Shown one piece after another: positions 1-43,454 of a DNA stretch of 43,454 nucleotides. Numbering within the stretch: the stretch's first letter is position 1; every line of letters starts with the position of its first letter. The notes below the pieces were generated by a model. It was not told the DNA's origin. It was given only the letters and a program-made list of their open reading frames with translations, and did not search any database. This DNA is from Pelagibacteraceae bacterium. Lineage in GTDB: Bacteria; Pseudomonadota; Alphaproteobacteria; Pelagibacterales; Pelagibacteraceae. Made by a program: the position numbers and the translations under genes. The stretch covers positions 1-43,454 of the forward strand of contig VTPD01000008.1 in the NCBI GenBank assembly GCA_008638015.1, given 5' to 3'.

Positions 1-18
1 ACTATCAATTAAAATACT

Positions 19-104
19 GCGGATGTGGTGGAATGGTAGACACGTCAGACTCAAAATCTGATGCGCGCAAGTGTGTAACGGTTCAAGTCCGTTCATCCGC
101 ACCA
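19..104 (+). tRNA. tRNA-Leu (anticodon CAA)
   Basis: Acceptor strands GCGGATG and CATCCGC pair perfectly, followed by discriminator A and an encoded CCA (102-104). The anticodon loop CTCAAAA lies between CAGA and TCTG and gives anticodon CAA. A long variable arm (class II) fits leucine. The T arm reads AACGG-TTCAAGT-CCGTT. The CCA end is only 7 bases before the next start codon, so the tRNA and the acyl-CoA ligase are almost certainly co-transcribed. Confidence 0.96.
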
Positions 105-111
105 AAAATTC

Positions 112-1842
112 ATGAGTTTAGAACAGTATAATAATTTACCGGAACTTTTTTTCGCAAAATGCAAAAATAATCTTAAAGAAGGTCATTTAACTTTTGTAGA
201 TAAAAATACTCATAATAAGGTAACTTGGAAGTGGGAAGATACTAAAAATAAAGTATTAGCCTTATCAAACTTTTTAAATAAAAAAATTAATTCAGGTGAT
301 AGAGTAATGTTGGTCTCTGAAAATAGGCCAGAGTGGCTAATTTCAGATCTTTCTATAATGATTAATGGTTCTATCACAGTTCCCAATTATACAACTTATA
401 CCAGTAAAGATTTTGAGTATGTTATTAAGGATTGTGAGCCAACAGGCTTAATTGTTTCTAGTCAAAGTTTATTTCAGACAATTGTACAAGCGGCCAAAAA
501 TATAAATTATAAATTTAATTTTATTATTCATTTTGATGAATTAAATAAAAATTTATATGACAACGAAAATTTATTTAGCATAAATACAATTTTCAAAGAC
601 TATCAAATAAGTGAATTAAGTTTTTTAGATCTCAAGCAAATTCAAAGAAAAGATCCAGCTTGTATAATTTATACATCTGGAACTGAAGGTAATCCAAAAG
701 GAGTTGTTTTGAGTCATGGAGGAATTTTATGTAATTGTGATGGAGCCATTGACCTTCTTAAGGAAATGAAAACTAACAAACACTCTTTTTTAACTTGGTT
801 ACCACTTTCTCACTCATATGAGCATACAATACAATTTGTGCAAATTGCTATGGAAGCCAAAGTTTTTTATGCAGAAAGTTTAGAAAAATTATTAGTAAAT
901 CTTCAGGATGCAAAGCCAACAATTATGACTGCTGTTCCTAGGTTTTATAATAATCTTTTTCATAAAATGAACATGAAGGCAAATAAGGAAACGGGTTTAA
1001 CAAAAAACATATTTTTTAAAACAGTAGAATTAGGAAAAAAAGTATTCCTAGGACAAAAGCTAACTTTAGTTGAAAAATTTATCAATTTTGTATGTGAAAA
1101 CCTAGTTAGAAAAAAAATTAAAAAAGGTTTAGGTGGTAACATTGAAGCATTTGTTTCTGGAGGCGGTCCACTTGATCCAAACGTAGGATTATTTTTAAAT
1201 TCTCTTGGCCTTCAAACTCTTCAGGGTTATGGGTTAACAGAAACCTCGCCGGTTGTTAGTTGCAATCCACCCTTTCAAGTAAAAATAGATACAGTAGGAA
1301 AAGTTTTAAAAGGAGTAGAAGTAAAAATTGAGGAGGATGGGGAAATATTGGTAAAAGGTGAAAATGTGATGCTAGGATATTGGAGAAAGCCTGAAGCTAC
1401 AGAAAAAGTATTAATTAACAACTGGATTCATACAGGTGATATTGGTGAAATAGATAATGATGGTTATTTAAAAATTACCGATAGAAAAAAAGATATTATT
1501 GTTAATGCCGGTGGAGATAATATTTCTCCAGCAAAAATTGAAAATTTATTGTGTCTAGATCCATCTATCGAGCAGGCAATGGTATATGGAGATAACAAAA
1601 ATTATTTAGTTGCATTAATTTATCCTAATCAAGAAAAAAAATTCAATAGAGATGAGATTGCAAACATCATTGATAAAATCAATCAACAGTTGTCTGCAAT
1701 AGAAAAAATTAAAAACTTTTATTTGTTAGATGAAGGCTTTACGATTGAAAATAATTTACTAACTCCAACTATGAAACTAAAAAGATATTTAGTGAAACAA
1801 AAATATCTTGATGTGCTAAATAGCTTTTACAAAACAAAATAA
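112..1842 (+). CDS. AMP-dependent long-chain acyl-CoA synthetase (FadD/FAA1-like)
   Basis: This 576-residue protein belongs to the adenylate-forming ligase family, which activates a carboxylate with ATP and transfers it to CoA. Visible motifs are the phosphate-binding loop YTSGTEGNPKG (about residues 187-197), GYGLTETSP (A5 motif) in the middle, HTGDIGEIDNDGYL, and DRKKDIIVNAGGDNISP (A8 hinge). Length and motif order match long-chain fatty acid-CoA ligases of the FAA1 type; the exact acyl chain is inferred. There is no recognisable Shine-Dalgarno, and only 7 bases (AAAAATTC-like) separate the tRNA-Leu CCA from the ATG. The next methionine is near residue 66, inside the domain, so this start must be right. 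Soluble, probably serving fatty-acid uptake or phospholipid acyl recycling. Confidence 0.9.
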   Translation: MSLEQYNNLPELFFAKCKNNLKEGHLTFVDKNTHNKVTWKWEDTKNKVLALSNFLNKKINSGDRVMLVSENRPEWLISDLSIMINGSITVPNYTTYTSKDFEYVIKDCEPTGLIVSSQSLFQTIVQAAKNINYKFNFIIHFDELNKNLYDNENLFSINTIFKDYQISELSFLDLKQIQRKDPACIIYTSGTEGNPKGVVLSHGGILCNCDGAIDLLKEMKTNKHSFLTWLPLSHSYEHTIQFVQIAMEAKVFYAESLEKLLVNLQDAKPTIMTAVPRFYNNLFHKMNMKANKETGLTKNIFFKTVELGKKVFLGQKLTLVEKFINFVCENLVRKKIKKGLGGNIEAFVSGGGPLDPNVGLFLNSLGLQTLQGYGLTETSPVVSCNPPFQVKIDTVGKVLKGVEVKIEEDGEILVKGENVMLGYWRKPEATEKVLINNWIHTGDIGEIDNDGYLKITDRKKDIIVNAGGDNISPAKIENLLCLDPSIEQAMVYGDNKNYLVALIYPNQEKKFNRDEIANIIDKINQQLSAIEKIKNFYLLDEGFTIENNLLTPTMKLKRYLVKQKYLDVLNSFYKTK

Positions 1843-1959
1843 ACGTTGATAAATCTTAAAAATCAATACTTTTTCTGAATTTATAATTTAAACTTTAAAT
1901 TGAAAAAAAAATAAAATTTTAAAAAAAAATTTTGAAAAATTTTTCAAATTATTAATCAT

Positions 1960-1989
1960 TTGACATTGCTAAGTAATTATTTTTATATG
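1960..1989 (+). promoter_or_regulatory. Probable sigma-70 promoter of the lysine-rich small protein
   Basis: A perfect TTGACA (1960-1965) is followed after 17-18 bases by TTATAT/TATATG (1983-1989). It lies about 65 bases upstream of the start codon at 2054, in an otherwise very A/T-rich gap. Seen by eye; the transcription start is inferred to be near 1995. Confidence 0.6.
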
Positions 1990-2002
1990 AATTAATAACG
2001 AA

Positions 2003-2025
2003 TCACTTAAATTTTGTTTAAGTGA
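2003..2025 (+). repeat. 9-bp perfect inverted repeat in the leader of the lysine-rich gene
   Basis: TCACTTAAA (2003-2011), loop TTTTG, TTTAAGTGA (2017-2025). It falls just downstream of the inferred transcription start and ends 16 bases before the Shine-Dalgarno. It could be a 5' mRNA-stabilising hairpin or a dyad operator. No T-run follows it, so it is not a terminator. Confidence 0.6.
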
Positions 2026-2053
2026 AACTCCAAAACTAAAAAGGAGAGTAAAG

Positions 2054-2167
2054 ATGGCTAAGAAAAGAAAAAAAGCAGCAAAGAAAAAAGCTACTAAGAA
2101 AAAAGCTACTAAGAAAAAAGCTGCACCTAAGAAAAAGAAAGCTAAAGCTAAGAAAAGAAAAAAATAG
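2054..2167 (+). CDS. 37-residue lysine/alanine-rich histone-H1-like protein
   Basis: The ORF starts at ATG 2054 with a strong Shine-Dalgarno (AAGGAGAG, 2041-2048) and ends at TAG 2165. It encodes 37 residues: 22 lysines, 9 alanines, 2 arginines, 2 threonines, 1 proline and the initiator methionine, in KKKAT/KKKAA-type repeats. A 15-base unit is repeated in tandem at 2090-2119. Own promoter, leader hairpin, strong ribosome site and terminator indicate a real, probably well-expressed gene. Composition resembles bacterial histone-H1-like and AlgP-type tails, so non-specific nucleic-acid binding or compaction is inferred. It has no fold that can be recognised. Low complexity makes homology searches unreliable. 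Confidence 0.75.
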   Translation: MAKKRKKAAKKKATKKKATKKKAAPKKKKAKAKKRKK

Positions 2168-2185
2168 TTTTAAGAATTTTTTTTC

Positions 2186-2221
2186 AAAAAAAACGCTCTC
2201 TAATTGGAGGGCGTTTTTTTT
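2186..2221 (+). terminator. Bidirectional intrinsic terminator
   Basis: ACGCTCTC-TAATTG-GAGGGCGT forms an 8-bp stem (one T-G pair) flanked by an A-run on the left and a T-run on the right. It can therefore terminate the lysine-rich gene on the plus strand and carD on the minus strand, whose stop codon is at 2220-2222. Confidence 0.88.
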
Positions 2222-3074
2222 ATGTGACTAGATTTTCTTCTGTTTTTTTACCGAGGGCTTTGTTCAATTTCTCTTTTGCCTCTTCTTCAGTAGATCCTAA
2301 GACTACCGTAACTTCGCCCAATAATCTTTCAAATGCTTTTTCGAAAAGTTGTCTTTCGCTATATGATTGATCAACTGGCATGTCAGTATTTTTATTTAAA
2401 TCCCTTACTACTTCTGCAATCTGATAAATTTCACCAGAATTAATTTTTTGTTCATATTCTTGTGCTCTTCTGCTCCACATAGTTCTTTTAACTTTAGCTT
2501 TGCCTTTTAAAATCGAAATAGCTTTATTAATTTGGTTAATGCTTGATAGAGGTCTTAGATGATTTTGTTGATTGGTTGGAATAGTTAAGACAAGTTTATC
2601 TTTGGTAATTTCAATTTTATAAAAATGAATTTCTATTCCTGCAATTGTGTCTTTTTCTACAGCTACGATCTGGCCAATTCCATGTTTTGGATAAATTACA
2701 TAATCTTTAATTTTATAAATTCTTTTTTCATTTTCTTGTTTTTTAATTTTCTTAATTTCAACTAGTGGATCTTGAGAAGAAGACGTATACACGCGACCAG
2801 ATCTTGGTGTTACCTTAGCTGGCGTAATAACTTCTGCTGTTTTTGGTTGTTCTACTGTTTCAGCTTTCTTAAGTTTTTTTTCTTTAGTAGTTTTTTTAAT
2901 TTTTTTTTCTTTAACTATTTTTTTAGCTACTTTGGTTTCTTTTTTTTTAGCTTTAATAATTTTTTTTACTTTAGTTGTTGGCTTTTTAATTTTCGTAGTT
3001 TTTGCTTTATCTTTGCCTAAAAGATTTTTAACTCTATCAACTAATTTTACGCTTTTTTTAATTTTTTTTGGCAT
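2220..3074 (-). CDS. carD: CarD/CdnL-family transcription regulator with lysine-rich N-terminal tail
   Basis: 284 residues. Residues 1-70 contain 32 lysines, followed by a linker to about 118. From about 119 comes a CarD_CdnL_TRCF domain (KDYVIYPKHGIGQIVAVE, then the helical part with MWSRRAQEYEQKINSG). Family members bind RNA polymerase beta and stabilise open promoter complexes, especially at rRNA promoters. Typical alphaproteobacterial CdnL proteins are about 165-200 residues; the extra length here is the H1-like tail, which would add sequence-independent DNA affinity (inference). It sits at the distal end of the helicase-TerB-ferredoxin run with a 57-base gap. The upstream region on this strand lacks a clear Shine-Dalgarno and reads CTCCTCC. 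Confidence 0.9.
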   Translation of the reverse strand: MPKKIKKSVKLVDRVKNLLGKDKAKTTKIKKPTTKVKKIIKAKKKETKVAKKIVKEKKIKKTTKEKKLKKAETVEQPKTAEVITPAKVTPRSGRVYTSSSQDPLVEIKKIKKQENEKRIYKIKDYVIYPKHGIGQIVAVEKDTIAGIEIHFYKIEITKDKLVLTIPTNQQNHLRPLSSINQINKAISILKGKAKVKRTMWSRRAQEYEQKINSGEIYQIAEVVRDLNKNTDMPVDQSYSERQLFEKAFERLLGEVTVVLGSTEEEAKEKLNKALGKKTEENLVT

Positions 3075-3131
3075 GAAGAATTTGTAAGACGGAGGAGATA
3101 TAGGATAATAATAAATTTTTCAAGGTTATTA

Positions 3132-3476
3132 TTAGTTATTGTCCCCAGGTCCAGCTTTTTCACTATAGTATTTATCTAGTTTATTTTCTTCATCTTTAAA
3201 CTTTTCCCATTCTGGTAGTGGATCTTTCTTTTTTGTGATTACAGGCCACTTTTCAGATAATTTCTTATTAATCAGTACATATTTTTCAGCACCATCGTTT
3301 GTATCTGGTTCGATAGCATTGATTGGGCATTCAGGTTCGCAGACTCCACAATCAATACATTCGTCAGGATTGATAACAAGCATGTTTTCTCCTTCATAAA
3401 AACAATCAACTGGGCACACTTCAACACAATCCGTCAATTTACACTTGATACATTTGTCATTTACTACGTAGGTCAT
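3132..3476 (-). CDS. fdxA: 7Fe ferredoxin FdxA
   Basis: 114 residues with two Fe-S clusters near the N terminus: [17 protein letters not shown] and [16 protein letters not shown]. The first has the [3Fe-4S]/[4Fe-4S] pattern of bacterial FdxA. The C-terminal extension (about residues 60-114, with [13 protein letters not shown]) is typical of alphaproteobacterial FdxA. Cytoplasmic electron carrier; the redox partner cannot be told from sequence. It starts at ATG 3476, overlapping the TerB stop by 4 bases, so the two are translationally coupled. fdxA directly upstream of carD is a conserved alphaproteobacterial arrangement. Confidence 0.93.
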
Positions 3477-3907
3477 AAATTTAATCTTTTTTTTAATAAA
3501 ATTTTTATATCTCCAATATCTTTATCTTCAACATAAATTAATCCAGCCAACCTTCTGATAAAATTATCTTCATATTCATGTATTTTTTTATCTGAATAAA
3601 TAACCTCCAAAATCATCTGAATGATGGATAGCCTATCACTGTATTCTAGTTCTTTTATTTTTTTAGTAAAATGAAGTATTTGCAAGCTATCATCAACCAT
3701 GGTCTCACATTTATTAATTAATTTATCAAAATAGCTATCATTTTGCTCTGTTAACCAATTTTGCAAACATAGTCTAATAAGTTTTTTTTCACTATCTGAG
3801 TATTCACCATCAATTTTTGCTGCATAAATCAATATACATACAATTGCAATTTCAGTGGTAATTGTATCCTGTTCAGTTTCAGGTTTTTGTTGAAACCATT
3901 TTATCAT
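3473..3907 (-). CDS. TerB-family (COG4103-like) protein
   Basis: 144 residues, mostly helical, with two TerB-like repeats: [18 protein letters not shown] near residue 30 and [16 protein letters not shown] near residue 105. The acidic D-G-E/E-x-x-x-I pattern is that of the tellurite-resistance TerB superfamily; COG4103-type members are common in alphaproteobacteria and have no established biochemical role. There is no signal peptide or membrane segment. Both neighbours overlap it by 4 bases (helicase stop over its ATG, its stop over the fdxA ATG), so it is an integral part of this operon. A role in metal or stress response would be guesswork. Confidence 0.8.
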
Positions 3908-6378
3908 GAAATAATTTTTAGATCTTTTAGTTTTATAAATGGATTGCTCAATTCTTTTTCCTTAATTTTTTTTAAATTAATTTTTTTTGGCTTATAGAGA
4001 TAAATATTTTTATCATTTTCATTTTTAGTAACATAGTTCATTTTTATCATTAAATGATTAAAATCATCTTTAGAGCACCCCAGTAAATTTAGCATATCAC
4101 TACTAAGTTCAAATGATCCATTTTTACTTATTGCTATAATTTTTAGAAATAATCTTTCTAACATATCTATTCTGACGATGTAGGGACCAAAGGTTTCAAA
4201 TCCACATATTAAAAGAAACTTATTATTTTTATTTTTAAAATTTTTAATAAAATTTAGCCCAAATGTAGGGTAGGTATTTTCTTTTATATTTTCAAAGCAG
4301 TTCCACAAAATGGTTTTATAAGTAACAGCATGAGGCTTTACCATTTTTGGTTGATAAACGTGATATCTTCCAATTTTAACTCCAAGTTTTCGTAAAATAT
4401 ATCTATCCTCTTTATTAATTTGTTTAATTAGAGAGTTAATATTTTCTCTTTTTAATACTCCATTATTTTCAAATAGTTGATAACACAAACCTTTGATCAA
4501 CTGATTATCTGTCTTTGGATTTTGAATCTCCACCAAGTCTCTTAATAAGGTTTTGGTTTGGTTATCAAGCCATGCTTGCATAGTCTTCGTTACTTGTTGC
4601 TGATCTTTTACTTCTAAACTCTCATCTGAATAAATTTTAGCTTCTGGACTTAAATAATTTTTCCCTGGCGAAATTTTTCCAACCAAACTTTCTTTCCAAT
4701 AAACTTTCCCATCATGGGTAAGTTTGAAAAATTCAGGATTTTCAATGATTTCTTTTGCTCTTTGTTTTAATTCAATTGCAGCACCACTTCTTGCTGCTTT
4801 TTGAATTGATCGTATATCAGTTTGTAATGCAGATTGGGCATAATCTAGGGACAACTTTAGTCCATTTATTTTACCCACTAACTGTCCATCAATAATGATC
4901 TCATCGTTATCTGAAATTTTCGTCTCTAATTGAATGTCTTGTTTTAAGCCTCGTGAAAGAATGCTTATTCTTTTGTCTACAAAGCTTTTGGATAGTTCTT
5001 CATGTAATTTATCTGATAATTTATCCTCTATATGTTGAGTTTTGGCCACCCAATAATCACTGTTTTCTACCCAATTTTTTTTGTTAGATACATAAGACCA
5101 AGTTCTTATATGTGATATTCGGTTAGCGATGGCATCGATGTTGCCTTCAATATTATCGAGTCCAGATAATTGTCGTTTCATCCAGTCATTAGTTATTTTT
5201 CCTTTGTCCGATGTTAAAAAATTAAATACTTTTGTTATGATCTCGGTATGTTCATTATAAGAACTTTTTGTAAAATCGGGTATTTGACAACATTCCCACA
5301 AAGTTGAAATAGAGAATTGATTATTTTGTAACTTTAAATTTGAATTTTCTGAAGTTAAAAATTTAAAAATATTTTCATCAATCAAATCTTTATTACGTAA
5401 TAAGTTTGATAGTGGAGATTTTAGATTTAAACTTTGTAAAAAATTATTTTGATTAGAAAAATCTAAACTAGAATTCCTCCAATAGATATTTATGACACTA
5501 TCAAATTGATGATTTTCTAATTTTTCAATTTGCTCATTAGATAATGCATCACAACTTCCGGTAACACCAAAAGTACCATTATTAGTATATCGTCCGGCTC
5601 TACCACTAATTTGACCAATCTCAGTATTACGTAAGTATCTCATTTGCTTTCCATCAAATTTTTTTAAACTATTAAAACTGACATGATCAATATCCATATT
5701 AATACCCATGCCGATGGCATCGGTTGCTACTAAAAAATCAACATCACCAGATTGATACAATCCAACTTGTGCATTTCTAGTTTTGGGACTAAGTGATCCC
5801 ATTACGATTGCAGCACCACCTCTCTGTCTTCGAATAAATTCTGCTAAAGCATAAACCTCATCAACAGAAAAAGCGACAATGGCACTACGTGGCTGAATTC
5901 TAGAAATTTTTTTATGACCCGTGTAAGTCAATTTTGATAGTCTATCTCTATAAATAAATTCACAACTAGGAACTAGTTCAGAAATAATACTTTTCATCGT
6001 GTCTGCTCCTAAAAACATTGTAAGTTTATCACCTCGATAATTTAGTAGACGATCGGTAAAAATATGTCCGCGCTCAGGATCCGCGCACATTTGAATCTCA
6101 TCAATTGCAATAAATTCAAAATTAATATCAAGAGGCATGGACTCAACTGTACACAAATAATAATTTGCAGTAGGAGGAATAATTTTTTCTTCTCCCGTTA
6201 TTAATGCAACTCGACCAGCGCCAAGTTTTTCTACTAATTTATCGTACACTTCTCTTGCCAGTAGTCTTAAAGGAAATCCTATAACTCCGGTTTCAAATTC
6301 AAGCATCCGTTCGACTGCCAAATGAGTTTTTCCAGTGTTGGTGGGACCAAGGACAGAGATAATTTGTTGATTCATCAT
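3904..6378 (-). CDS. Suv3/MgpS-like superfamily II RNA helicase
   Basis: 824 residues. Motif I GPTNTGKT is at 11-18, followed by GFPLRLLAREVYDKL and TGEEK. The Walker B box is DEIQ (93-96) rather than DEAD, and the helicase C domain has ATDAIGMGINMDI and QISGRAGRY (motif VI). This is the arrangement of mitochondrial Suv3 and its alphaproteobacterial homologues. The long C-terminal half (about 430-824) is poorly conserved and ends in a basic tail. Likely an ATP-dependent 3'-5' RNA helicase in RNA turnover; known for Suv3, inferred here. It is first in the helicase-TerB-fdxA(-carD) run. The double ATG at the start (MM) leaves a 3-base ambiguity. Confidence 0.9.
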   Translation of the reverse strand: MMNQQIISVLGPTNTGKTHLAVERMLEFETGVIGFPLRLLAREVYDKLVEKLGAGRVALITGEEKIIPPTANYYLCTVESMPLDINFEFIAIDEIQMCADPERGHIFTDRLLNYRGDKLTMFLGADTMKSIISELVPSCEFIYRDRLSKLTYTGHKKISRIQPRSAIVAFSVDEVYALAEFIRRQRGGAAIVMGSLSPKTRNAQVGLYQSGDVDFLVATDAIGMGINMDIDHVSFNSLKKFDGKQMRYLRNTEIGQISGRAGRYTNNGTFGVTGSCDALSNEQIEKLENHQFDSVINIYWRNSSLDFSNQNNFLQSLNLKSPLSNLLRNKDLIDENIFKFLTSENSNLKLQNNQFSISTLWECCQIPDFTKSSYNEHTEIITKVFNFLTSDKGKITNDWMKRQLSGLDNIEGNIDAIANRISHIRTWSYVSNKKNWVENSDYWVAKTQHIEDKLSDKLHEELSKSFVDKRISILSRGLKQDIQLETKISDNDEIIIDGQLVGKINGLKLSLDYAQSALQTDIRSIQKAARSGAAIELKQRAKEIIENPEFFKLTHDGKVYWKESLVGKISPGKNYLSPEAKIYSDESLEVKDQQQVTKTMQAWLDNQTKTLLRDLVEIQNPKTDNQLIKGLCYQLFENNGVLKRENINSLIKQINKEDRYILRKLGVKIGRYHVYQPKMVKPHAVTYKTILWNCFENIKENTYPTFGLNFIKNFKNKNNKFLLICGFETFGPYIVRIDMLERLFLKIIAISKNGSFELSSDMLNLLGCSKDDFNHLMIKMNYVTKNENDKNIYLYKPKKINLKKIKEKELSNPFIKLKDLKIIS

Positions 6379-6516
6379 TTATGGTATTATTTTTTTTGAC
6401 CCACTATATTTAGGAATGAGCTTAGAACAAACTAGGCATAAAATGTGACCGAATCAATAGAAAAAATGTTCTACTTTTAGGTGAACTTGGTTCTTTTTTC
6501 TTATTTTAATTTTGTA

Positions 6517-6795
6517 TTAATTTTTTTTTATTAAAAAATCTTTTTTTTCAAAAATCTCATCCGAATTTTCTATGTAAATATTTGTTACTTCTGCAGATGT
6601 GGGACCTAAAAAACATTTGCTAATGATATCTTTAAATACCTCATCAGTTATATGGTAAAAAAAAGCTTCAACATTTCCATCTTGTAAATTCTTTACCCAA
6701 CCAAAAACCTCATTTTGATTACAGATTTTTTGTAGCCAATAACGATATCCAACACCTTGTACTTTACCCGAAATGATAATTTTTTTTGAAATCAA
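6517..6795 (-). CDS. acyP: Acylphosphatase
   Basis: 92 residues with the acylphosphatase signature GKVQGVGYRYW, containing the catalytic arginine (R18-type position), and GWVKNLQDGNVEAFF containing the catalytic asparagine. The enzyme hydrolyses acyl phosphates such as acetyl or carbamoyl phosphate. No ATG exists before the domain; the only start that keeps the first strand (KKIIISGK) is TTG at 6795, so a TTG start is required. It lies 8 bases after the NlpC/P60 stop and is last in the zinc-ribbon/MFS/NlpC operon. Confidence 0.9.
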   Translation of the reverse strand: MISKKIIISGKVQGVGYRYWLQKICNQNEVFGWVKNLQDGNVEAFFYHITDEVFKDIISKCFLGPTSAEVTNIYIENSDEIFEKKDFLIKKN

Positions 6796-6803
6796 TTTTC
6801 TAG

Positions 6804-7547
6804 CTATGGTCTTTTAATTGACAAAAGTTTTAAGTCAGAGTTTTCTTTAATTGTATTTATTGTTTTTAGAATTGGCATTATAAGGACTTTCTTTTTAGGA
6901 CCAAAAGCATGAATTAATTTTGTTTTACTGATTGCAATAGCAACATGTCCTTTCCAAAATAGTAAATCACCTTTTTGGATGTTATGAATTGATACTTTTT
7001 TTTTAAAGAATTTTTGCTGATCTTTGCTGTCTCTTGGACATCTTAGATTAGCACTTTTCATTAATTCTTGCACAAGACCAGAGCAGTCAATACCCTTTAC
7101 TGAGTTTCCTCCCCAAAGATATTTGGTATGTAAAAAATGCTTATAATTTTTTAAAAAATTAAAACTATTTTTAATTTGTTCAATATCTTTTTTTTGTATC
7201 CAGTATTTATCTTCTTTTATAAATTTACCCTGTTGTTGGGTAAGAGTAATTTTTGAATTAAATAATAGTTTTTTTGAAGTTTTACTTTTTGTATTTGGTT
7301 TAAAATACAAGAATGCTTCTTTTGATTTAATTTTATGAGTTTTTTTTTTATTAGAAATAGTAAAAAAATTAAACTTGGCATATCCTTGATAACGATCATG
7401 GACGGAGTATCCTTGTAAGAAATTCTTTATTTTATTTTTCGCATAAAATTTTTCACCATAAAGTATCTGCGAAATAACTTCTGATTTTATATCAGGTTTT
7501 CTATAAATATTTATTACTGGTTGATTGCAGGTAAAGATTTTATTCAT
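6804..7547 (-). CDS. NlpC/P60 cysteine peptidase with N-terminal SH3-like region
   Basis: 247 residues. The C-terminal half is an NlpC/P60 (C40) domain with catalytic Cys155 in GIDCSGLVQ, His201 in KGHVAIAI and a third polar residue at His213 (IHAFG). The N-terminal approximately 120 residues look like two bacterial SH3 units, as in dipeptidyl-peptidase VI-type cell-wall hydrolases that cleave D-Glu-diaminopimelate bonds. There is no obvious signal peptide, so it may act on recycled muropeptides in the cytoplasm, which would fit the AmpG-type permease at 13.7-15.2 kb (inference). Its ATG overlaps the MFS stop by 8 bases. Confidence 0.88.
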   Translation of the reverse strand: MNKIFTCNQPVINIYRKPDIKSEVISQILYGEKFYAKNKIKNFLQGYSVHDRYQGYAKFNFFTISNKKKTHKIKSKEAFLYFKPNTKSKTSKKLLFNSKITLTQQQGKFIKEDKYWIQKKDIEQIKNSFNFLKNYKHFLHTKYLWGGNSVKGIDCSGLVQELMKSANLRCPRDSKDQQKFFKKKVSIHNIQKGDLLFWKGHVAIAISKTKLIHAFGPKKKVLIMPILKTINTIKENSDLKLLSIKRP

Positions 7548-9147
7548 TTGTTTTTAATTTGCTTTTTTGAATTATGAACACAGTAAATAATGGCATAATT
7601 AAAGTTATGATCATAACAACAATCATTAATATTCCAAGTTCAGAATAATCTTGTTTAGTTACAATCATATTGGATATTTTATCTTTAACTTCTCTTGTAA
7701 TAATAAAAATTTCATTAAGATATTTGGTTAGTAAGGAACTCGCTGATAACGCTAAGTTTGTGAATGATGCAAATACAGCAAAAAAAGTTGCTTTTAAATG
7801 CGACGGTGCATTTTTTGCTATCCAAGCTAATAGAGGGATCATAGACACTTGCCCCAATGGAGATTCAACAGCGGTATTAATGATAGCTATAAACTTTGCA
7901 TCAACTATTCCATTGGTAGCAGATGCGGTCCAATGATGTATGCCGTAATACATTCCAATACTTGGCAAAAGCAAAACTGATCCGGCCACAGAAAGAACAA
8001 TAATAATTTTTGAAATTGAATTTTTTGCCATAAACTCTCTAAAGAAAAGGATTCCTAGTAATGTTAAAAGAGCACTAATTAAGGCTAATAATGATAAAAA
8101 TTGTTGATCAAAACCTAAAATATCAATTTCAAACCAGCCGTTGCCTGGCCCAATATTTGGCACTGCTCTAAAAGCAAAAATTGCAATTGCAGTCCCAATA
8201 ACTGTATTTTTCATCTGCAAAGGCATTTCTTTAATTAAATTTTTCATTAAAAAAATAATGATTGTCATCGATCCAAAGAAGATAATTTCTTGTGCAAACT
8301 TAATTTTGGAAGTTCCTATTCCAACCGTAAAAATAACGAAAATTAAACTTCCGCCCAGGATCCACCAATTAGGTTTAGTTATAACAGTTTTATTGTTAGC
8401 TGAGAAATTGTTGGAATTTTTTAAATAACTTGCCAGCATAATTCCCGACAAGGAAATAAAGGGTATGATAAGTGCATATAAATAAATATTTCCATAAATA
8501 GTAATTTTTTCAGCTTCAGTTAAATTCGCAATATTTGAAAACATAATTACATTTGCAAGAGATACCAAAACTGTACCACCAATAATTGAAAATCTTCCTA
8601 AAGTTTGCATTGTAGTGTGCATACTTTTTATTATTTGAGGAGAAAATACCTGGCCGTCTGCGTTTTTAATTGGGATAGCTTCAACAGTCATTGCATCAGC
8701 CACAACATCTTGAATGACATAACCGACTGGAGCAAGAATTGAACTAATAACAAACCATGTTTCAACAGAAACAAAAGTTGCCATATATTTTGTATGAACA
8801 ATAAGTCCATACATAATCAATAAACTTAAACTAATTAAAGCAGCACCTACAACAACTAAATAATTTTTTTTATTCCAAATTAAATCTACTAGATGACCAA
8901 GCGGCATTTTAAGTGCCCAAGGAATTCCTGTCCAAAAACCAAGACCCGCCAAAAAAGCGGCAGATAAGTTGAGATAGTCTTTAACGAAAAAAATGCCAAC
9001 TATTCCTGTCAATCCAGATATACCAGCGGCAAGATAAACCATTAGCGGTGGTAGGTAGCTCCACCTAAACTCTTTTGCGATACTAATAAAAGGAGTAAAA
9101 AGTATTTCTTTAGCTTTTTGGATCAATTCAATTTTTAATTGTTTCAA
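7540..9147 (-). CDS. MFS transporter, BT1 (folate/biopterin)-like
   Basis: 535 residues with about 12-14 hydrophobic segments. The N-terminal part, GIPWALKMPLGHLVDLIW followed by a charged loop, resembles the BT1 folate-biopterin transporter subgroup of the major facilitator superfamily, where this loop holds a P/W-K-P-x-x-G-x-x-x-D pattern. Substrate cannot be assigned. It overlaps the zinc-ribbon gene by 20 bases and the NlpC gene by 8, so all are one transcript. Linkage to a peptidoglycan peptidase leaves open a muropeptide or peptide substrate; confidence is good for MFS and moderate for the subgroup. Confidence 0.75.
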   Translation of the reverse strand: MKQLKIELIQKAKEILFTPFISIAKEFRWSYLPPLMVYLAAGISGLTGIVGIFFVKDYLNLSAAFLAGLGFWTGIPWALKMPLGHLVDLIWNKKNYLVVVGAALISLSLLIMYGLIVHTKYMATFVSVETWFVISSILAPVGYVIQDVVADAMTVEAIPIKNADGQVFSPQIIKSMHTTMQTLGRFSIIGGTVLVSLANVIMFSNIANLTEAEKITIYGNIYLYALIIPFISLSGIMLASYLKNSNNFSANNKTVITKPNWWILGGSLIFVIFTVGIGTSKIKFAQEIIFFGSMTIIIFLMKNLIKEMPLQMKNTVIGTAIAIFAFRAVPNIGPGNGWFEIDILGFDQQFLSLLALISALLTLLGILFFREFMAKNSISKIIIVLSVAGSVLLLPSIGMYYGIHHWTASATNGIVDAKFIAIINTAVESPLGQVSMIPLLAWIAKNAPSHLKATFFAVFASFTNLALSASSLLTKYLNEIFIITREVKDKISNMIVTKQDYSELGILMIVVMIITLIMPLFTVFIIQKSKLKTNE

Positions 9148-9514
9148 TTAGCCAATTAACATTCTGACTAATTATTTCTTTCAATATATCGCTAGCTTCA
9201 AAAAAACCAAAAAAGAATGGAAATTTTTGCAAGACAAGTTCTTTATTGGAATAAATACTTATTAATAAAATAATGATAAAAAAAATAAAACTTAAAAGCG
9301 TTGTGTAATTTTTTTTTTTAACTGAATTTTTTTTCTTTTCTTTAGGTATTAAAATTTCTTCCGAAGGATTTAAATCTTTTAGTGGTTCCATGTTTTGATA
9401 AAGCCATTCTTCATCACAAAATCCACATCGCACCATCCTCCCTTCTTCTGGTATTTCTAGATTAGGAATATCAAATTTATATTTTTGGCATTTGCACTCA
9501 ACGATCATGATCAA
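9128..9514 (-). CDS. Zinc-ribbon (MJ0042-type) single-pass membrane protein
   Basis: 128 residues. The N-terminal region has a Cys pattern CKCQKYKF ... VRCGFCDEEW of the MJ0042/zinc-ribbon_5 domain, often found at the N terminus of alphaproteobacterial proteins near ftsE/ftsX. A charged linker is followed by one membrane segment (LLSFIFFIIILLISIY, about residues 73-93) and a short C-terminal domain. The first pair is C-x-C, not the usual C-x-x-C. First gene of the four-gene minus-strand operon. The 5' end is ambiguous between two methionines (MIMI). Function unknown. Confidence 0.7.
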   Translation of the reverse strand: MIMIVECKCQKYKFDIPNLEIPEEGRMVRCGFCDEEWLYQNMEPLKDLNPSEEILIPKEKKKNSVKKKNYTTLLSFIFFIIILLISIYSNKELVLQKFPFFFGFFEASDILKEIISQNVNWLIETIKN

Positions 9515-9593
9515 TGAAGATAAAGATTAAAATAAAATAATCAATTGTATTTAAAATTATACTTGTGCTCCATTGTGAAATAGTATTTAACAG

Positions 9594-9667
9594 TTTCAGT
9601 TCGGGGGTGCGGTAACGCTGAGATTATACTCTTAGAACCTGATGTTTAATTACAACGTAGGGAGAAC
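9594..9667 (+). promoter_or_regulatory. TPP riboswitch (THI element)
   Basis: The conserved blocks of the thiamine pyrophosphate aptamer are present in order: CGGGGGTGCGGTAACGCTGAGA (written in two halves: GGGGGTGC and GCTGAGA), a short P3 with GAGA..ACTC, GAACCTGAT, and the 3' block CGTAGGGAG. P3 and the P4 stem (GTT...AAC) are very short, making a compact version. The 3' conserved block contains the ribosome-binding site (AGGGAGA, 9659-9665) of the next gene, so ligand binding probably blocks translation initiation. Confidence 0.93.
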
Positions 9668-9668
9668 A

Positions 9669-10346
9669 ATGAAAACAAAATCAATCAATATTTTATTATC
9701 TTTTTTAATCTTTTTTAGCCATGTGGAGTCTGCTTTGGCTAAGCCCATCAAGCTGTCTGAGGATATGGAACTTAGTTTTAACGGGGGCTATATGAGCAGA
9801 TATGTTTATAGGGGTTTAGACCAGAATAAAGATAGAAGCACGGCCTATGTTGGTGCCGATCTATCTTTGCCAATGGGTGTTTACATTGGAACCTGGGCAG
9901 CTGAAGTAAATCAGGCAACTGCAACTGAAGAAATAGATATCTATTTTGGTATAAATCAATCCGTAAAAGATTTTAATTTTGATATTTCTTATTTAGAGGC
10001 AAGATATCCTGGTGAGAGACAGTCTTTAAATGCTGCAGAATATAATTTTAAAATTAATTATCAGCCGCAAATGAAACCTTTTAGTTTTGGATATTATCTG
10101 GCAATAGAAGATACCGGCAATGCAGTAGGTAGTGATTATAAAGAGTTTAATATTGCTTATGATTTTAAATTATTTAATTTTTTTACCTCTTACGGTGATT
10201 GGGACGCAATCAATAAAGTTAAAACATTTGAAATTTCTAAAAGCTTTTCATTATTTGATTTATCAATATCAAGAATAATGACTGATAATGTGGGTGCAAC
10301 CGCAGATGAAACATTCAATATAATTACCCTAAGTAAAAATTTTTAA
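9669..10346 (+). CDS. TorF-type (TIGR02001) outer-membrane porin, riboswitch-controlled
   Basis: 225 residues from ATG 9669. An in-frame ATG at 9642 lies inside the riboswitch aptamer and is rejected; ATG 9669 sits 4 bases after AGGGAGA and begins a clean signal peptide (residues 1-24, ending SALA). The mature part begins with a beta-strand pattern (LSFNGGYMSRYVYRGL) and has alternating amphipathic strands up to a C-terminal aromatic residue (LSKNF), the usual signal for outer-membrane barrels. It matches the TIGR02001/TorF family, which is described only as conserved or putative porin. Its place under a TPP riboswitch suggests outer-membrane passage of a thiamine precursor (inference). Confidence 0.82.
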   Translation: MKTKSINILLSFLIFFSHVESALAKPIKLSEDMELSFNGGYMSRYVYRGLDQNKDRSTAYVGADLSLPMGVYIGTWAAEVNQATATEEIDIYFGINQSVKDFNFDISYLEARYPGERQSLNAAEYNFKINYQPQMKPFSFGYYLAIEDTGNAVGSDYKEFNIAYDFKLFNFFTSYGDWDAINKVKTFEISKSFSLFDLSISRIMTDNVGATADETFNIITLSKNF

Positions 10347-10359
10347 ATAGGGAGGACTA

Positions 10360-11838
10360 GTGATTTTTGATTTATATAATTTTATTTTATTAGGTATTTG
10401 TCTGTTTTTTGTAATTTTTGGCTTAGTATTTTCTAAGAATGAAAAATCAATTTCTTCATATTTAAATGCAGGCCGCTCCATTCGATCTAAGTCTTTAACA
10501 GCATCGATTGTTGCCTCTTGTTTTGGCGTATGGATTTTAATAGGGCCTTCAGAAGCAGCAACATGGGGAGGGATAGGAGCGGTAGTAGGTTATGCGCTTG
10601 GTCAAGCATGTCCATATCTTGCCATGAATATTTTAGGCAAAAGATTGAGATCTATTATGCCTCAAGGCAATAGCTTAACGCAGTTTGTATTTGCCCGCTA
10701 TGGCAAAACTATGTTGCAAGTCATTTTACTACTATCCCTTTTTTATATGTTTATTTATTTGTGTGCTGAAGTAACGGCAATTGCAAAAGTAGTTCAATTA
10801 ATTTCTGGCACAGACTTATGGAAAACTTCTCTTATTATTTTAGTATCCACTTTAATTTATACTTTAAAAGGTGGGTTAAGGATTTCTATTCTAACAGATA
10901 AATTTCAATTTATTATTATTTCAATTTTTTTAATTTTGATTTTTTACTATTTATTTTTGTCAGGAAATATAAATATTGATATTAATTTAATAACATCGAA
11001 AGCCAGCACATTAATTGATCCAAAATATTTTTACGGATACACAGCTGGAATAACTTTTTTCATTGCTGTTTTTGCTACCAATTTATTTGATCAAGGGGTA
11101 TGGCAAAGAGTGTTTGCTGCTAAATCAATGGATGATGTAGAAAAAGGTTTTAAAAACTCTTTTTTTATTGTTTTACCGGTTATTTTGCTTCTTGGTTTCT
11201 GCGGAATTGTTGCTGTATCGTTAGATCAAGCAAAAGATCCAAGTACAATTATTTTTTCATTATTGTTATCTAGTGGTGGGATGATGTTTGCTATTGCTAT
11301 TTTAATTTTAGCTTTAACATTGGTCATTAGTAGCATGGATACATTAATTAATGCCATTTCAAGCTTAATTATTATTGATGGAAAAAAAATATTTAACTCC
11401 GGATCTAAATTGAATTATTTGAATTTTTCTAAATTATTTATCATTATACTTTCGGTTCTTGTTTTTTTCATAGCTTCCAAAGGATTGAGTGTTTTGTATA
11501 TGTTTTTATTAGCAGATTTATTATGCTGCGCAGCTGCGTTTCCGGTTTTTTATGGAATGTTTAAACAGGATATCAATGGTAAAATCGCCTTATTATCTGT
11601 TATTGCAGGATTAGTTGGTGGTTTATTATTTTTTCCTAATTTAACGTTCGAAAAAAGTATTTTAATTGGAGTTTTATTCGATGCATCTTTGTTTCCATCT
11701 TGGATCTCAACTGCATTATTATTTTGGTCTTTTGTTGTTGCAACTATTTTGCCAATAATAACAACTTTAATTTTACGCAAACCAAGTATCCAATTTAGCT
11801 TTGTAAGAATAAAACAAATTATTTTAGATATTAAGTAA
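10360..11838 (+). CDS. Sodium:solute symporter, ThiV-like thiamine-precursor transporter
   Basis: 492 residues, about 13 membrane segments, of the sodium:solute symporter (SSS) family. Visible features are AGRSIRSKSLTASIVASCFG in TM2 and WGGIGAVVGYALGQ. The start is GTG 10360, preceded by AGGGAGGA (10349-10356), 13 bases after the porin stop. In SAR11, an SSS transporter under a TPP riboswitch (ThiV) is proposed to import the pyrimidine HMP; family and regulation are the same here, so HMP or a related pyrimidine is the likely substrate. TenA follows directly (its ATG starts on the base after this stop). Confidence 0.85.
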   Translation: MIFDLYNFILLGICLFFVIFGLVFSKNEKSISSYLNAGRSIRSKSLTASIVASCFGVWILIGPSEAATWGGIGAVVGYALGQACPYLAMNILGKRLRSIMPQGNSLTQFVFARYGKTMLQVILLLSLFYMFIYLCAEVTAIAKVVQLISGTDLWKTSLIILVSTLIYTLKGGLRISILTDKFQFIIISIFLILIFYYLFLSGNINIDINLITSKASTLIDPKYFYGYTAGITFFIAVFATNLFDQGVWQRVFAAKSMDDVEKGFKNSFFIVLPVILLLGFCGIVAVSLDQAKDPSTIIFSLLLSSGGMMFAIAILILALTLVISSMDTLINAISSLIIIDGKKIFNSGSKLNYLNFSKLFIIILSVLVFFIASKGLSVLYMFLLADLLCCAAAFPVFYGMFKQDINGKIALLSVIAGLVGGLLFFPNLTFEKSILIGVLFDASLFPSWISTALLFWSFVVATILPIITTLILRKPSIQFSFVRIKQIILDIK

Positions 11839-12507
11839 ATGAGCATCTACGATAGCAAAAGTTTATTTTGTTTACTAAAAAAAAATTGCCCCAAAGAGTG
11901 GAGTAATTACACAAAGCATCAATTTTTAGTTTCTTTAGCAAATAACACATTGCCATTAAAAGCTTTTAAAAAATATTTAATACAAGATTATTTTTTCTTA
12001 ATTAAATTTATCAAAATATTAGCTTTGGGTTGTGTAAAATCTCAAAACAATAACGATTTAATGCGTTGTATCGATTTTATATTTGCAATTAAAAATGAAC
12101 TGAAGCTTCATGTCCTCTATTGTAAAAAATGGAAAATTTCACAAAAAACGCTTCTGAAAACACCTGAATTAATTGAAACTAAAAAATATACAAATTATGT
12201 TATGGCAGTTGGAAACAAAGGAGATATTCTAGATTTATTTACTGCTTTAAGTCCCTGCATTATCGGTTATGGGGAGATAGGGTATGAACTTAAGAAAAAA
12301 AAATTACATAAAAATTCTTATAATTCATGGATTGATACTTATGCTTCCAAAGAATATCAGGATGTTGCCAAAGAAAATATTTTATATTTAGATAGTTTAT
12401 TCAGCAAAATTAAAAATAAAAAAAATAAACTCAAAAAACTAAAAAAAATATTTAAAAAAGCCACTGAATTAGAGTCTGATTTTTGGAGCATGTCCTTAAA
12501 AGATTAG
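11839..12507 (+). CDS. tenA: TenA/thiaminase-II family protein
   Basis: 222 residues, all-helical TenA/THI-4 fold. Key residues can be matched to Bacillus TenA: Asp50 in IQDYFFL, catalytic Cys140 in ALSPCIIGYGEIG, and a C-terminal Glu (210/212) just before FW in ATELESDFW. TenA hydrolyses aminopyrimidine breakdown products of thiamine to HMP, feeding salvage. Many cysteines (10 or so) and a high lysine content are noted. It abuts the symporter stop with no gap, so is translated from the same transcript and controlled by the riboswitch. Confidence 0.88.
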   Translation: MSIYDSKSLFCLLKKNCPKEWSNYTKHQFLVSLANNTLPLKAFKKYLIQDYFFLIKFIKILALGCVKSQNNNDLMRCIDFIFAIKNELKLHVLYCKKWKISQKTLLKTPELIETKKYTNYVMAVGNKGDILDLFTALSPCIIGYGEIGYELKKKKLHKNSYNSWIDTYASKEYQDVAKENILYLDSLFSKIKNKKNKLKKLKKIFKKATELESDFWSMSLKD

Positions 12508-12528
12508 CTATAATTTGATTTTTTTGAC

Positions 12529-13281
12529 ATGGATATTATCGGTTTTAATTTTACCTTTTTTATAGTTTTATTTATTTTTTTTATAGGGGGTGTCGTTAAA
12601 GGAACTATTGGAGTTGGCTTGCCAACTATTACGCTGGTATTATTATCATTTATTTTTGATATAAAAGACTCTATCTCTTTTATTTTAATACCCATCATTT
12701 TTTCAAATTTTATCCAATTAATGGATGGAAAAAATTTATTCGCTATTGCAAGACAAACAAAATATTTTTTAATTAGTTCAATTATATTAATCGTTCCTGG
12801 TTTTTTTTTATTAACCATTTTAGATTCTAAGATTATTTTATTAATTTTAGCTATTTTACTAATTAGTAATTCTTTATTAGTTGCAGCTAAAAAAATCATT
12901 ACGCTTAAAGATTATAATGGTTTCTGGACGCAGGCTCTGGTTGGATCCTTAAATGGTTTGGCAACAGGAGTATCTAGTATTTATACAATGCCAATGATTT
13001 TTTTAATTCAGTCGCTTCAATTTGAAAAGGATAAGCTAATTCAATTTATGGGCTTAACTTTTTTCTTATATTCTTTGGTGCAATTAACATTATTTGCAAG
13101 TTTTGATATGATGAATGAAAAAGCTTTATTATTTTCCTCTCTTGCTTGTATCCCTATTCTCATTGGACTTTTTGTAGGAAGATTTTTACGAAAAATAGTA
13201 AGTGAAAATTTATTTAAACTGTTATTTAATTATATGCTTTTATTAATGGGCTTGGTGATTTTAGTAAAAAATATAGTTTAA
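12529..13281 (+). CDS. TauE/SafE-family permease
   Basis: 250 residues with about 8 membrane segments and the family's repeated GxxxGxxGVGLPT element near residues 19-31 (GGVVKGTIGVGLPT) and GLATGVSSIYTMP in the second half. Family members export sulfite, sulfoacetate or other small organic anions. It is 21 bases downstream of tenA on the same strand. No Shine-Dalgarno is visible; a perfect TATAAT lies at 12509-12514, so it may have its own near-leaderless transcript. A role in thiamine metabolism is inferred only from position. Confidence 0.85.
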   Translation: MDIIGFNFTFFIVLFIFFIGGVVKGTIGVGLPTITLVLLSFIFDIKDSISFILIPIIFSNFIQLMDGKNLFAIARQTKYFLISSIILIVPGFFLLTILDSKIILLILAILLISNSLLVAAKKIITLKDYNGFWTQALVGSLNGLATGVSSIYTMPMIFLIQSLQFEKDKLIQFMGLTFFLYSLVQLTLFASFDMMNEKALLFSSLACIPILIGLFVGRFLRKIVSENLFKLLFNYMLLLMGLVILVKNIV

Positions 13282-13282
13282 T

Positions 13283-13663
13283 TTATTTTTTCTTAGCAAT
13301 CTTATCTCTGTAGGCTTTTTGTTCAGCAGGAGTTACTTCTCCATCTTTGTTACTATCCATTGCCATTAAAAGCTTTTTTTCTTCCTCAGGCGTAATCTTT
13401 CCATCTTTGTTTTCATCCATGAGTTTGAGTAAGGCTTGACGTTCTGCTCTTGCTTTTTTTACTTTTGCAACAAAAGCCTTTTCTTCTTCTGCTGTCATTT
13501 TTCCATCTTTGTTAGTATCAATTTGATCAAACCGTTGCTCAAGTTGTTTCAAATTTCTTTCAATGAATTCTTTTTTAGTGATAAATTTTGCTTCATGTTT
13601 ATCTGCAACTGCAAAAGACGAACTAGCAAATAACATAATGATAACAGGAAATATTTTTTTCAT
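13283..13663 (-). CDS. Exported protein with three EF-hands
   Basis: 126 residues from ATG 13663; a TTG three codons upstream also opens the frame but the ATG gives a standard signal peptide (KKIFPVIIMLFASSSFAVA). Three canonical 12-residue calcium loops follow: DTNKDGKMTAEE, DENKDGKITPEE and DSNKDGEVTPAE, all with the expected oxygen ligands at 1, 3, 5, 9 and 12. Probably a periplasmic Ca2+-binding protein. It shares the RFD-x-x-DT-x-K-x-G core with the single-EF-hand gene at 40841. Downstream of AmpG (39-base gap), possibly the same transcript; tail-to-tail with the TauE gene, one base apart. Confidence 0.85.
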   Translation of the reverse strand: MKKIFPVIIMLFASSSFAVADKHEAKFITKKEFIERNLKQLEQRFDQIDTNKDGKMTAEEEKAFVAKVKKARAERQALLKLMDENKDGKITPEEEKKLLMAMDSNKDGEVTPAEQKAYRDKIAKKK

Positions 13664-13702
13664 ATATTTCAATTATCATCAAGAGAAAGAGATGTAAAAT
13701 TT

Positions 13703-15175
13703 TTAATTATTTTTTTTTAAAGAAATGTTTTTTATAAAAAATATTAAAAATATTACTGGCACTCCCAAAATAGCTGTTAGAATAAAGAAAAAAGGATAAC
13801 CAATCATATCAACCATGCTACCAGCGTATCCAGCAATTAATTTAGGTAGAAACAACATTATTGAGCTAAACAGAGCATATTGAGTTGCAGTAAATTTAAT
13901 GGAGGTAAGGGAAGATAGGTACACGATAAATGAAGCTCCAGCAAAGCCACTGGCAATATTATCAAATGTTATGACAGCAATTAAAAATGTAATATTAGTT
14001 TCACTAATTGCAAGCCAAGCAAATAAAATATTACTACCCGCTGCTATAATCGCTCCGACTATCAAACTCGGTATCACTCCTTTGTGTACGGAATAAAGTC
14101 CACCAATGAATCCACCAAGAATAGTTGCAAATAAACCAAAAAATTTTGAATACGTGGCAATTTCTTCTATTCGATATCCTTTTTCTAAATAAAAAATATT
14201 AGCCATTACTCCCATTACAATATCTGCAATTCTATAAAGACCAATCAAAAGTAAAATAAAAATAGCAACTTTTTTATAACGATAAAAAAAATCTTTAATG
14301 GGCAAAATGTAAGCAATAGAAAATTTATCGTAGGAGATAAATTTAATTTTAGTAAAAAAATTTAAAACAAGAATGGATAAACCAAAAGATAATATAATTT
14401 GAATAGTTGATCCTAAAGTATTTAATAATAAGCTTTTTTGAACAAAAATTGTGGGAAAATAAGTAAGAGAAAGAAAAAATGCTATTACCGATATGATTAA
14501 AGCAATTAAGAAATTAAACTGAAAAGAGGAATGCTGATCTTTGTTTTTTTTAATAGGTTCATTCGCAAATAAAGTTGCACAAACACCAATTAGCATCAGG
14601 CATGACATGATTTGATATACATTTTTCCATGTATCAACATTATATTGTTCTGCACCAAAGTAGGACGCTAACCAAAGACTACCAGCCCCAGAAGTAATCA
14701 TGGCAACACGATAACCAGCCAAATACATCGATGATAAAGCTCCTTGGTTTTTAATAGATGCCGATTCAATACGGTAAGCATCAATTACAATATCTTGAGT
14801 AGCACTTGCGAATGCGATGCAAACAATTCCAATTGCAGTATAATATAAATTTTTAGATGGATCGGTAAGTGATGTGAAAATTAAAAAAATAATTATTAAT
14901 ATTTGTGAAATGAGCAACCAGCTTTTTCGGTGACCTATTTTAGACAGGAACGGAAGTTTGTATTGATCAATTAAAGGTGTCCAAATAAATTTAAATGAAT
15001 AAGCAAAACCAGCCCAGCTAAATAAAGTAACTGTACTTCTTTCTACACCAGCTTTGACAAGCCAAACGGATAGGGTTGAAAAAATTAAAAGCAAAGGCAA
15101 ACCTGCTGAAAAGCCTAATAAGCTCATATGCAAAGACTGTCTTGTAAGAAGAGGTTTAATATTAAAAATATTCAT
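13703..15175 (-). CDS. ampG: AmpG-family muropeptide permease (MFS)
   Basis: 490 residues, 12-14 membrane segments. The N-terminal stretch (LLGFSAGLPLLLIFSTLSVWL, then FKFIWTPLIDQY and GHRKSWLL) and ATQDIVIDAYRIE are AmpG hallmarks. AmpG imports anhydro-muropeptides from periplasm to cytoplasm for cell-wall recycling. With the NlpC/P60 peptidase at 6.8 kb it suggests partial recycling in this organism (inference). Between the cytochrome c gene (43-base gap) and the EF-hand gene on the same strand. Confidence 0.86.
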   Translation of the reverse strand: MNIFNIKPLLTRQSLHMSLLGFSAGLPLLLIFSTLSVWLVKAGVERSTVTLFSWAGFAYSFKFIWTPLIDQYKLPFLSKIGHRKSWLLISQILIIIFLIFTSLTDPSKNLYYTAIGIVCIAFASATQDIVIDAYRIESASIKNQGALSSMYLAGYRVAMITSGAGSLWLASYFGAEQYNVDTWKNVYQIMSCLMLIGVCATLFANEPIKKNKDQHSSFQFNFLIALIISVIAFFLSLTYFPTIFVQKSLLLNTLGSTIQIILSFGLSILVLNFFTKIKFISYDKFSIAYILPIKDFFYRYKKVAIFILLLIGLYRIADIVMGVMANIFYLEKGYRIEEIATYSKFFGLFATILGGFIGGLYSVHKGVIPSLIVGAIIAAGSNILFAWLAISETNITFLIAVITFDNIASGFAGASFIVYLSSLTSIKFTATQYALFSSIMLFLPKLIAGYAGSMVDMIGYPFFFILTAILGVPVIFLIFFIKNISLKKNN

Positions 15176-15218
15176 TAATCTAATAATGAAATTATATAAT
15201 AAAATTTTGCTTTAGGTA

Positions 15219-15761
15219 TTATTTTAAAGGTGCAGGACTATCGCTTTGGCTATTTAAGTAAGCAATAACATTAGCTCTATCGCTGTCTTTTCGTAAACCA
15301 GCAAAAGCCATTTTAGTTCCTTTTAAATATTTCATTGGATTATTAAGAAACCCATTTAATTCTTCGAAGGTCCAATTTTTTCCGTAGTTTTGCAAAGTGG
15401 ATGAATATTTAAATCCTTCATGACTACCAACTTTTCTGTTTACAACTCCCCACATTGCAGGACCAATTTTATTTGCTCCGCCTTTATCAACGCTATGACA
15501 GCCAGCACATTTTTTAAAAACATTTTTTCCGGCCTCAATATCAGCCGATGCTAAAAGAGGTGTAATTTTTGGGAGCTCTACTTCTACTTTTTTAACTTCC
15601 GTCGATGCAGTTTGAGCAACTTCAACACCTTCAATTTTGTATGCAGATTGTTTAGGTTTTTCGACATGAAATATAATATTTCCAATTTCTTTTACTCCAA
15701 TAACAAGAAGTATTGTAACTAGGACTGCTGCAGCAATTTTATTAAATTCAAAACTATCCAT
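15219..15761 (-). CDS. cycM: Membrane-anchored class I cytochrome c (CycM-like c552)
   Basis: 180 residues. An uncleaved N-terminal anchor (about residues 9-30) is followed by a linker and one class I heme domain with CAGCH (85-89), GPAMWGVVNRKVGS and distal ligand Met151 in GTKMAFAG. This layout matches alphaproteobacterial CycM/c552, which carries electrons from the bc1 complex to the aa3 oxidase on the periplasmic face. Divergent from kdsB, 91 bases away, as in other Alphaproteobacteria. Confidence 0.9.
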   Translation of the reverse strand: MDSFEFNKIAAAVLVTILLVIGVKEIGNIIFHVEKPKQSAYKIEGVEVAQTASTEVKKVEVELPKITPLLASADIEAGKNVFKKCAGCHSVDKGGANKIGPAMWGVVNRKVGSHEGFKYSSTLQNYGKNWTFEELNGFLNNPMKYLKGTKMAFAGLRKDSDRANVIAYLNSQSDSPAPLK

Positions 15762-15852
15762 TTGTAATAGGCGTAATTCATATAGTATTTTGAGATTGTT
15801 TTAGAGTATAAAATTAAGTTATTGATGTCGCAGTAATTCAAAATTTCTATTT

Positions 15853-16581
15853 ATGAAAAATATTAGCATTGTTATTCCTAGCCATTTACACGCAAAAAGA
15901 TTGCCAAATAAACCGCTATTACTAATCGATCAAGAACCTATGATTGTACATGTTTGGCGCCAAGCTAAAAAAAGCAATATCGCAGATGTTTGGGTTGCAA
16001 CTGCAGATCAGGCAATAGTGGAGGCAATTGAGAAAGTAGGGGGCAAAGCTATACTGACAAGCAAAGATCATAGTAATGGCTCTGATAGAATTTTTGAGGC
16101 AATTGAAACATTTAATGTTAAGCCAGATGTTATTATCAATGTGCAGGGGGACATGCCCCTGATCAACCCTGAGGCAATTAATTTACTAGCAGACTATATG
16201 CAAAATAATAATGCGCCCATGGCAACTTTAGCTAGTCAAATTTCAAATGAAGATATTACCAATCCTAATGTCGTTAAGGTACAAACTGCAGACAAATTAT
16301 CTTCTCACCATTTTCATGCTGCCATTAATTTTTATAGAAAACAAAACAATGAGCAAAAAAATATTTATCATCATGTAGGAATTTATGCATATCAATACAA
16401 TATCCTTAAACAATATGTTCATTTGCAGAAAACTAAAAATGAGTTAGAAAGAAGTTTAGAACAAATGAGAGCTTTAGATAATAATATTTCAATTCATGTA
16501 GGTTTTATATCGGATTATCCGCTAGGAGTTGATACCCAAGAAGATCTCGATAAAATTAGATTATTATATAATGAAAAATAA
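15853..16581 (+). CDS. kdsB: 3-deoxy-manno-octulosonate cytidylyltransferase
   Basis: 242 residues. N-terminal nucleotide-binding motif IVIPSHLHAKRLPNKPL, with KDHSNGSDRIFEA and INVQGDMPLI, are CMP-KDO synthetase signatures. It activates KDO with CTP for lipid A core assembly, so the organism makes KDO-containing lipopolysaccharide. No strong Shine-Dalgarno. Its last 11 bases overlap the pheA start, so the pair is translationally coupled. Confidence 0.95.
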   Translation: MKNISIVIPSHLHAKRLPNKPLLLIDQEPMIVHVWRQAKKSNIADVWVATADQAIVEAIEKVGGKAILTSKDHSNGSDRIFEAIETFNVKPDVIINVQGDMPLINPEAINLLADYMQNNNAPMATLASQISNEDITNPNVVKVQTADKLSSHHFHAAINFYRKQNNEQKNIYHHVGIYAYQYNILKQYVHLQKTKNELERSLEQMRALDNNISIHVGFISDYPLGVDTQEDLDKIRLLYNEK

Positions 16582-17413
16582 AATCGCAATACAGGGAGAG
16601 CTTGGAGCGTATTCGCATTTAGCAGCAACCAAAATTTTTAAAAATACTAAAGTTATTGCTTGCAAAACATTTGAGGACGTTTTCAAACAGTGCAAAAAAA
16701 ATAAAGAAGTTATTAGTGTTATACCAATTGAAAACTCGTTGGCAGGCCGCGTTGCAGATATTCATTATCTTTTACCAAAATATAAATTAAAAATTGTAGG
16801 TGAATATTATTTACCAGTAGAACATTGTTTATTAGCTAATCATGGAGTTTCACTAAAACAAATAAAGCATGTCAGAAGTCATTCACATGCAATTGGACAG
16901 TGTCATAAAAATTTACATAAGTATAAATTAACTTCCGTAGTAGCAGCTGATACAGCGGGATCGGCAAAATATATTTCAGAAAATAAAAGCAAGACAGAAG
17001 CTGCCATTGCCTCTTCGCTTGCTGCTAAAATCTATCAATTAAAAATAATAAAGAAAAATTTTGAAGATCAAAAAGGAAACACGACTAGATTTTTGATTAT
17101 GCGAAAAAATTATAAATTTCCAAAATTAGTGAAGCAAAAAAAATTCATCACTACTTGTATTTTTATGATCAAAAGTACTCCTGGAGCTTTGTTCAAAGCG
17201 CTGGGTGGTTTTGCTACACACAACGTAAATTTAACAAAATTAGAGAGTTTTTCAGTCAATAATACATTTTTGCAGACAATTTTTTATCTTGATATTGAAG
17301 GACATGCAGAAAATATATTTGTAAAAAAAGCTCTACAAGAATTGAAAAAACAAACTAAAAAATTAGATATTTTAGGGATTTATTTAGCAGATTCATTTCG
17401 CTACAAAAAATAA
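16571..17413 (+). CDS. pheA: Prephenate dehydratase
   Basis: 280 residues from ATG 16571. An upstream in-frame ATG at 16529 would add 14 residues inside kdsB and is unlikely; MKNKIAIQGELGAYSH is the normal family start. The dehydratase domain has GAYSHLAA, PIENSLAGRV and the catalytic TRF (in GNTTRFLIM). A C-terminal ACT domain (about residues 195-280, with STPGALFKALGGFATHNVNLTKLES) is the phenylalanine-sensing regulatory unit. Converts prephenate to phenylpyruvate. kdsB-pheA order is conserved in Alphaproteobacteria. Confidence 0.95.
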   Translation: MKNKIAIQGELGAYSHLAATKIFKNTKVIACKTFEDVFKQCKKNKEVISVIPIENSLAGRVADIHYLLPKYKLKIVGEYYLPVEHCLLANHGVSLKQIKHVRSHSHAIGQCHKNLHKYKLTSVVAADTAGSAKYISENKSKTEAAIASSLAAKIYQLKIIKKNFEDQKGNTTRFLIMRKNYKFPKLVKQKKFITTCIFMIKSTPGALFKALGGFATHNVNLTKLESFSVNNTFLQTIFYLDIEGHAENIFVKKALQELKKQTKKLDILGIYLADSFRYKK

Positions 17414-17451
17414 TTCACAGAAACTTTTCTATCGTTTTTTCTGTATCTTGT

Positions 17452-17457
17452 TATACT
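17452..17457 (+). promoter_or_regulatory. Probable -10 box of the 4.5S RNA promoter
   Basis: TATACT lies 7 bases upstream of the inferred 5' end of the SRP RNA, as expected for a -10 element. The -35 region (around 17429-17434) is weak. Position relative to a mature RNA end is the main support. Confidence 0.5.
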
Positions 17458-17463
17458 ATTGCC

Positions 17464-17562
17464 TTGGGGAATTGGTAGCAGGTGGAGGTTGCGCTAATCC
17501 GGTCAGGTTCGAAAGAAAGCAGCCGTAACGTTTATTTTTCAGGTTGTTATTCAGTTCCCCGT
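17464..17562 (+). ncRNA. ffs: Small bacterial SRP RNA (4.5S)
   Basis: Terminal stem GGGGAA (17466-17471) pairs with TTCCCC (17555-17560). The Ffh-binding core reads GGTCAGG-TTCGAAAGA-AAGCAGCC (17501-17524), followed by GTAACG. Compared with the common CC-GGAA-GG cap, this RNA has TC-GAAA-GA: one C-G pair became T-A by compensating change and the tetraloop is GAAA. It acts with Ffh to target membrane proteins. ffs directly upstream of dnaX is a conserved alphaproteobacterial arrangement. Confidence 0.93.
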
Positions 17563-17570
17563 AAAATGTT

Positions 17571-19247
17571 ATGAACAATCGCAAAGTTTTATCCCTTAAA
17601 TATAGACCACAAAATTTTAGTGAGCTGATTGGTCAAGAATCGATGAGTCTTGCAATTCAAAACGCTATTCAAATGGATAGAATTCCTAATGCTTATTTAT
17701 TAACGGGTATTCGAGGTGTAGGAAAAACAACAACAGCAAGAATTATCGCTAAAGCGATTAATTGTAATAAGAAATTTGGATCAGGAGAAACTTGCTCTAA
17801 AGAAGAATACTGTCATTGCGAAGCTATTATTGATTCCAGTCACATGGATATTTTAGAAATGGATGCGGCATCTAAAACAGGAATTGATGACATCAGAGAA
17901 ATTCTAGACTCTTCGCAGTATTTACCGGCAAGCGCTAAATATAAAGTATTTATTATTGACGAAGTTCATATGCTTTCCAAACAAGCGTTTAATGCTTTAT
18001 TAAAAACTTTAGAAGAGCCACCACCACATTTAAAATTTATATTAGCAACCACGGAAGTAAAAAAAATTCCTGTTACTATTTTATCAAGATGTCAGCGATT
18101 TGATTTAAGAAGAATTAAAATGGAAGAAATGAAAAATTTTCTTCGAACCATTACCGAAAAAGAAAAGGGTAATGTAGATGATAAAGCTCTATCTCTGATT
18201 GCTAAAGCATCAGAGGGTTCTGTACGTGATGCTCTTTCAATTTTAGATCAGGCTATTATTACATTTAATTTACAAAATGAGGAAGTTACTGAAGTAAAAG
18301 TTAGAGAAATGCTAGGTCTTGCCGACCAATCACGAATTATTGATTTGTTAACTTTAATTATTGAAGGTTCTCAAAAAGAAGCATTGCAAGAGTCGGAAAA
18401 TATTTTTGATATTGGCGCTGATCCAAAAATCATTTTACAGAGCATGCTTGAAATTATTTATTTAATTTCAAGAACCAAAAGTTTTGGCAAGATTGAAAAT
18501 GACTTAAGTGTTTCCGAAAGTGAATCTTCCCAAATTAAAGCTTTAGCCGATAAGATTGATTTGACCTATATATCAATGCTTTGGCATTTTACTTTAAAAG
18601 GAATTGAAGAATTAAATATTGTGCCAGATCCTTTTTTATCCTTTCAAATGCTTATGATTAGACTGTGTCATTTAAAAAATATGCCAGACCCACAATCTGT
18701 ATTGAGCGATGATATGAACGAAGATTTAGATGAAGATTTTGTTCAAGAAAATGACAACAGCTCATCAGCTACTAAATTGGATCCTGCTGTATCAACAACG
18801 CAAATTAAAAATACCATTCAAGAAAAAAAAGAAGCTCCAAAAACAAAACCAGAAATTTTAAATGAAAATATTAGCAAGGCAGCAATTCAATCTTTTCAGG
18901 ATTTAATTAACTTAGCCAATAAAAACAGGGAAATTGAGCTTAAATTTGACTTGGAACGAAATGTCAGACTAGTGAAGTTTGAACAAGGTAAAATAGATAT
19001 TTCTTTTAATGAACATTTATCCAAAGATTTTATTAAAAATTTATCCCAAAAATTAATTGAGTGGACAGGAAAAAGATGGATTATTACTTTGTCAAAAGAT
19101 CAAGGACAAACAACAGTGCATGAAATTAAACAACAAGTAAAAGCTAAATTAATAGAAGAAATGAAGCAAACAGATGAGTACAAAAAAATATTAGAAGCAT
19201 TTCCAGATGCAGAATTAATAGACGTTCAGGATAAGGAGGAAGATTAA
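17571..19247 (+). CDS. dnaX: DNA polymerase III subunit gamma/tau
   Basis: 558 residues. Walker A GIRGVGKTT (46-54), zinc-binding cysteines 65, 75, 81 and 83, sensor-loop region MDAASKTGIDDIRE, Walker B FIIDEVH (127-133) and sensor 1 TTEVKKIP are all present. Clamp-loader ATPase of the replisome. C-terminal tau region (about 400-558) is short with an acidic linker. The start is ATG 17571, 10 bases after the SRP RNA. It is followed by ybaB with one spacer base after the stop (TAATATG). Confidence 0.96.
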   Translation: MNNRKVLSLKYRPQNFSELIGQESMSLAIQNAIQMDRIPNAYLLTGIRGVGKTTTARIIAKAINCNKKFGSGETCSKEEYCHCEAIIDSSHMDILEMDAASKTGIDDIREILDSSQYLPASAKYKVFIIDEVHMLSKQAFNALLKTLEEPPPHLKFILATTEVKKIPVTILSRCQRFDLRRIKMEEMKNFLRTITEKEKGNVDDKALSLIAKASEGSVRDALSILDQAIITFNLQNEEVTEVKVREMLGLADQSRIIDLLTLIIEGSQKEALQESENIFDIGADPKIILQSMLEIIYLISRTKSFGKIENDLSVSESESSQIKALADKIDLTYISMLWHFTLKGIEELNIVPDPFLSFQMLMIRLCHLKNMPDPQSVLSDDMNEDLDEDFVQENDNSSSATKLDPAVSTTQIKNTIQEKKEAPKTKPEILNENISKAAIQSFQDLINLANKNREIELKFDLERNVRLVKFEQGKIDISFNEHLSKDFIKNLSQKLIEWTGKRWIITLSKDQGQTTVHEIKQQVKAKLIEEMKQTDEYKKILEAFPDAELIDVQDKEED

Positions 19248-19248
19248 T

Positions 19249-19566
19249 ATGGATTTTTCAAAAATGTTACAACAAGCACAAGAGATGCAAAAAAAAATGG
19301 CAGAAGCAAAAGATTCTCTTAAACATGTGGCAGTAGAGGGAGTTTCTGGTGGCGGGGCTGTAAAAGTTGTCATGAATGGAAATCATGAAATGGTTTCTGT
19401 TAATATTGATTCAGCAACGTTAAAAGAAGAGAAAAGTATTATTGAAGATTTGATAGTTGCTGCAACTAACAATGCAAAAAAAGCAGTTGAAGCAAAAGTC
19501 CAAGAAGAAATGTCCAAACTTACTGGCGGAATACAACTTCCTCCAGGTTTTAAATTTCCTTTTTAA
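19249..19566 (+). CDS. ybaB: YbaB/EbfC nucleoid-associated protein
   Basis: 105 residues of the YbaB/EbfC family: MDFSKMLQQAQEMQKKMAEAKDSL coiled region and VEGVSGGGAVKVVMNGNHEMVSV core, ending in PPGFKFPF. The family forms tweezer-like dimers that bind DNA. Conserved position between dnaX and recR. Very short spacing on both sides indicates one transcript. Confidence 0.95.
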   Translation: MDFSKMLQQAQEMQKKMAEAKDSLKHVAVEGVSGGGAVKVVMNGNHEMVSVNIDSATLKEEKSIIEDLIVAATNNAKKAVEAKVQEEMSKLTGGIQLPPGFKFPF

Positions 19567-19569
19567 TAG

Positions 19570-20190
19570 ATGAAATTTTCTACCGAACCTGATTTAGATG
19601 AATTAATGGCGCTCATTTCTAAGCTGCCAGGTTTGGGTCCTAAGTCTGCACGAAGGATTGCGCTTTATTTATTAAAAAATAGAGATAATGTGATGCAACC
19701 GTTATCTAAATCTCTAGCAAAAGTTCATTCTAAAATTATCAGATGTGCCATCTGTGGAAATATTAAATCTAATGAAGCGAATTGTGATTTGGCAAAGTGT
19801 TTTTATTCAAGCAAGAGCTATGAACAAATTTGTGTAGTTGAAAATATTGCAGATATGTGGGCTATGGAAAGTACGAATGTATTTAAAGGTCATTATCATA
19901 TTTTAGGTGGCACTTTGTCTGCTCTGAATGGTTCTAACCCAGAAGATCTTTTAATTCATTCACTCATAAACAGAATTAAAAAAAATAATGTTAAAGAAGT
20001 TATTCTTGCAACTTCAGCAACTATCGAAGGACAAACGACAGCGCATTATATTAACGATAGCATTAAAGATTTAGGGATAAAAGTTACTAAATTAGCCCAT
20101 GGTTTGCCGGTAGGAGGAGAAATAGAGTATCTAGATGATGGCACTCTTTTTTCTGCCTTTAAGTATCGTAATTCCTTGTTATCAGAATAA
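19570..20190 (+). CDS. recR: Recombination mediator RecR
   Basis: 206 residues: helix-hairpin-helix LPGLGPKSARRIA (19-31), zinc finger, then a Toprim domain (ICVVENIADMWAMES, YHILGGTLSALNG) and the C-terminal PVGGEIEYLD. With RecFO, RecR loads RecA at gaps. The zinc finger is atypical: Cys59-x2-Cys62, then Cys72-x4-Cys77, where the family usually has a second C-x2-C. Stop is 45 bases before def. Confidence 0.94.
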   Translation: MKFSTEPDLDELMALISKLPGLGPKSARRIALYLLKNRDNVMQPLSKSLAKVHSKIIRCAICGNIKSNEANCDLAKCFYSSKSYEQICVVENIADMWAMESTNVFKGHYHILGGTLSALNGSNPEDLLIHSLINRIKKNNVKEVILATSATIEGQTTAHYINDSIKDLGIKVTKLAHGLPVGGEIEYLDDGTLFSAFKYRNSLLSE

Positions 20191-20235
20191 CTTACGTTGC
20201 TTAAAAAAAAATTATAATTATTTTATTTTTATATT

Positions 20236-20745
20236 ATGTCGATATTAAAAATTTTAAAAGAACCTGATCCTATATTACGAAAAAAATCTGCTCCCGTAGC
20301 TTCAGTAGATAAACATATTAAAAAATTGATGAACGATATGTTGGAAACCATGTATGCAGCACCAGGCATAGGGCTTGCCGCAGCACAAGTAGGAATTCTC
20401 AAAAGGGTAATAGTAATTGATTTGGCTAAAGATGGAGAAAAGAAATCACCCCTGTTTTTTGCCAATCCGGTCATAACTTGGAAATCAGAAATATTAGAAA
20501 AAAAAGAAGAAGGATGTTTATCAATTCCAGATTATTTTGCCGAGATTAAAAGACCTAATGCTTGTCATGTAAGTTATTTAGATCAACATGGTAAAGAAAA
20601 AAAATTAAAAGCAGAAGGATTATTAGCGACCTGCATTCAGCATGAAATAGATCACTGTGATGGAATTTTGTTTATCGATTATTTATCGAAGCTTAAACGA
20701 ATGTTTATTTCCAAGAAGTTAGCAAAGTTAAAGAAACAACAATAA
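20236..20745 (+). CDS. def: Peptide deformylase
   Basis: 169 residues with the three family motifs: GIGLAAAQVG, EGCLSIP and HEIDHCDG (HExxH with the metal-binding histidines). It removes the formyl group from new N-terminal methionines. A few bases before fmt, its natural partner. An antisense frame here is a shadow. Confidence 0.96.
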   Translation: MSILKILKEPDPILRKKSAPVASVDKHIKKLMNDMLETMYAAPGIGLAAAQVGILKRVIVIDLAKDGEKKSPLFFANPVITWKSEILEKKEEGCLSIPDYFAEIKRPNACHVSYLDQHGKEKKLKAEGLLATCIQHEIDHCDGILFIDYLSKLKRMFISKKLAKLKKQQ

Positions 20746-20748
20746 ATC

Positions 20749-21663
20749 ATGGCATTAAATATTGCTTTTATGGGAACCCCTCAGTTTGCTGTTCCTGCGT
20801 TAAAAAAAATTTTACTTACCTCGCATAATATAAAAGCTGTCTATTCTCAGCCTCCAAGAAAATCGAACAGAGGTATGCAAGTTGAAAAAAGTCCTGTTCA
20901 TTTGTTAGCAGAGGAAAATAATATATTAGTTCGAACACCTAATTCATTAGCAGAAGATTTTGATTTTTTTCGTCAGCTTCAAGTCGATTTAGTCATTGTG
21001 GTTGCTTATGGTCAAATTATATCCAAACAATTTTTACAATTACCTAAATATGGTTTTTTAAATATTCATGCTTCCTTATTACCAAAATGGAGAGGTGCCG
21101 CACCTATTCAAAGATCAGTCATGGCCCAAGATTCTGTCACTGGCATCTCTATTATGAAAATAGAAGAAAAATTAGACTCAGGACCTGTACTATTAGTAGA
21201 AGAAATGAAAATAAATTTAACTACTACTTCAGGTATGGTTGAAAAATACTTAGCAGATGTGGGTGGTGATAAAATAATAGAAGCAATTCAAATGATTGAA
21301 GAAGGTAAAGCTGTATTTGTTCCCCAGGATGATAATTTGGCTACCTACGCAAAAAAAATTAAAAAAGAAGATGAGATTATCGATTGGCATAAACCTGCAA
21401 AAGAAATCATTGCTCAGATTCATGGTTTAAACCCAAGGCCTGGTGCTTTTTTTACTTTTCAAAATGAAAAAATTAAAATTTGGAGAGCGGAATATGTTGA
21501 AAAGTCTGATAAACCTGGATTAGTTCTAGACGATCAGCTTTGTATAAGTTGTGGCATGGGTTCCTTACAAATACTTGAAATTCAAAGACCAGGCAAAAAA
21601 ATTCAAAAAACTAAAGATTTTTTACTGGGATACACAATCCCAAAAAATACTCAGTTACATTAA
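20749..21663 (+). CDS. fmt: Methionyl-tRNA formyltransferase
   Basis: 304 residues. N-terminal formyltransferase fold with FMGTPQFAVPAL, NIHASLLPKWRGAAPIQ (active-site Asn/His/Asp region) and the C-terminal OB-like domain (HGLNPRPGAFF). It formylates initiator Met-tRNA. Its stop overlaps the truA start as TAATG. Confidence 0.96.
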   Translation: MALNIAFMGTPQFAVPALKKILLTSHNIKAVYSQPPRKSNRGMQVEKSPVHLLAEENNILVRTPNSLAEDFDFFRQLQVDLVIVVAYGQIISKQFLQLPKYGFLNIHASLLPKWRGAAPIQRSVMAQDSVTGISIMKIEEKLDSGPVLLVEEMKINLTTTSGMVEKYLADVGGDKIIEAIQMIEEGKAVFVPQDDNLATYAKKIKKEDEIIDWHKPAKEIIAQIHGLNPRPGAFFTFQNEKIKIWRAEYVEKSDKPGLVLDDQLCISCGMGSLQILEIQRPGKKIQKTKDFLLGYTIPKNTQLH

Positions 21664-22400
21664 TGAGCCGCTATAAATGCATCGTAGAATATGATGGCAC
21701 CTCATTTGTTGGTTGGCAAAGACAGACAAATGGTTATTCCATACAGGAGGCTATCGAAGAAAGTTTGCAGCATATTTTTCAAATACCTATTCGTATATTT
21801 GGATCGGGCAGAACGGATACGGGAGTTCATGCGGTAGCACAAGTTTTTCATTTTGATCTAGAAACTTCTATGGAAGAAATAAAAATAACTTATGCTCTAA
21901 ATCATTTTTTACAAAAAAAAAATATTAGTATTTTAGATACACAAATAGTCAAAGAAGATTTTGACTCACGACATGATGCTATTTTAAGAACTTATGAATA
22001 CATCATTATAAATCGCCACGCTCCATTAGCTATTTTGAAAGATAAAGCATGGCATGTCTCCATTCCACTCGATAGTGATAGCATGCAAGTAGCTGCCAAC
22101 CTATTTCTAGGTGATCATGATTTTACTACTTTTCGAGCCGCTTCTTGTGAAGCAACATCACCAATTCGAACAATAGCGAAAGCTGAAGTTATCAAAAAGG
22201 AAGATAAAATTACAATCATATTTGCTTCAAGGTCTTTCTTGCAACATCAGGTTCGCTCCATGGTCGGATCTTTAAAGCTTGTTGGAGAAAAAAAGTGGAC
22301 CGTACAAGATTTGCAATCTGCCCTTGATTCCAAAGATAGAAAAAGATGTGGCACTCTTGCTCCAGCGTGCGGATTATATTTAGCAAAAGTAGAATATTAA
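21663..22400 (+). CDS. truA: tRNA pseudouridine(38-40) synthase
   Basis: 245 residues. Catalytic aspartate is in GSGRTDTGVHA; also YDGTSFVGWQRQ, SRHDAILRTYEY and FLQHQVRSMVG. Modifies U38-U40 in the anticodon arm. Last gene of def-fmt-truA; a 47-base T-rich gap with no clear terminator follows. Confidence 0.96.
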   Translation: MSRYKCIVEYDGTSFVGWQRQTNGYSIQEAIEESLQHIFQIPIRIFGSGRTDTGVHAVAQVFHFDLETSMEEIKITYALNHFLQKKNISILDTQIVKEDFDSRHDAILRTYEYIIINRHAPLAILKDKAWHVSIPLDSDSMQVAANLFLGDHDFTTFRAASCEATSPIRTIAKAEVIKKEDKITIIFASRSFLQHQVRSMVGSLKLVGEKKWTVQDLQSALDSKDRKRCGTLAPACGLYLAKVEY

Positions 22401-22447
22401 ATTTAATTCTTCTTTTTATTATTTTTTTAGTTTATTCTAAAATTTAA

Positions 22448-24385
22448 ATGAGTAATTCTTATTTATGGCAGGCAAACAATCAGCAAATTGAAAAATCTAA
22501 TCTTTATCAATATGTTCAGTATTTAAATTCAAAACAGATATTCAATAAGACAAAAAAGTATTCAGATGTATGGAAGTGGTCTGTGGAAAATCCTACTATA
22601 TTTTGGTCTACTTTTTGGGATTTCGCCAATATTATTGGTGACAAAGGCAAAGAGGTTATTGCTAACAAGCAACTATTTTATGAAAGACAATTTTTTTCTG
22701 ACTCAAAGTTAAATTTTGCCAAAAACCTACTAATTAAAAACAATAACGATATTGCCATTCATTTTAGAAGTGAAAGTGGATTTGAAAAATCTATTACTTG
22801 GAATCAGCTATATGAACACGTATGCAAACTGTCAGGATATTTAAAAGCATCAGGTATTGAGAAAAATGATCGTATTGCAGCCTATTTACCGAATAATATC
22901 GAGGCAATTATTGGGCTTTTAGCAACTTCGAAAAACGGATCTATTTGGTCTTCTTGTTCACCTGACTTTGGCATTCAGGGTGTTGTCGATCGTTTTTTAC
23001 AAATAGAACCAAAAATTCTTATTACTTGTGATCACTATTTTTATAATGGGAAAAAAATTAGTCTTCTTGAAAGAATTGAATCTATTTTGCAACAAATACC
23101 TTCCATACAAAAAGTAATTATTTGCTCATATGATGACAGTCATGAATTGCCCAAACAATATGTATCCTGGCAAACCATTCTACAAGAAACAACATTGGAC
23201 GAAACATTTGAAGAATTTGATTTTAATCATCCACTTTATATTTTGTATTCTAGTGGAACCACAGGAGTTCCCAAGTGTATTGTTCATGGAGCAGGAGGAT
23301 CATTACTAGAGCAAAAAAAAGAATTATTATTACATTGTGATGTAAAAGAGAAAGATAATATTTTTTATTTTACCACAACTGGTTGGATGATGTGGAATTG
23401 GCTGGTGGCAGGTCTTTCGTGTGGAGCTAGTTTAAAATTATATGATGGATCACCTTTTTATCCAAACAAAGAGACTCTTATTCAATACTGCCAAGATCAT
23501 GAATTTTCATTATTTGGTCTAAATGCAAAATATATAGATTATCTGAAAAAAGAAAAATTCTCAGCAGACAAATATAATTTAGATAAATTAAAAACGATTA
23601 CATCTACAGGATCACCATTAGTAAAAGAAAGTTTTCAGTATGTGTATGAAGCAATTAAAAAAGATATTCATTTATCTTCTATCAGTGGCGGAACGGACGT
23701 GGTTGGTTGTTTAGTTTTAGGAAATATTTTCGATAAAGTATATGCAGGTGAAATACAAGGAGCAAGTTTAGGCATCGAAGTTGCTATTTATAATGATCAA
23801 GGAAAAGAAATTCATAATGATGAAAAAGGAGAGCTAGTTGTAAAACAACCTTTTCCATCGATGCCAATTCAATTTTGGAACGACCCAGATAGAAAAAAAA
23901 TTAAAGCTGCTTATTTTGAAAAATTTGAAAATATTTGGCACCATGGTGATTATATTCAAAAAACTACTAATGAAGGCTATGTAATCTATGGAAGATCTGA
24001 TGCCACTTTGAAACCAGGCGGAGTAAGGATTGGAACAGCAGAAATTTACCGACAGGTAGAAAACTTTGAAGAAATAGCAGAGTCGATTGTGGTTGGACAA
24101 AATTTTGATAACGATGTTCGAATTGTTTTATTTGTTAAATTGCAAGCTCCACACCTTTTATCTGAGGAGCTTATTACAAAAATAAAAACTACTATTAGAA
24201 ACAATTGTTCCCCAAGACATGTTCCAGCGGTTATCTTAGAATGCCCAGACATTCCAAGAACTAAGAGTGGAAAAATAGTTGAAATTGCTGTTCGAAAATT
24301 AATTAATGGAGAAAGCATTGATAATATTGAGGCATTAGCTAATCCAGAAATTTTGGATTTTTATAAAAACATTACTATATCTTAG
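22448..24385 (+). CDS. aacS: Acetoacetyl-CoA synthetase
   Basis: 645 residues, the expected length for acetoacetate-CoA ligase, not acetyl-CoA synthetase. Motifs: YSSGTTGVPKCIVHG (ATP loop), FTTTGWMMWNWLVAGL, SGGTDVVGCLVLG, WHHGDYIQ, and the C-terminal catalytic lysine in PRTKSGKIVEIAVRK. The N-terminal ACS-type lead-in domain (WSVENPTIFWSTFWDFANI) is present. Activates acetoacetate with ATP/CoA, allowing ketone-body or polyhydroxybutyrate-derived carbon to be used. Followed two bases later by the small DUF1192-type ORF. Confidence 0.92.
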   Translation: MSNSYLWQANNQQIEKSNLYQYVQYLNSKQIFNKTKKYSDVWKWSVENPTIFWSTFWDFANIIGDKGKEVIANKQLFYERQFFSDSKLNFAKNLLIKNNNDIAIHFRSESGFEKSITWNQLYEHVCKLSGYLKASGIEKNDRIAAYLPNNIEAIIGLLATSKNGSIWSSCSPDFGIQGVVDRFLQIEPKILITCDHYFYNGKKISLLERIESILQQIPSIQKVIICSYDDSHELPKQYVSWQTILQETTLDETFEEFDFNHPLYILYSSGTTGVPKCIVHGAGGSLLEQKKELLLHCDVKEKDNIFYFTTTGWMMWNWLVAGLSCGASLKLYDGSPFYPNKETLIQYCQDHEFSLFGLNAKYIDYLKKEKFSADKYNLDKLKTITSTGSPLVKESFQYVYEAIKKDIHLSSISGGTDVVGCLVLGNIFDKVYAGEIQGASLGIEVAIYNDQGKEIHNDEKGELVVKQPFPSMPIQFWNDPDRKKIKAAYFEKFENIWHHGDYIQKTTNEGYVIYGRSDATLKPGGVRIGTAEIYRQVENFEEIAESIVVGQNFDNDVRIVLFVKLQAPHLLSEELITKIKTTIRNNCSPRHVPAVILECPDIPRTKSGKIVEIAVRKLINGESIDNIEALANPEILDFYKNITIS

Positions 24386-24387
24386 CC

Positions 24388-24555
24388 ATGGAAGAAGAAG
24401 AAATTATTAAGCATGAACAAGATATTGATACTTTGAGTATTCATGAGTTGGAAGAGCTTATTCTTGATTATAAGAATAAAATAAACGATTTAGAAAAAAA
24501 AATTGAATCAAAAAAAAAAGATAAAACACTAGCAGAACAATTTTTTAAAAAATAA
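24388..24555 (+). CDS. DUF1192-type small protein
   Basis: An ORF from ATG 24388 to TAA 24553 encodes 55 residues that are acidic at the N terminus and then form a coiled coil, with LSIHELEELILDYKNKI as the core. This layout matches the short DUF1192 family of Alphaproteobacteria, whose function is unknown. It starts 2 bases after aacS and ends 1 base before the stop of the opposing HDAC-like gene. Confidence 0.72.
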   Translation: MEEEEIIKHEQDIDTLSIHELEELILDYKNKINDLEKKIESKKKDKTLAEQFFKK

Positions 24556-24556
24556 A

Positions 24557-25483
24557 CTAATGTTGCAATAAAGATTGTACATGCAGCATAGTACTTTCTT
24601 GCAAAGCTTCTAAATCGTAACCACCTTCCAAAATAGAAACTATCTTACTTGCGCACAACTCTTTGCTTAAAGATAATATTCTCTTTGTCAGTTCAGCGAA
24701 ATCTTTAGATTGTAAATTTATTTGAGCCAAAGGATCATTTTGATGAGCATCAAAACCAGAAGATAATAAAATAAAATCAGGTTTGAATTCTTTTAGCTTT
24801 GTGAACACCACTTCATAGGCGTTTAAAAATTCATGCGATGTAGTTCCTGCATCTAAAGGAATATTTAGAATGTTATTATATTTACCTTTTTCAGATGAGG
24901 CACCAGTCCCAGGATAAAAAGGATATTGATGAGAAGAGATATATAAAACTTGCTGATGATTATAAAAAATTTCTTGAGTTCCATTTCCATGATGAACATC
25001 AAAATCAATAATTGCAACTTTCTTCGCTTTGTATTTGTGAATTAAATAATGAGCTCCAATTGCAACATTATTATAAATACAAAAACCCATAGCTTTATCA
25101 CTTTCGGCGTGATGTCCTGGTGGCCTAATAGAACAGAAAGCATTGGAATAATTTTTATTCATAACTTCATCAATAGCTAACAAAACAGAACCTACAGCGT
25201 CTAAAGCAGCTTGCTTGGATCCTGGACAAACCAAGGTATCCCCATCTAAAAAAACACTTCCTTCTTTTGGAAAAGTTTCTTCAAGTTTTTGTAAATAGTT
25301 TGAAGTATGAGCTAGCGATAAATATGTAAGATCAAAAGGTTTTGGTTTAAGCCAAGTCAGGTTGTTTGAGTTAATTTTCTTTAATCCTTCATTAACAACT
25401 TTAACTCTATCTATTCTTTCAGGATGGCCAATACCGGTGTCATGATTTTGGTAAGTATCTGTTGTAATGATACAAGTTTTCAA
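24557..25483 (-). CDS. Histone-deacetylase-superfamily amidohydrolase
   Basis: 308 residues. Arginase/deacetylase fold motifs are RPPGHHAESDKAMGFCIYNN, VAIIDFDVHHGNGTQ (zinc ligands), SSHQYPFYPGTG, SSGFDAHQNDPL and LEGGYD. Bacterial members include acetoin-utilisation-type and acetylpolyamine amidohydrolases; substrate cannot be told. The start codon is TTG, overlapping the dapE stop as TTGA; no ATG fits upstream. It is last in the long rpmH-to-dapE run. Confidence 0.9.
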   Translation of the reverse strand: MKTCIITTDTYQNHDTGIGHPERIDRVKVVNEGLKKINSNNLTWLKPKPFDLTYLSLAHTSNYLQKLEETFPKEGSVFLDGDTLVCPGSKQAALDAVGSVLLAIDEVMNKNYSNAFCSIRPPGHHAESDKAMGFCIYNNVAIGAHYLIHKYKAKKVAIIDFDVHHGNGTQEIFYNHQQVLYISSHQYPFYPGTGASSEKGKYNNILNIPLDAGTTSHEFLNAYEVVFTKLKEFKPDFILLSSGFDAHQNDPLAQINLQSKDFAELTKRILSLSKELCASKIVSILEGGYDLEALQESTMLHVQSLLQH

Positions 25484-26640
25484 TGGAAGTAAGACTCTAA
25501 TATTTTGTAATAAATTTTTTTCAATTTCTTTAAATCACTGACAGCTACACATTCATTTACTTTGTGCATGGTATTTCCAACAAGACCAAACTCTACACAA
25601 GGCGCTATATCCTTAATAAATCTAGCATCCGACGTACCACCGGTAGTAGATAATACAGGTGTTTTGTTAGTAATTTGTTTAATCACCTTGCTCATTAATT
25701 GAATTGTTTTTCCAGGTTTTGTAATGAAAGCGACACCTGTTTCAGAGTATTCAATATTAGCTTTGCATTTATATTTGTTAGCTATGCTTTGAGTAACGCT
25801 AGAAATTTTTTTCTTTAAGGATGCGTAGCTATGTTTGTTATTAAATCTGATATTAAACGTTGCAGATGCAGTAGAGGGAATAACATTATCTGCATTACTA
25901 TCCGTAGCCATTTTTGTAATTTCAAGATTGGAGGGCTGAAAATTTGCATTTCCCTTGTCCAAAACCATTGATTTAAGTTTATCTAAAATTTTTATTAATG
26001 GGGTAGAAGGGTTACAAGCTTCATGAGGGTAAGCCACATGTCCCTGGGTTCCTGATAAAGTAACATAGGTAGTAATGCTACCTCGTCTTCCAATTTTCAT
26101 CATTTGTCCCATGACTTTTCTATTCGAAGGTTCACCAACTAAACAAAAGTCAATTTTTTCTTTTTTTTTCTTTAAGTAGTCGACAACTTTTTTAGTTCCA
26201 TTAATTGCAACACTTTCCTCATCACCAGTAATAATAAAACTAATGGATCCTTTAAATTTTTTTTTATCGTTAAGAAATTCACTAACTGCAGCGATAAAGC
26301 AAGCAATGCCACCTTTCATATCGCTAGTTCCTCTTCCATAAATTTTTCCATTTTTAACTACTCCAGAAAATGGTCCAACATCCCATGCTTTAATATTTCC
26401 AGCAGGAACTACATCGGTATGACCAGCAAAACAAAAATTAGGTGAAGTTTTGCCAATGCGTGCATATAGGTTTTTGATCGTAGGTGTATTTTTATCTTTA
26501 AATTCTAGCATCGTGCACTTAAATCCTAATGATTTCAGATGTCGTGCGACTAAAGCAATAGCTCCTCCATCTATAGGAGTAACACTTGGAATTTTAATGA
26601 GTTCTTTGGTTAGTGAAAGTTCATTAATCACTTTTGCCAT
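25480..26640 (-). CDS. dapE: Succinyl-diaminopimelate desuccinylase
   Basis: 386 residues of the M20 metallopeptidase family. Metal-site motifs: FAGHTDVVPAG, GRGTSDMKGGIACFIA, TGDEESVAINGT and GGTSDARFIKD. Hydrolyses N-succinyl-LL-diaminopimelate to LL-diaminopimelate for lysine and peptidoglycan. Its start abuts the dapD stop with no gap, so the pair is coupled. Confidence 0.95.
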   Translation of the reverse strand: MAKVINELSLTKELIKIPSVTPIDGGAIALVARHLKSLGFKCTMLEFKDKNTPTIKNLYARIGKTSPNFCFAGHTDVVPAGNIKAWDVGPFSGVVKNGKIYGRGTSDMKGGIACFIAAVSEFLNDKKKFKGSISFIITGDEESVAINGTKKVVDYLKKKKEKIDFCLVGEPSNRKVMGQMMKIGRRGSITTYVTLSGTQGHVAYPHEACNPSTPLIKILDKLKSMVLDKGNANFQPSNLEITKMATDSNADNVIPSTASATFNIRFNNKHSYASLKKKISSVTQSIANKYKCKANIEYSETGVAFITKPGKTIQLMSKVIKQITNKTPVLSTTGGTSDARFIKDIAPCVEFGLVGNTMHKVNECVAVSDLKKLKKIYYKILESYFH

Positions 26641-27459
26641 TTAATCTCTTAACAGCTCATTGACAGAAGTTTTGCTTCTTGTTTTTTCATCTACTGTTTT
26701 AACAATGACAGCACAATATAAGTTTGGTCCATCTTTGTCTGTTTCGCTTGGCATACTTCCAGCAACTACAACAGAGTAGGGAGGTACTTTTCCATACGAA
26801 ATTGTTTTTGTTTTTCGGTCATAAATTTTTGTAGAAGCTCCAAGATAAACACCCATCGAAAGTACAGAACCTTCTCCCACAATCACACCTTCAGCGACTT
26901 CTGATCTAGCTCCAATAAAACAATTGTCTTCAATGATGACAGGGTTAGCTTGCAATGGTTCTAGCACGCCGCCAATTCCTACGCCTCCACTTAAGTGGCA
27001 ATTTTTTCCAATTTGTGCACATGAACCTACGGTCGTCCAGGTATCAACCATAGTTCCCTCATCTACATAAGCTCCTAGGTTGACAAAAGATGGCATTAAT
27101 ACAACATTTTTTCCTATGTAAGCGCCGTGTCTAACAACACCGTTAGGAACCATTCTAAAACCAGCTTGCAAATGTTCTTCTCTTCCCCAGCCAGCTGTTT
27201 TTCCTCTTACTTTGTCCCACCAAGTTGCGTAAGGACCTGCAAGAGTTTGCATTTCGTTAGTTCTAAAACTTAACAGAATTGCTTTTTTGATCCATTGATT
27301 GACAACCCATTCACTGCCTTTTTTTTCAGCAACTCTAATAATGCCTTGGTCTACTTGATCAATCGTAGATTTAATTGCTTTGACTACGTCTGGGTGTGAG
27401 GTTTTGGTGATTGTTTCTTTTTGTTCCCAGGCTTCATTAATAATTTTTTCAAAATTCAT
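26641..27459 (-). CDS. dapD: Tetrahydrodipicolinate N-succinyltransferase
   Basis: 272 residues, left-handed beta-helix acyltransferase with hexapeptide repeats from about residue 100 to 230 and [26 protein letters not shown]. Transfers succinyl from succinyl-CoA in the DAP/lysine pathway. With dapE it makes the succinylase branch. Four bases separate it from the HAD gene upstream. Confidence 0.96.
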
Positions 27460-27463
27460 ATTG

Positions 27464-28132
27464 TTAATTTATACTTTCATTAATTTGATTTAAAAAACTT
27501 CTTAGGTTTTTTACCCTATAATGAATATGTTTTCCATCATATCCTTGTTTGCAGTAATCATCATCATTTTCGATCCAAGCAGTTTTCATTCCTAGTTCAT
27601 GCGCAGTAAGTAAATTTTTAGCAATATCTTCAAAAAAAATACTATTTTTAGTGTCAATATCATAGGTAGAAATTAAATCATGGTAAGGATCAATTTGAGG
27701 CTTTGGAATAAATTTAGAGTCAACAATATCAAAAATTTTATCAAAATTATTTTCTATCCCAAGTTGTTGAATTACTTTTTGAGCATGTTTTCTTGATCCA
27801 TTCGTAAAAATAATTTTTTCACCAGGAAGTTTTGCTATTTCTTCACTTAATTTCGAGTCTTTTTGTAAGATACTATAATCAATATCATGAACAAATTCTA
27901 AAAACTTTTCAGCGTCTACTTTATGATTTTTCATTAAGCCATTTAATGTTGTACCGTGCTGATGAAAATAGGTGTCTTTTATTTTGAGAGCTTCTTGTGA
28001 AGTAACATTTAAATTTTCTTCAATAAATCTACACATTAATCGATCAATTTTATCAAATAAATTAGTGGTAGGAGGATAGAGTGTATTATCTAAATCAAAA
28101 ATCCAATAACGAATATTTTTTAATTCTTTCAT
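27464..28132 (-). CDS. HAD-superfamily pyrimidine-5'-nucleotidase-like
   Basis: 222 residues. Motif [11 protein letters not shown] (nucleophile and acid/base Asp), motif [12 protein letters not shown] and motif III/IV KPQIDPY... FFEDIAKNL are visible. It resembles the YjjG/Sdt1-like subgroup (TIGR01993) that dephosphorylates pyrimidine nucleotides. Its start overlaps the argB stop by 4 bases. The same position (between argB and dapD) is common in Alphaproteobacteria. Confidence 0.87.
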
Positions 28133-28986
28133 TGTACGATTAGAGTTCCAGCACCCTGATTTGAAAATAATTCATAAAGTACTGCATGAGGCTTTCTACC
28201 ATCAATGATAACAACACCTTTTACCCCACCTCGGATTGCTGAAATACATGTTCGAATTTTTGGAATCATGCCTCCCGTAATAGTTTCGTTTGCTATTAAA
28301 GCTTCCGCCTCTTCAATGGTTAATTTAGATATTAAATTTCCTTGTTTGTCATTTACTCCAGGCACATCCGTCATTAACAAAAGTCTTTCTGCCTCCATTT
28401 TATTTGCAACTATTCCAGCAGCGGTATCTGCATTGATATTATATACTTGGCCTGTTGCATCTAAACCCATAGGAGCAATGACGGGAACAATATTGTCATT
28501 GATAACTGAATTTAAAAGTTCAACATTAATTTGATCTGGATCACCTACAAATCCAAGCTCAGGATTAATGGCTTTGGCAATGTGTATGATATTTTTGTTT
28601 CGAACAGTAATGGGTTCAGACAAAACTCCATATTTTTTAATTGTATTAACTAAATCAGGATTAATTTCATTTAACAAAACTTCCTCTACAACTTTAATAA
28701 CTTTTTCATCAGTCACTCTTAGCCCTAGAATAAATTTTGACTCAAGATTTTGTTGTTTCAATTTTTCTTTAATTTGTGGTCCACCACCATGAATAACAAT
28801 AGGTATAGCTCCAACACGTTTACAAACAGCGGCATCTTGGGCAAAAGCTTTTGATAATTGATCTGTAGCCATAACTTGGCCACCGTATTTTAAAATGATT
28901 TTTTTATTCTGATATTTCTCAATGTAATTTTTTGCTTCTGAAAGAGAGGGTGCATCCGAAGGCCAAAACTCTGCAAAATCCATCAA
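28129..28986 (-). CDS. argB: Acetylglutamate kinase
   Basis: 285 residues. Motifs KYGGQVM, VIHGGGPQI, and GGMIPKI with DGR near the C terminus. Phosphorylates N-acetylglutamate in arginine biosynthesis. Its start overlaps yidC by 4 bases; the engB (yihA) gene that often lies between yidC and argB is absent here. Confidence 0.95.
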   Translation of the reverse strand: MMDFAEFWPSDAPSLSEAKNYIEKYQNKKIILKYGGQVMATDQLSKAFAQDAAVCKRVGAIPIVIHGGGPQIKEKLKQQNLESKFILGLRVTDEKVIKVVEEVLLNEINPDLVNTIKKYGVLSEPITVRNKNIIHIAKAINPELGFVGDPDQINVELLNSVINDNIVPVIAPMGLDATGQVYNINADTAAGIVANKMEAERLLLMTDVPGVNDKQGNLISKLTIEEAEALIANETITGGMIPKIRTCISAIRGGVKGVVIIDGRKPHAVLYELFSNQGAGTLIVQ

Positions 28987-30689
28987 ACTGTTTTAACTTT
29001 AGTTTTTCTAATAATGATGTACTGCTGCGCCATTGTTAATACGTTGTTGACAGTCCAATACACCACCAATCCAGATGGAAAAGATGCAAGCATCACGGTT
29101 AAGAACAATGGGAAGAAAGCAAATATTTTTGCTTGAATTGGATCTGTCGGAGCAGGATTTAATTTTTGCTGCATCCACATAGTTAATCCCATTAATATTG
29201 GCCATATACCAATGACTAAAAATGAAGGTGGATCCCAAGGTATTAATCCAAACAAGTTAAATAAAGAAGTTGGATCTGGTGCCGATAAATCTTGTATCCA
29301 ACCAAAAAACGGAGCTTGTCTCATCTCCAAAGTAACAAATAACATTTTGTAAATTGCAAAGAAGAAAGGAATTTGAATTAACATAGGTAAGCATCCTGAA
29401 ACCGGATTAATTTTTTCTTTTCTATAAAGAGCCATCATCTCTGCTTGAATCTTTTGCTTATCATCTTTGTATAAATCTTTTAGTCTTGTCATCTCAGGCT
29501 GCAGAGCTTTCATTTTAGCCATAGATGCAAACGAGTAGTTAGCAAGTGGAAAGAATAATATTCTTATGGCAGCTGTAAGAAGAATAATTGCAACTCCAAA
29601 ATTACCAGTCAATTTGAAGAAAAATTCAATGATAAAAAATAATGGTTTTGTAAAGAAGTAAAACCATCCCCAATCAATCGCTAAATCAAATTTATTAATT
29701 CCAGCTGTTTCTGCGTATCCATCAATAGCAGCAACTTCTTTTGCGCCCACAAAAAATTGTGTTGAACTTGATGCATTGGCACCAGGATTGATAGTAGTAG
29801 GATTTGTTAAGATGAAATTTGCCTTATAAGAATCTTCATAAATAAATTCAGCATTAAAAGATTTATTTTTTTCAGGAACAATTGCAGTCAGCCAGTATTT
29901 ATCCGTGATACCAACCCAGCCTTTGTTTCCTTGGTATTTTTGATTTTTTTCTTTGATATCATCGTATTTTTGTTCTTGTAAATTTTCATCAATAACACCA
30001 ACCAATCCCTCGTGTAGAATGTAGAAGTTTTGTACTTCAGGTTTTTCTTTTCTTGTGATCTGAGAGTAATGAAACAAATTTAATGGTGTATTAGTATTGT
30101 TCTTAACGCTCTCGGTGATTTTAAAGAGATATTGATCATCTAACTCAATTTTTTTAAGAAAGATTAATCCATTTTGGTTATCCCATTCAAGTTCAATAGG
30201 AGTTTTGCTGGTAAGAACCTTATTCTGTTTGATTTTCCATAGACTATTATTATCAGGAACTTTTAGATTATCAGCGCTAGCCCATCCGCTTTCAAGAAAG
30301 TAGCCTTCCTTAATTTGTTTTGGATTCAATAAGGTTACAAGCTTACTATTTTTGTCCAAAGTTTCTTTGTAAACTTTGAATGTTATGTCATCAATAAGGG
30401 CACCTTTTAAAGAAATAGAACCTTTTAATTTTTGATTTTCTAAAACAATTCTCGTTTCTTCAGCAATAGCATCTGCTCGAGTAGTAACTTTTACTGGTGC
30501 TTTTGTTTTTACTGACAAAGAGGGTGCAGTAGGTTTTCCAGTCGAAGTATTATTTTCTGTTGAAGTACTTTTTTGAATACTAGTAGTTTCTCTTTCTTTT
30601 TTTAATTCTGGGTCCACAACAAATATTTGCCATCCAACAATAATAATTGTGGAAAGGATAACAGCCATTAAAACATTTTTAGTATCCAT
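28983..30689 (-). CDS. yidC: Membrane protein insertase YidC
   Basis: 568 residues. N-terminal anchor (about 5-25), low-complexity linker, large periplasmic beta-domain, and a conserved C-terminal insertase region (PLFFIIEFFFKLTGNFGVAI, then KMKALQPEMTRLKDLYKDD, INPVSGCLPMLIQIPFFFAIYKML). Inserts membrane proteins with or without Sec. In the rnpA-yidD-yidC arrangement; its first base is the last base of the yidD stop. Confidence 0.96.
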   Translation of the reverse strand: MDTKNVLMAVILSTIIIVGWQIFVVDPELKKERETTSIQKSTSTENNTSTGKPTAPSLSVKTKAPVKVTTRADAIAEETRIVLENQKLKGSISLKGALIDDITFKVYKETLDKNSKLVTLLNPKQIKEGYFLESGWASADNLKVPDNNSLWKIKQNKVLTSKTPIELEWDNQNGLIFLKKIELDDQYLFKITESVKNNTNTPLNLFHYSQITRKEKPEVQNFYILHEGLVGVIDENLQEQKYDDIKEKNQKYQGNKGWVGITDKYWLTAIVPEKNKSFNAEFIYEDSYKANFILTNPTTINPGANASSSTQFFVGAKEVAAIDGYAETAGINKFDLAIDWGWFYFFTKPLFFIIEFFFKLTGNFGVAIILLTAAIRILFFPLANYSFASMAKMKALQPEMTRLKDLYKDDKQKIQAEMMALYRKEKINPVSGCLPMLIQIPFFFAIYKMLFVTLEMRQAPFFGWIQDLSAPDPTSLFNLFGLIPWDPPSFLVIGIWPILMGLTMWMQQKLNPAPTDPIQAKIFAFFPLFLTVMLASFPSGLVVYWTVNNVLTMAQQYIIIRKTKVKTV

Positions 30690-30937
30690 TAAATTTTTCT
30701 TTCTTTTTGTACTGGGTCATATCCAGCGCTTCCACCCAACCAGGTCAATGGATGACATTTTAAAATTCTTAACATTCCTTTTAGAGATCCTTTAAACCAA
30801 CCATGTGCTTTAACCGATTCAATAAAATAATTAGAACAAGTTGGCTCAAATCTACAGGAGTGCTGTAAGACTGGTGAAAGAATATATTGGTAGGTTTTTA
30901 CTACAGCAATGATTAATTTTTCTAATAATGTGTTCAT
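30689..30937 (-). CDS. yidD: Membrane protein insertion efficiency factor YidD
   Basis: 82 residues. The YidD pattern with YQYILSPVLQHSCRFEPTCSNYFIESVKAHG and LKCHPLTWLGGSAGYDPV is complete. Overlaps the yidC start by a base and is one base after rnpA. Length is as expected. Confidence 0.95.
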   Translation of the reverse strand: MNTLLEKLIIAVVKTYQYILSPVLQHSCRFEPTCSNYFIESVKAHGWFKGSLKGMLRILKCHPLTWLGGSAGYDPVQKERKI

Positions 30938-30938
30938 G

Positions 30939-31304
30939 TTAATGATATTTTACTTCCTTGAATTTTTTTTTAAGTTCATCAACCATAATTTGAAAATCTA
31001 CATCATATACTTTTGCTTTAGCAAAGATTGCATACTTCATTTTTTTGTTAAAAGATGTTTTCATTTCTTCAATCGCTTTTCGCGTTGCCATTTTTAGTCT
31101 TCTTCTAATTCTATTTCTTTTAACTGCGTTACCTAATTTTTTTGCTGAAACACAACTCAAGATAACTTTTTTATTATTTTGTAATTCTTGATCTAGTTTT
31201 CGGTAGTAAATGGTAAACAGATTAGACATTACTTTGTTACTTTTTAATATTTGTTTGAACTCTATATTTCCGGAAAGACTTTCAAATTGGATGGAAGCTA
31301 CCAT
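30939..31304 (-). CDS. rnpA: Ribonuclease P protein component
   Basis: 121 residues. Signature GNAVKRNRIRRRLKMATRKA (RNR motif) and CVSAKKLGNAV are visible. Binds the catalytic RNA of RNase P, which matures tRNA 5' ends. The N terminus (before LSGNIEFKQI) is unusual for the family, but ATG 31304 is only 7 bases from the rpmH stop, so the start is well placed. Confidence 0.93.
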   Translation of the reverse strand: MVASIQFESLSGNIEFKQILKSNKVMSNLFTIYYRKLDQELQNNKKVILSCVSAKKLGNAVKRNRIRRRLKMATRKAIEEMKTSFNKKMKYAIFAKAKVYDVDFQIMVDELKKKFKEVKYH

Positions 31305-31311
31305 GCTGAAG

Positions 31312-31446
31312 TTAAGCAGATACTGTTTTTCTACCTTTTGCTCTTCTTCTAGCTATAACTTTTCTTCCGCCTTTGGTCGCCATTCGCGAACGAAATCCGT
31401 GTCTACGTGCTCTAACTTTTTTACTTGGTTGATATGTTCTTTTCAT
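31312..31446 (-). CDS. rpmH: Ribosomal protein L34
   Basis: 44 residues from ATG 31446 to TAA 31312. It begins [21 protein letters not shown] and continues with [19 protein letters not shown], a complete, typical L34. First gene of the run into rnpA. Divergent from the TVP38 gene; the 79-base gap must hold both promoters. Confidence 0.97.
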
Positions 31447-31525
31447 TGCTGTATTTAAATTTTGGCTATTTATAGGTAATTCAATTTAGGATGTACAGTA
31501 TAAATTAAGCGATAAATACTAACAT

Positions 31526-32236
31526 ATGCAAAACTTTTCCAAGTTAAAAATAGGAATTGGCCTGATCTATGTATCCATAGTCAGCCTAGTCGTGTTTTTA
31601 TTTTTTTACTACGGAGCTAATTCTTTTTTGGATTTAGACTTTTTAAAAAATCATAAAGATCAAATTTACTTATTTCGTGATCAAAACTACGTTTTACTAT
31701 CCGTCATCTATTTCTTTTTCTCTATTCTTTGGGTTTTTCTTTTAGGTTTTGGAACTCCTTTAGTAATTGTTGCTGGTTTTGCCTTTGGTACAGTTTGGGG
31801 CTCTATTCTATCTATTGTATCTTTTTCGATTGGAGCATCACTTCTTTATTTATTCGCCAATCATTATTTTAAGGATGTGGTGTATCAGTATTTAAGTAGT
31901 AGGTTTTTATCCCTTAAAAATCATTTTAATGAAAATGAATTTAGTTATTTTTTTTTCCTAAGAGTAATTCCAGGCATTCCATTTCCTATAAAAAATGTCA
32001 TGCCAGTTTTATTTAATATGAGACTTAAAAACTTTTTTTTAGCAACTTTGTTTGGCGAAGCTTTGCCTATAATTATTTCAGTTAGTGTATTTAGTGGTTT
32101 TAGTAACGTTATTGAAAAGGGGAATTCTATCAATTTAAATATTTTATATGATCCTGAAATTTTTTTTCCTCTATTAGCCTTAGGAGTTATGGTGATTGTT
32201 ACAAATTTCTTAAAAAAAAAATATTATAAAAAATAA
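31526..32236 (+). CDS. TVP38/TMEM64 (VTT/DedA-like) membrane protein
   Basis: 236 residues with 5-6 membrane segments. The VTT core is seen: GTPLVIVAGFAFGTVWGSILS near the middle and the arginine/proline element FLRVIPGIPFPIKNVMP. VTT proteins act as lipid scramblases or flippases in some systems; the role here is unknown. An AT-rich hairpin with a T-run (about 32236-32250) follows and could terminate it. Confidence 0.86.
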   Translation: MQNFSKLKIGIGLIYVSIVSLVVFLFFYYGANSFLDLDFLKNHKDQIYLFRDQNYVLLSVIYFFFSILWVFLLGFGTPLVIVAGFAFGTVWGSILSIVSFSIGASLLYLFANHYFKDVVYQYLSSRFLSLKNHFNENEFSYFFFLRVIPGIPFPIKNVMPVLFNMRLKNFFLATLFGEALPIIISVSVFSGFSNVIEKGNSINLNILYDPEIFFPLLALGVMVIVTNFLKKKYYKK

Positions 32237-32311
32237 AAACTTTAGTTTTTCTCTTTTCAGTGCTAATTTAAATTATTACGCGTTAAATATTATTTTTTAG
32301 AAAGGAATAAA

Positions 32312-32905
32312 ATGACTTTTGAATTACCTAAATTAAATTATAGCAAAGATGCTTTGTCACCCGCTATGTCGGAAGAAACGTTAGATTTGCATCATGGCAA
32401 GCATCACCAAACTTATATTACAAACTTAAATAATTTAGTGAAGGATACTGATTTTGCCAATTTATCACTTGAAGAAATTGTTAAAAAGTCAGCGGGCGAT
32501 TCTTCTAAAGCAGGAATTTTTAATAATGCAGGCCAACATTGGAATCATATTTTATTTTGGAACTGCATGAAACCAAAAGGCGGCGGAGCAATGCCACCTG
32601 AATTGGAAAAAAGAATAGTAGCTGATTTTGGTAGCGTAGAAAAATTTAAAGAAGATTTTATTCAAGCAGGTACTACCCAGTTTGGTTCGGGCTGGGCTTG
32701 GTTAGCCATTCATAATGGAAAATTAGTCGTGACCAAAACTGCTAATGCATCTAATCCACTTGTCGATAATATGAAGCCTATATTTGGATGTGATGTGTGG
32801 GAACATTCTTACTATGTAGATTATCGTAACCGTAGACCTGATTATTTAAAAGCTTTTGTAAATGAGCTTGCAAATTGGGAATTTGTTGCGTCTCAATTAG
32901 ACTAA
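32312..32905 (+). CDS. sodB: Fe-type superoxide dismutase
   Basis: 197 residues. Metal ligands His27 (LHHGKHHQTY), His in GQHWNHILFW, and Asp/His in CDVWEHSYYVDY. The glutamine in NAGQHWNH is placed as in Fe-SOD rather than Mn-SOD; metal choice is an inference. Shine-Dalgarno AGAAAGGA lies 6 bases before the ATG. No signal peptide, so cytoplasmic. Confidence 0.94.
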   Translation: MTFELPKLNYSKDALSPAMSEETLDLHHGKHHQTYITNLNNLVKDTDFANLSLEEIVKKSAGDSSKAGIFNNAGQHWNHILFWNCMKPKGGGAMPPELEKRIVADFGSVEKFKEDFIQAGTTQFGSGWAWLAIHNGKLVVTKTANASNPLVDNMKPIFGCDVWEHSYYVDYRNRRPDYLKAFVNELANWEFVASQLD

Positions 32906-32951
32906 TTTTTAACCTCTGTAGGTTTGAAGGAAAAAATAGTAAGCATTTTAT

Positions 32952-33335
32952 ATGCTTAAAAGTATTTTTATTATTTTTTTATTTCAGCTGATTGGTGAAT
33001 CTATTCAAAAATATTTTGAAATCACTATTCCAGGTCCGGTCATAGGATTAATATTATTATTATTTACTTTTATCCTATTAAAAAGAAGCACAAGTATTTT
33101 TATTAAAAAAACAAAAGAAGAAATCTCTAGCACCTCAACTTATATTACAAGTTACTTATCTTTGTTGTTTGTTCCTATTGGGGTTGGGGTGGTGATGCAC
33201 TTAAGCTACTTAGAAAAAAATTATATTGAAGTATTGGGTGTAATTTTTTTTAGTACTATTTTTACGATTGGTTTCACTGCTGTTCTGATGGAAAAAATTA
33301 ATATTTACCTAAAAAAAAATGCTCGAAAAAAATAA
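32952..33335 (+). CDS. lrgA: LrgA/CidA-family membrane protein
   Basis: 127 residues, four hydrophobic segments. Motif ITIPGPVIGLILLLFTF and the loop with YLSLLFVPIGVGVVMHL are family marks. LrgA/CidA proteins are holin-like and act with LrgB; recent work also links them to pyruvate or small-acid transport. It overlaps the lrgB start by 17 bases. Confidence 0.9.
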   Translation: MLKSIFIIFLFQLIGESIQKYFEITIPGPVIGLILLLFTFILLKRSTSIFIKKTKEEISSTSTYITSYLSLLFVPIGVGVVMHLSYLEKNYIEVLGVIFFSTIFTIGFTAVLMEKINIYLKKNARKK

Positions 33336-34047
33336 ATTATATAATATTTGGGTTTATTTACAGGCGGAACCTTTATTTTGGCTGACGCTTACTATTGGCG
33401 CTTACTTAGTTGGTGATTATCTTTATAAAAAATCTAAACTAAATCCTTTAGTCAATCCGGTAGCTATTTCTATTTTGCTGGTAGCAACTATTTTAATTTT
33501 AACTGGTGTTTCCTATGAACGATATTTTAATGGAGCAAAGTTTATTCATTTTATGTTAGGACCAGCTACAGTTGCCTTAGCCATTCCTATTTATAAACAA
33601 ATTGAATTAATTAAAAAAGAATCTGGGAGCATTTTTATCTCCCTCATACTTGGATCGTTATTTGCAATTTTTACTACCTATTTTTTTGCCAAACTAATGA
33701 ACTTAGATATAGAAATTATTTACAGCATGATGCCACGATCGGTAACAGCTCCCATTGCCATGGGTATTTCTGATTTAATTGGAGGAGTTCCATCCTTAAC
33801 AGCTATTATTACTATTTTAACAGGAATAGTTGGTGCATCTTTTGGAACTTTTGCTTTAGACGTTTTGCGAGTTAAGGATATGACGGCTAGAGGATTTGCC
33901 TTTGGATTAGCAAGTCATGGTATTGGTACAGCAAGGGCTATGAGTAGAGATGAGACAGCAGGAATTTTTGCAGCGCTTGCTTTAGGTTTGAGTGGAATTG
34001 CAACATCTATTTTAATTCCACTTTTGTTTAAATTAATTAATTTTTAA
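33319..34047 (+). CDS. lrgB: LrgB-family membrane protein
   Basis: 242 residues with about 6-7 membrane segments. The central element MMPRSVTAPIAMGISDLIGGVPSLTA and ASHGIGTARAMSRDE are the LrgB/CidB signature. Pairs with LrgA. Its 3' end overlaps the 3' end of the opposing uracil-DNA glycosylase gene by 15 bases. Confidence 0.93.
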   Translation: MLEKNKLYNIWVYLQAEPLFWLTLTIGAYLVGDYLYKKSKLNPLVNPVAISILLVATILILTGVSYERYFNGAKFIHFMLGPATVALAIPIYKQIELIKKESGSIFISLILGSLFAIFTTYFFAKLMNLDIEIIYSMMPRSVTAPIAMGISDLIGGVPSLTAIITILTGIVGASFGTFALDVLRVKDMTARGFAFGLASHGIGTARAMSRDETAGIFAALALGLSGIATSILIPLLFKLINF

Positions 34048-34719
34048 TGTTTGTTTTGCAGCAATAAATACTTTTGTCATTTTGATTAAGTTAATTCTTC
34101 CAGTATTTACATTTCTTGGACTCGGGTGATAGCAGCCGAGTAATATTTTACCATCGGGGAGAATATATTGTTTACCATGAACAAATTTAAATTTTTGTTG
34201 AGAAAGATCGTATTTATTTTTATAAAATTTAATACAAGCATCGAAGGCAATTTTTCCGAGTGCAATAATCATTTTCAAATTAGTTAGATAAGAAATTTCT
34301 TTTTGAAAATAACTAGAGCAGTTATTTAATTCAGTGATTGTAGGTTTATCTTGAGGGGGTACGCATTTTAAAGCTGTAGTAATATAAGAGTGGTATAGCT
34401 TTAATCCATCTGTTCTGGCTACGGAAGTAGGCTGATTGCATAATTTTGCTTTATATAAGCATTGAAATAAAAAAGTAGAGGATGCATCTCCAGTAAAAAC
34501 CCTACCAGTTCTTGTTCCACCATGTGCAGCTGGTGCAAGACCTACAAATAGTATTTGAGCTTTAGGATCCCCATGTCCTGTGATTGGTTTTGCCCAATAG
34601 GTTTCATTTAAATATTGCTTTCTTTTTTCAGTAGCAATTTTTTTTATAAATTGAACTAATCTTGGACACTGTTTACATTTGATAATTGATTGATTGAGTT
34701 TTGTTAAATTTGTCTTCAT
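34033..34719 (-). CDS. Family-5 (UDGb) uracil-DNA glycosylase
   Basis: 228 residues from ATG 34719. An apparent earlier ATG (34755) falls inside the tRNA-Arg and would read GVRFPPGSP through its T-arm, so it is rejected. Cysteines C15 and C18 and two further ones (in ALKCVPP and NNCSSYF) are placed for a [4Fe-4S] cluster. The motif GLAPAAHGGTRTGRVFTGD is diagnostic for family 5, which lacks the usual catalytic Asp in motif A. C-terminal CYHPSPRNVNTG completes the active site. The ATG lies only 6 A's after the tRNA CCA and has no Shine-Dalgarno. Confidence 0.93.
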   Translation of the reverse strand: MKTNLTKLNQSIIKCKQCPRLVQFIKKIATEKRKQYLNETYWAKPITGHGDPKAQILFVGLAPAAHGGTRTGRVFTGDASSTFLFQCLYKAKLCNQPTSVARTDGLKLYHSYITTALKCVPPQDKPTITELNNCSSYFQKEISYLTNLKMIIALGKIAFDACIKFYKNKYDLSQQKFKFVHGKQYILPDGKILLGCYHPSPRNVNTGRINLIKMTKVFIAAKQTLKIN

Positions 34720-34725
34720 TTTTTT

Positions 34726-34802
34726 TGGCGATCCCGGAGGGAATCGAACCCCCAACCCTCAGTTTAGGAAACCGATATTCTATCCAGTTGAACTACGGGA
34801 TC
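34726..34802 (-). tRNA. tRNA-Arg (anticodon CCT)
   Basis: On the minus strand, GATCCCG pairs with CGGGATC, then discriminator G and an encoded CCA. Anticodon arm TCGGT-TTCCTAA-ACTGA gives anticodon CCT. T arm GGGGGTTCGATTCCC is typical. Its first base is the last base of the upstream CDS stop codon (TAG), and its 3' end is 6 bases before the next ATG, so a CoA-binding-protein/tRNA/UDG transcript is likely. Confidence 0.96.
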
Positions 34803-35221
34803 TATTTAGTTAATAATTTTTTATGTTCAATTAATGTACATCGATTCATAATCATAGTTATTCCGTTTGCTTCGGCAATTTTTTTTGCTTCTTCATTTTC
34901 AATACCTAGTTGCAACCATATGTAGGTCACTTTTTTTTCAATTGCTTGTTTCGTAATTTCAACAGCTTCAGGTGAAGGACGAAACACATCCACCATATCA
35001 ATACTTTCAGGTATGCTTATGATATCTGGATAAACCAATTGGCCAAGAATAAGTTGTCCCTTATACTTTGGATTAATAGGATATACTTTGTAATTATTTT
35101 TCATCAGATAATCCATGATTTCATTAGAAGCCAATTCTGGTTTTGGACTTGCTCCTACTAAAGCGACAGATTGAGATTCTCTAAGACATTTTTCAATAAT
35201 AGAATTTTCGCTATTACTCAT
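34802..35221 (-). CDS. CoA-binding domain protein (YccU-like)
   Basis: 139 residues of Rossmann-like CoA_binding_2 type: VALVGASPKPELASNEIMDYL, NYKVYPINPKY, and VDVFRPSPEA with IWLQLGIENEEAKKIAEANG and NRC near the C terminus. Small single-domain members bind CoA; function is not established. Its stop is TAG at 34802-34804; the G (34802) is also the first base of the tRNA. It follows the metallo-hydrolase gene with one base shared. Confidence 0.9.
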   Translation of the reverse strand: MSNSENSIIEKCLRESQSVALVGASPKPELASNEIMDYLMKNNYKVYPINPKYKGQLILGQLVYPDIISIPESIDMVDVFRPSPEAVEITKQAIEKKVTYIWLQLGIENEEAKKIAEANGITMIMNRCTLIEHKKLLTK

Positions 35222-36297
35222 TAGATTAAGGAAGTTAATTTTTTTATTTCACCAATTTTAAATATAACCGCTTCTTTTTTACTATAACCAAATTTTTTAG
35301 CAGCATTTGTAAAGCGTACTGGCGGTTCAAATGGATCTTCCAGCGACAACATAATTGTTCCCCAGTGCATTCCTATGACTTTTTTTGCTTTCAAATCTTT
35401 GCCAATTTGTAGCGCTTCTTCTGGAGTTGCGTGAAAAATAGATTTATCAAACATAGGTCTAAAGTCATAAGCTCCAATATTTATAAACAACAAATCAACA
35501 GGACCAATTTGGTTTCCTAATGTTTTATATATATTTCCATATCCTGTATCACAGGAAAAAAATAATTTTTTACCTTTGTATTCAATTAAGTAGCTTCCCC
35601 ATAAAGTTTTATTTCTATCAGTTAAACTGCGCTTGGACCAATGCACGGCTGGCAAGAAAGTTAAGGTAATGTCATTAATTGTTACTTTTTGATACCAGTC
35701 TAATTCTTGTACTTTGGTAAATTTACGTTTGGTAAAATAAGAACCTACTTTTAAGGGTGTTAGTGCTACTGCTGTTTTGTGAGGAAATTTTTTAATAGTG
35801 GTTAAATCTAAATGATCGTAGTGATTATGGGTTTGTAATAATAAATCTATTTTGGGTAACTTTTTAAGAGCAATAGCAGGATCCACATATCTTTTCGGAC
35901 CAAAATTTAACGGTCCTGCATTTTTAGAGAACAAAGGATCAGTAAGAATTGTTGTTGAACCAAGTTTGATTAAGAAAGTAGCATGACCAATCCAGCCAAT
36001 ATAATCAGTATTTTCTAATTGTTTAATTTTTTGCAATACTTCTTGTTCTGCAATGATGTGATCTTTTGGAATATTAATTATAATTTTTTTCTTCTCTTTA
36101 TTAAATGTAATATAGGAAAACTTTCCTTTAGAATTTCGTTGAGGACTGCCCTCGACATTGCGAAAAGTTCCATCGGCTAAATGGTGATAAGGTCTAGCCG
36201 CATATAAATCAAATGCTGGTAGTATAGAAGTTGCCAATGCAAGCCCTGCGGTATTTTGGATAAAGCTCCTTCTTGATTTGCTTTTAATTTTTTTCAT
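35221..36297 (-). CDS. Exported metallo-beta-lactamase-fold hydrolase (NAPE-PLD/UlaG-like)
   Basis: 358 residues. The N terminus has a twin-arginine signal: SRRSFIQNTAGLALATS (about residues 8-24). The metal site is THNHYDHLD (HxHxDH), with further ligand regions SCDTGYGNIY and MHWGT. WIGHATFLIKLGSTTILTDPLFS is typical of N-acylphosphatidylethanolamine phospholipase D-like and UlaG-like hydrolases. Likely folded in the cytoplasm, exported by Tat and acting on a lipid or phosphoester in the periplasm (inference). Divergent from the next gene, 32 bases away. Confidence 0.87.
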   Translation of the reverse strand: MKKIKSKSRRSFIQNTAGLALATSILPAFDLYAARPYHHLADGTFRNVEGSPQRNSKGKFSYITFNKEKKKIIINIPKDHIIAEQEVLQKIKQLENTDYIGWIGHATFLIKLGSTTILTDPLFSKNAGPLNFGPKRYVDPAIALKKLPKIDLLLQTHNHYDHLDLTTIKKFPHKTAVALTPLKVGSYFTKRKFTKVQELDWYQKVTINDITLTFLPAVHWSKRSLTDRNKTLWGSYLIEYKGKKLFFSCDTGYGNIYKTLGNQIGPVDLLFINIGAYDFRPMFDKSIFHATPEEALQIGKDLKAKKVIGMHWGTIMLSLEDPFEPPVRFTNAAKKFGYSKKEAVIFKIGEIKKLTSLI

Positions 36298-36329
36298 ATT
36301 TAGAATTATGATATCAATTTTCTAATTCA

Positions 36330-36992
36330 ATGAACAAATTTATTTATTCTTTTGTTGTTTTTTTTATTTTTGTCACTAGTGGTGCCAATGCGCACATTCA
36401 ACACTACGCAAAATTAAATGAAATCAAATTTGATATTTTTAGAAACGACCAAAAAGTGGGCTATCACTATATTATTTTCAAAAGAAATAATGATATATTG
36501 ACCGTAGAAAATGAAATTAAGTTTGATATCAAAAAACTAGGAATTAATTTCTATCAATACTTCTCTAAAGGTACCGAGGTGTATAACAAAGATGGTGTTC
36601 TAACTGAATTTACTTCCGAGACATCAGATAATAAAAATATGAAATATTGCAATATTAAGAAGCAAGATAATCATACATATTTAATTGATGGAACTGGTTT
36701 TAAAGGAGAGTTTGAAAAAAACTTTCTTATTTCTTCTTATTGGAATCATGAAATATTAAAGCAAACAACACAAATATCCGGAATTTCCTGCAAAATAAAA
36801 GATCAAAAAGTTAGTTTTTTACGAAAAGAAATTATTGAAGTAAATAAAGTCAAAACAGCAACGCAAGTATTTGACATTCAGGGAACAGATTTAAATACGC
36901 AAGTTTGGTTTAGGGAAAAAGATTTCACAATAGTTAGGCAGGTTTTGCATCAAAAGGGCACTTGGCGATATGAAGTGCAAAGTATTAACTAG
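36330..36992 (+). CDS. DUF6134-like secreted protein
   Basis: 220 residues with a signal peptide (about 1-21, ending SGANA). The mature part is beta-rich: FDIFRNDQKVGYHYIIFKRNND, then VENEIKFDIKKLGINFYQY. This fits DUF6134/DUF3108-like periplasmic proteins, often alongside other outer-envelope genes. Function unknown. Its stop overlaps the opposing 75-residue gene by 8 bases. Confidence 0.75.
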   Translation: MNKFIYSFVVFFIFVTSGANAHIQHYAKLNEIKFDIFRNDQKVGYHYIIFKRNNDILTVENEIKFDIKKLGINFYQYFSKGTEVYNKDGVLTEFTSETSDNKNMKYCNIKKQDNHTYLIDGTGFKGEFEKNFLISSYWNHEILKQTTQISGISCKIKDQKVSFLRKEIIEVNKVKTATQVFDIQGTDLNTQVWFREKDFTIVRQVLHQKGTWRYEVQSIN

Positions 36993-37212
36993 GATTGTGT
37001 TTTAGATACTCAATATACTGGACTACTTCTGTAAATAGTTCATCTTCAATATCTTTATAACTATTATCAAATTTATTTTTTACGCAGAGAGCAACATGTG
37101 CATAAGGGTTTCTACCTTTAGGATGATTGGGGTGATCTGGTAATTGGCCTTGTAAATAATCACCAGCCTCTTGTATCATTTTCCAAAGTTTACTTGCGTT
37201 TTCTTTGTTCAT
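36985..37212 (-). CDS. Conserved alphaproteobacterial hypothetical protein
   Basis: 75 residues, no signal or membrane segment. GRNPYAHVALCVKNKFDNSYKDIEDELF looks strongly conserved, not a random ORF, and I have the impression of having seen related sequences in Alphaproteobacteria. No function is known to me. Near-tail-to-tail with the DUF6134 gene; 33 bases separate its start from the DCC gene start, so the two are divergent. Confidence 0.7.
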   Translation of the reverse strand: MNKENASKLWKMIQEAGDYLQGQLPDHPNHPKGRNPYAHVALCVKNKFDNSYKDIEDELFTEVVQYIEYLKHNPS

Positions 37213-37245
37213 TTTTTTTTCAAAATATTATAATAGTCATGCATT

Positions 37246-37605
37246 ATGACTACAAAAGTTTTTTACAATCACTCCTGCAATATTTGTAGAGCTGAAATTA
37301 ATCATTATAAAAAAATAACCAAAGATGAGTTTGATTTTGTAGATATTACAGACAATTATATGGCAAAAGTTCAGACCAAGTCTAATGATAGACAATTATT
37401 GCGAAGGATGCATGTTATGGAAGATGGCAAGCTATTTGCTGGAGCAAAAGCTTTCTTAATTGTTTGGTCTAAAATTCCAAGATACAAAATCTTATCTAAA
37501 ATATTAGGATTGCCAATTCTTTTCTCTATCTTTAGTGGATTGTATGAAATCGTTGCATACTTCCTATTTTTGAAAAATAAAAAACAACTGCCTTCCACTA
37601 AATAA
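37246..37605 (+). CDS. DCC-family (DUF393) thiol-disulfide oxidoreductase-like
   Basis: 119 residues. Starts with FYNHSCNICRAEINHYKK, giving the DxxCxxC-like region of DUF393 with CNIC as the redox pair, although the usual leading aspartate (D-G-x-C) is replaced by H-S. Middle LLRRMHVMEDGKLFAGAKAF and C-terminal hydrophobic stretch are typical. Role unknown; redox function is inferred. Confidence 0.84.
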   Translation: MTTKVFYNHSCNICRAEINHYKKITKDEFDFVDITDNYMAKVQTKSNDRQLLRRMHVMEDGKLFAGAKAFLIVWSKIPRYKILSKILGLPILFSIFSGLYEIVAYFLFLKNKKQLPSTK

Positions 37606-37663
37606 TCAATCTCAGATACTATTGAGGTTTGGCAACGTTTATTTCGTCACCTAATAGCTTTGT

Positions 37664-37721
37664 TTGACATTGGTTGCATTTTTCTATCTAAGACGCAGTG
37701 TATTTGTATTTTCAAATACAT
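37664..37721 (+). promoter_or_regulatory. cspA promoter region and 5'UTR hairpin
   Basis: TTGACA (37664-37669), then TATCTA (37685-37690) or ATCTAA one base later as a weak -10 with 15-16 bp spacing. The leader holds a perfect 8-bp hairpin TGTATTTG-TATTTT-CAAATACA (37699-37720) followed by TAATAATAATAATAA. A structured leader is usual for cold-shock genes. The Shine-Dalgarno is weak (AAGAAAG). Confidence 0.5.
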
Positions 37722-37749
37722 AATAATAATAATAACAAGAAAGTAAAAA

Positions 37750-37956
37750 ATGAGTCTAAAAGGAAAAGTAAAATGGTTTAATGAAAAAAAAGGTTTTGGT
37801 TTCATTGAACGCGAAGACGGAAAAAAAGATGTTTTCGTACATATCTCAGCAGTCCAAGCGGCTGGCTTAGATTACCTAGATGAAGGAAGTTCTATTAATT
37901 TTGATGTCGAAGACGGTCCAAAGGGCCCATCTGCGGTAAATCTAAAGCAAGAATAA
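37750..37956 (+). CDS. cspA: CspA-family cold-shock protein
   Basis: 68 residues. RNP1-type KGFGFIERE and RNP2-type DVFVHISAV within an intact cold-shock domain ([15 protein letters not shown] ... [10 protein letters not shown]). RNA chaperone that melts secondary structure. Paralogue choice (cspA versus others) is not settled by sequence. The next gene starts 32 bases after the stop. Confidence 0.94.
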
Positions 37957-37976
37957 TCCCAATCAATTAATAAGTT

Positions 37977-38093
37977 AGGAGGCCCGTTTTGGGCATACAC
38001 TACAACTACAAAGCAAAACGTGGTGAACGTGCTATGCAAAAAGAGCAAAAACGAAAAGATCGTTTAGCAAATAAAAAATCAAAACGGGCCCCT
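37977..38093 (+). promoter_or_regulatory. Possible translation-controlling RNA switch of the downstream small gene
   Basis: Stem strand A is 37977-37991 (AGGAGGCCCGTTTTG: Shine-Dalgarno, spacer and start TTG); strand B is 38080-38093 (CAAAACGGGCCCCT), inside the coding region. Eleven consecutive Watson-Crick pairs (37981-37991 with 38080-38090) and three more after a bulged A80 would bury the ribosome site. A competing local hairpin GCCC-GTTTT-GGGC (37982-37994) also covers the start. Both are rare GC-rich words in this AT-rich genome. Structure is inferred, not shown. Confidence 0.5.
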
Positions 38094-38198
38094 CTTATCA
38101 GCGAAACAACCTCTACCACCCCCAGACCCAAAGTACGAGAAATGCACGACATTAATAAGGTTGTGACTTTGGATGATTTAACCAATCCAGAAAATTAA
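37989..38198 (+). CDS. Small basic protein with TTG start, downstream of cspA
   Basis: 69 residues from TTG 37989. A perfect AGGAGG (37977-37982) with a 6-base spacer supports this rare start; the only in-frame ATG options are 15 residues later. N-terminal half is strongly basic (YKAKRGERAMQKEQKRKDRLANKKSKRA), C-terminal half is acidic and polar (VTLDDLTNPEN). No membrane or signal segment, and I recognise no family. Codons CGG-GCC-CCT at 38086-38094 are unlike the AT-rich usage around them, consistent with constraint on the RNA. Possibly an RNA-binding partner co-expressed with the cold-shock protein (inference). Confidence 0.75.
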   Translation: MGIHYNYKAKRGERAMQKEQKRKDRLANKKSKRAPLISETTSTTPRPKVREMHDINKVVTLDDLTNPEN

Positions 38199-39457
38199 AT
38201 TTTATTATCTTCTTCAGTATTTGCAGCTGGATTAAGCTCCATACCTGTCGGTGTAATACTTTTGGGAACAGGAAAGAATTGATTATCTTTATTTTCAATA
38301 ACAGGCCGAATACTCATTCGGTATAACGCAAATAATCCTACCAACATATTTCCCACAACTAAAAAGACGAAAAAACCTTTCGGACCAATGGCGCTCATAA
38401 ATAAGGAGCATACAAAAGGACCTGCCATAGCACCAAAAGCAAAAGCAAACTGCAAACCCGCACCCGCAGCTACAAATTTATCTTTGGAGATAAAATCATT
38501 CGTATGAGAAAGATTGAGTGAAAACAAAGGTAAACTACAAAAGGCATACAAAATAATACATAGGTAAAATAAAAATTTAAATGTGTCGGAAGTGCTAACA
38601 AAAGCAGAAATAAAAATTAATACAAAAGCAATAAAAGCTGCAAGCATAGAAAAAATAGAAATCATTTTTCTTCTATCAAACATGTCGGATAAATATCCAA
38701 TAGGAAATTGAGCTAGCGCACCTGAAATAGTAAGTAAAAAAGTAATAAAACCAATTTCAATCAAAGTAAAATTCAGAGCAGCCGCATACACAGCAAGCAA
38801 AGTAAACACTGCTGAATGAATGAATCCAGTTAATACTGAACTTACAACTCCTAAAGGAGAAATTTTGTATAATTCAGTAATTTTTAAATTTTGTATTTTT
38901 TTAAAAGCCGGAGGTTTTCTTTTTGTTAGTAAGATCGGAACTAGAGATAAAGACATGAGGATAGAAATAAGAATAAAGGGTTCATAATTTTCTGGTTTTT
39001 GAAAATTAATTAAGAGCATTCCTAATCCCATACCAAAATAACTTATCATCATATAAATAGATAAGACTTTACCCCTGGTTTGATTGGTGGACCGGTCGTT
39101 TAACCAACTTTCTACAATAGTATAAATTCCAACCATACATATGCCGGAAAAGATTCTTGCAATAAACCAAGTGAATGGATGAACATAAATAGAGTGGACT
39201 AAAATGACTAAGGATGCAGAAGAGGCCATAGCTGCAAATACTCGAATATGGCCAACTCGGTGGACTAACGTTAAGATATTTTTCGCACCTATGAAATATC
39301 CAATATAAAAACCGGACATAATTAACCCGGTAGATACAAGGCTAAAATTTTCATAGACCGATCTCACTCCTAGCAAGTTTCCTTGCAAACCATGCGCAGT
39401 CATAATGAAACCTAATCCAATAAATAGCGCCCAGGAGTTTTTTAGTATTTTAAACAT
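38195..39457 (-). CDS. MFS transporter (YcaD-like)
   Basis: 420 residues with 12 membrane segments, including GLIMSGFYIGYFIGAKN and ARIFSGICMVGIYTIVESWLND, a pattern of YcaD/UMF-type MFS permeases. Substrate unknown. Its 3' end overlaps the 69-residue gene by 4 bases, tail-to-tail. C-terminal about 30 residues are polar and cytoplasmic. Confidence 0.84.
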   Translation of the reverse strand: MFKILKNSWALFIGLGFIMTAHGLQGNLLGVRSVYENFSLVSTGLIMSGFYIGYFIGAKNILTLVHRVGHIRVFAAMASSASLVILVHSIYVHPFTWFIARIFSGICMVGIYTIVESWLNDRSTNQTRGKVLSIYMMISYFGMGLGMLLINFQKPENYEPFILISILMSLSLVPILLTKRKPPAFKKIQNLKITELYKISPLGVVSSVLTGFIHSAVFTLLAVYAAALNFTLIEIGFITFLLTISGALAQFPIGYLSDMFDRRKMISIFSMLAAFIAFVLIFISAFVSTSDTFKFLFYLCIILYAFCSLPLFSLNLSHTNDFISKDKFVAAGAGLQFAFAFGAMAGPFVCSLFMSAIGPKGFFVFLVVGNMLVGLFALYRMSIRPVIENKDNQFFPVPKSITPTGMELNPAANTEEDNKI

Positions 39458-39528
39458 AATCTGTATCTATGTTCTGATTTGTTACTTTCAATATAAAAAT
39501 AGTATATGGGAGTTAACTTTGAAGGGAA

Positions 39529-40746
39529 ATGCAAAATACATTTAATTGGAAGTGGATTAGTTTATTGTTTGCAGGACGGTTTTTAACATCCTCTGCATTT
39601 TTCATGTACGTCGGCACTTTGCCTTTTTTACTTCAAGAATGGAATTTATCAGGTACGCAAGCAGGAGCTATTCAAACGGCAGCTATTGTAGGTTTTGCAT
39701 TATCGTTATTTATTGCATCGTATGCTTGTGATTTTTTTAATCCAAGTAGAATTTTAATTATTGGATCGATTGGCAATTGTATTGCCGCTTCATTTTTTTA
39801 TTTATTTGCTCATGATTTTATAACAGGTTTAATGTTTAATTTATTCTTAGGGCTTTTTCAGGGAGGTATTTACGGACCATCCATGGTTTTAGTTTCTGAG
39901 AAATATGAAAAAAAACACAGAGGGCTTGCTATGGGGTTTATGCTTGGAGGACAATCACTAGGATATGCAATTTCCTTAACGTCAAGCTTTATCATTGCAA
40001 GTTACTTAGGCACTAAATCGGCATTTTTATTTTGTACTGTAGTTTCTTTTTCAGGTATCTTTGTGTTTGTTGCAGCAAGTTTTAAGGATTGGAAAAAGCA
40101 ATATCATTTTGATCATAGTATAAAATATTTTTCGGTAAAAAAATCTGAACAAAGTAAATATTTAGTCAAAGGGTATGTTGCTCACTCCATGGAATTATTT
40201 GGCGTGTGGTCTTGGTTACCTGTATTTTTATCTTTCGTTTTAATCAAACATAGTACTTTATCCCCTTTATTATTGGGAGTGATTATAGGTTTGTCACTTC
40301 ATTTATCAGGTGCTGTAGCAAATATTATGTCAGGGTATGCCGCTGATAGGTATGGAAGAAAAAAAATTTTAGTATTTTTTGCTTTAGCAAGTGCAATGTT
40401 TTCTTTTTTAATGGGATGGTTGACAGGTCTACACTGGGTGATCATTTCTATATTAGCTTTGATGTATAGCTTTTTAAGTATTGCTGACTCTGGAGTGTTA
40501 ACTTCTGCTCTAACGGAAAACACGGAAAGAAATGTATTGGGAAGAGCTTTGGCATATCGATCTATTGTCGGCATTGGTCTTGGCTCCATAACTCCAGCTA
40601 TGTTTGGATATATTTTAGATGTTACCAATAATCATCAGGCTGTATCTGAAAATACCAATTGGATTTATGCTTTTTCTTTTCTAGGAATGTTGGGTTTAGT
40701 TGCAACGTACAATGCGCTCAAGACTGACAAGGCAGTGTTGGGATAA
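39529..40746 (+). CDS. MFS transporter
   Basis: 405 residues, 12 membrane segments. Typical MFS elements: GFALSLFIASYACDFFNPSRILIIG loop and the DRYGRKKIL loop in the second half (GYAADRYGRKK). Divergent from the preceding MFS gene (71-base gap). Substrate cannot be assigned. Confidence 0.83.
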   Translation: MQNTFNWKWISLLFAGRFLTSSAFFMYVGTLPFLLQEWNLSGTQAGAIQTAAIVGFALSLFIASYACDFFNPSRILIIGSIGNCIAASFFYLFAHDFITGLMFNLFLGLFQGGIYGPSMVLVSEKYEKKHRGLAMGFMLGGQSLGYAISLTSSFIIASYLGTKSAFLFCTVVSFSGIFVFVAASFKDWKKQYHFDHSIKYFSVKKSEQSKYLVKGYVAHSMELFGVWSWLPVFLSFVLIKHSTLSPLLLGVIIGLSLHLSGAVANIMSGYAADRYGRKKILVFFALASAMFSFLMGWLTGLHWVIISILALMYSFLSIADSGVLTSALTENTERNVLGRALAYRSIVGIGLGSITPAMFGYILDVTNNHQAVSENTNWIYAFSFLGMLGLVATYNALKTDKAVLG

Positions 40747-40840
40747 AAATTATTAAAATCTCCAGCAAAATGGAAGTTCGTCATCCATAATTCAGCCTTA
40801 ATCAAGGATAGATATTCGGATTTTCAACCAAAGGAAAAAT

Positions 40841-41086
40841 ATGAAAAAGTTAATTATAGCAACTATGTTCTTGTCTGCACTTTCAATGAATGTGTACGCA
40901 GGAAGCCATACGAAAAAATCTGATGTTACAAAAGCGGATTATCTAAAACAAGCGGAAGCTCGTTTTGATCGAATGGACACAGATAAAAATGGAATATTAA
41001 CGGTTGCTGAAAAAAAAGCTTACTGGGCTAAAATAAAGGCTGAGAGAGAAGCTAAAAAAGAAGCAAAAAAGACAGAAAAAAAATAA
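40841..41086 (+). CDS. Small exported protein with one EF-hand
   Basis: 81 residues. Signal peptide about 1-21 (ending NVYA-GS), one EF-hand loop DTDKNGILTVAE, and a lysine-rich tail of about 20 residues. The segment ADYLKQAEARFDRMDTDKNG parallels EFIERNLKQLEQRFDQIDTNKDG in the three-EF-hand protein at 13283, so the two look like paralogues of different length. The Shine-Dalgarno is AAAGGAAAA. Likely periplasmic. Confidence 0.78.
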   Translation: MKKLIIATMFLSALSMNVYAGSHTKKSDVTKADYLKQAEARFDRMDTDKNGILTVAEKKAYWAKIKAEREAKKEAKKTEKK

Positions 41087-41103
41087 CTAACTACAACGCA
41101 TTA

Positions 41104-41134
41104 CTTCAGCAGTGGTCCATAATCACTGCTGAAG
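41104..41134 (+). repeat. 11-bp perfect inverted repeat before typA
   Basis: CTTCAGCAGTG (41104-41114), loop GTCCATAAT (9 bases), CACTGCTGAAG (41124-41134). It lies between the EF-hand gene (stop 41086) and typA (start 41189). No T-run follows, so a classical intrinsic terminator is unlikely; an operator or RNA element is possible. Confidence 0.85.
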
Positions 41135-41188
41135 AATTCATACAATTCACTAGCTTTTAAAAATACAACATGTATTAAGGGGCGCATT

Positions 41189-43006
41189 ATGGAATTAAAG
41201 TTAAGAAACATTGCAATTATTGCTCACGTCGACCACGGCAAAACTACTTTGCTGGATAACATTATGAAGCAAAGTGGAATGTTTAGAGACAACGAAGCTG
41301 TTGCAGAACGATTAATGGACTCTGGAGATTTAGAAAAAGAAAGAGGCATTACGATTCTTGCAAAACCAACTTCGGTAACTTGGAAAAATGTTCGTTTAAA
41401 TATTATCGATACACCGGGCCACGCTGACTTTGGTGGAGAAGTAGAACGTGTTTTAGGAATGACGGACGGAGTTATTTTATTAGTCGATGCAGCTGAAGGA
41501 CCAATGCCGCAGACAAAATTTGTTTTAGGAAAAGCTTTGAAGCAAGGTTTAAGACCCATTGTAGTCATTAATAAAATTGACAGACCAGACGGAAGACCAA
41601 AAGAAGTTATTGATGAAGTGTTTGATTTATTTGTTTCTTTAGATGCTACAGATGCACAGTTAGATTTTCCTATTTTATATGCATCGGGGAGAGCAGGATG
41701 GTGTACGAAAGAATTAGAAGATCCAAGAGAAAACTTACATCCTTTATTAGATTTAATTTTAGCCCATGTTCCAGAACCAAAAGTGGAACAGAATAGACCT
41801 TTTGCAATGCTAGTTACTTTGCTTAGTTCCGATTCTTATTTAGGAAGATGTTTAGTTGGTCGAGTGATTCATGGATCAGCAAAAATGAACGACACGGTCA
41901 AAGCAATTAATTTACAAGGTGAAGAGGTAGACACGGGAAGATTAACAAAACTTTTTACTTTTGCCGGAACAGATCGGATTCCTGCTGAATCAGTTTCAGC
42001 TGGTGATATTGTTTGTATTGCAGGTTTAGCAGATGCTTCGGTGGCGGATACGATTTGCGATATCAGTGTAACTGAACCTTTAAAATCAACCCCAATTGAT
42101 CCACCTACGATGTCGGTCACCATTACCGTCAACGATTCTCCATTTGCAGGAAAAGATGGAAAGAAAGTTACCTCAACAGTAATTCGCGAAAGATTAATGA
42201 AAGAAGCAGAAAGTAATGTTGCGATTACGTTTAAAGAAAATGATGGAAGAGACGCATTTGAAATAGGGGGTAGAGGAGAATTACAAATTGGTGTGTTGAT
42301 TGAAACGATGAGAAGAGAAGGATTTGAACTTACGGTATCTAGACCAAAAGTTTTATTTCAAACAGAGGGTGGACAAAAATTAGAACCAATGGAAGAGGTT
42401 ACCATTGATGTCGATGAAGAATACGCAAGTAACGTTATTGATAATATGAATCAGCGAAAAGCAGAAATGACCGACATGAAAGATACAGGTGCAGGAAAAA
42501 AACGAATTATTTTTAAAGCACCATCGAGAGGATTAATTGGTTATCAAAGTAGATTTTTAACAGACACAAAAGGAACAGGTGTATTAAATAGAATTTTTCA
42601 TTCGTACGGTCCTTTCAAAGGAGAAATTGTTGGTAGAAGAAACGGAGCTTTAATTTCTATTGATACTGGAAAAGCAGTAGCCTTTGCTATTTTTAACCTT
42701 CAAGATCGTGGTCGAATGTTTATTGAACATAATACAGAAGTTTACACAGGCATGATTGTAGGAGAGCATTCAAGAGATAATGATTTAGAAATCAATGTCA
42801 TGAAAGGTAAGAAATTAACTAATATGAGAGCTTCTGGTTCAGATGAAGCGGTCACTTTAGTTCCTCCCGTTAGAATGAACTTAGAGGAATTAATGGCTTA
42901 TATTAATGAAGATGAGTTATTAGAAGTTACACCTAAATTTTTACGATTAAGAAAAAAATATCTAATCTCTCACGAGCGCAAACGTTTTTCTAAAGCCTCC
43001 GCTTAA
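41189..43006 (+). CDS. typA: Translational GTPase TypA/BipA
   Basis: 605 residues, full length. G1 AHVDHGKTTL (12-21), switch II DTPGHADF, NKID, then EF-G-like domains ending in the BipA-specific C-terminal region (GLIGYQSRFLTDTKGTGVLNRIF ... FNLQDRGRMFIEHNTEVYTGM). Ribosome-associated GTPase important in cold and stress, which fits with cspA nearby. A Shine-Dalgarno AAGGGG is 12-16 bases upstream. Followed by a clear terminator. Confidence 0.97.
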   Translation: MELKLRNIAIIAHVDHGKTTLLDNIMKQSGMFRDNEAVAERLMDSGDLEKERGITILAKPTSVTWKNVRLNIIDTPGHADFGGEVERVLGMTDGVILLVDAAEGPMPQTKFVLGKALKQGLRPIVVINKIDRPDGRPKEVIDEVFDLFVSLDATDAQLDFPILYASGRAGWCTKELEDPRENLHPLLDLILAHVPEPKVEQNRPFAMLVTLLSSDSYLGRCLVGRVIHGSAKMNDTVKAINLQGEEVDTGRLTKLFTFAGTDRIPAESVSAGDIVCIAGLADASVADTICDISVTEPLKSTPIDPPTMSVTITVNDSPFAGKDGKKVTSTVIRERLMKEAESNVAITFKENDGRDAFEIGGRGELQIGVLIETMRREGFELTVSRPKVLFQTEGGQKLEPMEEVTIDVDEEYASNVIDNMNQRKAEMTDMKDTGAGKKRIIFKAPSRGLIGYQSRFLTDTKGTGVLNRIFHSYGPFKGEIVGRRNGALISIDTGKAVAFAIFNLQDRGRMFIEHNTEVYTGMIVGEHSRDNDLEINVMKGKKLTNMRASGSDEAVTLVPPVRMNLEELMAYINEDELLEVTPKFLRLRKKYLISHERKRFSKASA

Positions 43007-43100
43007 TAATTCACAAGCAGTGTTAGTAAGTACAATGAATTCAAGAGAATGTTCTTGTTTTGATTCTGTTTAAGACTCTTTTTGAAACTGTTACGTGCTC

Positions 43101-43130
43101 AACTTATTCACTTTGTGAATAGTTTTTTCT
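43101..43130 (+). terminator. Intrinsic terminator of typA
   Basis: TATTCAC-TTT-GTGAATA, extended by AAC/GTT with one bulged T, followed by TTTTTT. 3' of typA and immediately before the hemA stop on the other strand. Confidence 0.8.
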
Positions 43131-43454
43131 TTAAGCAGCTCTGGATAACTTTAGTTCATTCCAAATTTGATCTAAAGAATCGACCAGATACTTCATCTTC
43201 TCATCGTTATGATATGGAGTGGGAGTAAATCGTAATCGTTCAGTGCCTTTAGGAACAGTTGGATAATTAATTGGCTGAACATAAATAGAAAAATCATTTA
43301 ATAAAATATCCGAAATTTCTTTGCATCGAGCAGAATCTTTTACCAATACAGGAACAATATGACTTTCGTTTTTAATAATAGGTAGATTTTTTTCCAACAT
43401 GAGTTTTTTTAAAGTTTTAGCTCTTTCGTATAATTCTAATCTTAAGGAATGATT
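43131..43454 (-). CDS. hemA: 5-aminolevulinate synthase, C-terminal part (truncated by the window edge)
   Basis: 107 C-terminal residues; the reading frame stays open to the window end (43454), so an internal ATG at 43400 is not the start. HSLRLELYERAKTLKKLM is followed by SHIVPVLVKDSARCKEISD, IYVQPINYPTVPKGTERLRFTPTPYHND, which is the diagnostic C-terminal segment of ALAS. Class-II PLP aminotransferase fold; condenses glycine and succinyl-CoA (C4 route), typical of Alphaproteobacteria. Confidence 0.94.
   Translation of the reverse strand, partial: NHSLRLELYERAKTLKKLMLEKNLPIIKNESHIVPVLVKDSARCKEISDILLNDFSIYVQPINYPTVPKGTERLRFTPTPYHNDEKMKYLVDSLDQIWNELKLSRAA

Follow-up and report, generated by a model that had tools for sequence, protein, structure and literature searches.

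A candidate internal complementary sequence pairs with the start region of a small gene behind csp in SAR11 subclade III

Introduction

The closest described counterparts of the element reported here come from Escherichia coli. In the rpoH thermosensor, the start region pairs with coding sequence at least ~100 nt downstream and melts in the physiological temperature range. The SAR11 stem has the same start-to-coding topology, but it is predicted not to melt. The gnd gene is subject to growth-rate control. Its internal complementary sequence was reportedly described by Chang, Green and Wolf in 1995 (J Bacteriol 177:6560): long-range pairing of a coding segment with the gene's own ribosome binding site inhibits initiation, as would also apply to the SAR11 gene. 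The two elements differ in that the SAR11 one lies in another gene and another phylum branch, has its partner much closer (~90 nt), belongs to the second gene of a csp operon and shows compensatory changes between paralogues that preserve it.

PMC6728339 cites both the gnd internal complementary sequence and the long-range pseudoknot of the E. coli infC-rpmI-rplT operon (Chiaruttini 1996). The latter is also a long-range RNA pairing that acts on the translation of a gene within an operon; it is, however, a pseudoknot tied to ribosomal-protein control, whereas the SAR11 partner lies downstream in the same gene. The cspA thermoregulator (RF01766) resembles the present case in its position at a csp gene, over which a weak match was found, but the SAR11 element is proposed to control the gene after csp.

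In the open-access literature, no description of the csp-linked SAR11 element was found. The element itself seems to be undescribed, while its kind is already known from gnd. A survey of structured RNAs in Pelagibacter (PMC2704228) covered the intergenic regions of HTCC1062 and does not mention csp. Because it screened intergenic regions of one strain from outside subclade III, a subclade III element with an arm in coding sequence would have been missed.

Results and discussion

The csp-small gene locus

The window, a stretch of 43,454 nt, comes from a SAR11 genome of 1.09 Mb. On its forward strand, csp (37750-37956) encodes a 68-aa cold-shock domain protein (Pfam CSD PF00313, E 1.2e-26). Directly downstream, 32 nt after csp, lies a gene for a 69-aa protein (37989-38198) with a TTG start (37989-37991), preceded by the Shine-Dalgarno sequence (SD) AGGAGG (37977-37982) and the spacer CCCGTT (37983-37988). 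An Rfam search returned only a sub-threshold match to the cspA thermoregulator at 37607-38001 (36.2 bits, E 1e-7). With a curated gathering score of 78 bits, membership in this family was rejected. The match spans csp together with its 140-nt leader, and the 3' arm of the long stem described below falls outside it.

Predicted pairing of the start region

The original prediction was that the start region forms 11 consecutive Watson-Crick pairs, and three more past a bulge, with the gene's own coding sequence. Both the sequence and the fold bear this out exactly. On the forward strand, the 5' arm (37977-37991) comprises the SD, the spacer and the TTG start, and the 3' arm (38080-38098), the internal complementary sequence, spans codons 31-37. 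The core is formed by GGCCCGTTTTG (37981-37991), fully complementary to CAAAACGGGCC (38080-38090) in 11 pairs, followed by AGG (37977-37979) with CCT (38091-38093) past the bulged A37980. Five additional pairs, overlooked before, join an outer extension, ATAAG (37970-37974), to CTTAT (38094-38098) in both the minimum free energy (MFE) structure and the duplex fold. In total, the predicted stem has 19 Watson-Crick pairs, starts 14 nt downstream of the csp stop and buries the SD, the spacer and the start codon.

Folding of 37957-38198 gave -56.3 kcal/mol (z -4.4), which none of 200 shuffled sequences equalled. That the match exceeds chance was upheld by two further comparisons. When the gene was recoded synonymously, with codons drawn from genome usage, 0/300 versions reached the native pairing (z -5.1). 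The background sampled 200 other gene starts across 21 stretches of the same genome, the window among them, with start codons set mechanically by the longest ORF and therefore probably wrong in some cases; against it, the start-to-coding duplex ranked at the top, with -27.4 kcal/mol versus -20.0 kcal/mol for the best other start and a longest Watson-Crick run of 11 versus at most 9. Opening the region from SD to start was predicted to cost 25.4 kcal/mol at 25 °C, the highest value among 198 starts (mean of the other 197: 6.2; maximum: 23.8). The pairing had also been said to force the rare codons CGG-GCC-CCT. In the sampled genome stretches, which have a GC content of 31.6%, CGG is indeed rare (1.5% of Arg) and GCC uncommon (9.9% of Ala), but CCT is ordinary (37% of Pro).

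Gene copies and their linkage to csp

We use subclade III for the genera g1, g6, g8 and g10, a name inferred from the membership of HIMB114 (g10) and Fonsibacter (g6). Nearly every g1 genome carries two copies of the 69-aa gene, g6 and g8 have a single copy each, and g10 has one main copy, with a second copy in two genomes. Since this second g10 copy clusters with g1 copy 1 (support 97/93), copies 1 and 2 represent an old duplication. Both stand behind a csp, and csp precedes every subclade III copy whose contig extends far enough. Three entries were not flagged for csp: two are located at a contig end (L019, L120), and in the third (L006) csp has an internal deletion. In the latter genome (G005), the csp before copy 1 lacks the segment between two A-rich runs that is found in L008, either a true deletion or an assembly collapse.

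The pattern used detected no csp immediately upstream in any of 71 sequences from other SAR11 genera, and the inspected representatives had different neighbours. The stem was consistent only in csp-linked copies, and absent or inconsistent where the gene does not follow csp. The adjacency to csp is more meaningful than could be known from the window alone.

Conservation and compensatory changes

All csp-linked homologues keep the pairing, as revealed by the alignment, and compensatory changes accompany it. It was found in 29/29 distinct aligned subclade III sequences, in the form of three stem sequences, with five pairs changed on both sides between groups (3' columns 131, 130, 127, 125 and 121 of alignment A2) and G-U forms at columns 127, 124 and 121. 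In copy-2-type genes (g1, g6, g8, g10), GAGGCTC has its partner GAGCCTC at the same place, codons 33-35. In g1 copy 1, GGCCCGTTTTG pairs with CAAAACGGGCC or a near variant, and in the g10 copy-1 relatives, GGAGC-A-TCTTTTGG pairs with CCAAAAGAGCTCC. Copy-1 genes other than that of the window have a different outer extension, TAGTT with AACTA. The start codon lies inside the pairing in copy 1, and the conserved core arm covers SD and spacer in every group.

The codon for Ala34 follows its partner: it is GCC in 27/27 sequences with a partner G and GCT in 2/2 with a partner A. By contrast, each of the residues Ala15, Ala20, Ala27 and Ala31 is encoded by three or four codons. When arms were swapped between sequences, the energy was -18.3 kcal/mol, compared with -21.7 kcal/mol for own arms, and 0/2000 permutations were as good, a result inflated by the relatedness of the sequences. 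Standard pairs occupied 91% of the core cells in register and 19-52% when one arm was slid by 1-4 bases. Duplex energies ranged from -18.2 to -27.4 kcal/mol in the 31 distinct subclade III entries and from -5.1 to -17.0 kcal/mol in the 71 sequences of other SAR11 genera, without overlap. Taken singly, L010 and L011 were no better than their recoded versions (z -0.6 and -1.1).

RNAalifold recovered no stem from the MAFFT alignment of the homologues, because the spacer of copy 1 is offset by one base; pairs were instead counted with an explicit register for each group. Independent compensatory events are few, mainly the one old duplication and some later changes. The three stem sequences, combined with the codon contrast at Ala34, make it very likely that the pairing is under selection. 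The gene agrees with the gnd type in a coding segment that is complementary to its own SD and start beyond chance, and very likely in selection for that pairing.

The 69-aa protein family

The protein belongs to a family without a name, present in 168/197 of the sampled Pelagibacteraceae genomes and in a few further Alphaproteobacteria. Shorter relatives were seen in another alphaproteobacterial family (L152 and L153, E 6e-12). The family pattern is MGIHY.YK..RGERAM...KRA...EMHDI.K.ITLDDLTNP. The N-terminal half is basic and helical and the tail is acidic; AlphaFold predicted a helix at residues 7-33 and nothing else. Searches against Pfam, NCBIfam and PDB gave no useful match.

Proposed mechanism

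SAR11 are among the most abundant marine bacteria, have few transcription factors and are thought to rely on post-transcriptional control. A cis-acting RNA structure masking the start, as originally predicted, is supported by the conserved pairing and the compensatory changes in csp-linked homologues. In subclade III, the pairing is probably a real translation control, with an effect on expression that we infer. We consider it probable that the long-range helix between the SD region and the internal complementary sequence (codons 31-35) represses initiation on the finished mRNA, where, by analogy with E. coli gnd, it would block 30S binding. A point against such repression is that ribosomes already load while transcription is under way, which allows many bacterial starts to tolerate structure.

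In folds of the growing transcript, the predicted opening cost was ~7-12 kcal/mol to about +98 and 24-27 kcal/mol from +104. It went from 5-9 to 21-25 kcal/mol in a g10 paralogue (L119) and rose from ~14 to 21-24 kcal/mol in L015, while the copy-2-type gene L010 had a weak jump, from 12.4 to 15.0 kcal/mol. These folds suggest that the start would be accessible until ~100 nt of the gene are transcribed, and would then be sealed. Output would be tied to ribosomes that load early on the nascent RNA; each ribosome passing codons 31-35 would hold the 3' arm apart, and on idle messages the helix would close. A single transcript could in this way yield large amounts of Csp but few copies of the small protein, and the likely benefit is that the level of the small protein is set apart from that of Csp on the same transcript.

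The locus would represent a specific point of translational control next to a cold-shock gene, as well as an example of RNA pairing visibly dictating codon choice. A more far-reaching proposal, which we regard as tentative and somewhat doubtful, is that csp and the small gene form a timing device, in which only early ribosomes or nascent-bound Csp forestall the sealing of the downstream start. If true, translation would be tied to active transcription or to the amount of Csp, in an organism that has few transcription factors, and this arrangement would have been preserved in two old paralogous modules whose stems were rewritten.

Alternative explanations

Csp itself could operate the switch: encoded upstream, it would bind the nascent RNA and prevent or melt the helix, a feed-forward within the operon that would lead to synthesis of the small protein at high Csp levels. 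That a consistent stem is restricted to copies linked to csp, and is seen in both paralogous csp modules, speaks for this, as does the proposal that CspE and CspL of Pelagibacter control translation via mRNA structure (PMC2864753). However, a single ancestral event may underlie the linkage to csp, and another the stem, and an opening cost of 12-25 kcal/mol is large for Csp at equilibrium, which leaves it to act before helix closure. We consider a Csp-responsive switch possible but unlikely overall; the most interesting variant of the proposed mechanism would be a Csp that delays helix closure. Less probable still is autoregulation, with the small basic helical protein binding and stabilising the helix of its own mRNA. 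Its highly basic N-terminal helix resembles that of many RNA-binding proteins, but there is no family match, and other SAR11 have kept the gene without the helix. The position of the stem so close behind the csp stop codon would also suit a barrier whose main role is to shield the 3' end of the csp message or to determine how that message is processed, with SD masking as a side effect. A local hairpin would suffice for that, though, and a perfect SD is retained within the stem, whose conserved core arm covers SD and spacer throughout; this makes the barrier quite improbable. Coupling to csp by its terminating ribosome was likewise considered unlikely, because of the distance from the csp stop codon at which the stem starts.

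An RNA thermometer, melting on warming to turn translation on, was part of the original prediction. The adjoining cold-shock gene and the similar pairing of the E. coli rpoH start region would fit, but for almost every subclade III sequence the pairing probability is predicted to be ~1.00 at 4, 15, 25 and 37 °C, and in the window the MFE structure retains the stem up to 60 °C. Since the helix is not predicted to open in the growth temperature range, membership in the rpoH-type thermometers was rejected, and a thermometer is very unlikely. The other part of that prediction, a switch with a second hairpin as partner, did not hold either. The hairpin GCCC-GTTTT-GGGC (37982-37994, forward strand) exists in the window (-5.8 kcal/mol) and excludes the stem, and it may form on nascent RNA, but it is confined to one paralogue group, copy 1 of genus g1. 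A two-state switch was rejected because the hairpin is missing from the other homologue groups. Finally, the pairing is sporadic outside subclade III, as would be expected of chance complementarity or a quirk of a single genome; such an origin is extremely unlikely in view of the pairing in every distinct aligned subclade III sequence, the compensatory changes, the partner-dependent Ala34 codon and the swap test.

Pairing outside subclade III

In the rest of SAR11, outside subclade III and the g5-type clade, the swap test gave no signal (1857/2000), and the g5-type clade gave a weak sign (51/2000). At some g5-type loci (L083, L086, L093, L099, L104, L117 and others), the SD region (GGAGCGCTTG or a variant) has a match in the gene's own coding sequence around codons 33-36 (CAAGCGC or a variant), and some changes are mirrored on both sides. 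These matches are perhaps a weaker related feature. A strong predicted pairing was also observed in L124, a lone copy without csp upstream in the one g9 genome seen, where 0/60 recodings were as good.
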